From positions 372,001 through 436,000 of the forward strand of contig NZ_RCCC01000001.1 of the NCBI RefSeq assembly GCF_003663825.1: a DNA stretch of 64,000 bases, in the 5' to 3' direction. Source of the DNA: Acidovorax sp. 106 (GTDB lineage: Bacteria > Pseudomonadota > Gammaproteobacteria > Burkholderiales > Burkholderiaceae_C). Shown piece by piece: positions 1 through 64,000 of the stretch. The position numbers and the translations under genes are program-made. Each line of letters starts with the position of its first letter. Position 1 is the stretch's first letter. The notes under the pieces are model-generated. The model was given only the letters and a program-made list of their open reading frames with translations, made no database searches and was not told the DNA's origin.

Positions 1-827
1 TCCGGTCCGCCAAAGACCGCGCGCAGCTCCAGCCACTGCTGGATTGGCTGCGCGAATCCGGCACCCCGGTCCAAGACATCAGCCCAGACAATGCGCGCCA
101 ACTGGAGCCCGGCCTGTCGCCCGAAGCACCACTGGACAGCGTGGCGCTGCTGCCCTCCGCCGCGTCCGGCAACTGCCGACTGTTTGCCCAAATGCTGCGC
201 CAGGGCATGCAAAGTGCCGGAGTGCAATTTGCGTTCAACACCCCAGTGACCTCGCTGTCCAGCGAGCCCACCGGCCTGTGGCTGCAGGGCGAGCCCGACA
301 TGCGCCGGTTTGACGCCGTGGTGCTGTGCGCGGGCGCCGCCTCCCCCGCCCTGCTGCGCCCGCGCGGGCTGAAGCTGCCCATGGCCTCGGTGTTTGGCTA
401 CTCCGTCAGCGCCCCCCTGCGCGAGGCCACCCATGCGCCGCTGACCAGCGCCATCGACGCGCAACAGCAAATCACCATCACACGGCAGGGCCAGCGCATC
501 CGCATTGCTGGCGGCGCCGAAGTCGGATCGCCGCAGGCGCCGCACCACCACGCCACTCTGCAAAAGCTGTACCGAGCCGTCAACGACTGGTTTCCCGGCG
601 GCGCGCAATTGTCTGGCAGCCTGCAAATCTGGAGGGGCGCACGCCCCACCCTGCCCGACGGAGCGCCCGCCCTTGGCAACAGCGGTTTGCCCGGCATCTG
701 GCTCAACACCGGGCACGGCGCCGGTGGCTGGGCCCTGGCCTGCGGCAGCGCCCGAGTGTTGGCCGATCTGATCGGCCAACGCACCCCGGAAGTCAACCTG
801 CAGGGGCTGGAAGCGCAGCGCTTTTAA
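1..827 (+). CDS. FAD-dependent oxidoreductase, DadA-like (5' truncated by window)
   Basis: The reading frame is open from base 3, so the gene starts upstream of the window and only about the last 275 residues are seen. The C-terminal stretch LNTGHGAGGWALACGSARVL, preceded by a RPTLPDGAPALG segment, is typical of the DAO superfamily and closest to the small subunit of D-amino acid dehydrogenase, which oxidises D-amino acids to 2-oxo acids and passes electrons to the respiratory chain. The N-terminal Rossmann GxGxxG motif is outside the window. Other DAO-family amine oxidases are possible, so the substrate is uncertain. Confidence 0.75.
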   Translation, partial: RSAKDRAQLQPLLDWLRESGTPVQDISPDNARQLEPGLSPEAPLDSVALLPSAASGNCRLFAQMLRQGMQSAGVQFAFNTPVTSLSSEPTGLWLQGEPDMRRFDAVVLCAGAASPALLRPRGLKLPMASVFGYSVSAPLREATHAPLTSAIDAQQQITITRQGQRIRIAGGAEVGSPQAPHHHATLQKLYRAVNDWFPGGAQLSGSLQIWRGARPTLPDGAPALGNSGLPGIWLNTGHGAGGWALACGSARVLADLIGQRTPEVNLQGLEAQRF

Positions 828-934
828 GCTGACTCAAGGCTTGGGGGCCTCGGCTACCCTCACGAGATCGTCAACAGGCCCCCAGCAGCGCAAAATCAAG
901 GGATAAGCAGCCCTTTGCGCTGCGGGACCCTGCC

Positions 935-2497
935 ATGCAACGCATCACGCCCGACCAAGCCCACCCGTTATTCGACACCGCAGCCACGCGCCGACAAGAA
1001 CAGGCCATGGCGGCCGCCCTCCCCCCCCACACCCTGATGCAACGCGCCGGAAGGGCCGTGGCCCAGCTGGCACAGGCGATTGCCCCGCACGCACGCACCG
1101 TGTGGATTGCCTGCGGCCCGGGCAACAATGGCGGCGATGGACTGGAGGCCGCCACCCATCTGGCACGCAACGACCGCCAGATCATCATCACCTGGCTGGG
1201 CTCGCCCGAGGCACTGCCGGACGACGCACGGAAGTCCTGGGAGAAAGCCCGAAACACCGCCCACATCACCTGGAGCGACACCCCACCCGAGCACCTGACG
1301 GCAAAAGACCTGTGCATCGATGCCCTGCTGGGCATTGGCGTGCGCGCCTCCACCCCGCCCGCACCAGCCCCCAACACCGCAGGCAGCGTGCTCGCCCAAT
1401 GGCTGGCACAGCTGCACACCTGCAGGGCCCCAATGCTGGCAATCGACGTGCCATCGGGGCTGGATGCCGACACCGGGCAATATGCCCGCGGGCTGGAAGC
1501 CGCCGCCAGCGCAGGCCTCAAGGGTGGCGCAGGGGCGCGCTACACCCTCAGTCTGCTGACCCTGAAGCCGGGGCTGTTCACCGCCCATGGGCGAGATGCG
1601 GCAGGACAGGTGTGGCTGGCCGACTTGAGCGCACCATCCGATCCACACACACCGCACAGCCGCGCACAAGAAAACCGGGAGCCCCCCACCGCCTGGCTGG
1701 CAGGCCCACCCGCCAGGGCGCAGCGCCACCATGCCAGCCACAAAGGCAGCTATGGCGATGTCGCCATCGTGGGCGGTGAAGGACTGTCCCAGCGTGGCAT
1801 GGGCATGACAGGCGCCGCGCTGCTCGCCGCATCAGCGGCATTGCATGCGGGTGCTGGCAGGGTGCTGGTCAGCCTGCTGGACCCTGCGGAGACCGCCGAG
1901 ATCAGCACACAGCCTGAGCTGATGCTGCGCCGCTTTGAAGTCTTGGAGCTGGAGGCCCTCACCGTGGTGTGCGGCTGTGGTGGCGGGCAAGCGGTGCGCA
2001 GCGTGCTGCCCGCCGTGCTGCAGCGGGCAGGCACCTTGGTCTTGGACGCCGATGCCCTCAACGCCCTCGGCGCAGAAGGCAGCCTGCAACAGGTACTCAA
2101 GGCGCGCGCCGCACGCCAGCACACCACCGTACTGACCCCCCACCCACTGGAGGCCGCACGCTTGCTGCACACCCACACCGCCCAGGTGCAAGCCCACCGG
2201 CTGGCTGCAGCGCAGCAACTCGCCCGTCAATTTCAGTGTGTGGTGGTTCTCAAAGGCTCGGGCACCGTCATCGCCAGCCCCCAGGGCACCCCCACCATCA
2301 ACCCCACGGGCAATGCCCGCCTGGCAACGGCGGGCACCGGCGATGTCTTGGCGGGCATGATTGGTGCCTATCTGGCACAAGGCATGCTCCCCGAGCAGGC
2401 GGCCATGGCCGCCGTCTTTGTCCATGGACAAGCAGCAGACCAGTGGCCAGAACAGATGCCGTTGACCGCGGGGGCACTGGCGCAACGCTTGGCCTAG
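935..2497 (+). CDS. nnr: Bifunctional NAD(P)H-hydrate epimerase / ADP-dependent NAD(P)H-hydrate dehydratase
   Basis: A 520-residue fusion repairs damaged NADHX/NADPHX in the cytoplasm. The N-terminal YjeF_N epimerase domain (about residues 20-235) has the GPGNNGGDG loop and the AIDVPSGLDADTG segment. The C-terminal ribokinase-like dehydratase domain (about 265-515) has GSYGDVAIVGG, the VVLKGSGT strand and the nucleotide/catalytic motif NARLATAGTGDVLAGM. Both domains look intact and the length is normal for the fusion. The start at the first ATG follows only a weak GGGA. The gene converges with rnr across a short perfect inverted repeat. Confidence 0.93.
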   Translation: MQRITPDQAHPLFDTAATRRQEQAMAAALPPHTLMQRAGRAVAQLAQAIAPHARTVWIACGPGNNGGDGLEAATHLARNDRQIIITWLGSPEALPDDARKSWEKARNTAHITWSDTPPEHLTAKDLCIDALLGIGVRASTPPAPAPNTAGSVLAQWLAQLHTCRAPMLAIDVPSGLDADTGQYARGLEAAASAGLKGGAGARYTLSLLTLKPGLFTAHGRDAAGQVWLADLSAPSDPHTPHSRAQENREPPTAWLAGPPARAQRHHASHKGSYGDVAIVGGEGLSQRGMGMTGAALLAASAALHAGAGRVLVSLLDPAETAEISTQPELMLRRFEVLELEALTVVCGCGGGQAVRSVLPAVLQRAGTLVLDADALNALGAEGSLQQVLKARAARQHTTVLTPHPLEAARLLHTHTAQVQAHRLAAAQQLARQFQCVVVLKGSGTVIASPQGTPTINPTGNARLATAGTGDVLAGMIGAYLAQGMLPEQAAMAAVFVHGQAADQWPEQMPLTAGALAQRLA

Positions 2498-2513
2498 CCG
2501 CCAGGCCCAACAC

Positions 2514-2539
2514 GCCACCGGGGACGCACCTCCGGTGGC
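2514..2539. terminator. Inverted repeat between convergent nnr and rnr
   Basis: Perfect 8-bp arms GCCACCGG and CCGGTGGC are separated by 10 nt, in the 49-bp gap between two convergent genes. There is no T-run on either side, so it may be a weak bidirectional terminator or a 3'-end-protecting hairpin. Confidence 0.5.
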
Positions 2540-2546
2540 ACTGCGC

Positions 2547-4910
2547 TTAACTGCGGCGCGCCTTACGACCCTTGCCCTTGGCGGGCTTGCCACTGGCCAC
2601 AGCCTGCTTGACCGAGGCCTTCAGTGACTGAATGGGGGAACGGTTTCCCCGGTCACGCGCGGACGGGGTCGCGTCCAAGGCCGATGCATCTGCCGCAGGC
2701 CTGCGACCCTTGCCAGCCGCCCCTGCGGCAGGGCCTTTGCGCTCTGCGGCAGAGCGCCCTTTTTTAGCGCCTGGTGCGGTGGCCGAATCACCGCCAACGC
2801 CTTTGTCCTTGAGTGCACGCCCGATCAACTCTTCACCCTCACGCACGAGGCGGAAGTCAATCTTGCGCCCGTCCAGGTCCACACGGCTGACCTGCACCCG
2901 CACGCGCGTGCCAATGGCGTAACGGATGCCCGTGCGCTCACCGCGCAATTCCTGGCGCGCTTCATCGAACTTGAAGTACTCGCCCCCCAGCTCTGTGATA
3001 TGCACCAACCCTTCGACATACATGGCGTCCAGCGTCACAAAGATGCCGAAGCTGGTGGCCGCGCTGACCACGCCGCTGTACTCCTCGCCCAGGTGCTCGC
3101 GCATGTACTTGCACTTGAGCCAAGCTTCCACATCGCGGCTGGCCTCATCGGCGCGGCGTTCATTGGCACTGCAGTGCAGGCCCGCCGCTTCCCAGGCCTG
3201 GGTTTCACGGCTGGCAGGCTTGGTTTCTTTTCTCGGCTTGGTGCCCGGGGGTGCCACGCGCGCCGCCAGCCGCTTGGCCAGCTTGGCGTGGGCCTCACCG
3301 GGGGTGGGCAAGGCAGGCAATTTGTACTGCGTCTTGCTCAAAATGGCTTTGATGACGCGGTGCACCAGCAAGTCTGGGTAGCGGCGAATCGGGCTGGTGA
3401 AATGCGTGTAGGCCTCAAACGCCAAGCCAAAGTGCCCACTGTTGATGGGCGTGTAGATCGCCTGCTGCATGGAGCGCAGTAGCATGGTGTGGATCTGCTG
3501 CGCATCCGGGCGGTCTTTGGTCGCCTCGGCAATCGCCTGAAACTCCGAAGGCTTGGGGTTGTCGCTGATCGACATACCCACCGCCATGGCCTTGAGGTAG
3601 CCCCGCAGAATTTCTTGCTTTTCAGGGGTTGGACCCTCGTGCACACGGAACAAACCGGGTTGCCCACCCTGCGCGATGAAATCAGCACTGCAGACGTTGG
3701 CAGCCAGCATGGCTTCTTCAATCAGCTTGTGGGCATCGTTGCGCGTGCGGGGCACGATCTTCTCGATGCGTCCGTTTTCGTCGCACACGATTTGCGTTTC
3801 AGTGGTCTCAAAGTCCACGGCCCCGCGTTCACGACGCGCAACCAGCAGGGCACGGTACACATCGTGAAGGTTCAGCAAATCCTTCACCCGATCCTTGCGC
3901 TTGCTGGCCTCAGGACCACGGGTGTTGGCCAGAATCGCAGCCACTTCGGTGTAGGTGAACCGGGCGTGGCTGAACATTACTGCAGGGTAGAACTGGTAGG
4001 CATGGACCTCACCCTTGGCGGTTACCAGCATGTCGCACACCATGCACAGCCGCTCGACCTCGGGGTTCAAAGAGCACAGGCCATTGCTGAGCTTTTCGGG
4101 CAGCATGGGAATCACGCGGCGCGGAAAGTAAACGCTGGTGGCACGGTCGTACGCGTCAATGTCAATGTCACTGCCGGTTTCGACGTAGTGGCTCACATCG
4201 GCAATCGCCACCAACAGGCGCCACCCCTTACTGCGCCCCACTTTGGCAGGTTCGCAATACACGGCGTCGTCAAAGTCGCGCGCGTCTTCTCCGTCAATGG
4301 TGACCAAGGGCACATCGGTCAAATCCACCCGGCGCTTCTTGTCCAACGCCCGAACCTTGTCTGGCAGCGCCTTGGCCTGTGCCAGACAGTCCGCAGAAAA
4401 CTCATGCGGAACACCGTACTTGCGCACGGCAATTTCAATCTCCATCCCTGGGTCATCGACCTCGCCCAGCACTTCGACGATGCGGCCCACAGGTTGCCCG
4501 AACAAAGCAGGGGGTTCGGTCAATTCCACCACCACCACTTGCCCTGGCTTGGCAGCACCTGTAGCGCCCTTGGGGATCAGAACATCCTGCCCGTAACGCT
4601 TGTCTTCAGGGGCCACCAGCCACACGCCGCTTTCCTGCAACAAACGGCCAATGATGGGCTGAAAGGGGCGTTCAATGATTTCAACGACCCGCCCCTCAGG
4701 GCGGCCACGGCGATCCTGACGAACAATACGCACCCGCACGCGATCCTTGTGCAGCACAGCACGCATCTCGTTAGGAGGAATGTAGATGTCGCCATCCCCA
4801 TCATCGCGGATGACAAACCCATGCCCATCTCGGTGCCCCTGAATGCTGCCTTCAATTTCATCAGACAGGTGTGCAGGCGCTGCGCCGGGGGTGTTTTTTT
4901 TGATATACAA
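2547..4910 (-). CDS. rnr: Ribonuclease R, lacking the usual N-terminal helix-turn-helix
   Basis: A 3'-5' exoribonuclease of the RNB family that degrades structured RNA. In order it has cold-shock domains beginning at the IEGSIQGHRDGHGFVIRDD segment, the RNB catalytic core with DGEDARDFDDAV carrying the metal-binding aspartates, an S1 domain (VVSAATSFGIFVTLD), and a basic Lys/Arg/Ala-rich tail. The start is a problem. The frame stays open through the antisense of the neighbouring tRNA, whose translation is clearly non-coding, and there is no ATG between the tRNA and the first cold-shock domain. I chose the TTG at 4910 because AGGAAAG lies 7 nt upstream of it; this gives 787 residues. The roughly 80-residue HTH that precedes the first cold-shock domain in other RNase R proteins is absent. 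Confidence 0.9.
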   Translation of the reverse strand: MYIKKNTPGAAPAHLSDEIEGSIQGHRDGHGFVIRDDGDGDIYIPPNEMRAVLHKDRVRVRIVRQDRRGRPEGRVVEIIERPFQPIIGRLLQESGVWLVAPEDKRYGQDVLIPKGATGAAKPGQVVVVELTEPPALFGQPVGRIVEVLGEVDDPGMEIEIAVRKYGVPHEFSADCLAQAKALPDKVRALDKKRRVDLTDVPLVTIDGEDARDFDDAVYCEPAKVGRSKGWRLLVAIADVSHYVETGSDIDIDAYDRATSVYFPRRVIPMLPEKLSNGLCSLNPEVERLCMVCDMLVTAKGEVHAYQFYPAVMFSHARFTYTEVAAILANTRGPEASKRKDRVKDLLNLHDVYRALLVARRERGAVDFETTETQIVCDENGRIEKIVPRTRNDAHKLIEEAMLAANVCSADFIAQGGQPGLFRVHEGPTPEKQEILRGYLKAMAVGMSISDNPKPSEFQAIAEATKDRPDAQQIHTMLLRSMQQAIYTPINSGHFGLAFEAYTHFTSPIRRYPDLLVHRVIKAILSKTQYKLPALPTPGEAHAKLAKRLAARVAPPGTKPRKETKPASRETQAWEAAGLHCSANERRADEASRDVEAWLKCKYMREHLGEEYSGVVSAATSFGIFVTLDAMYVEGLVHITELGGEYFKFDEARQELRGERTGIRYAIGTRVRVQVSRVDLDGRKIDFRLVREGEELIGRALKDKGVGGDSATAPGAKKGRSAAERKGPAAGAAGKGRRPAADASALDATPSARDRGNRSPIQSLKASVKQAVASGKPAKGKGRKARRS
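4904..4909 (+). promoter_or_regulatory. Probable -10 element of first tRNA-Leu
   Basis: TATACA lies 20 bp upstream of the mature tRNA 5' end, in an AT-rich spot. It overlaps the proposed start codon of the divergently read rnr. No good -35 is visible. Confidence 0.5.
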
Positions 4911-4929
4911 TCTAAGTCTTTCCTGAAAT

Positions 4930-5014
<85 letters not shown>

Positions 5015-5047
5015 AGTTTAACGACAACCGATGACGGTTTTCTAAAT

Positions 5048-5079
5048 AAAAAAGCCACTGCCTCTGCGGTGGCTTTTTT
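5048..5079 (+). terminator. Intrinsic terminator after tRNA-Leu copy 1
   Basis: The stem AAAGCCAC / GGTGGCTTT with a 9-nt loop is followed by a T-run. With A-runs on the other side it could work in both directions, but rnr ends far away, so its role is for the tRNA. Confidence 0.85.
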
Positions 5080-5155
5080 ATTGATGGCAAACGGACTGCA
5101 CAAGCCATCCTTCAAAAAAATCAAGACAACTTATAAAAACAGGAAAAACCTGTTC

Positions 5156-5161
5156 TATAAT
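5156..5161 (+). promoter_or_regulatory. -10 element of second tRNA-Leu
   Basis: A consensus TATAAT lies 18 bp before the mature tRNA 5' end. No convincing -35 is seen. The leader TCTTTCCTGAAAT is shared with copy 1, so the second copy is expressed from its own promoter rather than as a dicistronic transcript. Confidence 0.65.
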
Positions 5162-5179
5162 TCAAATCTTTCCTGAAAT

Positions 5180-5264
<85 letters not shown>

Positions 5265-5271
5265 AATCATT

Positions 5272-5302
5272 AAAAAGCCGTTGCACATGCAACGGCTTTT
5301 TT
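5272..5302 (+). terminator. Intrinsic terminator after tRNA-Leu copy 2
   Basis: The stem AAGCCGTTGC / GCAACGGCTT closes a small loop and is followed by TTTTGTTTTG. The hairpin differs in sequence from the terminator of copy 1. From here to the GNAT gene at 5468 I see nothing else. Confidence 0.88.
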
Positions 5303-5467
5303 GTTTTGTACCAACCCTTTTTGGCAAAGTACCTCGCCGCAGCCCATCGGCCTTCACGCATGCCAAAGCGTCACAGACCCCGCCGAAACTCAGGAGAGAA
5401 AGAAGGATGGTTCAGGGTCGGCACTGGAGCAAGATCGCGCTGACACACCAGCGCACCCAATCCGCAC

Positions 5468-5917
5468 TCATTGGTCAGGGATCAATCGCTTTCCAAGGCA
5501 AAAAGCCTCATCCCGCGCGTAACCCAGCGCGTCATAAAAACCAAGCACCTGCACATTGCTGGTACGCACCAGCACATTGACTTTGGGGCAGCCTAGCGCA
5601 AGAAGACGCCGCTCCACTTCCTGCATCAGCCGGCGACCCAGAGCCGCCCGCTGATGCCCCGGCGCGATAGCAAGGTAATACACCGATCCACGGTGACCGT
5701 CGTATCCCGCCATGGCAGATCCGATCAACACCTCCACACCCGCCGCGTCAGTCTGTGTGGCCACCAAAAAAAGCCCGGGCTGAAAGCTTCGCTTGCGCTC
5801 AATATCCTTGTACGGATCATTCCAGGGGCGCACCAGCCCGCATGCATGCCAAAGCGCCACCACCTCCGACTCGTCAGCCGAGTCGAAGGGACGGATGCAC
5901 AGCGCAGCAGCAGGCAT
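5468..5917 (-). CDS. GNAT family acetyltransferase (YpeA-like)
   Basis: A 149-residue single-domain N-acetyltransferase. The acetyl-CoA pyrophosphate loop is represented by APGHQRAALGRRLMQEVERR, followed by the conserved VNVLVRTSNVQVLGFYDALG helix-turn region. The N-terminal IRPFDSADE and VALWHACGL segments resemble the YpeA group. The substrate is unknown. The gene begins 8 bp after the DUF349 gene on the same strand, so the two are probably co-transcribed. Confidence 0.88.
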   Translation of the reverse strand: MPAAALCIRPFDSADESEVVALWHACGLVRPWNDPYKDIERKRSFQPGLFLVATQTDAAGVEVLIGSAMAGYDGHRGSVYYLAIAPGHQRAALGRRLMQEVERRLLALGCPKVNVLVRTSNVQVLGFYDALGYARDEAFCLGKRLIPDQ

Positions 5918-5925
5918 GGGCAGAG

Positions 5926-8667
5926 TTACTTGCGCAGCAATGCCTTCAGCACATTTTGCAAACGCCGTGCGCCGGCTGCATCGCTAGCACTGGCCAACAC
6001 CTGGGCCGCATCAGCGCCCCAGGTTTGGTCTGGCGCTGGATCGTTGCGGCGCGTGAGCAATTGCAGTTGCAGCATGCGGCGAGCGGCGATGTGCTCTGCC
6101 GGAGTGGGCACTTCGGCGGCCATTTCCAAGCGCAACAGCGCCTGGGCCGCATCACCCTTAGGCGCTGCAGACAAAGCCTGCGTCCAGGCAGAGCGAACGG
6201 CTGGCGTGACACGCCCGCCCAGATCCTGAGCGCTGGGCACCTGCGCCGCATCGCGCTTTTCCCAGGCCGACAGCAACTGGGTCAGGGCTTCGCCATGGGC
6301 CTGTGCCGCCAACTTTTTCAGCGCTTGCTGGGCATGCTCCATGGCATCGCGCTGGGCTCGGAAAGCCGCGTCCCCCAGACGAGGGCCACGGTCTTCGCGC
6401 TCTGCACGGTCGCCAAAGCGGCCTGGACGGTCATTGCGATCGCCGAAACGCCCCTCCGTACGAAGACCACGATTGGCATCGCGGTCACCAGGGCGCGCAT
6501 CGCGGCGATCACCTGGGCGTGCGCCACGACCGGGGGCGGCCGGGGCTTCTTTTTTCATACCGGGTCGATCATCACCACGCACAGCCACCACTGGACGGGC
6601 CACTGGCTTGGGCGCCGCAACAGGCGCAGGGGTCGCCACGTCCTCAGAAGTTTCTGAAGGGGTATCAACCGCTCCTTCTTTAGGAGCATCTTGCGCTGAT
6701 TCAACGGGCGCTGGCGCCTGATTTGACTCATCTTTTTGCGCAGTCTCAACGGCTTGGGCGGCTTGCGCCTGCCCACGCAAAGCTGCCTCCAGGGCCTGCA
6801 TGGCAGAGCGAATCTGCTGTGCGTCACCCGTGGCGTTAGCAGCCTCCAGCGCCTTGGAGGCATCCACCACCACACGGTCTCTCGCACTCAACTCAGTCAC
6901 TGCGCGCTCACGGTCTGCAGACTTGCGATTGAACGCCTCATCAATCGGCTTACGGAAAGCATCCCACAGCTTTTGCTCGTGCTTGCGATCCAGAGGCACA
7001 GACTGTGCCTCGCCTTGCCAGCGCTGCTGCAGCGCCTTGACCGCATCAATGCGCAACATGGGCGCGGCGCCCAAGGCCGTAGCCTCTTCAATCATGGCAT
7101 GGCGCCGGGCCAGACTTTCCTTCTGGGCTGCCTCAAACGGTGCGGCAGCGGCGGCAATGGCCTGCTTCCACAACGGCTGCAACTCGGCAAACAGCTTTTC
7201 ACCGATATGACCGCTTTCGCGCCAACGGTCGCCAAACTGGTACAGCGCACGATGGATGCCCTTCCAATCGCCAGAGGCTGCATGCTCCTGAGCCCAGGCC
7301 TTGACCTCTTCGATCAAAGCCAGGCGCTGGGCCTTGTGCTCAGCAGCCTCCGCCCGGATCTTGTCCAGCCATGCTTCCACCACTTTGTGGGCTGCATTGC
7401 AGGCCTCGTCAAACTTCTTCCACAACCCGTGGTTGGGTGCGCCACCCTGGTCGGCTTGCTTCCATTGCTCACGCAACTGGCGCAGGGTTTCCTGCATCTT
7501 GCGCCCACCCAAGGCCTGCCCTTCAGGGCGATTGAGCAGCGCTTCGGCCTTGGCCACCAACTCTTCACGCACCTGATCGGCACTCCAACGCTGCCAGCCT
7601 TCCAGCTCACCGGCGGCCACCAAGGCAGCATGCACTTGCTGCTCCAACGCGGCATCCAGGTGCTTGCCATGGACCTTCAGCACGGCGCGCAAAGCGGCAG
7701 CCGCGCCCGCGCTGGCCTTGCCGTGTCCTTCGGCAGTTTCCTTTTCCAGCACGACCAGTGCTTCGCGTACGGCCTGCACCGCCTTGTCGCGCACCTCGGG
7801 GGCCACTTTGGGCTTGGCTGGACGGGCCGCCTTGGCTGCTGCGGCAGCCGCCTCAGAGGGCAGGCCCCGCGCCACACGCAACTCATCAGCCCACACAGGC
7901 ACAGGCGGCAATGGGGCATTCGCATCCTCTGCTGCCGCAACCGCTTGGGCCAGCGCAGGCTGAAACGCCTCCCACACCACCAGCAGCTGGGACTTGGACG
8001 CATCCAACAGCGGAGGAAAGCGGGCTTCCACACTGGGCCAACTGGCATCGCCCGCCAGACCAAGGGCTTGCTCTTGCCAACGGGCGACATCCGCCCCCAA
8101 CAATTCCAAAGCAGCCTGCGCGTCACGCCAAGATTTGGTCGATAGCACTTCAATGCGTTGTGCGAGCAATACGGCCGCTTCGCGCTGCACCTGGACACGG
8201 TGCTGCAGGTCTTCAATCACCTTGACGCGGTCGGCAATTTGCACCTTGAGCACAGACAGGGGCTCACGCGACAAAGGCGCACCTGCCTTTGCAGCATCCC
8301 GCTGCCAGGCCAAAGCGTCAGCGATATTGAGCTTGGAGGCCGCCAGCAGTGCCTGGGCTTTCTCGGCCCACTCGGCCGCGATCGCTTCTTGCCCCTTGGC
8401 CCGGCGAATCTCATCCAGACGCTCGCGCACCGCGCGGGCCGCGCCCTTGTCCCGGCCACTCAGCTCCTTGAACACCTCTTGCAGTTGCTCAGGCGCCGGC
8501 TGCGTGGTGAGCCAATCGCGGATACGCGAAGCGCGCTCACCAGAGGTCGCTGCTGAAAAAGCACCACCAGTCAGTGCGTCCAGCGGGTGCAACTCTTGGG
8601 TTTTGGCCGGGGCCGGATTCACTTCAGGGGCTTCAGACATTTTGCTGCGGGAAAAAAAAGGAAACAT
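5926..8667 (-). CDS. DUF349 domain protein with Arg/Asp-rich linker
   Basis: A 913-residue, largely helical, Ala/Gln-rich protein with several DUF349-type repeats; Trp-containing helices such as LWKKFDEACNAAHK and KLWDAFRKPIDEAFNRKS recur along it. After an acidic Pro/Ala stretch there is a low-complexity segment at about residues 695-767 (DNA about 6365-6560). It is built from RPGDR and RFGDR units and is unlike the rest of the protein. A helical C-terminal domain of about 145 residues follows. There is no signal peptide, so it is likely cytoplasmic. The role of DUF349 proteins is poorly defined. No clear ribosome-binding site precedes the start; a second ATG lies nine codons in. Confidence 0.85.
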   Translation of the reverse strand: MFPFFSRSKMSEAPEVNPAPAKTQELHPLDALTGGAFSAATSGERASRIRDWLTTQPAPEQLQEVFKELSGRDKGAARAVRERLDEIRRAKGQEAIAAEWAEKAQALLAASKLNIADALAWQRDAAKAGAPLSREPLSVLKVQIADRVKVIEDLQHRVQVQREAAVLLAQRIEVLSTKSWRDAQAALELLGADVARWQEQALGLAGDASWPSVEARFPPLLDASKSQLLVVWEAFQPALAQAVAAAEDANAPLPPVPVWADELRVARGLPSEAAAAAAKAARPAKPKVAPEVRDKAVQAVREALVVLEKETAEGHGKASAGAAAALRAVLKVHGKHLDAALEQQVHAALVAAGELEGWQRWSADQVREELVAKAEALLNRPEGQALGGRKMQETLRQLREQWKQADQGGAPNHGLWKKFDEACNAAHKVVEAWLDKIRAEAAEHKAQRLALIEEVKAWAQEHAASGDWKGIHRALYQFGDRWRESGHIGEKLFAELQPLWKQAIAAAAAPFEAAQKESLARRHAMIEEATALGAAPMLRIDAVKALQQRWQGEAQSVPLDRKHEQKLWDAFRKPIDEAFNRKSADRERAVTELSARDRVVVDASKALEAANATGDAQQIRSAMQALEAALRGQAQAAQAVETAQKDESNQAPAPVESAQDAPKEGAVDTPSETSEDVATPAPVAAPKPVARPVVAVRGDDRPGMKKEAPAAPGRGARPGDRRDARPGDRDANRGLRTEGRFGDRNDRPGRFGDRAEREDRGPRLGDAAFRAQRDAMEHAQQALKKLAAQAHGEALTQLLSAWEKRDAAQVPSAQDLGGRVTPAVRSAWTQALSAAPKGDAAQALLRLEMAAEVPTPAEHIAARRMLQLQLLTRRNDPAPDQTWGADAAQVLASASDAAGARRLQNVLKALLRK

Positions 8668-8734
8668 GGATCAATCAAAAACGAATGGGGTCTGGAGGCA
8701 AACACCCCTAGCCAGACCAACCATGGCACCGGCC

Positions 8735-8780
8735 TCACAGACAGGCCATGGCAAAAGAAACTATTGTCACAGACAGGCCA
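8735..8780. repeat. 14-bp direct repeats upstream of the DUF349 gene
   Basis: TCACAGACAGGCCA occurs twice, at 8735-8748 and 8767-8780, an offset of 32 bp (about three helical turns). They sit 70-115 bp upstream of the DUF349 start and could be a regulator's paired site. No known consensus fits. Confidence 0.4.
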
Positions 8781-9004
8781 ACCGACCTGCGTGGGGATGA
8801 TGCCCGGGCATCCGCCCGATCAACATGACATGGCACAAACACCCCCTGCCCATGCACAGCAACCCTGCTGGCCAGTGACCAGGGTCTAGGGCAACCCCAG
8901 GGGCAATAGCGCCCATTATCTATATATATACAAAGGCACCGATTGACAGCCCCTGGAGCCGAGGAAAAACCAAGGGGGTACCAACAACACCAAGCGCCAG
9001 CCCA

Positions 9005-9240
9005 CAAACAAGAAAGCCCGATGAACACGGCCATGTGGCTTGCTCACCGGGCTTGACGGCTGACACAACGGTCTTTGCCATCGCTTCGCAACGCGGAGGT
9101 TCACGTCCTCGTTGCGAGGGGGCAATGGATTGCCCCCAAGGGGTGCCATGAAAGCCTCATCTGCTGCACCTAGGCACTGAATGCGATTGGAGGGAGATTT
9201 GGCTTCGTCCGGCGATGCCTGACATTTCAGACGCCTCCAC
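9005..9240 (-). ncRNA. Candidate small RNA read leftward, ending in a terminator
   Basis: In the 988-bp gene-free stretch between the DUF349 gene and the lytic transglycosylase, the minus strand carries an intrinsic-terminator-like hairpin at 9014-9054 (11-bp stem AAGCCCGGTGA / TCATCGGGCTT, then TTCTTGTTT). Upstream of it are two strong inverted repeats, 9087-9116 (CGCAACG arms) and 9118-9137 (GGGGGCAAT arms). A weak TTGCTG-16-TAGTTT promoter-like pair lies near 9245-9272. No convincing protein is encoded. I do not recognise a known RNA family, so this is a structural inference only. Confidence 0.35.
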
Positions 9241-9428
9241 GTTAACAAACTACGCCGACCGCCTCAAACAGCAATTTCAATCACCACACATCAATTGATT
9301 GAAAAAATCTCTCAAACAACATCCTTCCCTCGACAAACAGACGCCGCAAAACACTTTCCCCACCAAAAACATGGATGAAACAACAGTGTTTTTATAATTT
9401 TTATATCTTAAAACAATTTTTGATAGTA

Positions 9429-9458
9429 TTGACCACGAATTAAGTACCCTCCTAGAAT
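9429..9458 (+). promoter_or_regulatory. Sigma-70-type promoter for the lytic transglycosylase
   Basis: TTGACC and TAGAAT are separated by 18 bp at the edge of an AT-rich segment (9240-9450) that stands out from the GC-rich surroundings. Transcription would start near 9465 and leave a leader of about 190 nt that opens with a hairpin, CCAGCCTT / AAGGCTGG, at 9462-9485. Confidence 0.55.
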
Positions 9459-9655
9459 CCGCCAGCCTTCAAAACCAAGGCTGGTAACAACCCCAACCCG
9501 CTGCCGAACCCGGCTAAGTCAGCTCTGCCAGCGTCGCAACCTGCGATCGCACCGACACAGAGTTTGATGGCGTACCAATCCAAGCGGACACCCGCAACCG
9601 CACTGCCAACAACGGCAGGCGCCCCGTGCGGAATCCGCCTCAGAAAGGAAGAGCT

Positions 9656-10510
9656 ATGACAGCGTCAGGAAAAATAGTCTCCGGCGTACGAACCTTCGTT
9701 GCCGATGTGACCAACGGTTTTCTTGAGATCACCCACAACAGCTTCGCCCTTATCGGCTTGGCCGTTGCCTTTGTGGCCATCACTTTGACGGCCCGACCCG
9801 ACCTGCGCCAAGCCGGCGAGGAGCAGCTCATGGGCTGGCTTCAGGCCCGGCAGGTCGCTGCCGTTGGCATGCCCGTTGAGCCCGAAGCCAGCGAGCGCGC
9901 TACGGCCAGCAACCCCAAAGACCTGCCCAAAGAGCAGGCTGCGGTGGCCTTCTGGCTCAGCAAAAAATACAAGGTGGCAGCAGAGCCCCTGAGCGCGCTC
10001 GTGGCGGAAGCCTACGAAATCGGCGGGCGGACCAAGCTGGATCCCACGCTCATCCTCGCCATCATGGCGATTGAGTCCAACTTCAACCCCTTCGCGCAAA
10101 GTGCGGTGGGTGCGCAGGGCCTCATGCAAGTGATGACCACGGTGCACACCGAGAAGTACCAGAACTTTGGCGGCCACTTTGCCGCGTTTGATCCCGTCTC
10201 CAACCTGCGAGTTGGCGTCAAAGTGCTGCAGGAGTGCATTGCCCGCGCAGGCTCGATCGAAGGCGGGCTGCGCTACTACGTGGGCGCAGCCAACCTGGCA
10301 GACGACGGCGGCTACACCGCCAAGGTGATGGCCGAGCACGCCCGCCTGAAGCAAGTGGCCAGCGGCCGCTCGGTGCCACTGAACGCACCAACGATGCTGT
10401 CAACCCAGGCGCCGGCGGCACCAGCCCAGGCAACCCCAGCCACCTCGCGCAACACGCCTTCCGCAGCAGAAAACGACAACAAGGTCGCGCTGCTCACGAC
10501 CGGGCTCTGA
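9656..10510 (+). CDS. Membrane-anchored lytic transglycosylase (SLT domain)
   Basis: A 284-residue protein that cleaves peptidoglycan glycan strands. I start it at the ATG preceded by AGGAAGAG; a GTG ten codons upstream has no such site. Residues about 22-42 form one transmembrane helix (FALIGLAVAFVAITL). The SLT fold spans about 108-225, with the catalytic glutamate in LAIMAIESNFNP, then SAVGAQGLMQVM and LRYYVGA. A low-complexity Ala/Pro/Thr tail follows. The gene stands alone between a long leader and the glyA riboswitch. Confidence 0.9.
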   Translation: MTASGKIVSGVRTFVADVTNGFLEITHNSFALIGLAVAFVAITLTARPDLRQAGEEQLMGWLQARQVAAVGMPVEPEASERATASNPKDLPKEQAAVAFWLSKKYKVAAEPLSALVAEAYEIGGRTKLDPTLILAIMAIESNFNPFAQSAVGAQGLMQVMTTVHTEKYQNFGGHFAAFDPVSNLRVGVKVLQECIARAGSIEGGLRYYVGAANLADDGGYTAKVMAEHARLKQVASGRSVPLNAPTMLSTQAPAAPAQATPATSRNTPSAAENDNKVALLTTGL

Positions 10511-10636
10511 CAGCGCTGGTCAGCGGGCCACTAAGGCACCGCTATGTCCAGCAGCGGAGCGCATTGCTTCGCACAGCCCCACAGCAAAGTCAGGCAAATT
10601 GGCAGTCCCCCGACCTCAGCTACACTACGCGGGTAC

Positions 10637-10773
10637 GCAACTGGCGATAGGCGCAAAGCCCTCACGGGTGTTGCCGCTGACGTGGAAACCAGCAAGAACC
10701 TGCTTCTTGTGAACCACTGGGGAGCGTGCCGCAAGGTCCAATAGACTTTGCGTTCCGCCGTTCGCCTGGGCAG
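10637..10773 (+). ncRNA. ZTP (pfl) riboswitch upstream of glyA
   Basis: The conserved blocks of the ZMP/ZTP-sensing pfl RNA occur in order: AACTGGCG near the 5' end, GTGGAAACC, then ACCACTGGGGAGCGT, and after a variable hairpin the 3' block CCGCCGTTCGCCTGGGCA. A small hairpin, CCCTTG / CAAGGG, follows at 10774-10788, just before the glyA start. ZTP riboswitches are known to activate one-carbon and purine genes, including glyA, when 10-formyl-tetrahydrofolate runs short. The exact 5' boundary is approximate. Confidence 0.87.
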
Positions 10774-10815
10774 CCCTTGTTTCAAGGGACACAAGTTCAT
10801 AGGACTGCCAACACC

Positions 10816-12060
<1,245 letters not shown>

Positions 12061-12089
12061 GCCGCCCGGCCGATAGTTCAAACGCGACC

Positions 12090-12539
12090 ATGAAATGCCC
12101 CTTCTGCAGTCACCTGGAGACGCAAGTCGTTGAAACACGGGTGTCTGAAGACGGGGTGTTCATTCGCCGCCGCCGCCAGTGCGGCGCGTGCGACAAGCGC
12201 TTTACCACCTACGAACGGCCGGAAGTGAACTTCCCGGCCATCGTCAAAAAAGACGGCCGCCGCATCGAGTACGAACGCGGCAAGCTGCTCGCCTCCTTCA
12301 ACCTGGCCTTGCGCAAGCGCCCGGTGAGCACAGAGCAGATCGACAGCGCCATTGAGCGCATTGAAGAAAAGCTGCTGAACCTGGGCCAGCGCGAAGTGAA
12401 CTCTGGCCGCATCGGCGAGCTGGTGATGCGCGAACTCAAGAAGCTCGACAAAGTAGCCTATATCCGCTTTGCGAGTGTGTACCGGAGCTTTGAAGATATT
12501 GACGAATTCCGGGCCCTGGTCGACGAAGTGCGCAAGTAA
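12090..12539 (+). CDS. nrdR: Transcriptional repressor NrdR
   Basis: A 149-residue regulator of ribonucleotide reductase genes. The N-terminal zinc ribbon has CPFC and CGAC cysteine pairs around a RRRRQ strand, and is followed by an ATP-cone (about residues 45-140) with [15 protein letters not shown]. The protein is full length. It sits 29 bp behind glyA, a pairing common in proteobacteria, and is likely part of the same transcript. Confidence 0.96.
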
Positions 12540-12628
12540 CTCACTGCACCACTGCATTGGCGACCAAGGGCAAGAACCGCCACAGACTGCACTGCAGTCA
12601 TCCCATTTCTTCGGTAGCCCAGCACACA

Positions 12629-12697
12629 GCTACTACAAAATTAATAGCTACCAGCGCTTTAAATAAAAGCGCTAGAGACCTATTTAGCCTAAAAACT
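12629..12697 (+). repeat. Dispersed palindromic repeat A, copy 1
   Basis: AATAGCTACCAGCGCTTT and its inverted partner AAAGCGCTAGAG flank a short AT-rich centre. It lies in the 284-bp gap between nrdR and the 5'-nucleotidase gene, where nothing else is recognised. It is the first of seven related copies in the window and could act as a terminator hairpin. Confidence 0.7.
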
Positions 12698-12823
12698 TGC
12701 AGCGCGGTTGCCGCCCGATATGCGCTGCGCCAGGCAACGATCCCACAGGCAGCGGGCTCACCCCGCAGTGGGCCGGGCCCGTAGACCTGGCAGCCACCGC
12801 GCATAGCGGAGCCCCTCAACCCA

Positions 12824-14638
12824 TCAGCGCACCACCCGCTGAATGCGATCAGTCGCAGGAGGCACCACCGGGTTCTGCGCCCGCACATAGGCCTCCAGGG
12901 CATCCAAGTCCTGATCGCCCCCCAGGGTGTCACGCCCCTCAGAAAACACGGTGAACCCATCGCCCCCGCTGGCCAGGAAGCTGCTGATGGCCACACGCAC
13001 TTGGTCGCCCTCTTGCAGCGGCTTGCCGTGCAAAGTCATGTGGCTGATGCGCGAGCCTGCAGGTTGAGTGAGGTCGTAGCGGTAGCCAAAGCCTTCTGAC
13101 ACCGACAGCACCCGAGGCGCATCGGGCCGGCTGGTGCCACCGCTGAACTGCTGCTCAAGCACCGCGCGAATCTGCGCGCCGGTGTAGGTTCGCACCATGA
13201 TGTTGTTGCCAAAGGGCTGCACGCTGAACAATTGCCCGTAGCTCAAGCGGCCCTGGGCATCGGGCACCAGGTCGGCACGCAGGCCGCCGGGGTTCATGAA
13301 CGACAGTTGAGCGCCACCTCTGTCTGGCGCACGGGTGGCTGCCAGCTGGGCATCGGCAATCAGGTTGCCCAGCGCGCTTTCCTGGGATGCAGCACGCACC
13401 CGCAGCACCGGGGCGCTGGCCCGACCCACAGGCCGCTGGGCCAGCGGCTCGGCCGCAGCGCGGTAGCGGGCCACCAGTTGGTGCACGAAGGGATCGGCAG
13501 TGAAGGCAGGCACGGCCGGGTTCAACGCCACCAGCCCCTGGCTGCCGGTAAAAGCCTCGCCTTGCACGATGTGGTTATGCGCCGTCTTGCGCACCACGCG
13601 GCGGGTGTTCAGGTCCACCTGCAAAGCCACCTCGGTCACTAACGAGCCGTACTGCCCTGCACTGGTCAGCAAAAAAGGCCGTGAAGGGTTCACCCGGCCG
13701 TAGTCGCACACATAGGCCTGATGGGTATGGCCCGACACCACCACATCCACCGCAGGGTCCAGCCGCTCCAGAATGGGCACGATGTCGCCGTTGATGCCCG
13801 AGCAGCTCTGCTCCAACACCTTGGCGTTGGTATAGCCGCCTTCATGGATGGCCACCACAATCACATCGGCGCCTTGGGCACGCAACTGGGGGATCAGCGC
13901 ATTGGCGGTGCTCGCTTCGTCCTCAAAACGCAGGCCCTTGACCCCTGAGGGGCTGACCATGGTGGGCGTGGCCTTGAGGGTCATGCCGATAAAGCCCACG
14001 GTCACCGTCACCCCGCCCTGGGTAAAGCGCTTGATACCCGTGGCAGGCAGCAGCGGCTGCCCATCTTCACGCAAGGTGTTGGCAGCCAGAAAGCCAAAAC
14101 GCGCGCCCTCAAAGGGCTTGCTGATCTGGCAGGGCTCGCGCACAGTGAACTTCTCGCAGCCGCCCTGCTGCAGCCGCAGCAGCTCCTGCCAGCCCCGGTC
14201 GAACTCGTGGTTGCCCACGGCAGAAAAATCGATCTGCATGTGGTTCACCGCTTCAATGGTGGGCTCGTCCAGAAACAGCGCCGACACCAATGGCGAGGCC
14301 CCCACCATGTCGCCCGCCGTGATCACGGCGTGGTGCGGGTTGCGCGACTTGAGCTGGGCGATGGCGCTGGCCAAGTAAGCAATACCGCCCGCAGGCACAC
14401 GTTCGACGCCAGCGGCACCACGGATGGGCACCGCGATGTGCGGTGGCTCCAGGTTGCCATGCAGGTCATTGAAGGCGATCAGCCCGATGTCCATCGTGGC
14501 GGCGCCAGCGGCTACGGGCCCTGGCTGCCTCACCGGGCCCGCTTCAGGGCCGTGGGCACAGCCCACCAGTGCAGTCACCGCCAGCACGCAGGCCACAGCA
14601 CCCGCCCAGCGTACTTTGCTCGTTTGAATCTGATTCAT
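12824..14638 (-). CDS. Periplasmic 5'-nucleotidase / UshA-type metallophosphoesterase (lipoprotein)
   Basis: A 604-residue two-domain enzyme. The signal peptide ends in a lipobox-like TALVGC (Cys about residue 28), suggesting an outer-membrane or inner-membrane lipoprotein facing the periplasm. The metallophosphoesterase domain has FNDLHGN, GDMVGASP, VGNHEFDRGW and VSGHTHQAY. The C-terminal 5'-nucleotidase domain (about 400-575) has SALGNLIADA and NPGGLRAD. It probably releases nucleosides and phosphate from extracellular nucleotides. It starts 15 bp after the MFS gene on the same strand, so it may be co-expressed with that transporter. Confidence 0.9.
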   Translation of the reverse strand: MNQIQTSKVRWAGAVACVLAVTALVGCAHGPEAGPVRQPGPVAAGAATMDIGLIAFNDLHGNLEPPHIAVPIRGAAGVERVPAGGIAYLASAIAQLKSRNPHHAVITAGDMVGASPLVSALFLDEPTIEAVNHMQIDFSAVGNHEFDRGWQELLRLQQGGCEKFTVREPCQISKPFEGARFGFLAANTLREDGQPLLPATGIKRFTQGGVTVTVGFIGMTLKATPTMVSPSGVKGLRFEDEASTANALIPQLRAQGADVIVVAIHEGGYTNAKVLEQSCSGINGDIVPILERLDPAVDVVVSGHTHQAYVCDYGRVNPSRPFLLTSAGQYGSLVTEVALQVDLNTRRVVRKTAHNHIVQGEAFTGSQGLVALNPAVPAFTADPFVHQLVARYRAAAEPLAQRPVGRASAPVLRVRAASQESALGNLIADAQLAATRAPDRGGAQLSFMNPGGLRADLVPDAQGRLSYGQLFSVQPFGNNIMVRTYTGAQIRAVLEQQFSGGTSRPDAPRVLSVSEGFGYRYDLTQPAGSRISHMTLHGKPLQEGDQVRVAISSFLASGGDGFTVFSEGRDTLGGDQDLDALEAYVRAQNPVVPPATDRIQRVVR

Positions 14639-14653
14639 GTCATCTCACCCTAT

Positions 14654-15856
14654 TCACTGCGGAAGGCGGGCTGCCAGCCGCCCCACCCTCCACGCACATA
14701 CACAGGCCAGCAGGCTGCTGCCCATGGCCAGCCAGTACACCGAGGCCAAGCCCAGCGCCACGCCCACCGCGCCACCTGCCAAAGCGCCCAGCACCCCAGG
14801 CAGACCATAGGCCAGCACCGAGTACAGCGCCTGCCCCCGGCCACGCAAGCGGCCTGGGAAAAACTGCGACAGCAGCGCAATGCACGCCGTATGGTGTGCG
14901 GCAAACGTCAAGGCATGCAGCAGCTGCGCCAGGCACAACACCACCAGCCACTGCCCGCCTGCAGCCGTCATCCCCATGCGCAAAGCCATCGCGGCGGCGC
15001 ACACCAGCAGCCAGCCCGTCAACGGCCAACGCGGCAGCCACCGGCTTTGGGTAAAAAACCAAACGATCTCGACCACCACCGACACCGCCCACAAAATGCC
15101 GATGGTGGACTTGGCGTAGCCCAGCGCATCCAGGTACAGCGAAAAGAAGACGTACACCGCCATGTGCGCCAGCACATGAAAAAACGCGGACGCAAAAAAC
15201 CACCGCACCACCGGCTGGCGCAGCACAGGCCACACCGGCGGGTGCTGGGTGCCGGGCACGTTGGCATCGGCCGCGTCTTCTTTCAGCCCCGGCAGCAGCC
15301 AGGTGCTAACCACCACGGCCAGTAACGTGCCCAACGTCCAGTGCGGAAAATGCGCCATGCCATGCCGCTCAAACCAAGCACCAGCCGCAAACACCGTGAC
15401 CAAAAAGCCCAGAGAGCCCCACAGCCGCACACGGCCATAGCGCCGCGCATCAAAGCTACCACCTTGGCTGACCAGGTGCGCCATGGCGGCTTCGCTCATG
15501 GGCATCATCGCGCTGGTGTGGGTGAACATGAGCAGCAGCACGGCTGCCAGCCACAGTACGCCAGCGTCCCACCACAAACCGAGTGACACCACCAAAGCCA
15601 CCGTGGCACACAGACGCAGCCAGCGCACCCGCTCGCCCGTGTGGTCGCTGAGCATGCCCCAGCCATAGGGCGCAAACAGGCGCGTGAGGGACTGCACCGC
15701 AGTCAGCATGCTGATGGTGAACAGCGGCAAGCCCAAGCTTTTGAGCCACAGCGGAAGGTACGGGTTAAAGAACCCGATGTGCGCAAAATAGCTGGCCGAC
15801 AGCGCCGCAAACGGCAGCAATGGGCGGCCCGCCCAGGCCGCACGCAACCGGTTCAT
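14654..15856 (-). CDS. MFS transporter (PPP/nucleoside symporter-like)
   Basis: About 400 residues with roughly twelve hydrophobic helices. The N-terminus reads SYFAHIGFFNPYLPLWL and the first intracellular loop GMLSDHTGERVRWLR, a pattern of the MFS_1-like group that includes phenylpropionate and nucleoside proton symporters. An alternative ATG lies six codons upstream (15874). The gene lies between aroC and the 5'-nucleotidase gene, with the latter only 15 bp downstream. A role in taking up the nucleotidase product is an inference from this context, not from the sequence family. Confidence 0.82.
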   Translation of the reverse strand: MNRLRAAWAGRPLLPFAALSASYFAHIGFFNPYLPLWLKSLGLPLFTISMLTAVQSLTRLFAPYGWGMLSDHTGERVRWLRLCATVALVVSLGLWWDAGVLWLAAVLLLMFTHTSAMMPMSEAAMAHLVSQGGSFDARRYGRVRLWGSLGFLVTVFAAGAWFERHGMAHFPHWTLGTLLAVVVSTWLLPGLKEDAADANVPGTQHPPVWPVLRQPVVRWFFASAFFHVLAHMAVYVFFSLYLDALGYAKSTIGILWAVSVVVEIVWFFTQSRWLPRWPLTGWLLVCAAAMALRMGMTAAGGQWLVVLCLAQLLHALTFAAHHTACIALLSQFFPGRLRGRGQALYSVLAYGLPGVLGALAGGAVGVALGLASVYWLAMGSSLLACVCAWRVGRLAARLPQ

Positions 15857-15942
15857 ACCCGCCCATCCACGCAAGCACAGCGTGCCCGCGCAGCAACGCC
15901 CATGCCATCACATTGCAAACTGCGCACAGGCCGCGCGGGTAT

Positions 15943-17040
15943 TCAGAGAAACGAGGCTTTGATCGGTGCCACTTCGTGCACCACATCGCCGCACTGGGCG
16001 CGGTGGCGCAGGACATGGTCCATCACCACCAGCGCCAGCAGTGCTTCGGCGATGGGTGCTGCACGGATGCCCACGCACGGGTCGTGGCGGCCCTTGGTGA
16101 TGACTTCGGTGGGGTTGCCGTGGATGTCGATGGAATCGCGCGGGCTGATGATGGAGCTGGTGGGCTTGATGGCAATGCTCACTTCCAGGTCTTGCCCGGT
16201 GCTGATGCCGCCCAGCACCCCGCCCGCGTTGTTGGAGAGGAAGCCATTGGGCGCCATCGAATCGCCATGCGTGGTACCCCGCTGGGCCACGCTGGCAAAG
16301 CCAGCGCCAATCTCTACCCCCTTGACGGCATTGAGCCCCATCATGACAAAGGCGATGTCGGCGTCTAGCTTTTCGTACAAGGGCTCGCCCAAACCCACCG
16401 GCACGCCGGTGGCTTGCACGCGAATGCGCGCACCGCATGAATCACCGGCCTTGCGCAGGGCGTCCATGTAATCTTCGTACCGGGCCACATCGGCCACCGG
16501 GGCAAAGAACGGGTTGCTGCGCACGTGGTCCCAGCTCTCGAAGGGAATCTCCAGCTCGCCCAGCTGCGTCATGCAGGCGCGGAATTGCGTGCCATATTGC
16601 TGCTGCAGCCACTTTTTAGCCACGGCACCAGCCGCCACGGTGGGTGCCGTCAGGCGTGCAGACGAGCGGCCACCGCCACGGGGATCGCGAATGCCGTACT
16701 TGTGCCAGTAGGAATAGTCGGCATGGCCTGGACGAAAGCTCTGGGCGATGTTGCCGTAGTCTTTGCTGCGCTGGTCGGTGTTGCGGATCAGCAGGGCAAT
16801 CGGAGTGCCCGTGGTCTTTCCCTCGTACACGCCCGAGAGGATTTCCACCGCGTCGGGTTCGTTACGCTGGGTCACGTGTCGGCTGGTGCCTGGACGCCGA
16901 CGGTCCAGGTCGGTCTGGATGTCAGCCTCGGTCAACGGCATGCCGGGGGGGCAACCGTCAATCACACAGCCAATGGCTGGACCATGGGATTCACCAAAAT
17001 TGGTGACAGCGAAAAGGGTGCCTAGGGTATTGCCGCTCAT
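15943..17040 (-). CDS. aroC: Chorismate synthase
   Basis: A 365-residue FMN-dependent lyase for the last step of the shikimate pathway (EPSP to chorismate). Start [10 protein letters not shown], then [18 protein letters not shown], the RRRPG motif, [13 protein letters not shown] and [12 protein letters not shown]; all signature segments are present. The N-terminal extension upstream of MSGN is not conserved and was dropped. The gene is divergent from the PAS/GGDEF/EAL gene. Confidence 0.97.
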
Positions 17041-17142
17041 TTGCAGATTATCCCAGAGCAAACCTGTCCCGCATGCGCACCCAGTGCTTGGCAGAGCGCC
17101 CACCAAGGGCTAGCATGGAGTACGACTCCCCCTGACAAGCGC

Positions 17143-19389
17143 ATGCCAGCCTCCATACCGCCCCCCGGAGACCCAGCCAACGCCGCCACGCAGCCCGCGC
17201 AGGCTCCATTGCCGGAGCTAGCCAATGGCCCTTTGCGCAACGCACTGGACTGCAGCGACAACGCCATCGCCATGACCAATAGCGATCGCCAGGTCGTTTA
17301 CGTCAACCACGGCTTCACGCGCCTGTTTGGTTTCAGCATGGATGACATTCGTGGCAAATATCTCAGCGACATGCTGCAGGGGCCGCACACACACCAAGGA
17401 CTGACCGAAGCCATTCGCACCGGGCTGCGGCTGCACGGGCACTACCATGGCGACGCACTCATTTACAGCAGCGACGGCCAGCCCCGCTGGGTATCCATGG
17501 TGGTCAATGCGGCCGACGAAGCCGTGGGAGGGCCAGGCGGCTCTATCACGGTCTTGACCGACATCACACTCACCAAAATGCACGAAGTGCTGCAAAAGCG
17601 CGTGCTCGAGAGCATGGTCAGCGAAACCAGCCTTCCCGCGCTGATGGCCCAGGTGTGCAAAGAGGTCGAAGGCATTGCCCCTGAAGTCACGGCCTCCATC
17701 TTGGCGGTGGATGCCAATGGCCGGATACACCCACTGGCCGCCCCCGGTTTACCGCAAGACATTTGCGCAGCGCTGGATGGCCTGCCCATCGGCCCCAGTG
17801 CGGGGTCTTGCGGCACGGCCGCCTATTGGGGCATGCCGGTGGTCACCACCGACATAGCCACCGACCCACGCTGGGACAACTACCGCGCCCTCTTCCTGCC
17901 CACAGGCCTCCAAGCCTGCTGGTCCAGCCCTATCCGTGATCACCAAGGCCTTGTCATAGGTACTTTCGCCTTCTACTTCAGGGAGCCGCGCGAGCCCAAC
18001 GCACTGCACCAAAGCCTGGTGCAGGTATGCCTGCACCTGTGCGCCTTGGCCATCGAGCGCGATGCTGCGCGCCAGCGCATCCACCAACTGGCCTTTTTTG
18101 ATGCACTCACCGGCCTGCCCAACCGTGCCATGTTCCGCAGCAATGCCGAGCGGGCCCTGTCCCAGATGGAGCGAGACCACCAAAGCGGTGCCTTGCTGTT
18201 CGTGGACTTGGACCGGTTCAAACAGGTGAATGACACCCAAGGCCACGCAGCAGGCGATGCACTGCTGCGCGAAGTGGCACAACGCCTGGGCGAGTGCGTG
18301 CGCGCACAAGACGGTATTGGGCGCCTGTCAGGCGATGAATTTGTGCTGCTGCTGTCCAACTGCAGTAGCCAGCAAGCGGTGCAAATGGCCCAGCGCGTGT
18401 TGTCCAGCATCGCCCGCCCGGTGGACATCCAGGGCCAGGTCAACCTGCCCAGCGCCAGCATCGGTATTGCCATCTACCCAGACGACGGCACTGACATCGA
18501 CACCCTGCTGCTGCACGCTGACCAGGCCATGTACCAGGCCAAAAGCGATCATCTGCACAGCCTGCAGCTCTTTAGCCTGGAGATGAACCGCCGCGCCCAA
18601 GAACGCGTCGCAATGGAAAGGGCCTTGCGCCAGGCCCTGGAACAGCGGCAACTCACCCTGCACTACCAGCCGCAGACCACAGCGGCCCCGGTACTCACCT
18701 TGCACGGCGTGGAAGCCCTTGCACGCTGGAGCCACCCCGAATGGGGAGCCATCTCGCCAGCCCAGTTCATCCCACTGGCCGAAGAAACGGGGTTGATCCA
18801 CCCTCTGACGCAATGGCTGGTGGACGAGGCCTGCACGCAACTCACGGCCTGGCGCGCTGCAGGCCTGGTGGTGCCACATGTCGCACTGAACCTGTCGGGC
18901 CGCAGCTTCCACCAAAAAGGCTTTGCGCAAAGCATCAGCGCAACCCTGCTCCAGCACGGGCTCAGCGCCCAAGACCTGATGCTGGAGATTACCGAGAGTG
19001 TGGTGATGGATGGCCGCACCGTCACCCAGGAGAACATCGAGCAGCTCAGCCAGCAGGGCTTCAAGCTATCGCTGGATGACTTTGGCACGGGGTATTCCAG
19101 CCTGAGCTACCTGCACCGCCTGCCCATTGCCGAACTCAAGTTGGACAAATCGTTTGTGCAAGACCTTGAGCACGGCGAAACGGCCCGAGCGTTGATCATC
19201 TCAGTGCTCAGCATCGCCAAAAGTCTGCACATGACGGTAGTTGCCGAAGGGGTCGAAACCCAGCAGCAATGCGCTTGGCTCAAAGAGCATGGCTGTGAAG
19301 TGATGCAGGGCTATTTGCTGGGCCGCCCCATGCCAGCAGAGATGCTGGCCGAATGGATGCCTGGCGCCAACACCAGCTGTTGCGGCTGA
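17143..19389 (+). CDS. PAS-GAF-GGDEF-EAL cyclic-di-GMP signalling protein
   Basis: A 748-residue cytoplasmic sensor. In order: a PAS domain (NAIAMTNSDRQVVYVNHGF), a GAF domain (SAGSCGTAAYWGMPVVTTDI), a GGDEF domain whose active loop is SGDEF with an RAQD I-site five residues before it, and an EAL domain with VEALARWSHPEWG, NLSGRSF, the DDFGTGYSSL loop and VVAEGVET. Both halves keep their main catalytic residues, so it may make and degrade c-di-GMP. The frame is open further upstream, but only from a TTG touching the aroC start, so the ATG at 17143 is preferred. No transmembrane segments. Confidence 0.9.
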   Translation: MPASIPPPGDPANAATQPAQAPLPELANGPLRNALDCSDNAIAMTNSDRQVVYVNHGFTRLFGFSMDDIRGKYLSDMLQGPHTHQGLTEAIRTGLRLHGHYHGDALIYSSDGQPRWVSMVVNAADEAVGGPGGSITVLTDITLTKMHEVLQKRVLESMVSETSLPALMAQVCKEVEGIAPEVTASILAVDANGRIHPLAAPGLPQDICAALDGLPIGPSAGSCGTAAYWGMPVVTTDIATDPRWDNYRALFLPTGLQACWSSPIRDHQGLVIGTFAFYFREPREPNALHQSLVQVCLHLCALAIERDAARQRIHQLAFFDALTGLPNRAMFRSNAERALSQMERDHQSGALLFVDLDRFKQVNDTQGHAAGDALLREVAQRLGECVRAQDGIGRLSGDEFVLLLSNCSSQQAVQMAQRVLSSIARPVDIQGQVNLPSASIGIAIYPDDGTDIDTLLLHADQAMYQAKSDHLHSLQLFSLEMNRRAQERVAMERALRQALEQRQLTLHYQPQTTAAPVLTLHGVEALARWSHPEWGAISPAQFIPLAEETGLIHPLTQWLVDEACTQLTAWRAAGLVVPHVALNLSGRSFHQKGFAQSISATLLQHGLSAQDLMLEITESVVMDGRTVTQENIEQLSQQGFKLSLDDFGTGYSSLSYLHRLPIAELKLDKSFVQDLEHGETARALIISVLSIAKSLHMTVVAEGVETQQQCAWLKEHGCEVMQGYLLGRPMPAEMLAEWMPGANTSCCG

Positions 19390-19461
19390 ACGCGGCGGGC
19401 AGGCTAGCCGTCGGCGTACCGGATGCGCCAGGGCAAAAGCATTTAAACAGCCCCAGACCTA

Positions 19462-19914
19462 TCAGTCCTTGGCATCGTCCTCTGCGGGCCAGTCGCGGAT
19501 GTAGGCCTTGAGCATCTGGTTTTCAAAATTCTGGCTGTCCACCACGGCCTTGGCCACGTCGTAGAAGCTGATGACGCCCATGAGCATGCGCTTGTCCATC
19601 ACGGGCATGTAGCGGGCGTGGCGGTCCAGCATCATGCGGCGCACCTCGTCCATCTCGGTCTCCAGCGTGCAGGTCAGCGGCGCATCGTCCATGGCCGAGC
19701 GCACCCGCAGCGTGCCCACCGAGCCCCCATTGCGCACCACGGCCTGAATCACCTCGCGGAAGGTGAGCATGCCCACCAGGTCACCCAACTCCATCACCAC
19801 CAGCGAGCCAATGTCTTTCTCGGCCATCACCTGAGCGGCGTCGGCCAGGGGCTCGTCTGGGGTCACGGTGTAGAGGGTGTTTCCTTTGACGCGAAGGATG
19901 TCGCTGACTTTCAT
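19462..19914 (-). CDS. CBS-pair domain protein
   Basis: A 150-residue protein consisting of two CBS motifs (about residues 1-60 and 65-130), starting MKVSDILRVKG. Such stand-alone CBS pairs bind adenosyl ligands and act as regulators of unknown targets. The coding frame extends 38 codons upstream without family similarity, so that part is excluded. It is divergent from the sulfhydrylase gene across 129 bp. Confidence 0.88.
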   Translation of the reverse strand: MKVSDILRVKGNTLYTVTPDEPLADAAQVMAEKDIGSLVVMELGDLVGMLTFREVIQAVVRNGGSVGTLRVRSAMDDAPLTCTLETEMDEVRRMMLDRHARYMPVMDKRMLMGVISFYDVAKAVVDSQNFENQMLKAYIRDWPAEDDAKD

Positions 19915-20043
19915 GGGGTAAGGTCTCCGAGGGAATGCGCTCAGCGCTATAGGCTGCGTCTTAGAAGAGGTTCTTGGGGCTGATTCCAGGTAAATATAGC
20001 CCACAATTTGCGCCCATATCGACAACATCGGAGACAGAGACCT

Positions 20044-21354
20044 ATGCCCGGATATTCAGACCCCGGCTTTGACACGCTCGCCTTGCACGCTGGCGCCGTG
20101 CCCGACCCCGCCACTGGTGCGCGTGCGGTGCCCATCCACCTGACCACCTCGTTCGTGTTCGAGTCGAGCGAACACGCCGCCTCGCTGTTCAACCTGGAGC
20201 GGCCCGGCCATGTGTACAGCCGCATCAGCAACCCCACCAACGCAGTGCTGGAGCAGCGCGTAGCGGCCCTGGAAGGCGGCGTGGGCGCCATTGCCGTGGC
20301 CAGCGGCCAGGCCGCGCTGCACCTGGCCATTGCCACGCTGATGGGCGCGGGCAGCCACATTGTGGCCAGCACGGCGCTGTACGGCGGCAGCCAGAACCTG
20401 CTGCACTACACGCTGAGCCGTTTCGGTATTGAAACCACGTTTGTGAAGCCCGGCGACATCGACGGCTGGCGCGCGGCCGTGCGGCCCAACACCAAACTGT
20501 TCTTTGGCGAGACCGTAGGCAACCCCGGCCTAGATGTGCTGGACATTCCCACCATCAGCGCGATTGCGCACGAGGCCGGGGTGCCGCTGCTGGTCGACTC
20601 GACCCTCACCTCGCCCTGGCTGATGAAGCCGCTCGAGCATGGGGCCGATCTGGTCTACCACTCGGCCACCAAGTTCCTCTCGGGCCACGGCACCGTGGTG
20701 GGCGGCATTGTGGTGGACGGCGGCAGCTTTGACTGGGATGGCCCGCGCGCGGCGGGCCGCTTTGCCGAACTCACGGCCCCCTACGCGGGCTTTCACAACA
20801 TGGTGTTCACCGAAGAAAGCTCGGTGGGCGCCTTTTTGCTGCGTGCGCGGCGCGAGGGCCTGCGCGACTTTGGCGCCTGCATGAGCCCGCACACGGCCTG
20901 GCTCATTTTGCAGGGCATTGAGACCCTGCCCCTGCGCATGGAGCGCCACATGCGCAACACCGCGCGGGTGGTGGAATTTCTGGCCAGCCAGCCCTTCGTG
21001 TCGCGCGTGGGCCACCCCATGCTCGAATCGCACCCCAGCCATACGCTCGCGCAAAAGCTGTTGCCGCGCGGCGCGGGCTCGGTGTTCAGTTTTGACCTCA
21101 AGGGCAACCGCGAGCAAGGCAAGAAGTTCATAGAAACCCTCCAGGTCTTCAGCCACCTGGCCAACGTGGGCGACTGCCGCAGCCTGGTCATTCACCCCGC
21201 CAGCACCACACACTTCCGAATGAGCGACGAGGCGCTGGTGCAGGCCGGCATCACGCAGGGCACCATCCGCCTGTCCATTGGCCTGGAAGATGCCGACGAC
21301 CTCATCGACGACCTGAAGCGCGCACTCAAAGCCGCCGAGAAAGCGGGGGTCTGA
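20044..21354 (+). CDS. metY: O-acetylhomoserine sulfhydrylase (Cys/Met metabolism PLP enzyme)
   Basis: A 436-residue gamma-family PLP enzyme. N-terminal FDTLALHAG, YSRISNPTNAVLEQRVAALE, and the PLP lysine in HSATKFLSGHGTVVGG. Length and the HLTTSFVFESSEHAA segment suit O-acetylhomoserine aminocarboxypropyltransferase, which makes homocysteine (or methionine) from O-acetylhomoserine and sulfide. A GGAGA lies 9 bp before the start. The alpha/beta hydrolase gene follows after only 3 bp. Confidence 0.92.
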   Translation: MPGYSDPGFDTLALHAGAVPDPATGARAVPIHLTTSFVFESSEHAASLFNLERPGHVYSRISNPTNAVLEQRVAALEGGVGAIAVASGQAALHLAIATLMGAGSHIVASTALYGGSQNLLHYTLSRFGIETTFVKPGDIDGWRAAVRPNTKLFFGETVGNPGLDVLDIPTISAIAHEAGVPLLVDSTLTSPWLMKPLEHGADLVYHSATKFLSGHGTVVGGIVVDGGSFDWDGPRAAGRFAELTAPYAGFHNMVFTEESSVGAFLLRARREGLRDFGACMSPHTAWLILQGIETLPLRMERHMRNTARVVEFLASQPFVSRVGHPMLESHPSHTLAQKLLPRGAGSVFSFDLKGNREQGKKFIETLQVFSHLANVGDCRSLVIHPASTTHFRMSDEALVQAGITQGTIRLSIGLEDADDLIDDLKRALKAAEKAGV

Positions 21355-21357
21355 GCC

Positions 21358-22167
21358 ATGTACACCACCGTCAACGGACACAGCACCTTCTGCTACACCG
21401 GCGGCAAGCCCTTCGATGCCGCCAAGCCCACCGTGGTCATGGTCCACGGCGTGCTCAACGACCACAGCGTGTGGGCCTTGCAAAGCCGCTACCTGGCACA
21501 CCACGGCTTCAACGTGCTGGCGGTGGACCTGCCCGGCCACTGCAAAAGCGCGGGCGACGCGCCCGCCACGGTGGAGCAGGCGGCCGACTTCATCGTGGCG
21601 CTGCTCGATGCCCTGGGCATTTCCCGCGCTGCGCTGGTGGGCCACAGCTGGGGCTCGCTCATTGCGCTGCAGGCCGCCGCCCAGCTGGGCGAGCGCGCCA
21701 CGCACCTGGCCCTGGTGGGCACAGCCTACCCGATGAAGGTCTCGCCCGCGCTGCTCGAATCGGCGCTGAACGAGCCTGAAAAAGCCCTGCACATGGTCAA
21801 CGTGTTCTCGCGCTGCTCGCTGGCATCGCCCTCGGGCGCGGGGTTCTGGGTGTTTGGCGCGGGCATGGCGCTGGGGCGCAAGGTGCTGCGCAGCAACCCT
21901 GCGGTCAACGTGTTCCACCGGGGCTTTAATGCCTGCAACACCTACGCCAACGGCGAGCAGGCCATGGCGCACGTCACCTGCCCGGTGCTGTTTGCCCTGG
22001 GCGAGCAAGACCAGATGACCCCGGCCAAAGCGGCGCAAACCCTGGTGAAGGCCGCTCAAGCCGCTGGCAAAGCGGTGCAGGTCAAGCACCTGCCCAGCGG
22101 CCACAACGAAATGACCGAAGCCCCGGAGGAGACGCTGGCAGCGCTGCGCGATTTTCTGGCGCAGTAA
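21358..22167 (+). CDS. Alpha/beta hydrolase
   Basis: A 269-residue hydrolase with oxyanion segment VMVHGVLNDHSVW, nucleophile elbow GHSWGS, catalytic Asp in LGEQDQMTP and His in LPSGHNEM. It is translationally coupled (3-bp gap) to the sulfhydrylase gene; whether it acts in sulfur metabolism is unknown. Confidence 0.9.
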   Translation: MYTTVNGHSTFCYTGGKPFDAAKPTVVMVHGVLNDHSVWALQSRYLAHHGFNVLAVDLPGHCKSAGDAPATVEQAADFIVALLDALGISRAALVGHSWGSLIALQAAAQLGERATHLALVGTAYPMKVSPALLESALNEPEKALHMVNVFSRCSLASPSGAGFWVFGAGMALGRKVLRSNPAVNVFHRGFNACNTYANGEQAMAHVTCPVLFALGEQDQMTPAKAAQTLVKAAQAAGKAVQVKHLPSGHNEMTEAPEETLAALRDFLAQ

Positions 22168-22252
22168 AGTGCGCACTCACGAGGAATGCAGCGGGCCACC
22201 GCCTACCCAGCGCAGGTAGGCACTCCAAGCCCCGTTCCTCGAGGGAGAAAAC

Positions 22253-23308
22253 ATGAACCTGCGCACCGCTTGGCTGGCCCTTGTCCAGCACCACGCGCTG
22301 GACCGCCCCGCCGCGCTCCAGCTCGAATCTCTGGCCCCCTGGCACGAGCCCCCGCCCCAACTGCAGCGCCACCTGTGGCGCACCGTGGCCGTGCTGGCGG
22401 CCGCCTTGGGTGGCCTGGGCATCGTGATGTGGATTGCATCGAACTGGGACACGCTGGGCCGCCCCGCCCGCTTCGCCCTGCTGCAAGGCTTTGTGGCCGT
22501 GATGTATGCCGGGGCGCTGTGGCGTGCGGCGGCGCGGGTGCCGCTGGGCATATTGGCGCTGCTGGGCACCGGGGCACTGTTTGCCTACTTCGGGCAAACG
22601 TACCAAACCGGGGCCGACCCCTGGCAGCTGTTTGCCTGGTGGGCCGTGTTGACGCTGCCCCTGGCCGTGGCCGGGCGCAGCGATGCGCTGTGGGCCCCGT
22701 GGGTGCTGGTGGCCACCACCGGCATTGCACTGTGGGCGCAGGCCCACACCGGCCACCGCTGGCGCGTGCTGCCCCAGGACCTGGGCGTGCACCTGCTGGC
22801 GCTGTCGGCGGCGCTGGGCGTCACGGCCGCCATGCTGCCCCTGCCCGCATTGCAGCGCGTGACTGGCGCCGGGCTGTGGTCCTTGCGCACCGCAGGCGCG
22901 CTGGCCATCACCCTGGTCACCACCACGGCCCTGCCCGCGCTGTTCCACTCGCCGGTGGCGCCGCACTACGCGCTGGGCTTGCTGTTGCTGGCGGGCACTG
23001 CGGCCGTCACGGGGCAGCGCCGGTGTTTTGACCTGTTCTTGCTCAGTGCCTCCACGCTGGGGCTGAACGTGCTGCTGGTCACCGGGCTGGCTAGCTTGCT
23101 TCTGGAGGGCTCGCGCGGCGATTTGATAGGCGGGCTGCTGATGGTGGGCCTGATGGCCGCAGGTTTGCTGGCAGGCAGCGTGCAGCTGGTGATGCGCATG
23201 GCGCGCAATGCCCAGGCCCAGGCCCAGGCCCAGGCCCTGGACCCGCAGGCCCAGCCAGCCCACCACAGCGCCACTACGCACGCAGACGCCTCCAAGGACA
23301 ACGCATGA
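22253..23308 (+). CDS. DUF2157 multi-pass membrane protein
   Basis: A 351-residue protein with a soluble N-terminus of about 45 residues and some ten hydrophobic helices, starting from VAVLAAALGGLGIVMWIASNW. The tail contains an AQAQAQAQ run. DUF2157 proteins are uncharacterised inner-membrane proteins. The gene overlaps the next one by 4 bp (ATGA), showing translational coupling with the GDYXXLXY protein. Confidence 0.88.
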   Translation: MNLRTAWLALVQHHALDRPAALQLESLAPWHEPPPQLQRHLWRTVAVLAAALGGLGIVMWIASNWDTLGRPARFALLQGFVAVMYAGALWRAAARVPLGILALLGTGALFAYFGQTYQTGADPWQLFAWWAVLTLPLAVAGRSDALWAPWVLVATTGIALWAQAHTGHRWRVLPQDLGVHLLALSAALGVTAAMLPLPALQRVTGAGLWSLRTAGALAITLVTTTALPALFHSPVAPHYALGLLLLAGTAAVTGQRRCFDLFLLSASTLGLNVLLVTGLASLLLEGSRGDLIGGLLMVGLMAAGLLAGSVQLVMRMARNAQAQAQAQALDPQAQPAHHSATTHADASKDNA

Positions 23309-25023
23309 GCCAGACCGCGATGCCTCATACGGACAACGCCCAGGCAGACAACGATTTGCCTGGATCGCCGCTAGAAAAAATACTGCACAGCGCCCGAGCC
23401 CTCGGCCTGTTGCCCGCCAACGCGCAGCCCCCCGCAGACCCCGGCCGCCCCTGGCCCGTGGTGCTGCTGACCCTGCTGGGCGCATGGCTGGCAGCCCTGC
23501 CCGTGCTGGCGATTTTTGCGCTGTTTGCCGGCCGCTGGCTGCTGGACGGCGCGGGCACCTACGTGGTGGGCACGCTGGCCCTGGCGGGTGCCGTGGCGCT
23601 GCTGCGCGTACAGGGGCTGGCCCTGTTTCTGGAGCAGATCGCCATCCCGGCGCTGTTCACCGGCGGGTGGCTGCTGGGCTTTGCCCTGGTGCGCGATGGG
23701 CCTCACTTGCTGGCCGCTGCCACGCTGCTGCTGATCACGCTGGCCGTGGCCGCAGCCGTGCCCCAACACTGGCTGCGCACCCTGCTGGGGGGCGCGGCTG
23801 CAGGCCTGTGGGCCTGGACAGTGGGCGCCACTTGGCACCACCTGCACCGCAGCATCGACATCACCATCCTATGGGGGGCCCTGCATGTGGCGCTGCTCAC
23901 CTGGGTGGGCCTGCTGGTGCTGCAACACCGGGCGCTGGGCCAGCAAAACCGGCTGGCCGTGGCACTGGAGCCCCTGGCCTGCGGCTGGGTGGTGGCGGTG
24001 CTGTGCGGGCTGGCCCAACTGTCGGGCATGACGTTCATGCTGGCGGGCGTGCTGGGCGGCAGCGGTGGGCTGTGGGAGCCTGGCAACCACACCACGGGGT
24101 CGGGAGCCTCGTCGCTGGTATCCGTGAACCAGGTGGGCTCTGTCGCGCTGGTGCTGTCAGCAGGCTGGGTGGCGCAGCGGGCCTGGCCTGCGCTGCGCCA
24201 GCCCCAGGCGGCCGCGCTGCTGGGGGTGCTGGCCGTGCTGGGCTTTTTCATGCCCACGCTGGGGGCCGCCCTGCTGGCGCTGGCCATCACCGGCACCACG
24301 CAGCGCTGGCGCCAGGCCGCTGTGGCCGCGCTGGCTGCGGCGTGGATGGTGGGCAGCTTCTACTACCAACTGGCCTGGCCCCTGGCCACCAAGGCCATGG
24401 TGCTGGCGGGCTGCGGCGCCGTGCTGGGGCTGCTGGCCTGGACGGCACTGCGCCCCGCGTCGCGCGCGCCGCTGCCAGACCACGGCGCGGACGCGGGCTC
24501 GGCCACAGCCACCGCCGAAGCCACCGCACCGCGCATCGCCACCTGGGCCCTGGTGCTGGGCCTGGCCTGCACGCTGCTGGTGGCCAATGGGGGCATTGCG
24601 CAAAAGGAACACACCATTGCCCAGGGCCGCAAGGTGTTTGTGCCCCTGGCCCCGGTGGACCCACGCTCGCTGATGCAGGGCGACTACATGCGGCTGAACT
24701 TCCAGCTGCCTGCAGAGCGCATCACTTACGAGGAACTGGCCTGGGGCCAGCGCCCCCACGCCGTGGGCACGCTGGACGAGCGCGGCGTGGTGCAGTGGCT
24801 GCGCATCGACTTGGCCGAAGCACCGCTGCAGGCCGGGGAGATGCGCTTTGCCCTGACCCCACGCGACGGGCAGTGGACGCTGGTGACCGATGCCTGGTAC
24901 TTCCGTGAGGGCGATGCGACCCGGTGGGAAGCAGCGAAGTTTGGAGAGTTTCGCGTAGAGCCCGATGGCAAGGCCCTGCTGGTGGGCTTGGCGGATGCGC
25001 AGTTGCGCGGCATTGCCCCCTGA
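23305..25023 (+). CDS. DUF4401 / GDYXXLXY membrane protein
   Basis: A 572-residue protein. The first about 400 residues are hydrophobic helices (DUF4401-like). The C-terminal 150 residues form a non-membrane domain with the diagnostic GDYMRLNF variant of the GDYXXLXY motif. The family is known to occur next to DUF2157, as here, suggesting one membrane complex, but no function is established. Confidence 0.88.
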   Translation: MSQTAMPHTDNAQADNDLPGSPLEKILHSARALGLLPANAQPPADPGRPWPVVLLTLLGAWLAALPVLAIFALFAGRWLLDGAGTYVVGTLALAGAVALLRVQGLALFLEQIAIPALFTGGWLLGFALVRDGPHLLAAATLLLITLAVAAAVPQHWLRTLLGGAAAGLWAWTVGATWHHLHRSIDITILWGALHVALLTWVGLLVLQHRALGQQNRLAVALEPLACGWVVAVLCGLAQLSGMTFMLAGVLGGSGGLWEPGNHTTGSGASSLVSVNQVGSVALVLSAGWVAQRAWPALRQPQAAALLGVLAVLGFFMPTLGAALLALAITGTTQRWRQAAVAALAAAWMVGSFYYQLAWPLATKAMVLAGCGAVLGLLAWTALRPASRAPLPDHGADAGSATATAEATAPRIATWALVLGLACTLLVANGGIAQKEHTIAQGRKVFVPLAPVDPRSLMQGDYMRLNFQLPAERITYEELAWGQRPHAVGTLDERGVVQWLRIDLAEAPLQAGEMRFALTPRDGQWTLVTDAWYFREGDATRWEAAKFGEFRVEPDGKALLVGLADAQLRGIAP

Positions 25024-25139
25024 CGGAGCAAAGGGTGCAAAGAGGGCAGAGCGCGACGCGAGCGGCTGCCCCCCCGCGCAGCCATCTATTTCACACCAAA
25101 CGCCTGATTAGCAACCTGCCCCAGACCGCTTACCCCAAG

Positions 25140-25211
25140 CCGTTCGGGCTGAGCCTGTCGAAGCCCGGGCGCCTTTTGCCGACAGCCCTTCGACAGGCTC
25201 AGGGCGAACGG
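25140..25211. repeat. REP-like repeat B, inverted pair
   Basis: Two copies of the element CTTCGACAGGCTCAG...GAACGG face each other (25140-25163 and 25188-25211) around 24 bp. This makes a long cruciform-capable palindrome in the 254-bp convergent gap between the GDYXXLXY gene and yihY. Single or paired copies of the same element recur near 34-36 kb. Confidence 0.8.
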
Positions 25212-25242
25212 TCTACCTGAGGCAAGTAGCCTTTCAGACAAA

Positions 25243-25298
25243 ACAGCCTCCAGCGCTTATTTCACAAGCGCTAGAAGCTATTTAATTGATAGCAAATC
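25243..25298 (-). repeat. Dispersed palindromic repeat A, copy 2
   Basis: The reverse orientation of the repeat found at 12629: AGCGCTTAT, a short spacer, AAGCGCTAGAAGCTATT. It overlaps the last codons of the YihY gene, whose stop at 25278 lies inside the element. Confidence 0.65.
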
Positions 25299-26528
25299 CT
25301 GCAACCGCAGCCGCGCAAACCCAGCCGCATCCCACAGGGGGGCCAGCCGCACGGTCTGGTCCAGCAGCAGGCGTTGTACCAGCGGCTCCAGCGCGGTGCG
25401 TTCGGGGTCGGCCAGCAGCACGTAGCGCAGCTCAGGCGCGTCAGACGGGCCTGCCACCGCATCGCTCACCTGGGCAATCCAGTCCAGCGACGTCAAGGTC
25501 TCCAGCACCGGCTCCAGCTGCAACGCATCCACCCGCAGCAGCTCAGCCAATTGCGCTGCCCGCAGGCCTTTGCTGGGCAACTGCCGTGCGCGGTGCAGCT
25601 CTTGCAGCACCTCTACCGCCAGCTGAAACCCCCAGCCCGCTACCGTGCCGCGCCGCGCCACGCCTGCCAGCAGGCTGGGCAAATACGCGGTGACCACGGC
25701 CCCCAGCAGCACGATGACCCAGGCCACGTAAATCCACACCAGCAAGATCGGCAGCGTGGCAAACGCGCCGTACACCACCGAATAGGTCGGCACCTTGGCC
25801 AGGTAGGCGGCCAGCACCTTCTTGGCCAGCTCCATGCACACCGCCACAAACAAGCCGCCCACCCAGGCGTGCTGCCACTTCACCGGCGTGTTGGGCACAT
25901 AGTGGTACAGCCCCGCCATGCCAGCGGCCAATATCAAGAACTGGATCGAGTCCACCAGCAGTGCCACCCCATCGGGCAGCGTGCGCACCAGCCCGCTGGA
26001 TGCAGACATCACGTACGACGTCAGCGCCAGGCTGCCGCCCAGCAGCAAAGGCCCCAGCGTGATGGCCGCCCAGTAAATCAGCACCCGCTGGCCCAGCGGA
26101 CGCAGCCGCCGCACACGCCAGATGTTGTTGAGCGTGCGGTCGATGGTGAGGATCAGCATGAGCGCCGTGCCCAGCAAGATGCTGAAGCCCAGGGCCCCCA
26201 GCCCGCTGGCCTTGGCTGCAAACTGGGTGAGGTAGCCCAGCACCTGGCGCGAGATGCTGTCGGGCACCAGGCTCTCGATCAGCCACTTTTGCACCACGCC
26301 CTGCAGCTTGCCAAAGATGGGAAAGGCCGTGAACACGGCCAGTGCCACCGCCAAAAACGGCACCAGCGCCAGCACGGTGGTGAAGGTGAGGCTGCTGGCC
26401 GTCAGGCCCAACTGGTCCTCGCGAAAGCGCTCGCGCAGCGTCTGCGCCGTGGTGCGCCAAGGAAATTTCGACAGATCTTCCAACAGCACCTCAATGCGCT
26501 GGGCCACTGTCTGCAAGGTCAATCGCAT
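25278..26528 (-). CDS. YihY/virulence factor BrkB family membrane protein
   Basis: A 416-residue inner-membrane protein of the family once misnamed RNase BN. Six hydrophobic segments lie between residues about 50 and 285; characteristic pieces are LTASSLTFTTVLALVPF, RPLGQRVLIYWAAITLGP and YVPNTPVKWQHAWVGG. The C-terminal 120 residues form a soluble, winged-helix-like extension. The last residues (LLSIK) come from a repeat A element. Function unknown. Confidence 0.9.
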   Translation of the reverse strand: MRLTLQTVAQRIEVLLEDLSKFPWRTTAQTLRERFREDQLGLTASSLTFTTVLALVPFLAVALAVFTAFPIFGKLQGVVQKWLIESLVPDSISRQVLGYLTQFAAKASGLGALGFSILLGTALMLILTIDRTLNNIWRVRRLRPLGQRVLIYWAAITLGPLLLGGSLALTSYVMSASSGLVRTLPDGVALLVDSIQFLILAAGMAGLYHYVPNTPVKWQHAWVGGLFVAVCMELAKKVLAAYLAKVPTYSVVYGAFATLPILLVWIYVAWVIVLLGAVVTAYLPSLLAGVARRGTVAGWGFQLAVEVLQELHRARQLPSKGLRAAQLAELLRVDALQLEPVLETLTSLDWIAQVSDAVAGPSDAPELRYVLLADPERTALEPLVQRLLLDQTVRLAPLWDAAGFARLRLQDLLSIK

Positions 26529-26704
26529 GGCCTATATGATCCAAAGCCCGTGATGGGCCCCAAGGGTTAAACGGGCGCCTGGCAGCTGCAGACCCATGGC
26601 CTGCAGCTGCCAGGGCAACAGCGCGCATTGTGACCGCTTGCCGCCCCCTGCCCCGCCCGGCCGCCTGCCCATGGCGCCCATCCCCCTGCACCCAACGTTT
26701 GCCC

Positions 26705-27202
26705 ATGACCGACACCGCCCACCCCGCCCCGCTCCAAGCCGCCCCCCCCGAAGTGGCGGCCACCCGCTGGGTGGCCACCGCCAGCCTCATCGCTCTGATT
26801 GCGCTGTGCGTGGCCTGGGAGCTGGTGCTGGCACCGCTGCGCCCGGGCGGCACCTGGCTGGCCATCAAGGCGCTGCCGCTGTGCATCCCGCTGGCAGGCA
26901 TTCTCAAAAACCGCATGTACACCTACCGCTGGGTCAGCCTGGTGATCTGGCTGTACTTCACCGAAGGCGTGGTGCGCGCCTGGAGCGACAAGGCCCCCAG
27001 CAACTGGCTGGCGCTGGCCGAAGTGGCGCTGTGCCTGGTGCTGTTTACCGCCTGCACGCTGCATGTGCGGCTGCGCCAGCGCAATGCGCGTGCGCTGGCC
27101 GCCACGCAAGAATCCGACAGCCACACCGACCCTCACACCGCGCAAGCCGATTCCGCCAGCGCATCCACTGCACCTACCGAACCTCTCGCGCGAAAGGACT
27201 GA
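26705..27202 (+). CDS. DUF2069 membrane protein
   Basis: A 165-residue protein with about four transmembrane helices (for example ATASLIALIALCVAWELVL) and the conserved ILKNRMYTYRWVS and YFTEGVVRAWSD segments of DUF2069. The charged, Thr/Ala-rich tail is variable. It is divergent from yihY and immediately upstream of the FAD oxidoreductase gene (5-bp gap). Confidence 0.88.
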   Translation: MTDTAHPAPLQAAPPEVAATRWVATASLIALIALCVAWELVLAPLRPGGTWLAIKALPLCIPLAGILKNRMYTYRWVSLVIWLYFTEGVVRAWSDKAPSNWLALAEVALCLVLFTACTLHVRLRQRNARALAATQESDSHTDPHTAQADSASASTAPTEPLARKD

Positions 27203-27207
27203 ATGCC

Positions 27208-28638
27208 ATGCCGAACCTGATGACCCCGCTGCTCGATACCCTGCGCTCCATCGTGGGCGATGCCCATGTGCTGACCGAGGGCGACCTCACCGCCTGGGAA
27301 CAAGACTGGCGCCGCCGCGTGCGCGGCAAGGCCCTGGCCGTGGTGCGCCCTGCCAACACGCCTGAAGTAGCAGCCGTGGTCAAGGCCTGCGCTGCGGCAG
27401 GCACCGCCATCGTTCCACAAGGCGGCAACACCGGGCTGGCCGTGGGCTCCACGCCCGATGAATCGGGCACGCAGATCGTGCTGAGCCTGACGCGCATGAA
27501 CGCCGTGCGCAATGTCGACACCGCCAACCTCACCATGACGGTGGAGGCGGGCTGCATCCTGCAAAACCTGCAAGAGGTGGCGCGCAATGCGGGCCTGCTG
27601 TTCCCCCTGTCGCTGGCGGCCGAGGGCAGCTGCACCATTGGCGGCAACCTGGGCACCAACGCGGGCGGCACGCAGGTGGTGCGCTATGGCAACACGCGCG
27701 ACCTGTGCCTGGGGCTGGAAGTGGTCACCGCGCAGGGCGAGGTGTGGAGCGGCCTCAAGGGTCTGCGCAAGGACAACACCGGCTACGACCTGCGCGACCT
27801 GTTCATCGGCAGCGAAGGCACGCTGGGCATCATCACCGCCGCCAGCATGAAGCTCTACCCCCAGCCTGCCGCCAAGCTCACCGCCTGGGCCGCCGTGCCC
27901 TCCATCGAGCACGCCGTGCAGCTGCTGGGCATGGCCCACAAGCAGCTGGGCGCGGGCCTGACGGGCTTTGAGGTGATGGGCCAGTTTGCACTGAGCCTGG
28001 TGGGCAAGCACATGCCGCAGCTGCGCGTGCCCTTCCTCGGTCAAGACGATGCCCCCTGGTGCGTGCTGCTCGAAAACTCTGACAGCGAATCTGAAGAACA
28101 CGCCCGCGGGCGGTTTGAATCGCTGCTGGAATCCGCCTTTGAAGCCGGCTGCGTGACCGACGCCGTGGTGGCCGAGAACCTCACCCAGGCACACCAGCTC
28201 TGGCACATCCGCGAGAGCATTCCGCTGGCCCAGGCCGAAGAAGGCCTGAACATCAAGAACGACATCTCCATCCCCATCTCGCGCATCCCCGCGTTTGTGG
28301 CCCACACCGATGCGCTGCTGCAAAGCCAGATTCCTGGCGTGCGCCTGGTCAACTTTGGCCACCTGGGCGACGGCAACCTGCACTACAACGTGCAGGCCCC
28401 GGCCGAGGGCGATGCCAAGGCCTTCCTGCGCGATTACGAGACGCAGGTCAACCACCTGGTCTACGAAGCCGTGGCCGAGTTCGGCGGCTCGTTCTCTGCC
28501 GAGCACGGCATCGGCGCGCTGAAGGCCGACAAGCTGGAGAAGTACCAGTCGCCCGTGGCGCTGGGCATGATGCGCGCCATCAAGAACGCGCTGGACCCGC
28601 AGGGCATCATGAACCCGGGGCGGGTGCTGAAGGCCTGA
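27208..28638 (+). CDS. FAD-linked D-2-hydroxyacid dehydrogenase (GlcD/D2HGDH type)
   Basis: A 476-residue flavoprotein that oxidises a D-2-hydroxy acid. The PCMH-type FAD domain has VPQGGNTGLAVGS, NLGTNAGG and LFIGSEGTLGIIT. The C-terminal domain has the metal-ligand motifs GHLGDGNLHYNV and SAEHGIGALK shared with D-lactate and D-2-hydroxyglutarate dehydrogenases. AAAGGA lies 9 bp before the ATG. The frame is open far upstream, but that part overlaps DUF2069 and is not coding. The exact substrate cannot be told. Confidence 0.92.
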   Translation: MPNLMTPLLDTLRSIVGDAHVLTEGDLTAWEQDWRRRVRGKALAVVRPANTPEVAAVVKACAAAGTAIVPQGGNTGLAVGSTPDESGTQIVLSLTRMNAVRNVDTANLTMTVEAGCILQNLQEVARNAGLLFPLSLAAEGSCTIGGNLGTNAGGTQVVRYGNTRDLCLGLEVVTAQGEVWSGLKGLRKDNTGYDLRDLFIGSEGTLGIITAASMKLYPQPAAKLTAWAAVPSIEHAVQLLGMAHKQLGAGLTGFEVMGQFALSLVGKHMPQLRVPFLGQDDAPWCVLLENSDSESEEHARGRFESLLESAFEAGCVTDAVVAENLTQAHQLWHIRESIPLAQAEEGLNIKNDISIPISRIPAFVAHTDALLQSQIPGVRLVNFGHLGDGNLHYNVQAPAEGDAKAFLRDYETQVNHLVYEAVAEFGGSFSAEHGIGALKADKLEKYQSPVALGMMRAIKNALDPQGIMNPGRVLKA

Positions 28639-28690
28639 ACGGCCACCGCAATGCAGCGCTGGCAATGACACCCACATCCCAAGCTTGCCC

Positions 28691-29158
28691 ATGACCGCAC
28701 CCGTTTCAGTGCGCCCCGCCCAGCCACACGACTACGCGGCTTGGCGACCGCTTTGGGACGGCTACAACGCCTTCTACGGCCGCTTTGGTGCTACCGCGCT
28801 GCCCGAGCACATCACACAGACCACCTGGCAACGCTTGCATGACGCGGCCGAGCCCATGCTGTGCCTGGTGGCGCAGGACGATGCCAGCGGCGAGCTGCTG
28901 GGCCTGGCGCACTGCGTGTTCCACCGCAGCATGACGCGCATCGAGCCTGTGTGCTACCTCAGCGACCTGTTCACCCGCGAAGCCGCCCGGGGCCGGGGGG
29001 TGGGGCGGGCGCTCATCGAAGGGGTGTATGCCGCCGCCCGCGCAGCCCGGTCGCAGCGGGTGTACTGGCAAACCCAAGCCACCAACGCCGCTGGGCGCCA
29101 GCTGTACGACAAGCTGGCCAAGCACCAAGGCTTCATCGTATATGCGCACGAGCTTTGA
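28691..29158 (+). CDS. GNAT family acetyltransferase
   Basis: A 155-residue N-acetyltransferase with the acetyl-CoA loop RGRGVGRALIEGVY and the downstream YWQTQATNAAGRQLYDKLA helix. An ATG start, not the TTG two codons earlier, was chosen. Substrate unknown. Confidence 0.88.
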   Translation: MTAPVSVRPAQPHDYAAWRPLWDGYNAFYGRFGATALPEHITQTTWQRLHDAAEPMLCLVAQDDASGELLGLAHCVFHRSMTRIEPVCYLSDLFTREAARGRGVGRALIEGVYAAARAARSQRVYWQTQATNAAGRQLYDKLAKHQGFIVYAHEL

Positions 29159-29169
29159 GCGCACCAAAC

Positions 29170-29231
29170 GCTACCAAAACAATAGCTGCTAGCGCTTATA
29201 GATAAAGCGCTAGAGGCATTTTTTATTTGAA
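29170..29231 (+). repeat. Dispersed palindromic repeat A, copy 3
   Basis: AATAGCTGCTAGCGCTTAT with inverted AAAGCGCTAGAGGC and a trailing T-rich run (TTTTTTATTT). In this copy the layout resembles an intrinsic terminator just behind the GNAT gene. Confidence 0.7.
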
Positions 29232-29299
29232 ATCTCCCTGTGTGCAGGCAGGCATTGCACACGCATACCGCATCGCCGCGTTGTGGGCGCGGGCGCCGT

Positions 29300-29842
29300 T
29301 CAAAGCCGCTTGCACATAGGCTGCGCCTGCAACCCCGCCCAGGCCTGCACAGCGCCCGCAGGCTCGTAGCCATGGCGCCGGTAAAAAGCCTCTGCCGTGC
29401 GCGTGCTCTCGAGCGCCAACGCGGCGATGCCCGCATGCCGCGCCCCCGCTTCTGCCGCCAGCAGCAAAGCCCGGCCTACGCCCTGGTGCAATGCCTGCGG
29501 CACCACATAGCACAGGGCCAGTTTGTCTTGCGTAAGCAGCGCAAAGCCCACCATCGTTGAGCCCGCCTCTGCGCCCTGGCAAGCACCACGGTCAGCACCC
29601 AAGCCAACGCCCCAATAGCCTCCCCAGGCCATCGCGTGCGGCGCAGCCATCCATGCGGCAAGGTGATCTGCCGTTTTGTTGGCCAGCCAAGCGGCCAGCA
29701 CGGTCGGGTCGTGGCGATGGTCCAGAGCACAGCAGTGGGTGATGGACTGGCGAACCACTTCGCAGGCCTGTACGGCCTCCGTGGCTTGAGCGCGGCGCAC
29801 CGCTGTGGGGGGCAGAAAAGGCGTGTCTGGCATGGCCCGCAT
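29300..29842 (-). CDS. GNAT family acetyltransferase
   Basis: A 180-residue N-acetyltransferase with YVVPQALHQGVGRALLLAAE as the acetyl-CoA motif and ALESTRTAEAFYRRHGYEP as the following strand-helix. A second ATG lies three codons in. It is convergent with the preceding GNAT gene across a repeat A element. Confidence 0.87.
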   Translation of the reverse strand: MRAMPDTPFLPPTAVRRAQATEAVQACEVVRQSITHCCALDHRHDPTVLAAWLANKTADHLAAWMAAPHAMAWGGYWGVGLGADRGACQGAEAGSTMVGFALLTQDKLALCYVVPQALHQGVGRALLLAAEAGARHAGIAALALESTRTAEAFYRRHGYEPAGAVQAWAGLQAQPMCKRL

Positions 29843-30014
29843 TTCAACACGCCCGCCCGCGGCCCCTGCACAGCAGACCGGCGCTCAGTGCGCCCTAACA
29901 CCTCATCGCACGGCATTGCATGTCCGTTTCCAGCGCGACGGCAGCGTCCGCTTTGCACAAACTGGGCGCCTGATTTCAACGCAACCGCAAAGCAACGATT
30001 GAGAAGGACAACCT

Positions 30015-30779
30015 ATGAATGCATTGATCGGCAAAGTGGCCATCGTGACGGGCGCCAGCTCAGGCATTGGGCGCGCAGCGGCCCTGCTGTTTGCACAAAA
30101 CGGCGCACGCGTCGTGGTGGGCGCGCGGCGCCAGGCCGAACTGGACAGCTTGGTCGCACAGATACACGCAGCAGGCGGAGAGGCACACAGCGTGGCGGGT
30201 GACGTGCGCGATGAGGCCTTTGCACAGCGCCTGGTACAGCGAGCGGTAGAGCACTTTGGTGGGCTGGACGTGGCGTTCAACAACGCGGGCATCATCGGCG
30301 AGAGCGGCCCAACGCCCGGCATCTCGGCCGCAGGCTGGCAAGAGGCCATCGACACCAACCTGACCAGTGCTTTCTACGGCGCCAAGCACCAGATCCCCGC
30401 CATGCTGGCGCGGGGCGGTGGCTCCATCCTTTTCACATCCACCTTTGTGGGGCACACCGTGGGCTTTCCTGGCGTAGCGGCCTACGCCGCCAGCAAGGCA
30501 GGCCTGATCGGCCTGACCCAGGCCCTGGCCGCAGAGTGCGGTCCCCACGGCGTGCGCGTGAACGCCCTGCTGCCCGGCGGCACCCTCACCCCCATGGCAC
30601 ACGCCATGAACGGCACCCCCGAGGCCTTGGCCCAAGTCGCCAGCCTGCACGCCTTGAAGCGCCTGGCCCAGCCCGAAGAACTCGCCCAAGCCGCGCTGTA
30701 CCTGGCGTCAGATGCATCGTCCTTCATGACCGGCACGGCCATGCTGGTGGATGGAGGGGTGTCGATCAACAGGACGTGA
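30015..30779 (+). CDS. SDR family oxidoreductase
   Basis: A 254-residue classical short-chain dehydrogenase. NAD(P)-binding VTGASSGIGRAAALLFA, NNAG, catalytic YAASK, and a C-terminal MTGTAMLVDGG. AGAAGGA precedes the ATG. The arginine of VVGARRQAE after the second strand hints at NADP use. Substrate unknown. Confidence 0.92.
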   Translation: MNALIGKVAIVTGASSGIGRAAALLFAQNGARVVVGARRQAELDSLVAQIHAAGGEAHSVAGDVRDEAFAQRLVQRAVEHFGGLDVAFNNAGIIGESGPTPGISAAGWQEAIDTNLTSAFYGAKHQIPAMLARGGGSILFTSTFVGHTVGFPGVAAYAASKAGLIGLTQALAAECGPHGVRVNALLPGGTLTPMAHAMNGTPEALAQVASLHALKRLAQPEELAQAALYLASDASSFMTGTAMLVDGGVSINRT

Positions 30780-30844
30780 GAGGCGTGCAGGAAACATCTG
30801 CACAACGCAGGCGAGGCACGTACCGGGGCTGTTCGCAGGCCTGG

Positions 30845-31360
30845 CTAGCAGCGCGCGGCGGTGGCATTGCCAGCCCAACGCTCATGATCGCGCCAACGTC
30901 CGCCAATCTTGAGGTAATGGGCTGAGAACCCTTCCTTTCGAAACCCGCAAGCCTTTACCAATGCCAGCGAGGCCAGGTTTACGGGCTGGATGTTTGCCTC
31001 CAGCCGATGCAGTTTGAGAACGCCAAACGCCTGCTTGACCACCGCCTGCAGCCCCTCGCGCATCAACCCTTGGCGCTCATAGCCCGCAAATGCGTAGTAC
31101 CCCAAGTACGCACTCTGAAAGCAACCTCGAACGATGTTGGTGACGTTGACGACGCCCACCATCTCGTCCGTAGCGCGCAGACAAACCAGATACCCCTGGT
31201 TGGCTGGAAGCGCCATGGCATCGAGATACTGCCCAAACGCATCGGGCGTGCTGGGTGGCGAGACCCAAGGGCGATGGAGTGGCCTGCTCTGCCGTACGGA
31301 TTGAAGAAAGGCGGGCTCGTCCGCAGCAGCAGGTGAGCGGAGGTCAATGCGAGGTTTCAT
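30845..31360 (-). CDS. GNAT family acetyltransferase, RimJ/RimL-like
   Basis: A 171-residue protein of the ribosomal-protein-acetyltransferase type, with LGYYAFAGYERQGLMREGLQ and the LEANIQPVNLASLALVKACG segment followed by GFRKEG. It is the fourth GNAT in the window. The real substrate may not be ribosomal. Confidence 0.88.
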   Translation of the reverse strand: MKPRIDLRSPAAADEPAFLQSVRQSRPLHRPWVSPPSTPDAFGQYLDAMALPANQGYLVCLRATDEMVGVVNVTNIVRGCFQSAYLGYYAFAGYERQGLMREGLQAVVKQAFGVLKLHRLEANIQPVNLASLALVKACGFRKEGFSAHYLKIGGRWRDHERWAGNATAARC

Positions 31361-31456
31361 GGAATGGAGCAGAGATCAGCCGCAAGCAGGGGCAGCGAGG
31401 CAAATTACCAGTGAATGAGCAACGGGGCACGCATTCAAGGAGCCCGTTCACCCGCG

Positions 31457-31726
31457 TCAGGCCAACGATGCAACCCCAGCGGCAGCCAGGCCCAACAGCA
31501 CGTAAAACGCCAGCCCCGCAAAAAGAAGACCGCTCGAAGTCAACACCCGCTGGCCATCACGCTTGAACGAAAGCGCACCCGCAGGCCCATGCATGCGGCC
31601 CTCTGAGCCGCCCAGCGACTCGCCGCGCCAACGGCCCAGACTGAGGGTGGAAACGAACAACTTTCCGGTGAGGACAAGAGCAAGCTCAACCGCACACCAC
31701 AAAAGCATCGCAAGGGCTTCAAGCAT
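31457..31726 (-). CDS. Small two-helix membrane protein, unknown
   Basis: An 89-residue protein with a hydrophobic N-terminal helix (about residues 2-30), a polar loop rich in Gly and Arg, and a C-terminal helix (LLFAGLAFYVLLGLAAAG). GGAGA six bases before the ATG supports translation. I do not recognise a family. It could be in an operon with the upstream hydrolase gene on the same strand (145-bp gap). Confidence 0.6.
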   Translation of the reverse strand: MLEALAMLLWCAVELALVLTGKLFVSTLSLGRWRGESLGGSEGRMHGPAGALSFKRDGQRVLTSSGLLFAGLAFYVLLGLAAAGVASLA

Positions 31727-31870
31727 TTCATTCTCCAGGCGCTACACGCAACGCACGATACACGCAGCCTCGTCGCAAGGCCAGTCACAAGTCCGATCAA
31801 CATACGGCTTGGCAGAGGACTGCGGGTCCTTGAGCTATGAGGCATAGCGAAAACAGGGTCCTCACGGAGT

Positions 31871-32572
31871 TTATTCAGAGGTCTTTGGCAGGCTGCTGAT
31901 GAATGTAGATATCACCGCAGCCGCGTCGCCAGGGCTTGCTTGAAGCAAGCAGTGGGGCCCAGCGCAGGAAACCACCCGAAGACGCTCACCCAACACCATA
32001 AAAGGCTTCACGGCACGCTGCGACACCACCCTGTCGTTGCGAGCCTGGAGATACAAAACTGGCACCCGTACTTCAGACAACAAGTCCGCTACATCCACTT
32101 CAGCTACGGCGCCGATGCGCTCTGCCAAAACGGAGGGACTGACCGAAGATACGGCTTGCCGAATCGCCACCACCAACGAGGGCGTCGCGTAGCGCCCCAG
32201 AAGCCCCCACGCCAGTGCACGATCTGGAAGCACAGCCGGAGAAACGGCCTGAGCCAATGGCGCCATCCACCGCAACAACGGAAGAGGCGAGCGGGCAAAC
32301 GTGGCACACAGCACAAGCCCCCGCAAGCGCTGCGGCCGCTCTGCCGCCAGCATCACGCCCAGCGGCCCCGAGAACGACTCGGCCAACAGCACATAGTCTT
32401 CATGCAGCGGCAACAGCGCACGCACCCGATCCGCCAACGCTGCGTAGCCCAGGCGCTCTACGCGCGGATACGACACCACCTGCGTTCGGAACCGATCACC
32501 CCAAGCGGCAACCAGCGGAGCGAACAGCTCGCCCGTGCCGTCCAGACCAGGGAGTAAAACGATGGCAGTCAT
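31871..32572 (-). CDS. Alpha/beta hydrolase
   Basis: A 233-residue hydrolase with VLLPGLDGTGELF, an atypical nucleophile elbow LAESFSGPLG (Ser in ESFSG instead of GxSxG), Asp in LQARNDRVV and His in CAGPHCLLQ. The non-canonical elbow resembles some carboxylesterase/thioesterase relatives. Function unknown. Confidence 0.82.
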   Translation of the reverse strand: MTAIVLLPGLDGTGELFAPLVAAWGDRFRTQVVSYPRVERLGYAALADRVRALLPLHEDYVLLAESFSGPLGVMLAAERPQRLRGLVLCATFARSPLPLLRWMAPLAQAVSPAVLPDRALAWGLLGRYATPSLVVAIRQAVSSVSPSVLAERIGAVAEVDVADLLSEVRVPVLYLQARNDRVVSQRAVKPFMVLGERLRVVSCAGPHCLLQASPGDAAAVISTFISSLPKTSE

Positions 32573-32642
32573 GGGAACAGGGGATGCGTGGACGCCGTAT
32601 CGGCACCCGAACAGGGAGGGGACGAAAGTGCGTCGCCGCGTC

Positions 32643-33002
32643 TCATTCGAGCCCCACCGTCAGCTCAGGCGCACTGAACGCAAAAACACCCACGCAGTCG
32701 TCCAGGCCTGTGACCAAAAACTCCCGCAGGGCTGGGCGAGTGCTGGATGACATGAATCCCTTGCGTCTCGACTCCTGCTCTAACCAGCCTCCGTCATGTA
32801 TTTCAAAAATAACGCCCCCCGGAGCAGTGGAGCAGGCCGGCCAGAACTCCAGCAAATCCCCCTCATCCAGCACACGAAAACCAACGGCATCGGTGAACAG
32901 AACTACGGAGTGACCGACATGTATGCGCAGATTCTGTAGGTCGTACGACACGTTGGAAATTTCCGAACCTGCGAGGAATTGGTGGATCTTGGTCGTGCGC
33001 AT
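32643..33002 (-). CDS. Hypothetical protein, 119 residues
   Basis: A soluble acidic protein with no family I recognise. It starts at the ATG encoding MRTTKIHQFL; a TTG 13 codons earlier is the only upstream alternative. The regular mix of hydrophobic strands (IHVGHSVVLFTDAVGFRVLD) looks like a small beta-rich domain, possibly an immunity-type or SMI1-like fold, but that is a guess. Its composition is less GC-rich than the neighbouring genes. Confidence 0.5.
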   Translation of the reverse strand: MRTTKIHQFLAGSEISNVSYDLQNLRIHVGHSVVLFTDAVGFRVLDEGDLLEFWPACSTAPGGVIFEIHDGGWLEQESRRKGFMSSSTRPALREFLVTGLDDCVGVFAFSAPELTVGLE

Positions 33003-33104
33003 GAATGGGATATGAGAGCTACTTGGAGCCACTGTAGCCAAGTGACATTCCCATTTTGCAGTGACCCCAAGCGAGCGTCATGCCGCATCGTTTGGCTTAC
33101 TCAG

Positions 33105-34136
33105 TCACGCCGTCTGCGCCGGATGCTCTTGCGCCCAATTCGCCGCAGCCTCCCACCCCGGCGGAACACACCCCTGCTCCATCACGCACAGGCTGGCGCT
33201 GGCCAGGGCGTGGCGCAGGGCCTGTTGGCAGGCGGTGTCTGACAGGACCTCCACAAACGGCACGAATGACCCAGCCCCGGCTTGCGCAGCTTGGCGCAGC
33301 AGGTGGGCCAGCAGGCCCGCCAGAAAGCAGTCGCCCGCGCCCACGGTGTCGGCCACGGGCAAGGGTTGGGCCTCTTGGGCAAAGCACTGGGTGCCGTTGC
33401 GGTGCAGCAGCCATGCGCCGTTGGCGCCGAGCGTGAGGGCCAGCAGGTGGGCCTGGGGGTTGGCGGCCAGCAGGTGGCGGGCGCGCTCCAGCGCGCTGGC
33501 GCCGGGTACGGCGAGGTGGTCCAGGTCTTCGTCGCTGGCTTTGATGAGGTGGGCGTGCGCCAGGGCGGCGTGCACGGTGCTGCGGTAGGCGGCCAGGTCG
33601 GGCATGACGGAGGGGCGCAGGTTGGCATCGACCACCACGCAGTAGCCTGCGGTGCGCTGGGCGGCCAGCCAGGGCAGGTAGGTGGCGGCGTCGCGGGCAT
33701 CGAGCGCCAGGGCGCCGGTGCAGACCACCTGCAAAGCGGGCAAGGTGGTGCAGGCATGGGCCAGGCCTTGCGCTGACACGGCGCGGTCGGCCACGCCTTC
33801 GCGGTAGAAGGCGTAGTCGGGGTGGCCGTGGGCGTTGAGGTTGACGACGGCCAGCGAGGTGACTTGCTGCACCGGATCGGGCTGCGCCAGGTGCACGCCA
33901 TCGGCCACCAACTGGGCCTCCAGTTCACGGCCAAAGCGGTCGCGCGACAAGGGGTTGAGGTACTGCGTGCCCACGCCCTGGCGGGCCAGTGCGCGGCACA
34001 GGTTGTAGAGCGCACCGCCCAGGCAAGGCAGGTAGCTGCCATCGGGGCGGCGGATCAGGTCGATGAGGGCTTCGCCCGCGATGGCGGCCTGGATGGAGGT
34101 TGCGGCAGGCGTTGGAGAGGGGTCAATAGCGTTCAA
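33105..34136 (-). CDS. mtlZ: PfkB-family sugar kinase, probable fructokinase (MtlZ)
   Basis: A 343-residue PfkB kinase with the GGALYNLCRALARQG sugar-binding region and the second signature DTVGAGDCFLAGL with the catalytic Asp. In this polyol locus it most likely phosphorylates the fructose made from mannitol or sorbitol. The start is odd: no in-frame ATG exists before the conserved core, so a TTG at 34136 is used, with no Shine-Dalgarno. The 263 bp upstream, up to xylB, are filled with REP-like repeats. Confidence 0.85.
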   Translation of the reverse strand: MNAIDPSPTPAATSIQAAIAGEALIDLIRRPDGSYLPCLGGALYNLCRALARQGVGTQYLNPLSRDRFGRELEAQLVADGVHLAQPDPVQQVTSLAVVNLNAHGHPDYAFYREGVADRAVSAQGLAHACTTLPALQVVCTGALALDARDAATYLPWLAAQRTAGYCVVVDANLRPSVMPDLAAYRSTVHAALAHAHLIKASDEDLDHLAVPGASALERARHLLAANPQAHLLALTLGANGAWLLHRNGTQCFAQEAQPLPVADTVGAGDCFLAGLLAHLLRQAAQAGAGSFVPFVEVLSDTACQQALRHALASASLCVMEQGCVPPGWEAAANWAQEHPAQTA

Positions 34137-34170
34137 GGGAATCGGAGGTGGGGTGGTTCAGGCACACATC

Positions 34171-34243
34171 CCGTGCGCCCTGAGCTTGTCGAAGGGCCTG
34201 CATGGCACACGCCCTGGCTTCGACAGGCTCAGCCTGAACGGTG
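34171..34243. repeat. REP-like repeat B, inverted pair between xylB and the fructokinase gene
   Basis: GCGCCCTGAGCTTGTCGAAG faces CTTCGACAGGCTCAGCCTGAACGG across about 28 bp, the same architecture as at 25140. A third single copy follows at 34325. Confidence 0.78.
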
Positions 34244-34324
34244 GCGGTAGCTTGGATACAAAACGGCCTGCAGACCAGACAAATCAAGCGCTGGCAGCTA
34301 TGGTTTTTGATGATTCTGTGCCCA

Positions 34325-34351
34325 GGCTTCGACAGGCTCAGCCCAAACGGT
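34325..34351 (+). repeat. REP-like repeat B, single copy
   Basis: GCTTCGACAGGCTCAGCCCA followed by AACGG, in the same 263-bp gap between xylB and the fructokinase gene. Confidence 0.75.
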
Positions 34352-34399
34352 GGGAGAAATTCACGGCAGAGGTGCATTAGCAGCAATGCGCTACGGCCG

Positions 34400-35917
34400 T
34401 CAGAACTGCGCTTGCAGCGCCGGGTACAGCGCCACATAGCGGGCATAGCGCTCGGCCAGCAGGGCTTGCTGGGCGGGCTGCGGATGGAAGGTGGCATCGG
34501 CCGCCAGGGGTTGGCACCAATGGGCTTCGTCGCCACCGCAGGCCATGGCGGCCAGGCGGGCTGCGCCCAGCGCGGCGGCAGCGTGGGCGCCCTCGGGGCG
34601 CTGCAGTGGAGTGCCCAGGGCGCTGGCCAGCAGCTGGGCCCAGGGGTTGCTACGGGCGCCACCGCCGACCAGGGCCAAGGGGCTGGAGTGGATTTCAGTG
34701 GTGGAACGGGGACGGGCTTCGACACGCTCAGCCTGAACGGCTGGGGTGGAACCCGCAGAGCGCATGGCGTTAAGGCCATCGAGCAAACCAAAGCCCACGC
34801 CTTCCATCACGGCATAGGCCAGGTCAGCGGCGTCGTGCTCGGCCCGCAAGCCCATGAAGACGCCGGTGGCAGCGGCGTTGTTGTGCGGGGTGCGTTCACC
34901 ACTCAGGTAGGGCAGAAACAGCGGTGCCTGGGCCTGACGCGCGGTGGGCAATACGCCGACTGCGGCAGACAGCTGGGCCTCGTCGCCCCGGCCAGTCAGG
35001 CGGGTGACCCAGCCAAAGGCGCTGGCCGCGCTGAGCATGACGGACATGTGGTGCCAGCGCTGGGGTAGCGCGTGGGCAAAGGCGTGCACGGCGCGCTCGG
35101 TGGCGGGGGCAAAGGCATCGGTCACCCGAAACACCACGCCCGAGGTACCCAGCGACACAAAGCCCTGCCCGGCGGTGCGCGCGCCCACGCCCACAGCGCT
35201 GGCGGCGTTGTCGCCCGCGCCTGCGGCCACGACCACGCCTTCGCCCAGCCCCCAGCGGCGGGCTACGTCACCCAGCAGCGTGCCGGTGGGTGCATTGCCT
35301 TCGGCCAGGGCGGGCATGTGCGAGGCGTCCAGCCCGCAGGCCTGCAGCATGGCCGGGCTCCAGGCGCGGGCCTGCACGTCCAGCCACAAGGTGCCGGATG
35401 CATCGGACATATCGCTCACCGCCGTGCCGGTGAGCTGCAGCCGCAGCCAGTCTTTGGGCAGCAGCACGGTGCGGATTTGGGTGAAGACTGCGGGCTCATG
35501 CGTGCGCAGCCACAGCAGCTTGGGGGCGGTGAAGCCGGGCATGGCGAGGTTGCCGGTGATCTGGCGCGAAGTGGGCACGGCCTGCTCCAGCAGCGCACAT
35601 TCCGCACTGGCGCGGCCGTCATTCCACAAGATGGCGGGGCGCAGCACCTGGCCCTGCGCGCCCAGCACCACCGCACCATGCATGTGGCCCGACAGGCCGA
35701 TGCCACACACCTGGGCCCAGGCGATGGGCATCTGCGCGCGCAACTGGGCGACGGCGGTCTCGACGGCAACGAGCCAGTCGGCGGGGTGCTGCTCGCTCCA
35801 GGTGGGCTGGGGACGGTACTGACGCACGGCGGCATCGGCCGTGGCGATGACGGTGTGCGCTTCGTCCAGCAGCAAGAGCTTGACGCCGGAGGTGCCTAGG
35901 TCGATTCCGAGGTACAT
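34400..35917 (-). CDS. xylB: Xylulokinase (MtlY-like) carrying an in-frame REP-derived insert
   Basis: A 505-residue FGGY-family kinase that phosphorylates D-xylulose, the product of arabitol oxidation, to xylulose 5-phosphate. N-terminal MYLGIDLGTSGVKLLLLD, catalytic region GLSGHMHGAV, and C-terminal ALVGGGARSNPWAQLLASAL. The TTG five codons upstream of the chosen ATG is disregarded. Between the helix ending LNAMRSAG and ALVGGGARS, at residues about 391-408, sits VQAERVEARP. This is the translation of a REP-like repeat B copy and makes the linker some 15-18 residues longer than usual. The active-site segments are otherwise intact. Confidence 0.92.
   Translation of the reverse strand: MYLGIDLGTSGVKLLLLDEAHTVIATADAAVRQYRPQPTWSEQHPADWLVAVETAVAQLRAQMPIAWAQVCGIGLSGHMHGAVVLGAQGQVLRPAILWNDGRASAECALLEQAVPTSRQITGNLAMPGFTAPKLLWLRTHEPAVFTQIRTVLLPKDWLRLQLTGTAVSDMSDASGTLWLDVQARAWSPAMLQACGLDASHMPALAEGNAPTGTLLGDVARRWGLGEGVVVAAGAGDNAASAVGVGARTAGQGFVSLGTSGVVFRVTDAFAPATERAVHAFAHALPQRWHHMSVMLSAASAFGWVTRLTGRGDEAQLSAAVGVLPTARQAQAPLFLPYLSGERTPHNNAAATGVFMGLRAEHDAADLAYAVMEGVGFGLLDGLNAMRSAGSTPAVQAERVEARPRSTTEIHSSPLALVGGGARSNPWAQLLASALGTPLQRPEGAHAAAALGAARLAAMACGGDEAHWCQPLAADATFHPQPAQQALLAERYARYVALYPALQAQF
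34713..34740 (+). repeat. REP-like repeat B inside the xylB coding sequence
   Basis: GCTTCGACACGCTCAGCCTG followed by AACGG matches the intergenic copies except for one base (ACACG for ACAGG). It is read in the xylB frame without a stop. Confidence 0.8.
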
Positions 35918-35980
35918 GGGGTGGTTATGCAATGGGTCAGCCCAAGAGGGCCGAGGCGGTTTGAAAGCGAATGCGGCGGG

Positions 35981-36008
35981 GCGGCTTCGACAAGCTCAGC
36001 CCGAACGG
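35981..36008 (+). repeat. REP-like repeat B, single copy upstream of xylB
   Basis: GCTTCGACAAGCTCAGCCCG then AACGG lies in the 157-bp gap between the AraC regulator gene and xylB. Confidence 0.75.
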
Positions 36009-36074
36009 TAGGGGGAAAGCTGGGAGCACAGGTTTGAACGCAGGACGCAATGAAGCCCCGGTGCCAGATAGACA

Positions 36075-37004
36075 TCACACCTTGCCAAACCGCCCCACGC
36101 CCTGCTTGCGATACTCGCTGGGCGTCATGCCCTTGATGTCCAGAAAGCGGCGGTTGAAGTTGGCCATGTTGTTGAAGCCCACGTCATAAGCAATGTGGGT
36201 GATGTAGCGGTCGGTCTCCATCAGCAGCTGGCAGGCGCGGTTCACGCGCACCAAGTTCACAAAGTCGGTGAAGGTGTTGCCCGTGGCACGGCGAAAGAAG
36301 CGGGAGAAGCGGCTCTCGGTCATGTCCAGCTCTTGCGCCAGATCGGCAGCCGACAGCGGCTCGGCCAGGTGGTCGGTGATGCGGCTGACGATGGCGTTGA
36401 TCTGCGCGAGCTGGGTGTCGCTGTCTTCGCTTTGCAGCTGGGCGCTGGAGAGCAGGCGATAGTCCGTGCAGCGGGCCAACTCGCCCATCCATTCGCAAAA
36501 CGCGGCAAAGCGCGCCAGCCCTTGCGTGGACTTGATGCGCCGCCAGTGCTCGGTGGCCTGCGCCTGCATTCCGAAAAACTCGATGCCGTGGCGGGCACGT
36601 TCGAGCAAAGGCAGCACTTCGCGCAACTCAGGAATGCCCTCGCTGGCATCGACCAGCGGCTGGTGTGGGAACTGCACCACCAGGTCGCGCTCGGGGTAGC
36701 CCGCCTCGGGCACGTCCATGCTGATCCAGTTGTGTGGCAGGCGGGGCCCTGTCAGCACCAGCTGGCCGGGGGCAAACTGGCCAATCCAATCGCCCACAAA
36801 CAATTTGCCCGACGAGGCCGTGATGAGGTGCAGCTCGTACTCGTCGTGGTAATGCCAGCGCGCCAGCGGCGTGGGAAAGCCGTGCGACAGGCAGCGGATA
36901 AAGCCCGCCGTCTCCGGCGGCTCGTAGCCAAGCTCAGGCGAGCGGGAGTAGGCATGCTCCAGCTCGGGCTTGGTCTGGCGCGGCAATGCATGAAGCGTGG
37001 ACAT
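36075..37004 (-). CDS. mtlR: AraC-family regulator of the polyol operon (MtlR-like)
   Basis: A 309-residue activator. The N-terminal cupin sensor region has RWHYHDEYELHLITASSGK. The C-terminal double HTH (about 210-305) has LAQELDMTESRFSRFFRRAT and IAYDVGFNNMANFNRRFLD, the normal AraC signature. The ATG at 37004 is chosen over a GTG three codons upstream. It lies 42 bp behind the polyol dehydrogenase gene on the same strand, so it would be produced from the operon it is expected to activate (positive feedback). Confidence 0.88.
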   Translation of the reverse strand: MSTLHALPRQTKPELEHAYSRSPELGYEPPETAGFIRCLSHGFPTPLARWHYHDEYELHLITASSGKLFVGDWIGQFAPGQLVLTGPRLPHNWISMDVPEAGYPERDLVVQFPHQPLVDASEGIPELREVLPLLERARHGIEFFGMQAQATEHWRRIKSTQGLARFAAFCEWMGELARCTDYRLLSSAQLQSEDSDTQLAQINAIVSRITDHLAEPLSAADLAQELDMTESRFSRFFRRATGNTFTDFVNLVRVNRACQLLMETDRYITHIAYDVGFNNMANFNRRFLDIKGMTPSEYRKQGVGRFGKV

Positions 37005-37046
37005 GGCGTGCACCGTGTGAATGAAGTGGTGTGACGGCGTTGCGGC

Positions 37047-38486
37047 TTATTGTGCGGCGGTGCTGCTGCCCAGCCCCGCCGTGCGCGGGTGCCGGGCCAC
37101 AAACGCGGCCACCTGGGCGCTGGCCGTGCGCAGGGCCTGCACCAGGCGGGCATCGCCCGCCAGCTCGCCCCACAGCACCTTGTCGGCAGCAAACGCGGCC
37201 ACGGGGTCAGCGGCCTCGCAGATGGCATGAGCTGCAGCCGGGTCCATGGCTTGGTCCTGGTAGGTGTAGGGGATGCGCCCGGCGTGCCAGCGCTGCAGGT
37301 AAGCCAGGAACAGCGCAGGCAGCACGGCCACCGCAGCAATGCCCTCGCCGCGTGCCAGGCGCTCGCGGATGGTGGGCGCGATGAAGCCAGGGATCTTGCT
37401 GTAGCCGTCCATGGCCACGCGCTGGTTGGTGTCCTCAATGGCGGGGTTGCCAAAGCGCTCCAGCACCACGTCTCGGTAAACGGCCAGATCAATGGGGCTG
37501 GGTTGCAGCACGGGGATGGTGTCTTGCGTCACGTAGTCAAACGCCAGCTGGTGGATGGCGGCGTCGTGCGTGCCTTCGTGGATGAAGCGGTAGCCCACCA
37601 AGGTGCCCGCCCAGGCAATGCAGCTGTGCGTGGCGTTGAGCAGGCGGATCTTGGCCTCTTCGTATGGCGCGACAGATTCGACCAGCTCCACGCCCACTCG
37701 CTCCCATGCGGGGCGGCCATTGGCAAAGCGGTCTTCAATGACCCACTGGATAAAGCTCTCGCCCATCAGCGCCGCAGGGTCGGTGCGGCCGGTGGCGGCC
37801 TGCACGCGCTGCACCACCTCGGCCGTGGGGCGGGGGGTGATGCGGTCCACCATGGCGTTGGGGCTGGTGGTGTGGGCTTCGATCCAGGCGACCAGATCGG
37901 CATCGCCCAGCGCCTGCACAAACTGCAGCAGGCCGCTGCGCGAGCGGTCGCCGTTGTGGCGCAGGTTGTCGCAGTTCAGCAGCGTCACGGCCCCTGCCCC
38001 GGCCTGCCTGCGCGCGCGCAGCAAGGTGGTGAGGGCGCCGTAGATGGTGCTTCCCGCGCGGCTTTCGCGCAGGGCTTGCAGGTCGGCCTGCAGATCGGGT
38101 GCGCTGGCCCAGTCGAGCTGGTGGCGGCTGTCGAGGTAGTAGCCCGCCTCGGTCACAGTGAAGGAAATGATGCGCGTACCGGGCTGCGCGGCAATGGCAA
38201 TGAGCCCCGCCAGATCGGGCGTGTAGGGCACCACGGTGCGGATGGATTCCACGCGGGTGTAGCTGCGCTCGCCCTGGGCAGTCACCGTCTCCAGTGTGTA
38301 GGCGCCGCCCTGGGCTTGCAGGGCGGCAATGGTGTCTTGCATGTCAGGGCGCAGGTTGCCACCGGCCAGCACCCAGCGGGTGTCGCCCAGCTGGTGCAAC
38401 TGGTGCAGGTACAGCGCCTGGTGCGCGCGGTGGAAGGAGCCCAGCCCGAGGTGCAGGATGGTGAGCGTGTCTTGTGCGGTGGTCAT
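37047..38486 (-). CDS. mtlD: Long-chain polyol (mannitol/arabitol) dehydrogenase
   Basis: A 479-residue NAD-dependent dehydrogenase of the mannitol dehydrogenase family. The N-terminal coenzyme fold begins ILHLGLGSFHRAHQA. The catalytic motif KIRLLNATH supplies the conserved K-x4-N-x2-H. In relatives the enzyme oxidises mannitol and sorbitol to fructose and D-arabitol to xylulose, which fits the fructokinase and xylulokinase next door. An ATG is used; the frame also allows a TTG seven codons upstream. Confidence 0.9.
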   Translation of the reverse strand: MTTAQDTLTILHLGLGSFHRAHQALYLHQLHQLGDTRWVLAGGNLRPDMQDTIAALQAQGGAYTLETVTAQGERSYTRVESIRTVVPYTPDLAGLIAIAAQPGTRIISFTVTEAGYYLDSRHQLDWASAPDLQADLQALRESRAGSTIYGALTTLLRARRQAGAGAVTLLNCDNLRHNGDRSRSGLLQFVQALGDADLVAWIEAHTTSPNAMVDRITPRPTAEVVQRVQAATGRTDPAALMGESFIQWVIEDRFANGRPAWERVGVELVESVAPYEEAKIRLLNATHSCIAWAGTLVGYRFIHEGTHDAAIHQLAFDYVTQDTIPVLQPSPIDLAVYRDVVLERFGNPAIEDTNQRVAMDGYSKIPGFIAPTIRERLARGEGIAAVAVLPALFLAYLQRWHAGRIPYTYQDQAMDPAAAHAICEAADPVAAFAADKVLWGELAGDARLVQALRTASAQVAAFVARHPRTAGLGSSTAAQ

Positions 38487-38541
38487 GGAATGCGTCTCAA
38501 AAATCAAATCGACGAGAAATCAGCGGGCCATCAATGCGCAA

Positions 38542-39597
<1,056 letters not shown>

Positions 39598-39680
39598 TCT
39601 AGTGCTCCGAATAACAGGTTGATTCCGATCCGCCAGCAGCGGTGGTTTGAACAGGGGCGCAAGGCGCGGTAGCCGCGCAA

Positions 39681-39740
39681 CCGGCTTTGCCGGGCCGCTG
39701 GCTGCGCCCCCTGCAGGGGGAGGCGCCGAAGGCGCTTCGG
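39681..39740. repeat. Hairpin-rich GC repeat between mtlG and mtlK
   Basis: The 150-bp gap holds three consecutive inverted repeats: CCGGC-TTT-GCCGG (39681-39693), CCCCCTGCAGGGGG (39707-39720) and CCGAAG-GCG-CTTCGG (39726-39740) followed by seven Gs. I recall this GC-rich module as an intergenic repeat of Comamonadaceae genomes. It may reduce read-through from the permease genes into the ATPase gene. Confidence 0.6.
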
Positions 39741-39747
39741 GGGGGAG

Positions 39748-40587
39748 TCATTTCACGGCGCCGAAGGTCAGGCCCTGCACAAGCTGCTTCTGGCTGAACC
39801 AGCCAAACACCACGATGGGCGCAATCGCCATGAGCGACGCGGCAGACAACTTGGCCCAGAACAGGCCTTCGGGGCTGGAGTACGAGGCGATGAGCGTGGC
39901 CAGCGTGCCTGCCTTGGCGGCGCTGAGGTTCAGGCTCCAGAAGGCTTCGTTCCACGACAGCACCAGGCACAACAGGCCGGTGGATGCGAGGCCGCCCATG
40001 CCCAGCGGCAGCAGCACCAGCCGCACCTCTTGCCACAGCGTGGCGCCGTCCATGCGCGCGGCTTCCAGAATTTCGCGTGGGATGTCCTTGAAGTGCGAAT
40101 ACAGCATCCAGACCATGATGGGCAGGTTGGACAGTGCGAACACGATGATGAGCGCAAGCTGCGTATCGAGCAGGTGGCTCTTCTGCGCCAGCACGTAGAT
40201 GGGCACCAGCGCGCCCACGGCGGGCATCATCTTGGTGGAGAGCATCCACATCAAAATGTCTTTGGTGTACTTGCCTTTGAAGAAGGCCATGGCATACGCA
40301 GCAGGTGCAGCGAGCATGAGCCCCAGCACGGTGGACAGCACGCTGGTGATGACAGAGTTCTTGGCGTATAGCAGGTAGTCGCTGCGCTCTTGCACTTCGT
40401 GGAAGTTTTCGAGCGTGGGCGTGAACAGGATTTGCGGGGGCACTGCAATGGCCTGCAGCTCGGTCTTGAAGGCGGTGAGGAACAGCCAGGCCAGCGGAAA
40501 CACCAGCAGCAGGGCCACGGCCCATGCCACGGCAGTGCGCAGGGCCAAGAGGCCTAGAGGGAATTTGGAACGGCGTCGGGTAGTCAT
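39748..40587 (-). CDS. mtlG: Polyol ABC transporter permease (second subunit)
   Basis: A 279-residue permease with six transmembrane helices and the EAA loop EAARMDGATLWQEVRLVLLP that docks to the ATPase. The N-terminus is short, as in MalG-type partners. The gap to the preceding permease gene is 10 bp. Confidence 0.92.
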   Translation of the reverse strand: MTTRRRSKFPLGLLALRTAVAWAVALLLVFPLAWLFLTAFKTELQAIAVPPQILFTPTLENFHEVQERSDYLLYAKNSVITSVLSTVLGLMLAAPAAYAMAFFKGKYTKDILMWMLSTKMMPAVGALVPIYVLAQKSHLLDTQLALIIVFALSNLPIMVWMLYSHFKDIPREILEAARMDGATLWQEVRLVLLPLGMGGLASTGLLCLVLSWNEAFWSLNLSAAKAGTLATLIASYSSPEGLFWAKLSAASLMAIAPIVVFGWFSQKQLVQGLTFGAVK

Positions 40588-40597
40588 GGTGTGCGCC

Positions 40598-41458
40598 TTA
40601 CTTGTCGAGGTTTTTACCGACCATGCGGATCAAAAACACCGCCGCGATGTTGGCCAGCACCACCGCAAACAGCGCCCCGGCCGAGGCCACGCCCGCATCA
40701 AAGTTGAGCAGTGCCTGCTTGAAGATGAGGAAGGTGACGTTGGTGCTCGCATCACCCGGGCCACCGCCTGTGGTGGTGTAGATCTCGGCAAAGATGCTGA
40801 GCAGAAAAATCAGCTCAATCATCACGACCACCGCCACCGAGCGGCCCAGGTGCGGCAGGTACAGATAGCGCAGCTGCTGCAGGTAGGTGGCGCCGTCCAT
40901 GCGGGCGGCTTCGAGCTGCTCGTGGTTCATGCTTTGCAGCGCAGTCATGAAGATGAGCGTGGCAAACGGCAGCCATTGCCACGACACCATGACGATGACG
41001 GAGAACAGCGGAAAGTCGGTGAGCCAATCCACCGGCTGCGCGCCAAAGAACATCCACACCTGCGCCAGCACGCCGTAGATGGGGTTCATCATCATGTTCT
41101 TCCACATCAGAGCGTTCACGGTGGGCATGACGAAGAACGGCGAAATCAGCAACACCCGCACAATGCCGCGCCCCGGAAACGGGTCGTTGATGAGCAACGC
41201 TATCGCAATGCCCACCACCACCGTGATCAGGATGACACTGCCCAGCAGCCACACGGTGTTGAGCACCGCTGTGCCAAACGACGGGTCGGTGACGAAGTAC
41301 TCGAAATTCTCCAGCCCCGCAAAGCCCGACTGGTCGGGCTGCATGAGGTTGTAGCGGATGAGCGAGAAGTAGATCGTCATCACCAGCGGCACGATCATCC
41401 ACAGGAAGAGCGTGGCCATGGCTGGCGTGAGCAGCAGGCGGGGGAGCAGGCGGTTCAT
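40598..41458 (-). CDS. mtlF: Polyol ABC transporter permease (first subunit)
   Basis: A 286-residue MalF-type permease with six transmembrane helices and EAA loop EAARMDGATYLQQLRYLYLP. The ATG at 41458 is preferred; 13 extra upstream codons fall in a tandem repeat and have no family likeness. Confidence 0.92.
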   Translation of the reverse strand: MNRLLPRLLLTPAMATLFLWMIVPLVMTIYFSLIRYNLMQPDQSGFAGLENFEYFVTDPSFGTAVLNTVWLLGSVILITVVVGIAIALLINDPFPGRGIVRVLLISPFFVMPTVNALMWKNMMMNPIYGVLAQVWMFFGAQPVDWLTDFPLFSVIVMVSWQWLPFATLIFMTALQSMNHEQLEAARMDGATYLQQLRYLYLPHLGRSVAVVVMIELIFLLSIFAEIYTTTGGGPGDASTNVTFLIFKQALLNFDAGVASAGALFAVVLANIAAVFLIRMVGKNLDK

Positions 41459-41475
41459 GGGAATCTCAGGAAAAG

Positions 41476-41517
41476 TCCAGCCGAAATGGGTATTCATCCA
41501 GCCGAAATAGGCATTCA
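41476..41517. repeat. Tandem 21-bp direct repeat between mtlE and mtlF
   Basis: Two adjoining units, TCCAGCCGAAATGGGTATTC(A) and TCCAGCCGAAATAGGCATTC(A), match at 19 of 21 positions. They lie just upstream of the mtlF ribosome-binding region. Confidence 0.7.
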
Positions 41518-41542
41518 GTCGACACGGCGAAGGCCGAGGTAG

Positions 41543-41588
41543 CGGTGGTGTTCCTCGCCCTACTTTCGTACGGCGAGGAACACCACCG
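41543..41588 (-). terminator. Perfect 17-bp inverted repeat in the mtlE-mtlF gap
   Basis: Arms CGGTGGTGTTCCTCGCC and GGCGAGGAACACCACCG surround a 12-nt loop. There is no T-run, so it more likely stabilises the 3' end of the binding-protein mRNA and attenuates downstream expression, like the hairpin between malE and malF in enteric bacteria, than fully terminates. Confidence 0.6.
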
Positions 41589-41621
41589 ACAGATCAGCCC
41601 ACGCAGTCGCCAGATGAATGC

Positions 41622-42968
41622 TTACTTGTAATAACCGCCCTTTTTCATCTCGCGCTCGGCGGTCACCTGGCTGGCCTTGAGGGCCGCGTCCACCGTTGTC
41701 TTGCCTGCCAGGGCAGCGCTCATCTGCTGGCCTACGGCGATGCCAATGGCCTGGAACTCTGGGATGGCCGCAAACTGCACGCCCACATACGGGCTCTTGG
41801 GCAGGGTGGAATCGGTGGGGTTGGCCGAGTCGATGGCCGTCTTTTCAGCGGCGGCAAAACGGGCGGCTTTCTGGAACTCTGGCGACGCGTAGGTGCTCTT
41901 GCGCGTGCCGGTGGGCACGTTGGCCCAGCCATTGGTCTTGGCCACCAGCTGGATGTAGTCCTTGCTGGTCGACCAGGTGATGAACTTCTGCGCGGCATCG
42001 ACCTTCTTGGAGCCTGCGGGGATGGCCAGATTCCACGACCACAGCCAGTTGGCGCCCTTGGGCGTGTTCATGGTGGGGGCCTGCGCAAAGGCCATGTGCT
42101 CGGCCACCTTGGACTGCTTGGGATCGCTCACGAACGAGGCCGCAATGGTCGCGTCGATCCACATGCCGCACTTGCCCGAGTTGGTGAGTGCCAGGATTTC
42201 ATTGAAGCTGTTGGACGACGAGCCGGGGGGGCCGTAGTTCTTGAGCAGATCCACGTAGAAGGTGATCGCGTCCTTCCAGGGCTTGGATTCGAGCTGCGGC
42301 TTCCACTGCATGTCAAACCACTGGCCGCCAAACGTGTTGACCAGGGTTGTGATGAAGGCCATGTTGTCGCCCCAACCCGGTTTGCCGCGCAGGCAGATGC
42401 CATACACGCCGTTCTTGGGGTCGTGCATCTTGGCGGCCAGGTCCTTGATCTGCGGCCAGGTGGGGCGCTCGGGCACCTGCACGCCCGCCTTGTCGGCCAG
42501 GTCCTTGCGGTACATGAGCATGGAGCTTTCGGCATAGAACGGCGCGGCAAACAGCTTGCCGTCCACCGACAGGCCACTGCGCACGGCGGGCAGCAGGTCG
42601 TCTGCATCGTAGGCGGCGTCGGTCTTGAGCTCTTGCAGCCAGCCCTTCTTGCCCCAGATGGGCGCCTCGTACAGGCCTATGGTCATCACGTCGAACTGGC
42701 CGCCCTTGGTGGCGATGTCGGTCGTCACGCGCTGGCGCAACACGCCCTCTTCCAGCGTCACCCACTTGAGCTTGATGTCGGGGTTGGCCTGCTCGAAGTT
42801 CTTGCTGAGCTTTTGCATCTCGATCATGTGGCCGTTGTTCACGGTGGCGATCACCAGCTCGGTCTGCGCGTGGGCGGCGCCGCACAGCGAAGTCAAAGCC
42901 AGCGCAACGGCCAAGGCAAGGCGCCTGGGCGCAGCGGCGCGGGTGGCAGCACGGGGGGAATGTGGCAT
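41622..42968 (-). CDS. mtlE: Periplasmic polyol-binding protein of the ABC transporter
   Basis: A 448-residue family 1 extracellular solute-binding protein. A Tat/Sec-like signal peptide ends LTSLCGAAHAQ, and the mature part opens TELVIATVNNGHMIEMQKLS. Late features GANWLWSWNLAIPAGSKK and YASPEFQKAA are typical of sorbitol/mannitol binding proteins. GAGGAGA precedes the ATG. It is the first gene of the leftward polyol operon. Confidence 0.92.
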   Translation of the reverse strand: MPHSPRAATRAAAPRRLALAVALALTSLCGAAHAQTELVIATVNNGHMIEMQKLSKNFEQANPDIKLKWVTLEEGVLRQRVTTDIATKGGQFDVMTIGLYEAPIWGKKGWLQELKTDAAYDADDLLPAVRSGLSVDGKLFAAPFYAESSMLMYRKDLADKAGVQVPERPTWPQIKDLAAKMHDPKNGVYGICLRGKPGWGDNMAFITTLVNTFGGQWFDMQWKPQLESKPWKDAITFYVDLLKNYGPPGSSSNSFNEILALTNSGKCGMWIDATIAASFVSDPKQSKVAEHMAFAQAPTMNTPKGANWLWSWNLAIPAGSKKVDAAQKFITWSTSKDYIQLVAKTNGWANVPTGTRKSTYASPEFQKAARFAAAEKTAIDSANPTDSTLPKSPYVGVQFAAIPEFQAIGIAVGQQMSAALAGKTTVDAALKASQVTAEREMKKGGYYK

Positions 42969-43090
42969 CGGAATGTCTCCTCGTTAGTTGGTATGGAATC
43001 TGCCGCTCAACACCGGCGCAAGGCATGCAGGCATTGACGGACTGAACGATACCGATGCTGCGATGCCAGATTGGTACTCCAGATGCCCCT

Positions 43091-43138
43091 TACAAATACT
43101 AATTTGCACTAAATACTCAGGATTTATACCTAGTTGCA
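43091..43138 (-). promoter_or_regulatory. Candidate AraC/MtlR operator upstream of mtlE
   Basis: Read on the minus strand, two AT-rich half-sites TGCAAATTAGTATTTGTA and TGCAACTAGGTATAAATC share 11 of 18 bases and are offset by 30 bp (about three turns), the usual arrangement for AraC activators. They lie 120-170 bp before the mtlE start. The 43141-43339 remainder holds only a degenerate repeat A copy. Confidence 0.35.
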
Positions 43139-43210
43139 TCAACAGGGTATCTAACTCACCGCAAAAGAGGGATGGCGCCCCTGCAGGGCTCAGACAGCGG
43201 CCGCTCCGAG

Positions 43211-43276
43211 GAACTATCAAATTCATAGCATCTCACGCTTGCATACCAAGTACTAGAGGCTGATTTCATACAAATT
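43211..43276 (+). repeat. Dispersed palindromic repeat A, degenerate copy 4
   Basis: The segment TTCATAGCATCTCACGCTTG and downstream CAAGTACTAGAGGCTGATTT keep the order of the repeat, but the stem has decayed. Confidence 0.5.
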
Positions 43277-43339
43277 CCAAGCGCAGCAGCTCCGTGGGGT
43301 GACGCCCCGCCCCCGTCCTCGGCCGCACCCCCTGCCCGA

Positions 43340-45826
43340 TCAAAAATCCACGGTGGCAGACAGAGTCACCGTGCGAGGGCTGCCCACATACAGCCAGCTT
43401 CCGGACCCGCTGGACCAGTAGTTGCGGTTGAAAAGGTTGTCCACGCTCGCGCGCAGCACCAGCGGCCCGCCCCAGGCCTGGGTCTTGTAGCGGGCTCCGA
43501 TGTCCCAGCGCGTCCAGCCCGGAATGCGCCGCAGGTTGGCGGCATCCACATGCTGCGGGCTGCTGGAGATCATGCGGGCCGACAGCGTCAGCCCCGCAAT
43601 GGCGGCCACGTCGTGGTCGCTGCCCAGGTTGAGCTGCCAGCGCGACACGTTCGGCGCGGCGTTGCCGTTGTAGATACCGCCTTCGGTTTGGGTCAGCCGG
43701 GCATCGTTGAAGGTCATGCCGCCCAGCAGGCGCGTGCCGCGGGCCACCTCGCCGAAGACATTGAGCTCGACCCCGCGGTTGCGCTGCTCTGCACCGACCT
43801 GGTAAGTGAAAGTGCCATCGCCGTTGGACGCCACCAGCCCACTCGGCTTCTGGATGTGGAAGACGCTCGCCGTGGTGCTGAAGCGGCCAAAGTCGGCCTT
43901 CACGCCCACTTCCCGTTGTTTCGTCCTGACCGGCGGAAACACCTGTCCGGCATTGGTGGTGCCCAGTGGCGCTGAATCGCCCTGGACCAGCCCTTCGATG
44001 TAGTTGCCGTAGAGCGACAGGTGCGGCTGGAGCTTGAACACCGCCGCCAGCGCAGGCGTCACCGCATGCTCGTCGTACGCGGTGCTGCCGGCCCCGGTGG
44101 TGGGGTCGTACTTGACGACCTTCACGCCCTGGTACCGGGCCCCGAGCGTGACGGCCAGGCGCTCTTGCCACAGCGAGACCGTGTCGGACAAAGCCACGGA
44201 TGGCAGCTGCAAGGAATCGGTTTTGGGTGGACGCGATGAAAACCCATCGATGGACGGACGCGCGGTGGCTGCGGGGGCGTACATGTTGGTTGCGAAGCTG
44301 TCGAAGCCGTAGTACTGCGCCGTGAAGCCGCTGTCTTTCTTCAGGTACGAGGCATGGAGGTTGATGCGGTGCGTGGCTTCGCCGGTACGCACCGTGCCTT
44401 GCAGGCCACCTTGCACGGTGCGGTAGTTCGTCCAGTTGGGCCAGAAGTACGTAGTGGCCTGTGCATCGCCCTGCACGCTGGTCACGAACACGTCGGTGGC
44501 GAGGTAGCGGGACCGCGTTTGGCTGCCACCTGCCGCCACAGAAAGCGTCCAGTCCGGGGTCAGGCAGTACTCGGCTTTGGCCAGGAGGTAATTGCTCTGC
44601 GACCTGGCGAATTCCCAGTCCTGCGCGATGCGATGGCTGGCCTGGGGCGGCCTGGGGATGGCAATGCCGTCGTCGATGCCAAAGCCCGCGGCGCCTTGCG
44701 GCGCTTCGTTGTTCATCGTCTGGTGGCCGGCATCTACTGAGGCCCTCAGCTGGCTGCCCCGGTAGTCCACAGCGAGCGCTGCCGCGCCCAACTTGACGGA
44801 CTGGCCCTGGGTAGCGGTCTTTCCGTCGCGGTAGATGCCGTTGAAGCGCACCCCCCATTGGTGCTCGTCGCCATACCGGTGGCCTACATCCAGATGGCCG
44901 CCTAGATTGCCTTTGGAGAGGTAGGTGGTGGTCAGGCGGGTCAGCGGCACATCGCCCGCCCGCTTGGGCACCAGGTTGATCGCACCGCCCACTGCGCCGC
45001 CCGCCCCGGGCGCCATGCCGTTGAGCAGCGCGTTGGGGCCCTTGAGCACCTCCACACGCTCGGCCGCTTCGACCGCCACGGCACGGTTGGTGGCGATGCC
45101 GCCGATGCCGTCGAACAGCACCGAGTCCTGCACCGAGAAGCCGCGGATCAGAAAGATGTCACCCCCCGCAGCGGCGTTCGTCAGGCTGTAGGACACCGTG
45201 CGAACAGACGGATCGTTGGCCAGCACGTCGGCCACCGTGATCGCCTGCTGGTCCTGCATGAGTTCGGCCGTGTAGCTCGTGATGTGGAACGGCGTGTCCA
45301 TCAGCCGCTGATTGCCCAGCAGGCCAGCCCGGCTGCCCGTGGCGACCTGGCCGCCGGCATACACAGGCGGCAGGTCACCGGGCTGCGCTTCAGCACTGGC
45401 GGTCACGGTGACTGCACCCAGGGTCGCGGCGTCGCTGAGCCGGGGCACCTGCTGCGCCGCAGGCGGCTGTGCCTCGCGCAGCGTGAAGGTGCCGCCCGTG
45501 GTCTCTCGCAGCTCCAGCCCCGAGCCCGCCAGCGCACGGCGCAACGCCTCAGCGGCGCCGAAGCGGCCTCGCACCGGCGCAGCGCTGCGACCAGCCACCA
45601 GCTGCGCATCGGCAGTGAGTGCCAGACCGGCCTCACGTGCAATGCGGTTCAGGGCGGCACTCAGCGGGCCTGCAGGCAGGTCGTAGTCGCGCACCGCAGC
45701 AGCGCTGACCGGGGCCGTAGGGGCCTGTGCCACGGCTGGCTGCGCGGCTACCGCAGAGGCCGCCAGCACGAGCAGCAGCGCCGCCGCGCATGGGTTGAGG
45801 GGAAAAGGAAGAAAGGCAGAGGGCAT
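43340..45826 (-). CDS. TonB-dependent siderophore receptor with N-terminal signalling domain
   Basis: An 828-residue outer-membrane receptor. Signal peptide about 1-33, then a secretin/TonB N-terminal (STN) domain at about 47-117 (YDLPAGPLSAALNRIAREAG), a plug with LIRGFSVQDSVLFDGIGG and VEVLKGPNALLNG, and a 22-strand type barrel ending in the terminal Phe (SATVDF). The STN domain is used for surface signalling to a FecR-type regulator, and the fecR/fecI-like genes lie directly upstream on the same strand. It is likely to import a ferric siderophore; which one cannot be told. Confidence 0.93.
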   Translation of the reverse strand: MPSAFLPFPLNPCAAALLLVLAASAVAAQPAVAQAPTAPVSAAAVRDYDLPAGPLSAALNRIAREAGLALTADAQLVAGRSAAPVRGRFGAAEALRRALAGSGLELRETTGGTFTLREAQPPAAQQVPRLSDAATLGAVTVTASAEAQPGDLPPVYAGGQVATGSRAGLLGNQRLMDTPFHITSYTAELMQDQQAITVADVLANDPSVRTVSYSLTNAAAGGDIFLIRGFSVQDSVLFDGIGGIATNRAVAVEAAERVEVLKGPNALLNGMAPGAGGAVGGAINLVPKRAGDVPLTRLTTTYLSKGNLGGHLDVGHRYGDEHQWGVRFNGIYRDGKTATQGQSVKLGAAALAVDYRGSQLRASVDAGHQTMNNEAPQGAAGFGIDDGIAIPRPPQASHRIAQDWEFARSQSNYLLAKAEYCLTPDWTLSVAAGGSQTRSRYLATDVFVTSVQGDAQATTYFWPNWTNYRTVQGGLQGTVRTGEATHRINLHASYLKKDSGFTAQYYGFDSFATNMYAPAATARPSIDGFSSRPPKTDSLQLPSVALSDTVSLWQERLAVTLGARYQGVKVVKYDPTTGAGSTAYDEHAVTPALAAVFKLQPHLSLYGNYIEGLVQGDSAPLGTTNAGQVFPPVRTKQREVGVKADFGRFSTTASVFHIQKPSGLVASNGDGTFTYQVGAEQRNRGVELNVFGEVARGTRLLGGMTFNDARLTQTEGGIYNGNAAPNVSRWQLNLGSDHDVAAIAGLTLSARMISSSPQHVDAANLRRIPGWTRWDIGARYKTQAWGGPLVLRASVDNLFNRNYWSSGSGSWLYVGSPRTVTLSATVDF

Positions 45827-46039
45827 GGGTCAGGCTCCGTAACGGTCGTATCAGAAAAGGGAAAACAACAACCGCACGGATGCACGGTCTCTGTCTGGTT
45901 GCCGAACGAGCGCTGCAAAGTGAGAGGGGCGCGCGAAAAAAAACTTTGGGCAGATGTGAAAACGTGCCGGGCGGGGCGCTGGCAGCGCCTGGAGCGGGTC
46001 TAGCTACGCAATGCACGCGCAGCAAACGCCAAAACGCTC

Positions 46040-46098
46040 CATTATTGATAGCTGCCAGCGCTTATCCATCAAGCGTTACAGCGTCTTTTCATTCAAAT
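46040..46098 (+). repeat. Dispersed palindromic repeat A, copy 5
   Basis: ATTGATAGCTGCCAGCGCTT with inverted AAGCGTTACAGCG. It lies in the 280-bp gap between the FecR-like gene and the receptor gene, where no other element is recognised. Confidence 0.65.
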
Positions 46099-46106
46099 CT
46101 TGGGGC

Positions 46107-47174
46107 TCAACGCGCAGAACGTGGTTCCAACGTGACCCACCAGCGTGTGGCCGAGACCACATCCACCGGCACCGCAGCGGTCAGCGCCAGCAGGGCCTGG
46201 TCGGTGTCGGCCAGCGGCAGCGTGCCCGTCACGCGCAGGCTGGCCACCTGGGGGGCGACGCCGAGGTGCCCGGCGCGGTAGCGCGCCAGCGTGGCCACCA
46301 CATCGCCCAGGGGCTGGTTGTCCACGACGAGCATGCCGTCTTTCCAGGCGTCTGCGTCGGGCGCAGTGGCCAAAGGTTCCACCCGCCCACCCACCAGCCG
46401 CGCACCCCGCCCTGCCGGGACGATGCGCTCGGCGGCGCACGGCGCGGACGCCGCCACGCCACAACTTGACGGGCGGGCCGCGACGGCCGACTGAGAGACG
46501 CTGACTTCGGTGCCAGCCTGGGCAGCACCGCTCACCTGCGGCCAGCGGCGCACGGTGAAGCGCGTGCCCAGCGCACGCAGACTGCCCTCTTCGAACAGCA
46601 CGACGAAGGGGCGCTGTTCGGCCGGGTCGGCATGGCTGGTTTCCACGGCCACCTCACCCGCACGCACGCGGATGGCACGCTGATTTGCGCTGAACGCCAC
46701 ATCCACGGCGCTGCGGGTGTTCAGGTGCAGCACGGTCTGGTCGGGCAGCACAATGGTGCGGCGCTCGCCGGTGGCGGTGCGGTGGTCGGCCAGCAACTGG
46801 CCCACGGGCTGGAAGCGGTCGAGCACCACCAGGCCGCACGCCACGGCCAGCACGAGCCCCAGCACCGCACCTGCCACGCGCACCGGGCGCTGGCGGCGCA
46901 GCAGCGCAGCGCGGGTGGCGGGGCCCATGGCGGCATCCTCGGCGCGGGAAAGCTGTGCGTCGATCTCACCCAACTGGCGCCAAGCGCGGGCGTGGTCGGG
47001 GTGTGCGGCAAGCCAGTCGGCCAGCGCTTGGCTGCCCGGCGGCTTGGCTCGGCCGTCACCCGTGGGCGCCATCCGCAGTTGCCAGTCGATGGCGGCATCC
47101 AGCACCGCTGGCGGTACAGGGCGGCTATCCGCCGCAGCGCCAGTGGGTCCGATGCAGGGCCGGGCGGCGCTCAT
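46107..47174 (-). CDS. FecR-family anti-sigma / transmembrane sensor
   Basis: A 355-residue regulator. An N-terminal cytoplasmic DUF4880 segment (about 25-80) contains LADWLAAHPDHARAWRQL. One transmembrane helix follows (VLGLVLAVACGLVVLD, about 102-117). The periplasmic FecR domain has VVLP-type strands TVLHLNTRSAVDVAF and RVRAGEVAVET, and an STN-like end (LGDVVATLARYRAG). It should relay the occupied-receptor signal to the FecI-like sigma factor. It overlaps that gene by 4 bp. Confidence 0.9.
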   Translation of the reverse strand: MSAARPCIGPTGAAADSRPVPPAVLDAAIDWQLRMAPTGDGRAKPPGSQALADWLAAHPDHARAWRQLGEIDAQLSRAEDAAMGPATRAALLRRQRPVRVAGAVLGLVLAVACGLVVLDRFQPVGQLLADHRTATGERRTIVLPDQTVLHLNTRSAVDVAFSANQRAIRVRAGEVAVETSHADPAEQRPFVVLFEEGSLRALGTRFTVRRWPQVSGAAQAGTEVSVSQSAVAARPSSCGVAASAPCAAERIVPAGRGARLVGGRVEPLATAPDADAWKDGMLVVDNQPLGDVVATLARYRAGHLGVAPQVASLRVTGTLPLADTDQALLALTAAVPVDVVSATRWWVTLEPRSAR

Positions 47175-47683
47175 GCTGCGCTGCCAAACCGCAGGTGGTA
47201 GGCGTGGCGCAGGGCGCTGGCCAGGTATTGGCGCACGCGCGGCACCGAGACGTGCAGGCGCTCGGCAATCTCTGCATGGGTCAGGCCGTCCAGCCGACTC
47301 ATGAGCCAGGCTGCACGGGTCTTGGGCGTCAGCCGCTGCAACAGCGCATCGAGCGCCTGTAGCATCTGCAAGGCGGCCATGCGCTCTTCGGGAGAAGGTT
47401 GCTGCGGCTCGGGTTGCTGCGCCAGGTCTGCGAGGTAGGCGCGCTCCAGCTCGCCACGGCGCCAGAAATCCACCAACAAGCCCCGCGCCACGGTGGTCAG
47501 GTAGGCGCGGGGCTCGCGCAGCGCCTCCGGAGCCATCGGGGCCGGGCGCGCCAGCAGGCGCACGAAGGTGTCTTGCGCCAGATCGGCAGCGTCGTCAACA
47601 CAACCCAGCCGCCTGCGCAGCCAAGACTGCAGCCACCCATGGTGGTCGCTGTAGAGCGTATGCAGTGGGTGGGCGGCGGGCAT
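47171..47683 (-). CDS. FecI-like ECF sigma factor
   Basis: A 170-residue sigma factor of the iron-starvation group. Region 2 reads LYSDHHGWLQSWLRRRL and AADLAQDTFVRLL; region 4 reads LTHAEIAERLHVSVPRVRQY. It is the first gene of the sigma / anti-sigma / receptor unit and should direct transcription of the receptor gene. Confidence 0.93.
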   Translation of the reverse strand: MPAAHPLHTLYSDHHGWLQSWLRRRLGCVDDAADLAQDTFVRLLARPAPMAPEALREPRAYLTTVARGLLVDFWRRGELERAYLADLAQQPEPQQPSPEERMAALQMLQALDALLQRLTPKTRAAWLMSRLDGLTHAEIAERLHVSVPRVRQYLASALRHAYHLRFGSAA

Positions 47684-47699
47684 GGGATGGGTATTTTTT

Positions 47700-47720
47700 G
47701 CGAATGATTCTTGATTATAA
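47700..47720 (-). promoter_or_regulatory. Promoter -10 with possible Fur box before the FecI-like gene
   Basis: On the minus strand a TATAAT (47714-47719) is followed by CAAGAATCATTCGC, so the run ATAATCAAGAATCATT resembles half-sites of the Fur consensus but with an imperfect spacing. The rest of 47684-48003 holds nothing I recognise beyond the start region of thyA. Confidence 0.4.
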
Positions 47721-48003
47721 AAAATACATCCGCACCGTCATCCGCCCTGCCGAGAGGCGCAAGCTCAGCGCTGAGCGTTTTCCATCACTGTGGCCACATC
47801 GGCAGGTACCGTCTTGGGCGCGCACTGGTCCCTGCACATCCCACTCCTCGCCGTCCGTCAACAGCTACACGCACAGGGCATCTGTGGTGGCATCGCACTT
47901 CTCATCGCACTTCTACTTCTGAATGGGCTTTGGGCAAGAAGGCCCGCAAGCTTGGTCTGACAGCTGGCACGCCTAAAATTGCCTTTTTCGCCTTCCCACC
48001 GCC

Positions 48004-48858
48004 ATGACAGCAGAACACGCCCGCCCCATCCGCTCGCAATATGAAGACTTGATGCGCCATGTGTTCACCCAAGGGGTGGAAAAGGCCGACCGCACTGGTA
48101 CCGGCACCAAGAGCGTCTTCGGCCACCAGATGCGGTTTGACCTGAAGGAAGGCTTTCCGCTGGTCACGACCAAGAAAGTGCACCTGCGCTCCATCATCCA
48201 GGAGCTGCTGTGGTTCCTCACGGGGTCGAGCAACAACAACTGGCTCAAGGAGCGCGGCGTCACCATCTGGGACGAATGGGCGCGCGAGGACGGTGACCTG
48301 GGTCCCGTGTATGGCGTGCAGTGGCGCAGCTGGCCCGCGCCCACCCCGGACAATCCCCGCGGGCACATCGACCAGATCAGCGAAGTCATCAAAACGCTCA
48401 AGACCAACCCTGACTCACGCCGCATCATCGTGAGCGCCTGGAACGTGGCCGATCTGGACAAGATGGCGCTGATGCCCTGCCACGCGTTCTTCCAGTTCTA
48501 CGTGGCCCCGGCGCAAGAGCCCGGCGGGCGCGGCACCCTGAGCTGCCAGCTCTACCAGCGCAGTGCCGACATCTTTTTGGGCGTGCCCTTCAACATTGCC
48601 AGCTATGCGCTGCTGACCCACATGGTGGCGCAGCAGTGCGACCTGGATGTGGGCGACTTCATCTGGACGGGTGGGGACTGCCACATTTACAGCAACCACT
48701 ACGAGCAGGTCACCACGCAACTGGCGCGCGCACCCTACGCCTACCCCACGCTGCATATCAAGCGCAAGCCCGCCAGCATCTTCGAATACGCCTACGAAGA
48801 TTTTGAGGTGCTGGACTACCAATGCCACCCCGCCATCAAGGCGCCTGTGGCGGTGTGA
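48004..48858 (+). CDS. thyA: Thymidylate synthase
   Basis: A 284-residue enzyme methylating dUMP with methylene-THF. Start [15 protein letters not shown], dUMP-binding [12 protein letters not shown], catalytic cysteine in [14 protein letters not shown], and the [20 protein letters not shown] and GDCHIYSNH motifs. The insert in the middle ([10 protein letters not shown]) is short. The start is the first ATG after an unremarkable leader. Confidence 0.97.
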
Positions 48859-48961
48859 CACCAGCCCCCCGTTCGCTTTGCGCTGCAGCGGTTCCTCGCG
48901 CAGCGCAGCCCTGATTGCCGTTGCGGCATCCACCCAACCACTATCACAAAGAGCACCCACC

Positions 48962-49579
48962 ATGTCTTCCGGCGGATTCCACGTACACGGCCCCCACGAC
49001 CATGCCATCGAGCACGCCACCCAAGGCCATGGGGACGACCACGCCCCCAGCCACGGCGAGCCAGGGCACGGCGGCAGCAGCACCAACAAGATCGCCATGT
49101 TCACAGCCATCGTGGCCACGGTGGGCGCCATCTTTGCCTACATGGGCGGCGCCACCCAGGCCAACGCGGGCTTGATGAAAAACGATGCCGCGATCAAGAA
49201 AACCGAGGCCTCCAACCAGTGGAATTACTTCCAGTCCAAAAGCACCAAGCAGTCCCTGGCCGAGCTGGCCCGCGACCTGACGCCGGGCGAGCAGGAGAAG
49301 GCCAAGTACCAAGCCAAGATTGACCGCTACGAGACCGAGAAGAACGAGATCAAGAAAGTGGCCGAGGGCCTGGAGGCCGATGCCCGCGCGTTTGACCATC
49401 AAAGCGATGCCCAAATGCACCAGCACCACCGCTGGGCCCAGGCCACCACGGCACTGCAGGTGGCCATTGCGCTGGCCGCCATTGCTTTGCTGACCCGCAA
49501 GAAGTGGCTGGAATGGGGGATGTATGGCGTGGCGACCATTGGGCTAGGCGTGGGCGTGCTCGCCATGCTGCACATCTGA
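48962..49579 (+). CDS. DUF4337 membrane protein
   Basis: A 205-residue protein with a His-rich N-terminal stretch (HVHGPHDHAIEHATQGHGDD), one transmembrane helix at about 43-62, a charged coiled-coil (KYQAKIDRYETEKNEIKKVA) and two helices at the C-terminus (LQVAIALAAIALL and VATIGLGVGVLAML). The frame extends upstream into thyA without a plausible start. It lies between thyA and folA; function unknown. Confidence 0.87.
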   Translation: MSSGGFHVHGPHDHAIEHATQGHGDDHAPSHGEPGHGGSSTNKIAMFTAIVATVGAIFAYMGGATQANAGLMKNDAAIKKTEASNQWNYFQSKSTKQSLAELARDLTPGEQEKAKYQAKIDRYETEKNEIKKVAEGLEADARAFDHQSDAQMHQHHRWAQATTALQVAIALAAIALLTRKKWLEWGMYGVATIGLGVGVLAMLHI

Positions 49580-49608
49580 AACAACGGCCTGCCAGAGCCC
49601 CATCCACC

Positions 49609-50112
49609 ATGCCGCCACTGCACCTCATCTACGCCCGCGCTGCCAATGGCGTGATCGGCAAAGACAACGCCATGCCCTGGCACCTGCCCGAAGACATGGC
49701 GCACTTCAAGCAGCTCACGCAGGGTTGCGCGGTCATCATGGGGCGCAAGACGTGGGACTCGCTGCCCCCGCGCTTTCGTCCCCTGCCGGGGCGCACCAAC
49801 ATCGTGGTCACCCGCCAAGGCGACTGGCAGGCCGAAGGCGCGCTGCGCGCAGACAGCCTGGAGCAAGCCCTGCAGCTTGCCCAGGCCGCCAGCACCGAGC
49901 CCAGCCGCCCGGTGTGGGTCATAGGCGGCGCCCAGATCTACGCCCAGGCCCTGCCGCTGGCCAGCCGCGTCGAGGTGACCGAGATTGCGCAAGACTTTGA
50001 CGGCGATGCCTACGCCCCCACGCTGGACGCGCAATGGGCAGAGGCCACGCGCACTGAGCACGTCAGCACCAACGGCCTGCCGTTTCACTTCGTGAGCTAT
50101 GTGCGGGGTTGA
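49609..50112 (+). CDS. folA: Dihydrofolate reductase
   Basis: A 167-residue enzyme reducing dihydrofolate to tetrahydrofolate, which regenerates the cofactor oxidised by thyA. Conserved IYARAANGVIGKDNAMPWHL with catalytic Asp in the LPEDMAHFK helix, VIMGRKTWDSLP and VIGGAQIYAQAL. The ATG is 27 bp after the DUF4337 gene, so thyA, the DUF4337 gene and folA may form one operon. Confidence 0.96.
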   Translation: MPPLHLIYARAANGVIGKDNAMPWHLPEDMAHFKQLTQGCAVIMGRKTWDSLPPRFRPLPGRTNIVVTRQGDWQAEGALRADSLEQALQLAQAASTEPSRPVWVIGGAQIYAQALPLASRVEVTEIAQDFDGDAYAPTLDAQWAEATRTEHVSTNGLPFHFVSYVRG

Positions 50113-50141
50113 AGGGCACGCCCCTTACCCCCAGCAAAACT

Positions 50142-50197
50142 CCTGATTTCATAGCTGCTAGCGCTTATTCATCAAGCGCTAGAAGACTTTGTCATCC
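50142..50197 (+). repeat. Dispersed palindromic repeat A, copy 6
   Basis: TTCATAGCTGCTAGCGCTTA and inverted AAGCGCTAGAAG, immediately behind folA. Confidence 0.7.
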
Positions 50198-50241
50198 AAA
50201 CCACAGGCCCACCTGCCTTGCCTGTTTTTCATTGGCTTGAC

Positions 50242-50257
50242 GTAACACGCGTGTTAC
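50242..50257. promoter_or_regulatory. Perfect 16-bp palindromic operator candidate
   Basis: GTAACACGCGTGTTAC directly abuts a TTGACG -35-like hexamer (50237-50242), 32 bp before the flavoprotein start. A dyad at this place is typical for a TetR/LysR-type repressor site, but no cognate regulator gene is in the window. Confidence 0.6.
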
Positions 50258-50288
50258 AACGACGACTTTCTTCAGAGGAAAAGCGTCC

Positions 50289-51773
50289 ATGGCCCATCGG
50301 AAAAGTCTCAACCGCACGGCAAAGCAACGCCGCATCGCGCACTTCTTGTCGCAGCCCCTGCAAGCGGCGGCCCCTGGCCAAAGCGCCACGCTGACGGCGG
50401 CACAAAAGGCCGACCTGGAAGCCCGCACCGTCGGGCGCGTGGTCTTCCCGTGGGACCCTGACTACGACCAGGACCGGCAGGAGACCAACCCCGCTTTCCA
50501 GGATTACCCCCTGGCCATCATCTACTGTGCCTGCGACGCCGACGTGCTGGCCAGCCTCGCGTTTACGCAGGTGCTGGGGGTGGCAGTTTCAGTCCGCTCG
50601 GGCGGGCACAGCACGGCGGGCTATTCCGTCAACACCGGCGGCATCGTGATTGACCTGAGCGAGATGAAGGGCGTGGTGCTGGACGAAGACCGGGCCCTGG
50701 TGCATGTGCTGCCCGGCACGCCGTTTGAGGTGTTCAACGGCGCACTCAATGGCACGGGCTGGCATGTGCCCACGGGGGCCTGCGGCAGCGTGTGCGTGGC
50801 CGGGTTTGTGCAAGGCGGGGGCTATGGCTACACCTCGCGGACCTATGGCATCCAAAGCGACAAGGCGGCGGCGTTTCGCGTGGCACTGGCCAGTGGCAAG
50901 ATAGTCACCGCCAAGGCCGAAGGCGAACATGCCGACCTGTTCTGGGCTTTGCGGGGCGGCACGGGTGGCAACTTTGGCGTGGTGCTGCAGGTCAGCTACC
51001 ACATGGTGCGTCTGCCGTCGGTGTGGGGCTGGTCCATCACCTGGCAGGCCGAGCAGGCCGCGCAGGTGCTGGAGCTGCTGCAAAAGGACTACACCCGCCG
51101 GGGAGCCCCAGAACAGCTGGGCTACATGATGAACCTGGGCTACTACAACGGGCAGGTGGTGTACATGGTGCAGGGCATGTACTGCGGCCCGCGGGACGAG
51201 GGCTATGCAGCCATCGAGCCGCTGCTGCAAATCCCCGGTGCGCAGCTGGTGGTGGACAAAGTGGGCACGTACCCAGAGCTGAACGAGTACTTTGAAGACC
51301 ACCCCTACCCGCTGCCGCAAGACCTGCCCGACGGCATTTGCGAGACCAAGGCCAGCGGGTATATCGACAAGCCCATTCCCCAGGCGGTGTGGCAGCAGGT
51401 CATCGATCAGTTCCACAAGGCCGTCAACCCCTGGAGCATGGTCTACACCGAACCCTACGGCGGCGCCATTGCCCGCTACCCAGTGAAGGACAGCGCCTTC
51501 GTGCACCGCCATGTGGACATGGACATCGTGATCGATGGCTGCTGGCGCAATGAGGAAGAGCGCGTGACGGTGCAAGCCTGGATCGACGGGCTGTACGACC
51601 TGCTGCGCCCCTACATGAACGGGCATGTGTACCAGAACTACCCCAACCGGGCTTTGCAGGACTTTGCCCAGGCCTATTGGGGCGATGAAGCGTACCTGCG
51701 GCTGCGCGAAATCAAGACCAAGTACGATCCGACGAACTTCTTCTGCTACCAGCAGAGCATTGCGCCTTTGTGA
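50289..51773 (+). CDS. Berberine-bridge-enzyme-like bicovalent FAD oxidoreductase
   Basis: A 494-residue oxidase/dehydrogenase. The FAD domain includes RSGGHSTAGYS, whose His is the usual N1-histidyl flavin site, and PTGACGSVCVAGFVQGGGYG, whose Cys fits the second covalent link. The C-terminal BBE domain ends YWGDEAYLRLREIKTKYDP. Relatives oxidise sugars, alcohols or tetrapyrrole-like compounds; no substrate can be assigned. No Tat or Sec signal is obvious (MAHRKSLNRTAKQRR is basic but lacks a hydrophobic stretch). AGAGGAA precedes the ATG. Confidence 0.9.
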   Translation: MAHRKSLNRTAKQRRIAHFLSQPLQAAAPGQSATLTAAQKADLEARTVGRVVFPWDPDYDQDRQETNPAFQDYPLAIIYCACDADVLASLAFTQVLGVAVSVRSGGHSTAGYSVNTGGIVIDLSEMKGVVLDEDRALVHVLPGTPFEVFNGALNGTGWHVPTGACGSVCVAGFVQGGGYGYTSRTYGIQSDKAAAFRVALASGKIVTAKAEGEHADLFWALRGGTGGNFGVVLQVSYHMVRLPSVWGWSITWQAEQAAQVLELLQKDYTRRGAPEQLGYMMNLGYYNGQVVYMVQGMYCGPRDEGYAAIEPLLQIPGAQLVVDKVGTYPELNEYFEDHPYPLPQDLPDGICETKASGYIDKPIPQAVWQQVIDQFHKAVNPWSMVYTEPYGGAIARYPVKDSAFVHRHVDMDIVIDGCWRNEEERVTVQAWIDGLYDLLRPYMNGHVYQNYPNRALQDFAQAYWGDEAYLRLREIKTKYDPTNFFCYQQSIAPL

Positions 51774-51825
51774 GCGGAGCGGCGCCGATGGGCGCCGCGC
51801 CTTACTGGCCTGCCTGCGCGGCCCA

Positions 51826-53157
51826 TTACACAGGGGCTGGGACGGCGTAATGCACGCAGCCCTTGCCACCCCGCTTGGCTTCGTACATGGCGTGGTCAGC
51901 GCGGGTCAGCAACTCATCCACCATGGCGGGCAGCGGTGGGTGGGCGGCCACCCCAATGCTCACACCCAACGTCACCCGCACGCCATCATTGTCAGGCAGC
52001 GCAAAGGGCGTGGCAAAGGCCTGCATCAGGCGGTCAATGAACTGCTGGAGGTCACGCGGATTGGGGTTGCCACGCATCAGAACAGTGAACTCGTCGCCCC
52101 CGAGCCGGGCCAGCGTGTCGCCCGCACGCACCACGTGGGCCAGACGCTGGGCCACCAGGCGCAGCACGGTGTCACCCATATGGTGGCCATACAGGTCGTT
52201 GACCTCCTTGAAGCCGTCCAGGTCCATGAACAGAATGACAACGCCATCATATGTATCCGCGCCCTCTTCCAATTGACTGACGGCGTCTTGCGCTTTGACC
52301 ATGAATGCCCCCCGGTTCAGCAGGCCCGTCAAGGAGTCATGCTGAGCCAAGTGCAGCAGCCGATCAGCTGCAGCGACACGCTCGGTGATGTCTTCAATCT
52401 GGCACATGATGGAGACGGTCTCCCCACGCAGATTGATGAGCGCCGAGTTGAACCACATGCAGTGCTGAACACTGCCATCTGGCCGGATGAAAGAGGCCTC
52501 GACCCGGTTTTGGCGCTCGGTCCCTGATAGCAAGCGGTGGAGCCCCTTGCGCAGCGCACCGACCCGGACGTCCTCGCCCACCAAGCCCAAGAGAGATTCG
52601 CCTTGGTGCGAGGCGTGGTGCCAGCCAAACCACTCGGTGGCGCGGCTGGAGCAATGCACCAAGCCCAGCTGGGCATCCAACTCCACCACGGCCAGCGGGC
52701 TGTTTTCCATGTGTGAAAAAAGCTTTTGGTTGGCCGAACGCAAGGCCTCGGTGGTGACCTTGAGTTCGTGCACTTCCAGCGCGGAATTGACCAGACCACC
52801 GACCTGCCCCTCCTCGTCCAGCCAGGGATGCAGGCTGATGGAGAACCAAACCTCTTGCCCTTCGGCGTTGCAAATCTGCCGCTGATAGGTGACTTCATGG
52901 CCTGCCAAGGCACGGTCGATATGGGGGCGAAACTGCGCGCGGGCGGCATCGCTGTACAGCGAGGTCAGGGTGCGGCCCAGCAGTTCTTTAGGCCGGGCGT
53001 TGAACCAGTTGGCATAGGCCTCATTGGCATACAGAATGCTCAGGTCATTGTCGACCACGCAGATCGTCGCACCCGTATGGCGCGTGACGATCTCCAGCAA
53101 ATGGGGTGCCGGCAATGACTCACCAAGGGCTGTAGAGCAGGACAAACGATCGTTCAT
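51826..53157 (-). CDS. PAS-PAS-GGDEF diguanylate cyclase
   Basis: A 443-residue protein with two PAS domains (GATICVVDNDLSILYANEAY; LAVVELDAQLGLVHCSSRA) and a GGDEF domain (about 275-440) with DSLTGLLNRGAF, FMDLDGFKEVND and intact ARLGGDEFTVL. An RAGD inhibitory I-site lies five residues before GGDEF. There is no EAL domain or transmembrane segment. The gene is divergent from xthA across 306 bp in which I find no clear promoter. Confidence 0.92.
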   Translation of the reverse strand: MNDRLSCSTALGESLPAPHLLEIVTRHTGATICVVDNDLSILYANEAYANWFNARPKELLGRTLTSLYSDAARAQFRPHIDRALAGHEVTYQRQICNAEGQEVWFSISLHPWLDEEGQVGGLVNSALEVHELKVTTEALRSANQKLFSHMENSPLAVVELDAQLGLVHCSSRATEWFGWHHASHQGESLLGLVGEDVRVGALRKGLHRLLSGTERQNRVEASFIRPDGSVQHCMWFNSALINLRGETVSIMCQIEDITERVAAADRLLHLAQHDSLTGLLNRGAFMVKAQDAVSQLEEGADTYDGVVILFMDLDGFKEVNDLYGHHMGDTVLRLVAQRLAHVVRAGDTLARLGGDEFTVLMRGNPNPRDLQQFIDRLMQAFATPFALPDNDGVRVTLGVSIGVAAHPPLPAMVDELLTRADHAMYEAKRGGKGCVHYAVPAPV

Positions 53158-53463
53158 AGAAAGCAGGTCGACACCAATTGGCTCCGATGTGAACGGGGTC
53201 CAAGCCTATCTGGGACCCTCATCCCAACGCCATGCGCTAAGCCACTGAAAACCACCAAGGGCTGAAGCCACCACGTAGCAACACTAGGATAACCCAGGCC
53301 ACCCAAAACAACACCCCGAATTGCAGGGCAATCTGTCATCTGTCACCCCCAAAGTGGAGTGGCGACCACAATGCGGCTTCGCTCAGTGCCCGAATGCGCC
53401 ACCAGGGCACCCAAACGGGTTCTAATGCGCCCCATCTTTGGCCCCTCATCACGCAAAACCCCC

Positions 53464-54255
53464 ATGAAGCTTGCCACCTGGAACGTCAACTCCCTCTCGG
53501 TTCGCCTGCCCCAAGTGCTGGCCTGGCTGGCCGCCAACCCGGTCGATGCACTGTGCCTGCAAGAGCTGAAGCTGACCGACGACAAATTCCCCCACGCCGC
53601 GTTGCAAGAGGCGGGCTACCACGCTGTCGCCTTTGGGCAAAAAACGTACAACGGCGTGGCCATCCTCAGCCGCCAGCCGCTGCGCGATGTGGTGCGCAAC
53701 ATCCCGGGCTTTGCCGACGAGCAGTCTCGCGTCATTGCCGCCACGCTGGACACGCCCGACGGCCCCTTGCGATTGCTCAATGGCTATTTCGTGAATGGGC
53801 AGGAACCAGGTTCGGAAAAGTTTGCCTACAAAATGCGCTGGCTGCAGGCCCTGCACGACTGGATTGCCGCAGAAATGGCCACCCACCCACGCCTGGTGCT
53901 GGTGGGCGACTTCAACGTGGCCCCGGAAGACCGCGACTCTTACGACCCTGAGGGCCTGCGCGAGACGATTCACCACACCACCGAAGAGCGCAACCACTTC
54001 AAGGCGCTGCTGGCACTGGGCCTGACCGATGCGTTTCGCCTGTTTGAGCAGCCTGAAAAGAGCTTTTCTTGGTGGGACTACCGCATGCTGGGGTTCCAGA
54101 AAAACCGGGGACTGCGCATTGACCACATCCTGGTCAGTGAGGCCTTGCGCCCCACCGTGACAGCCTGCGTGGTGGACCGCGCGCCACGCAAAAACCCGCA
54201 GCCCAGCGACCACACCCCCGTGGTGGTGACGCTGGGCGAGTCACCCAGCGAATAA
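53464..54255 (+). CDS. xthA: Exodeoxyribonuclease III
   Basis: A 263-residue AP endonuclease/3'-exonuclease for base-excision repair. Conserved MKLATWNVNSL, CLQELKL, the VLVGDFNVAPEDRD and IDHILVS catalytic segments, and SDHTPVV at the end. Upstream codons in frame are not conserved, so the ATG of MKLATW is used. Confidence 0.95.
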   Translation: MKLATWNVNSLSVRLPQVLAWLAANPVDALCLQELKLTDDKFPHAALQEAGYHAVAFGQKTYNGVAILSRQPLRDVVRNIPGFADEQSRVIAATLDTPDGPLRLLNGYFVNGQEPGSEKFAYKMRWLQALHDWIAAEMATHPRLVLVGDFNVAPEDRDSYDPEGLRETIHHTTEERNHFKALLALGLTDAFRLFEQPEKSFSWWDYRMLGFQKNRGLRIDHILVSEALRPTVTACVVDRAPRKNPQPSDHTPVVVTLGESPSE

Positions 54256-54331
54256 CCGCCGCAAGGCCAACGCGCAGAAGCGCCAAGGGCAGCGAGCATG
54301 GTGCGCGCTGCCCTTGAAAACCCACATATCG

Positions 54332-54386
54332 CTATAAATTTAGTAGCTGCCAGCGCTTTACCAACAGGCGCCAGAGTGCCTTTTAC
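54332..54386 (+). repeat. Dispersed palindromic repeat A, copy 7
   Basis: TTTAGTAGCTGCCAGCGCTT and inverted GGCGCCAGAG, in the 127-bp gap between the convergent xthA and ntrC. It touches the ntrC stop. Confidence 0.65.
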
Positions 54387-56062
54387 CCCTCATCCGGCGC
54401 ATCCAGTCCCAGCTCCTGGATCTTGCGGGTGATGGTGTTGCGGCCAATGCCCAAGCGTTGCGCAGCCTCCATGCGGCGGCCATGGGTGGCCGCCAAAGCC
54501 GTGCGAATGAGGCGCGACTCAAAGCGGCGGGTCAGCGCATCCCACACATCGGGCTGACCAGAGGCCAGCAGCTTCTGCGCATCAATCTCCAGCGAATGCT
54601 CCCAGCCAAGTACGGCAGCAGGCGCTTGAGACGCCAGGGCCGAAGGGGCGATGGAGGCCAGGCCCGCACCCGACGCGTCATACCGGTCCGCGCCAGCGCC
54701 CATGGGGACGGCAGCAGCCGGGGCCGCATGGGGCACCGCCGGGCTCACACCCGCGGGTTGCCAATCGGCAGGCACCGCCGCCGCAGGCGCAGCAACGGGG
54801 GCCAATGCCACAGGCACGGCCAGGGCAGGCTCGTGTGTTGCCACAGGTGCTGCGACTGGCGCGGCTGCGGCCACCGGCAACAGCGGGGCTTCAAGCACCT
54901 CAGGGGGCAGGTCTTGCAACGAAATCACCTGGGCGGGCGCCATCACCGTGAGCCAATGGCAGATGTTTTCCAATTGGCGTACGTTGCCAGGGAACGAGAA
55001 CTGCTCCAGGCGGGCCAAGGCAGCATCGGCAATGCGTTTGGGCTCCACCCCCAGCTGCCGCGCGCTTTGCTGCAGAAAATGGCGGGTGAGCATGGGCACG
55101 TCGGCATGGCGCTCGCGCAGTGCGGGCAAGCGCAGGCGAATCACGTTCAGTCGGTGGAACAAGTCTTCGCGAAACCCGCCCTCTTTGACGCGCAGCTCCA
55201 GGTTCTGGTGGGTTGCAGCGATCACGCGCACATGCGACTTGACGGCGGCGTGTCCGCCAACGCGGTAAAACTGCCCATCCGACAGCACGCGCAGCAAGCG
55301 GGTCTGCAGGTCAAAAGGCATGTCGCCGATTTCGTCGAGAAACAGCGTGCCGCCTTCGGCCTGCTCGAAACGGCCGCGCCGCTGGGTTTGCGCGCCGGTG
55401 AAGGCACCCCGCTCGTGACCGAACAGCTCGGATTCCAACAAGTCCTTCGGAATGGCCGCCGTGTTGATGGCCACAAAGGGGCCGTCTGCCACGGGCGAAT
55501 GCTTGTGCAGCGCACGCGCCACCAGCTCTTTGCCCGAGCCCGATTCGCCGGTGATGAGCACCGTGACCTGGCTCTGCGAGAGGCGGCCAATGGCGCGGAA
55601 CACGTCCTGCATTGCGGGCGCCTGGCCCAGCATCTCAGGCGTCTCGGCCTGGCGCTCTTCCGTCACCTCTTCGCGCTGGCTTTCCTCCACGGCACGGCGG
55701 ATCAGCTCGACCGCCTTAGGCAAGTCAAAGGGTTTGGGCAGGTATTCAAACGCACCGCGCTGGAAGGCCGAAACGGCGCTATCGAGGTCGGAGTACGCCG
55801 TCATGATGATGACGGGTAGCCCAGGCTGCAGTTCGCGCACTTTCTCCAGCAATTGCAGGCCCGAACCGCCCGGCATGCGGATGTCGCTGACCAGCACCTG
55901 CGGGCCTTGCCGCGCTGGATCGCCCGCTGTCACATCGGCCAGCGCATCCAGCACTTCGCGGGGGTGGGTGAAGCTGCGCGTGGGCAGGTTCTCGCGGGCC
56001 AGCGCTTTTTCCAGGACGAAGCGGATCGACGGGTCATCATCTACTAACCAGATCGGCTTCAT
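54383..56062 (-). CDS. ntrC: Nitrogen regulator NR(I), sigma-54 activator
   Basis: A 559-residue response regulator. The receiver domain has [17 protein letters not shown] and the phospho-acceptor in [13 protein letters not shown]. The AAA+ domain has Walker [15 protein letters not shown], the GAFTGA loop that contacts sigma-54, and the FLDEIGDMP Walker B. The Fis-type HTH is at the end ([20 protein letters not shown]). Between AAA+ and HTH lies an unusually long linker (about residues 395-500), mostly Ala/Pro/Val, making it about 90 residues longer than enteric NtrC. It is transcribed with ntrB. Confidence 0.95.
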
Positions 56063-56099
56063 GTGTTTCTACCTTCCCTGTGGTTGTGTGCCTCGGACC

Positions 56100-57185
56100 T
56101 CAGGGGAGTGGAATCAGGATTCGGAAGTCGGTGCGACCCGCCACGCTGTCGCACTCGATCAACCCATGGTGGCGCTGCACAAACGTCTGTGCCAGCGTCA
56201 AACCCAAGCCCGACCCGCCATCGCGCCCCGACACCAGAGGGTAAAAAATCCGCTCTTTGATGGCATCGGGCACCCCCGGTCCGTTGTCGATGACATGCAA
56301 TTCCAATGCCAGGCGATAACGCTGCCGGCCAAAGGTGACCTGCCGGGCCACGCGGGTGCGCAGGGTGATGACAGCATCGCCTTGCGCAATGCGCTCGGTC
56401 AAGGCCTGGGCGGCGTTCTGTACCACGTTGAGCAGGGCCTGAATCAGCTGGGCCCGGTCACCCCGGAACTCAGGGATGGAGGTGTCGTAGTCGCGTGCAA
56501 CTTTAAGGCCCTGCGGGTATTCCACCAGCACCAGCGAGCGCACACGCTCACACACCTCGTGGATGTTCACATCACCCACCAAGTGGGGGTGGCGGTGGGG
56601 CGCCAGCAGACGATCTACCAGGCTTTGCAGCCGGTCGGCTTCGTGGATGATGACCTGTGTGTACTCCTTGAGTTCACGGCTTTCCAGGTCCATCTCCAGC
56701 AACTGGGCCGCGCCGCGAATGCCCCCCAAGGGGTTCTTGATCTCGTGCGCCAGGTTGCGGATCAACTCCTTGTTTGCCAAGGCCTGCTCTCGCAATCGCT
56801 CTTCGCGGTCCTGCCGGGCTTGCTGCTCCAGCGGCCACAGCTCCACCAGCATTTCGCCCAGGCGCTCTGAAGCCGCTACGTTCACGTGCACAGGCACCGG
56901 GTCCTGGGTCAGGCGTCGCAAGCTGGCTTCAAAGCGCAGCGCGGCAAAGTCCTGCACCTTGGCGCCCGACAGGGCCGTTTGCAGCAAGGCGGGATCGGTG
57001 AAGAAGGCAGAAAAATCGGCCCCCTCCAGGGTGCGGCGCGACAGCCCCAGCGTGTTTTCCAGTGCCGCATTGGCAAACTGCACCGAGCCATCGGTGCGCA
57101 ACACGGCGATCAGGGTGGACAGCAGGTCCAGCGAATGAAAACGGCTGAGGCCCTGAGTGGCATCAGCCGTGTGGTTTGTTGTCAC
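56100..57185 (-). CDS. ntrB: Nitrogen regulator NR(II), sensor histidine kinase
   Basis: A 361-residue cytoplasmic kinase/phosphatase. The PAS domain at about 20-90 reads LIAVLRTDGSVQFANAALEN. The dimerisation/phospho-acceptor helix is LAHEIKNPLGGIRGAAQLLE and the HATPase domain has NVVQNAAQAL and DNGPGVPDAI. No transmembrane segments, as expected for a PII-controlled NtrB. It sits 37 bp upstream of ntrC. Confidence 0.95.
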   Translation of the reverse strand: MTTNHTADATQGLSRFHSLDLLSTLIAVLRTDGSVQFANAALENTLGLSRRTLEGADFSAFFTDPALLQTALSGAKVQDFAALRFEASLRRLTQDPVPVHVNVAASERLGEMLVELWPLEQQARQDREERLREQALANKELIRNLAHEIKNPLGGIRGAAQLLEMDLESRELKEYTQVIIHEADRLQSLVDRLLAPHRHPHLVGDVNIHEVCERVRSLVLVEYPQGLKVARDYDTSIPEFRGDRAQLIQALLNVVQNAAQALTERIAQGDAVITLRTRVARQVTFGRQRYRLALELHVIDNGPGVPDAIKERIFYPLVSGRDGGSGLGLTLAQTFVQRHHGLIECDSVAGRTDFRILIPLP

Positions 57186-57195
57186 AGTGAAGTTA

Positions 57196-57708
57196 TCAGT
57201 TGGCGGGTAAACGGCTCAGTTCGCGTTTGATGCCTGCGACATCGCTCTCGCTGCGGGCGACTGCGGCCTTGAGCTCGGCAGTGCGCTCCATGTAGCGCTG
57301 TGGGTTGCGCAAATCCAGCGCATTGCGCTCTGGCGCGCCGCCGTTGTATTCCTTGACCAGTTCCGCCTGCCGGGCCTCGGCCTTGCGCAACTCGGACTCC
57401 AGGATCGCGCGCGCATCAGAATCGCGCGCACGCTGGTCGTTGTTGCTGACACGCGGCGCCCCTGCAGGCGATGACGATGAGGCGGAAGAAGAAGCAGATG
57501 AGCCACCAGACGAGGCCCCACCGCCACCCGAAGGCCGCGAACCCTGGATGACGGTGACATTGCCCCCCTCAACGAGTTTGCAGCCACGCTCCTTGGCTTG
57601 GGTGGCATTGTTGGTGTATTCGTTGCCGCAGCGGTAGATGCGGTCTTGCGCCAGGGCGGCGACTGGCAGCGCCGCCAAGATCCACAGGGTGAGTAGCGTT
57701 TTGTTCAT
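57196..57708 (-). CDS. DUF4124 exported protein
   Basis: A 170-residue exported protein: signal peptide MNKTLLTLWILAALPVAALAQ, then the DUF4124-type segment DRIYRCGNEYTNNATQAKER, a Ser/Gly-rich linker (SSGGSSASSSASSSSPAG) and a charged helical C-terminus. AGGAAA precedes the ATG. It lies between glnA and ntrB, 10 bp from ntrB on the same strand, so it is likely co-transcribed with ntrBC. The function is unknown. Confidence 0.85.
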   Translation of the reverse strand: MNKTLLTLWILAALPVAALAQDRIYRCGNEYTNNATQAKERGCKLVEGGNVTVIQGSRPSGGGGASSGGSSASSSASSSSPAGAPRVSNNDQRARDSDARAILESELRKAEARQAELVKEYNGGAPERNALDLRNPQRYMERTAELKAAVARSESDVAGIKRELSRLPAN

Positions 57709-57873
57709 AGATTTTCCTCGCACAGTGCATGCAGGGTTGCCGTGGAGTATCTCCCAATCACTCCGCATCGCCAATGTAGCGAGGGGCACGGCTGGCAGGG
57801 ATTTGTGTAAGGATGCAACGCTTTACACGACTGCCTCACCGAGGTGGATAAACCGCGCTCGCCAATGTTCCAT

Positions 57874-57902
57874 AAAAAAAGGCGGCCGAAGCCGCCTTTT
57901 TG
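57874..57902 (-). terminator. Intrinsic terminator of glnA
   Basis: On the minus strand, GGCGGC-TTCG-GCCGCC (with A/T extension of the stem) is followed by a run of seven Ts. The 220-bp gap therefore separates glnA from the DUF4124-ntrBC unit, which must have its own promoter or rely on read-through. Confidence 0.9.
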
Positions 57903-57928
57903 GCAAGTGACAGCCGCGTTGCGGGCTA

Positions 57929-59344
57929 TCAGAGCGAGTAGTACATGTCGTACTCGACAGGGTGCACGGCCATGCGGAAGCGGGTCACTTCGTTCATCTT
58001 CAGATCGATATAGGCGTCGATCATGCTGTCGGTGAACACGCCACCCTTGGTCAGGAATGCACGGTCCTTGTCCAGGTGCTCCAGCGCCTGGTCCAGGCTG
58101 TGGCACACGGTAGGCACCAGCTTGTCTTCTTCTGGGGGCAGATGGTACAGGTCCTTCGTAGCGGCTTCGCCAGGATGGATCTTGTTTTCCACACCGTCCA
58201 GACCCGCCATCAGCAAGGCAGCGAAGCCCAGGTAGGGGTTCATCAGTGGATCGGGGAAGCGGGCTTCCACACGACGGCCCTTGGGGTTAGCAACGTAAGG
58301 GATGCGGATCGAGGCAGAACGGTTCTTGGCCGAGTAAGCCAGCTTCACCGGGGCTTCGAAGTGAGGCACCAAGCGCTTGTAGCTGTTGGTACCAGGGTTG
58401 GTGATGGCGTTCAGGGCACGGGCGTGCTTGATGATGCCGCCGATGTAGTACAGCGCGTAGTCCGACAGGCCTGCATAGCCGTCGCCAGCAAACAGGTTCT
58501 TGCCATCCTTCCAGACGGACTGGTGCACGTGCATGCCGGAGCCGTTGTCACCGTGGTAAGGCTTGGGCATGAACGTAGCGGTCTTGCCGTAGGCGTTGGC
58601 CACGTTGTGGATCACGTACTTTTGCAGGATGGTCCAGTCGGCGCGCTCAACCAGCGTGCTGAAACGGGTGCCGATTTCGTTCTGGCCAGCGCCCGCCACT
58701 TCGTGGTGGAACACTTCGACCGGGATGCCCAGGGACTCGAGGATCAAGGACATTTCAGCGCGCATGTCTTGCGTGCTGTCAACTGGAGGCACGGGGAAGT
58801 AGCCGCCCTTGACGGTGGGACGGTGGCCGCGGTTGCCACCTTCGAGCTTGGCGCCAGTGTTCCAGGGGGCTTCGTATTCGTCGATTTCGTAGAAAGTGTT
58901 GTTGGGCTCAGTGCTCCAGCGAACGCCGTCGAAGATGAAGAATTCTGGCTCAGGACCGAAGTAGGCTGTGTCGCCCAGGCCGGATGCCTTCAGGTAGGCT
59001 TCAGCGCGCTTAGCGATGGAGCGTGGATCGCGGTCATAGGCCTTGCCATCGCTGGGCTCGATCACGTCGCAAGTCAGGATCAGCGTGGTTTCTTCGAAGA
59101 AGGGATCGATGTTGGCCGTGCTGGGATCAGGGATCAGCTGCATGTCGGAGGCTTCAATGCCCTTCCAGCCAGCGATCGAAGAGCCGTCAAAGGCATGGCC
59201 CGAAATGAACTTGTCTTCGTCGAAGTGAGAGACAGGCACCGTGGTGTGCTGCTGCTTGCCACGGGTATCAGTGAAACGGAAGTCAACGAACTTGACTTCG
59301 TTTTCCTTCACCATCTTCATCACATCTGCAACGGTCTTGGCCAT
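57929..59344 (-). CDS. glnA: Glutamine synthetase, type I
   Basis: A 471-residue enzyme joining ammonia to glutamate. Start [20 protein letters not shown] preceded by AGGAGA. Catalytic [32 protein letters not shown] and the adenylylation tyrosine loop [10 protein letters not shown] are present, so it should be regulated by GlnE adenylylation. The in-frame upstream extension overlaps the sigma-54 promoter and is not coding. Confidence 0.97.
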
Positions 59345-59390
59345 CAGGTTCTCCTGGGTAAAGCGCTTGTTGAAAAAATTTAACGAAATT

Positions 59391-59408
59391 AAGCAGGTTG
59401 CGTGCCAA
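59391..59408 (-). promoter_or_regulatory. Sigma-54 promoter of glnA
   Basis: On the minus strand TTGGCACGCAACCTGCTT matches the -24/-12 consensus TGGCAC-N5-TTGC with one substitution. It would start transcription near 59380, leaving a leader of about 36 nt. Confidence 0.8.
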
Positions 59409-59422
59409 CTGGCCACACCCAC

Positions 59423-59439
59423 TGCACTACCGTGGCGCA
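59423..59439. promoter_or_regulatory. NtrC-type binding site upstream of glnA
   Basis: TGCACTACCGTGGCGCA matches the NtrC dyad TGCAC-N7-GTGCA with one mismatch. It lies about 45-60 bp upstream of the predicted start. A further half-site (TGCACC at 59475) lies farther upstream, near -95 to -110. Confidence 0.65.
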
Positions 59440-59514
59440 AAGCCTTCGCATTTGAAGTGCCGAGGACAAAGCAATGCACCAAAAGTAATCAAATGTCACA
59501 AAAAACCAAGCTAC

Positions 59515-60336
59515 TCATAAAGATCGCACCAATTCGGGGCCCAAATTTGCACCAATTGAGTGCAACCCCTGCAGCAAACTGCTCCAACCGGCGGGCACCA
59601 GGTCTTTGGGCCCCTTCACCCCGAGCTCAATGTGGCGCCCATATTGGGGGTGGTCCACACTGGGCAGGCTGAAAACACGCAGCCCATGGTGGCTTTGCTC
59701 AATCTGCTCCATGAGCGGCGTCAAGGACGATTCCATGGCGCCAAACACGATCACCGAGCGCTCGACTTGGGGGGCTGAGTGAAAGTGGTCCTGGTAGTAG
59801 CGGTCCAACACCCACTCCATCATGGGCCACGCCATGACGGGAAAGCCGGGTACGAAATGTACCCTGCCACCACCCTCGCCCAGACAACTGAAACCCGGAA
59901 TTTTGTTGTACGGGTTAGGAATGATTTCTGCCCCTTGAGGGAAGACGCCCATGTTCAATCGATGCAGATTGTCTGCGCGCTCAGGCTCATACGCAACGCC
60001 TTGCTCCCGCGCCACATCCTGCATTCGCTCGCGGATCAGCGCCGCGGCACCTTCGTGCAGCGCCAGCTCACGTCCCAACGCAGCCCCAGCGCATTGCCGG
60101 GTGTGATCGTCAGGCGTTGCGCCAATCCCACCGCAGGAGAAGATCATGTCACCTGAAGCAAAGGCTCGCTGCAACGTGGCCGTGAGACGGGCGGGGTTGT
60201 CCCCCACGTAGTCAGCGTAGGACAGAGACAGGCCCCGGGCTGCAAGCAGCTCTATGACCTTGGGCATGTGCTTGTCCGCACGCTTGCCGGACAGGATTTC
60301 ATCGCCAACGATGATCAAACCAAAGTGAGGGGTCAT
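59515..60336 (-). CDS. Molybdopterin-binding domain protein (CinA N-terminal type)
   Basis: A 273-residue protein with a MoCF_biosynth/CinA-like N-terminal domain: FGLIIVGDEILSGKRADKHM, SCGGIGATPDDHT and the FVPGFPVMAW loop. It lacks the C-terminal CinA nicotinamide-nucleotide deamidase domain. The family is sometimes annotated as a competence/damage-inducible protein; its role here is unknown. It begins 9 bp behind the EI24 gene. Confidence 0.9.
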   Translation of the reverse strand: MTPHFGLIIVGDEILSGKRADKHMPKVIELLAARGLSLSYADYVGDNPARLTATLQRAFASGDMIFSCGGIGATPDDHTRQCAGAALGRELALHEGAAALIRERMQDVAREQGVAYEPERADNLHRLNMGVFPQGAEIIPNPYNKIPGFSCLGEGGGRVHFVPGFPVMAWPMMEWVLDRYYQDHFHSAPQVERSVIVFGAMESSLTPLMEQIEQSHHGLRVFSLPSVDHPQYGRHIELGVKGPKDLVPAGWSSLLQGLHSIGANLGPELVRSL

Positions 60337-60345
60337 GACGCAGCT

Positions 60346-61245
60346 CTATGTTGCTCTGTGAGGGTTGTTGGCATCAGGCGCCAAGGGGGAATCAGACGCC
60401 AAGACATCCAGGGCCAAGGGACTCCCCTCGACAGGCAGGGCCTGCAGTTCACGCTCCGCTCGTAAACGCTCCAGCGCATGAAGGCAAAAATGGGCAAACC
60501 AGAGGGAGGAAAACGCAAAGACCAGGGTATAAATCCAGATCGCTAACGGTAGCAGCACCACAAAAGCCGCGGCAAACACCACACCGGAGGCCCAAACAAT
60601 GCTCGGTGCAGCCCCCAGGTATCCCGTCAATATGCCGATCCCTAGCAAGCTGGGGCGATGCCGTTTAAACAGCTCCATGCGCTCTTCCTGAGTCGCATGC
60701 TCTGCCAAGGCATCGAATGCCATGACCCTGTAGCTCAGCCAGCCCCAAATCAATGGCGGCAGCACCAGCACAAGAGGTGGCACCAGCCAGAGGGGCATAG
60801 AGACCACCAAAGCCACCAGCGCCATCAGCGTGGACGCGATGGACCAAAGCAGGCCAGAGAGGAAAGTCCCCCCTCGCTTACGCATCAGCTGTGGAAATCG
60901 CCTGGCAGCCACCATGTTGACCAAGGCAGGCGTCATGAGCAGTGCGACCCCCAGGAGTGACAACATAACCAGAACAGGAGACACCAGTAGCACCAGCATC
61001 AGCGGCGCCAGCCAGTTCAGCACGCTCGACACGCCCCAGGCTTCCAGCCATGTCAAAACACTGGACAAGAGGGAGGAGCCATCCAGCAATCGGGTCATTG
61101 CAGCGACGGCGCTATCCCAATAAAAGTGATGCGACACCAACGCCAAAATCGCCATCAATACCAGCGGCGCCGCAGACAGCAGCATGACGCGTGGGCGCAA
61201 ACAATATGCGGCAGCACGCCAAAAGGAATCAAAAAGCAGACCCAT
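60346..61245 (-). CDS. EI24 / CysZ-like multi-pass membrane protein
   Basis: A 299-residue inner-membrane protein with about six hydrophobic segments; it begins MGLLFDSFWRAAAYCL, and the region WGWLSYRVMAFDALAEHA matches the EI24 domain. A longer in-frame start is not conserved. CysZ is a sulfate permease of this fold, but a sulfate role is not shown by anything in this window. Confidence 0.87.
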   Translation of the reverse strand: MGLLFDSFWRAAAYCLRPRVMLLSAAPLVLMAILALVSHHFYWDSAVAAMTRLLDGSSLLSSVLTWLEAWGVSSVLNWLAPLMLVLLVSPVLVMLSLLGVALLMTPALVNMVAARRFPQLMRKRGGTFLSGLLWSIASTLMALVALVVSMPLWLVPPLVLVLPPLIWGWLSYRVMAFDALAEHATQEERMELFKRHRPSLLGIGILTGYLGAAPSIVWASGVVFAAAFVVLLPLAIWIYTLVFAFSSLWFAHFCLHALERLRAERELQALPVEGSPLALDVLASDSPLAPDANNPHRAT

Positions 61246-61286
61246 AGCGCGAGCATAACGCGCCTGCAGAAAAGCCTTGAATACGC

Positions 61287-62300
61287 CTACGCGCGTCCCA
61301 ACAAACGCAACACACCACGCCATTGCTGCGACCAGAATCCCCGCCCATAGTCACGTACCCTGCCATTGGCGTCGGGCTCGATCTGATCGCGGACTCCAGT
61401 GGGGTCATAGCGCTGTTCAAAATTAGCGGTCCCCATCAACATGTCCCACCAGGGTAAGAGCACGCCAAAATTGTGGCCACCCAGCACGACATGTTTTGCC
61501 GATACAACCTGTCCATCCGCACCACGGCGGGCGTCCTTCACAGTTTCATGGCCGATACCGATGCTGTGATGCAAGCGGTGGAATCGCGGGCTCACCCAAA
61601 GGCGCTCACCAATCACTCCAAACCACACCCGTAGGTTGGCATGCTGAAAGCTCTCGCTCAACTGGGCAATCGCCACGATCGCAATGAACTGGGCAGGCGC
61701 AACGCCAATGCACTGTGCAACGACCACCCAAATGACATCCCGCAATACGTCATCCAACAAGTGATTGCGGTTATCGGTCCACACGGTCATTTGCCGCTGC
61801 GAATGATGCAGGGCGTGCAGCTTCCACCACCATTCAAAATGGTGTTGACCTCGGTGGATCCAGTAGTCCACAAAGTCGAATACCACCAAGTAAATGATCA
61901 AGCTGACCCAAGGAATGTCTGTCCAACCTGGCAGCAAGCCATCTAGTTGCAAAGGGCTGAAACCCACCAGTCTCAACACGCCAAACAGCGAGTCCATCAC
62001 TGGCGCCAAAAGAAAGAACATCGCGACGCGGAACAGCCCTAGTCGATGGATCAAGGTGTAAAGCACATCCACACGCACCGCAGTGCGATCCACCACCAGC
62101 TCTACAGGCCGCCATTTCTGCAAGGGCCCAATCACCAGACAAATCACTGCAATTTGAAGCACGCCAACCAATAGCCAACCTGCGGCGTCGTAACCTGACT
62201 CAAGGATGCCCCCAAAGCCCATCGCAAACAAAAGCGGCTGCATGACGCTTTCAAAAATCCACTGCTGCGCGGCATCAAAAATACTGGCAACCCATTCCAT
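61287..62300 (-). CDS. Sterol desaturase / fatty-acid hydroxylase family protein
   Basis: A 337-residue integral membrane di-iron enzyme. The conserved histidine clusters are present: DYWIHRGQHH, LHALHHS and FHRLHHSIGIGH. Hydrophobic segments occur at about 20-50, 75-115 and 130-160. It probably hydroxylates or desaturates a lipid; the substrate is unknown. Confidence 0.92.
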   Translation of the reverse strand: MEWVASIFDAAQQWIFESVMQPLLFAMGFGGILESGYDAAGWLLVGVLQIAVICLVIGPLQKWRPVELVVDRTAVRVDVLYTLIHRLGLFRVAMFFLLAPVMDSLFGVLRLVGFSPLQLDGLLPGWTDIPWVSLIIYLVVFDFVDYWIHRGQHHFEWWWKLHALHHSQRQMTVWTDNRNHLLDDVLRDVIWVVVAQCIGVAPAQFIAIVAIAQLSESFQHANLRVWFGVIGERLWVSPRFHRLHHSIGIGHETVKDARRGADGQVVSAKHVVLGGHNFGVLLPWWDMLMGTANFEQRYDPTGVRDQIEPDANGRVRDYGRGFWSQQWRGVLRLLGRA

Positions 62301-62345
62301 AAAACAGCGACCTCAATTTCTTTCAACGCAAGGGACCGCAAAGAA

Positions 62346-63128
62346 TCATCGACGATCAACAAAACCAAGCTGGGGGTGTTCTCTCAATGTCTTAAAGCAA
62401 AACCCCTTTTGCTTCAGCCCCAAGATCAAAGGCTCCAACACGGCGGGAGCCCAGGGCTCTTGCCGTGACCAGATTCCAAGGTGGGCCATCAAAATATCGC
62501 CACTGCGTATATCCCGCAGAGCCTGGGCAAGCAACTTGGCGTTACCAAACTTTTCGCTGGGCAGTTCATCACCCAAAAAACCTGCTTTAGCCCAGCCTAC
62601 GTGGCTGTAGCCGCAGGATTTTGCGGCCTGCTCCAATGCCGGGGAGAGCTTTCCACCAGGCGCCCGGAACAGTGGCAAGGTCGCCCGCCCGGTGAGAGCT
62701 TCAAGTCGTTGTGAAGCTTGTGTGAGTTCAGAGCAATAGGCTGCGGTGTTCATCACAAAAGATTCGCCTTGGCGAGGCCCTGCCGAAGGCTTGACCCTGA
62801 AGGCAGACGCGCTCACGTCCGATTGCCAATAAACGTGGTTAAAGGTGTGTGAGGCAAACGCATGCCCCTCTTTTGCCCGATCACGCCACCAAGGAGCCCA
62901 ATAGTCCCCAAGGCTGCCATCGCCTTCCTTGGTTTTCTCATTCGCCGCGAAAAAAGTGACCAGCACCTTGTGTCTCGCCAACACCTCCGCGATCAATGGG
63001 GCCACGCCCATGTGGCCCGTATCAAATGTCAAATAAAGCGGCTGACGACAAGGCTCGACGGACGTTGCAAAGACTGAAGAAGCAAACAACATTCCGCAAG
63101 ACAGCAAAGGCACCACCAAGGCTCGCAT
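62346..63128 (-). CDS. Exported polysaccharide-deacetylase-family protein with altered metal motif
   Basis: A 260-residue protein with signal peptide (MRALVVPLLSCGMLFASSVFA) and a CE4-type NodB domain. Motif 1 reads YLTFDTGH instead of TFDDG, so one metal-binding Asp is replaced by Thr; motif 2 SHTFNH and motif 3 LFRAPGGK are intact. Deacetylation of a cell-envelope or exopolysaccharide sugar is the family role, but activity is in doubt. It is in a leftward run with the propeller gene 22 bp upstream. Confidence 0.88.
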   Translation of the reverse strand: MRALVVPLLSCGMLFASSVFATSVEPCRQPLYLTFDTGHMGVAPLIAEVLARHKVLVTFFAANEKTKEGDGSLGDYWAPWWRDRAKEGHAFASHTFNHVYWQSDVSASAFRVKPSAGPRQGESFVMNTAAYCSELTQASQRLEALTGRATLPLFRAPGGKLSPALEQAAKSCGYSHVGWAKAGFLGDELPSEKFGNAKLLAQALRDIRSGDILMAHLGIWSRQEPWAPAVLEPLILGLKQKGFCFKTLREHPQLGFVDRR

Positions 63129-63150
63129 GCTGAACTACTCTTTGCGCGTG

Positions 63151-64000
63151 TCAACGCGGTGCGTGCTGCAAAGTCCAGACGCCATGGGGCGACTTGCCCA
63201 CCGGAACCTGGCGGACGACTTTTTTCTCAACGGTGTCTACGACCGACAGCTTCTTCGCCCAGCGGGAACTCACATAAATATATCGACCGTCTGCAGACAC
63301 GTCCATGCAATCGGGGCCACCAGGAACTGAATAGCTCTCAACCACCTCCTGGCGTTGCATATCAATCTTGCTGATCGTATTGGCCACCCGATTGCTCACA
63401 TACAGGTGCTTGCCGTCCCCTGTCGCGCGAAAAGCATGAGCGCCACTGCCCGTCTTGATCTTCTTGATGCTCTGAGGCTGCAACGCAGACACGTCAAAGA
63501 CCTCCACACTGTCACTGCCAGTCAGCCCGACGAATAGCTTTTTGTCATCTGCGCTGCCATATACATCGGCAGGCATAGGTCCGGTCTTGATCCGCCACTT
63601 GATGGACTGTGAAGCGATGTCCATTGCAACCAGCTCGTCACTGTCCTGCATCGTGACGTAAGCCGTGGTGCTTTTGCTATCAATCCAAACATGGCTAGGG
63701 GTGCGTGAGGTGGCAACCCGCTTCACCAAGGTCAAATCCTTGCCATCCCATTTATAAAAATCCACGTGATTCAAGCGGTTGGCAGCCGTAACCAACCACT
63801 TCATGTCTGGCGTAAAACGCAACTGGTAGGGGTCAACAATGTCACGGACTGTCCGCTGCACTTCTGCAGTACGAGGATCGATAAACGTCAAGGTGTCGCT
63901 CAGGGCATTCGCAATGATCAGCGAACGCTCATCGGGCGTCAGATACAGGTGATGCGGCTCCTTACCGGTAGCAATCCGCTGTGTCTCGGTCCAGGTGTCT
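63151..64000 (-). CDS. YncE-like beta-propeller (YVTN repeat) protein, partial
   Basis: The frame is open to the window edge, so the N-terminus is missing; about 283 residues are seen. Repeats of about 40 residues recur, each with a strand like HLYVSNRVANTISKIDM or YIYVSSRWAKKLSVVDT, the pattern of YVTN/YncE seven-bladed propellers, which are generally periplasmic. It is the upstream gene of the deacetylase run. Confidence 0.85.
   Translation of the reverse strand, partial: DTWTETQRIATGKEPHHLYLTPDERSLIIANALSDTLTFIDPRTAEVQRTVRDIVDPYQLRFTPDMKWLVTAANRLNHVDFYKWDGKDLTLVKRVATSRTPSHVWIDSKSTTAYVTMQDSDELVAMDIASQSIKWRIKTGPMPADVYGSADDKKLFVGLTGSDSVEVFDVSALQPQSIKKIKTGSGAHAFRATGDGKHLYVSNRVANTISKIDMQRQEVVESYSVPGGPDCMDVSADGRYIYVSSRWAKKLSVVDTVEKKVVRQVPVGKSPHGVWTLQHAPR

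Follow-up and report, generated by a model that had tools for sequence, protein, structure and literature searches.

The xylB gene, encoding a xylulokinase, lies on the reverse strand of the 64,000-nucleotide stretch of Acidovorax sp. 106 DNA analysed here (the window), where its reading frame opens with a TTG codon and offers an alternative ATG start (MYLGID) at 35917, five codons inside the TTG ORF. The predicted product scores 531.8 bits against the xylulokinase model TIGR01312, thus passing the cut-off of 380.25, and contains both the FGGY_N (PF00370) and FGGY_C (PF02782) domains; against the narrower model NF011601 it scores 517.7, below the threshold of 912. A first-pass annotation of the window had claimed that a REP-like repeat is read in frame inside this gene, contributing the peptide VQAERVEARP, and that the same repeat is otherwise intergenic in the window. 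Both statements were borne out (Table 1): a 20-base pattern allowing up to 3 mismatches retrieved 5 matches in the window, where 0.01 are expected, and none of the four copies other than that of xylB was listed as genic in a codon-usage scan.

Table 1. Coordinates of the xylB features, of the repeat copies in the window and of further genes carrying the repeat (window positions unless a genome position is given).
Feature	Position	Strand	Remarks
xylB, xylulokinase ORF	34400-35932	-	510 aa from TTG
Linker, DGLNAM to LVGGGARS	34673-34762	-	30 codons
REP core GCTTCGACACGCTCAGCCTGAACGG	34716-34740	+	inside xylB
REP-derived peptide VQAERVEARP	34709-34738	-	residues 399-408 of the 510-aa ORF
45-bp insert	34700-34744, equally 34708-34752		37 bp containing the REP, together with one of the two 8-bp repeat copies
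Direct repeat GGTGGAAC, copy 1	34700-34707	+	target-duplication-like
Direct repeat GGTGGAAC, copy 2	34745-34752	+
Same repeat, 3' of xylB	34217-34236	+	not listed genic; pattern match, codon-usage scan
Same repeat, 3' of xylB	34326-34345	+	not listed genic; pattern match, codon-usage scan
Same repeat, 5' of xylB	35984-36003	+	not listed genic; pattern match, codon-usage scan
Same repeat, further window copy	25145-25164	-	not listed genic; pattern match, codon-usage scan
DUF5682-family gene	L225:2289-5336, genome 1549288-1552335	-	Pfam E 5.9e-90
ABC-transporter ATPase, REP-pair tail	L226:1530-3152, genome 4522029-4523651	+
DCC1-like protein, REP-pair tail	L227:2080-2688, genome 3078079-3078687	-

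At the genome scale the 17-base core of the repeat, with at most 1 mismatch, has 138 matches in 4.88 Mb, the reversed control yielding 0, and occurs in two main variants (65 GACAAG and 70 GACAGG, plus 3 others) within the extended consensus GCTTCGACARGCTCAG(C/G)(C/T)GAACGG; in many of the genomic copies a C-rich flank precedes the core. Twenty-four head-to-head pairs account for 48 of the 138 sites, with a spacing of 27 bp in 23 of them, and the copy in xylB is single rather than part of an inverted pair. The family is therefore short, present in high copy number, dispersed, mostly extragenic and prone to form inverted dimers, as REPs in general are. An RNA-level role of the copy in xylB was considered and rejected, its fold being little or no better than that of shuffled sequences (z of -1.09 and -0.29 for this unpaired REP in the xylB message), and an Rfam search at the same place returned nothing credible (best E 0.61).

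Within the xylB linker two exact 8-bp repeats bracket 37 bp containing the REP, with a period of 45 bp or 15 codons, and the same 8-bp repeat and 45-bp period are found in the related alleles L010 and L011. In-silico removal of the 45 bp keeps the frame open and leaves the 15-residue linker RSAGSTTEIHSSPLA, which equals in length that of the REP-less allele L012 (RAAGGQGRDAEAALA, 15 residues) and comes near that of L013 (13 residues), the letters of the three being unlike one another past the first few. The proposal that the added peptide represents an insertion has thereby acquired a delimited unit whose removal preserves the frame. At the xylB site, which was chosen beforehand, the 8-bp repeat looks like a target duplication. 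A direct repeat of at least 8 bp between the 25-bp flanks was detected at 1 of the 138 core sites, namely that in xylB, where randomly paired flanks produce 0.006 such repeats per site and about 0.8 are thus expected across the 138, so that this repeat may also be due to chance or to local microhomology. Direct repeats were not seen as a general trait of the family across the 138 sites. Nor did 12 other REP sites aligned with genome G026 (one of them with G045) delimit a clean unit; at some of them the REP is present in both genomes, and at others the intergenic DNA is mostly unalignable across the gap.

To place the insert among relatives, 47 genomes of the genus were searched, of which 45 matched, and the best 30 loci (L009-L038, one per genome, and one genome per species throughout) were aligned, the weaker or partial xylB matches of the remaining genus genomes being excluded. 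Linkers in these 30 alleles span 13 to 40 codons, and eight of them are REP-derived or probably REP-derived. Three alleles, the window's own (L009), L010 and L011, share a 30-residue linker that has the REP valine in position 9 (form A). Another five (L015, L020, L029, L025 and L026) have a 40-residue linker with the matching residue at position 21 (form B); here the offset of the REP 25-mer does not vary among the five, whose identities are 25, 24, 22, 21 and 18 of 25, and its orientation and reading frame are those of form A, but it lies elsewhere in the same loop. Because their length and offset match form B, L025 and above all L026 are called decayed REPs. The other 22 alleles are REP-less, with linkers of 13-22 residues, nine of them at 19, and a single one of 35 (L033). 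The mapping of gaps around the linker on close homologues, which had been suggested as a check, placed linkers of 15 and 13 aa in the REP-less genomes G045 and G027.

A more distant set consisted of the best 80 of 585 relatives from named genomes, of which L039 and L040 belong to the genus alleles and the other 78 (L041-L118) are 50-67% identical; these include L093 and L112, named Acidovorax yet carrying distant xylB-type genes. Linkers were located by script in 74 of the 78 and measure 11 residues in 66, counting three misfires (32, 32 and 70) that were read as 11 by eye, and 8-15 residues in 8; those of L046, L100 and L118 are short by eye, and that of L045 was not located. The REP peptide, whose occurrence in distant relatives had been named as a finding that would speak against an insertion, is absent from the linkers located in 77 of the 78. 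Taken as a whole, the reading put forward by the first-pass annotation is supported, its refuting checks, so far as they were run, not having overturned it, with the insert common to three species and a second REP-bearing form in five others.

With regard to the protein product, the first-pass annotation held that the core motifs were unaffected, and this agrees with an alignment of 40 xylulokinases that contains the window's own sequence and in which the invariant columns fall outside the insert. For xylB minus the linker, dN/dS was 0.07-0.11 in 13 out of 13 carrier pairs (within form A and within form B), showing that REP-bearing xylB genes are under purifying selection. An AlphaFold2 model of the 505-aa form, built from the 40-sequence alignment, reached a mean pLDDT of 89.4 and a pTM of 0.89, and pLDDT fell below 50 in two segments only, 339-341 and 391-409 in the 505-aa numbering, the latter being the REP linker, which sits between a helix (363-389) and a strand (414-417). 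In this model the loop is predicted to be disordered and the remainder to adopt a confident kinase fold. The top Foldseek matches, 5vm1 and 2itm, are both xylulokinases, and these closest solved relatives have gaps at the insert in the alignment. Therefore, as judged from sequence and model, the enzyme appears to tolerate 15 added amino acids in a floppy loop and is presumably active.

The repeat is also translated in other genes of the same genome. The codon-usage scan of the 138 sites, trained on 28 window ORFs probably including xylB and liable to miss decayed copies, gave 13 interior rows, of which those of xylB and of the DUF5682 gene were kept, and 9 rows in which a gene reads into a REP, of which four were kept; in two further rows of the latter sort a stop falls inside the core. 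Together with protein reading, this places at least 7 of the 138 cores within the translated part of four genes, a lower bound because weaker scan rows were left aside: one core in xylB, two in the DUF5682-family gene, and one inverted pair each in the genes of an ABC-transporter ATPase and a DCC1-like protein. The DUF5682 product reads three in-frame REP units, two as VQAEPVEA and a variant one as LRQAQGER; the corresponding site holds one unit in G045 and one decayed unit in G026, the protein of the window's genome (G000) being 57 aa longer there. The ABC-transporter ATPase owes its 18-residue C-terminal tail, as well as its stop codon, to the inverted pair, and 2 of 19 orthologues (G000 and G029) have this tail. 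A C-terminal tail of the DCC1-like protein, derived from an inverted pair as well, is found in G000 and G045, and the G026 protein ends earlier, without it. Five cases were followed (xylB forms A and B, DUF5682, ABC and DCC1), and in each of them translation of the first REP unit gives V-x-A-E-x-V-E-A; in the pairs, the second unit yields ASTGSA and a stop. V-x-A-E-x-V-E-A is one of five stop-free frames of the REP consensus, and the five-way agreement has p 0.0016 at even odds, in a set that is small and non-random.

The history of these alleles was approached by comparing xylB with rpoB. In the rpoB tree of 27 genomes G000, G026 and G046 form one clade (95/92), with the REP-less G045 next to it (94/97); the carriers of form A thus make up one rpoB clade, and a single insertion therefore suffices for this form. 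Three of the five form-B carriers (G034, G043 and G030) yielded no rpoB match and are missing from that tree. The xylB tree, from which the linker columns were excluded, tells another story, rejecting a clade of L009, L010 and L011 (p-AU 0.008), a clade of the five form-B rows (p-AU 3.7e-60) and a clade of all eight carriers (p-AU 5.5e-09); a clade of L015, L020 and L029 is not rejected by the xylB data (p-AU 0.117). L014, L016, L019, L021 and L022 group at 100/99 in the xylB tree, and their genomes are scattered over that of rpoB, where the forks concerned are in part weakly supported. The disagreement of the two trees suggests that species exchange xylB alleles. The patchy REP distribution, for which parsimony on the xylB tree counts 7 changes, 4 of them forced by well-supported branches, would then be best explained by alleles being replaced and REPs decaying. 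No clear tract emerged when mosaic break points were sought around the xylB linker.

We consider it likely that a mobile-type repeat was inserted in xylB of three species and is tolerated in a permissive loop. The REP-like element would have entered xylB once, either in an ancestor of three related Acidovorax-type species or in a single one of them. It would have landed in the loop that joins a long helix to the strand leading to the LVGGGARS motif, read as V-x-A-E-x-V-E-A among the five stop-free REP frames, and would have left the 8-bp direct repeat with a gain of exactly 45 bp (15 codons); that mobility caused this insertion is what we infer. Elsewhere in the genus a second, separate REP insertion would have occurred in the same loop, lengthening the linker by 21 codons over the common form, and this second REP would then have persisted, decayed or yielded to REP-less alleles via recombination. 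Most probably the REP peptide is a tolerated passenger of neutral effect, because the insert leaves the predicted fold and the conserved residues intact and purifying selection acts on the gene. It is tempting to go further and to regard the REP as a mobile peptide cassette with one preferred frame, and the xylulokinase loop as a recurrent landing site with at least two gains and allele exchange between species, but this broader proposal is a tentative one that we would rather doubt than endorse.

Forms A and B quite probably reflect two insertion events: their REPs occupy different places and are followed by different sequence, only form A has the direct repeat, and the lengths do not match (a 45-bp insert in form A; 63 bp more than the common 19-aa linker in form B). 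The competing view, a single ancient REP insertion preceding both xylB groups, from which the 30-aa and 40-aa linkers descend while others were trimmed, decayed or lost, could account for the orientation and frame shared by both forms and for the similar bases before the core (GGTTCCACCCCAGCCGTTCAGG versus GGTTCGACCACCCCCGTTCAGG), and parsimony on the xylB tree permits one gain followed by several losses. These preceding bases, however, partly match the C-rich flank of many genomic copies, the REP valine occupies linker residue 9 in one form and 21 in the other, the post-REP sequences look unrelated by eye, and the 8-bp direct repeat is confined to form A. In addition, as the eight-carrier clade is rejected by the xylB data, a single origin needs many losses or replacements, and we thus regard it as unlikely.

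Two insertions into a tolerant loop, as we favour, do not by themselves predict how few third-position differences the linker of form A shows. In its 90 bp, third-position differences number 0 between L009 and L011 and 1 between L010 and L011, where outside windows of xylB average 6.5 and 6.2, and these counts are lower than in any outside window; tests on synonymous codon differences gave 0.011 and 0.042. Such a low third-position difference is not predicted by plain tolerance and could be taken as a sign that the peptide was recruited and kept by selection for enzyme function, be it stability, interaction or regulation. In line with such recruitment, the core is kept between L015 and L020 where the flanks differ (1/25 versus 22/95, p 0.04, uncorrected for ten pairs), and the first unit uses one frame in the five cases followed. 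On the other hand, total linker differences are 3, 2 and 3 for L009-L011, L010-L011 and L009-L010, values as low being found in 8%, 2% and 46% of outside windows, respectively, so that conservation of the form A linker, based on three sequences, is marginal and could be explained by alleles shared through recombination or by constraint on the DNA; like such shared alleles, repair from other REP copies would mimic conservation. Moreover, the peptide also decays in form B (to LQVELAEAR and VDAGLVVS), the core differs less than the flank at p<0.05 in only 2 of 10 form-B pairs, and 22 of 30 alleles do without the REP peptide, all of which makes recruitment improbable. Growth of the linker by slippage or local duplication, with a coincidental REP likeness, is barely credible: REP-less loops also vary (13-35 aa), attesting to other length changes, but the 20-mer is expected 0.01 times per window even at 3 mismatches and the REP is met again, with its offset unchanged, in five other species. 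Nothing was found in favour of a pseudogene or sequencing artefact, an equally remote option given the full-length open frame, the insert in three separate genomes, dN/dS of about 0.1 and a score above the TIGR01312 cut-off.

Rickettsia palindromic elements (RPE) have reportedly been found in protein genes by Ogata et al.; their hosts are obligate intracellular alphaproteobacteria, and their sequence is unrelated to that of the repeat described here. In xylB, as for RPE, the insertion is in frame and missing from homologues. RPE are palindromic, with host proteins thought to be functional, in the account given by Di Nocera et al. 2013 (PMC3733652). The likeness to Rickettsia elements put forward in the first-pass annotation thus holds for the in-frame insertion but is not particular to those hosts, since the same paper, on intragenic REPs of the GTAG/CGTC superfamilies, reports such insertions from numerous free-living bacteria, two Xanthomonas species among them with different REPs at nearly the same recB site, considers neutral insertion into linkers or loops and cites the Rickettsia elements. 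As described there, GTAG/CGTC REPs resemble our repeat in being short, high-copy, mostly intergenic, often arranged in inverted pairs and in few cases in frame; they differ from it in their ends, terminal GTAG or CGTC motifs being absent from our consensus, where the nearest match is CGTTC at one end, and here the insert has been delimited and traced across species. Neither Acidovorax nor Comamonadaceae appears as a word in the main text of that paper, figures and additional files aside. BRE, a dispersed repeat of Bordetella and Comamonadaceae including Acidovorax, some copies of which lie wholly in coding sequences, is about 90 bp long with 1-29 copies per genome according to PMC3110155, as against 25 bp and 138 copies here, a distinction drawn by description only. 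The enterobacterial RU-1/2/3 of Delihas 2007 (PMC2759123) are small mobile intergenic repeats also read in proteins, and differ from our repeat as MITE-like units of 103-168 bp in other bacteria. In either orientation the REP core was not found in the literature text searched, which sequences printed in figures or supplements would escape, and among publications on REPs in Acidovorax and on intragenic REPs, covered mostly by titles and abstract openings, no title reports it. In-frame REPs are therefore already known, and the repeat family and the xylB case appear unreported in the literature searched. The latter captures a conserved metabolic enzyme of a free-living bacterium being remodelled by a mobile-type repeat, and living species between them still show likely states before and after the insertion, another insertion into the same loop and copies in decay. 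It opens to direct test the long-standing question of whether palindromic repeats read in frame serve proteins as raw material or are carried along as neutral passengers, and provides a natural map of an insert-tolerant loop of xylulokinase.

Small dispersed REPs, often in inverse pairs, are thought to be mobilised in trans by TnpAREP/RAYT proteins, as outlined in PMC8266576. In contrast to those systems, our consensus has no GTAG tetranucleotide, and the single match to PF01797 (Y1_Tnp, RAYT-like) in the genome, G000:C1:870375-870659 on the minus strand (locus L224), has no REP core within its 3,285-bp locus. A RAYT as the mover of the repeat thus finds no support in the one Y1_Tnp gene found, which lacks flanking copies, and no transposase for the repeat was identified. 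Across the 47 genomes of the genus, some of them fragmented drafts, core copies range from 0 to 161 per genome and do not track, by eye, the presence of the xylB insert. Downstream of xylB a variant unit, GCCCTGAGCTTGTCGAAGGGC, at 34177-34197 stands head to head with the standard unit at 34217-34236, and such mixed pairs of variant and standard units also occur at two aligned genomic sites, 397148 and 1532961.
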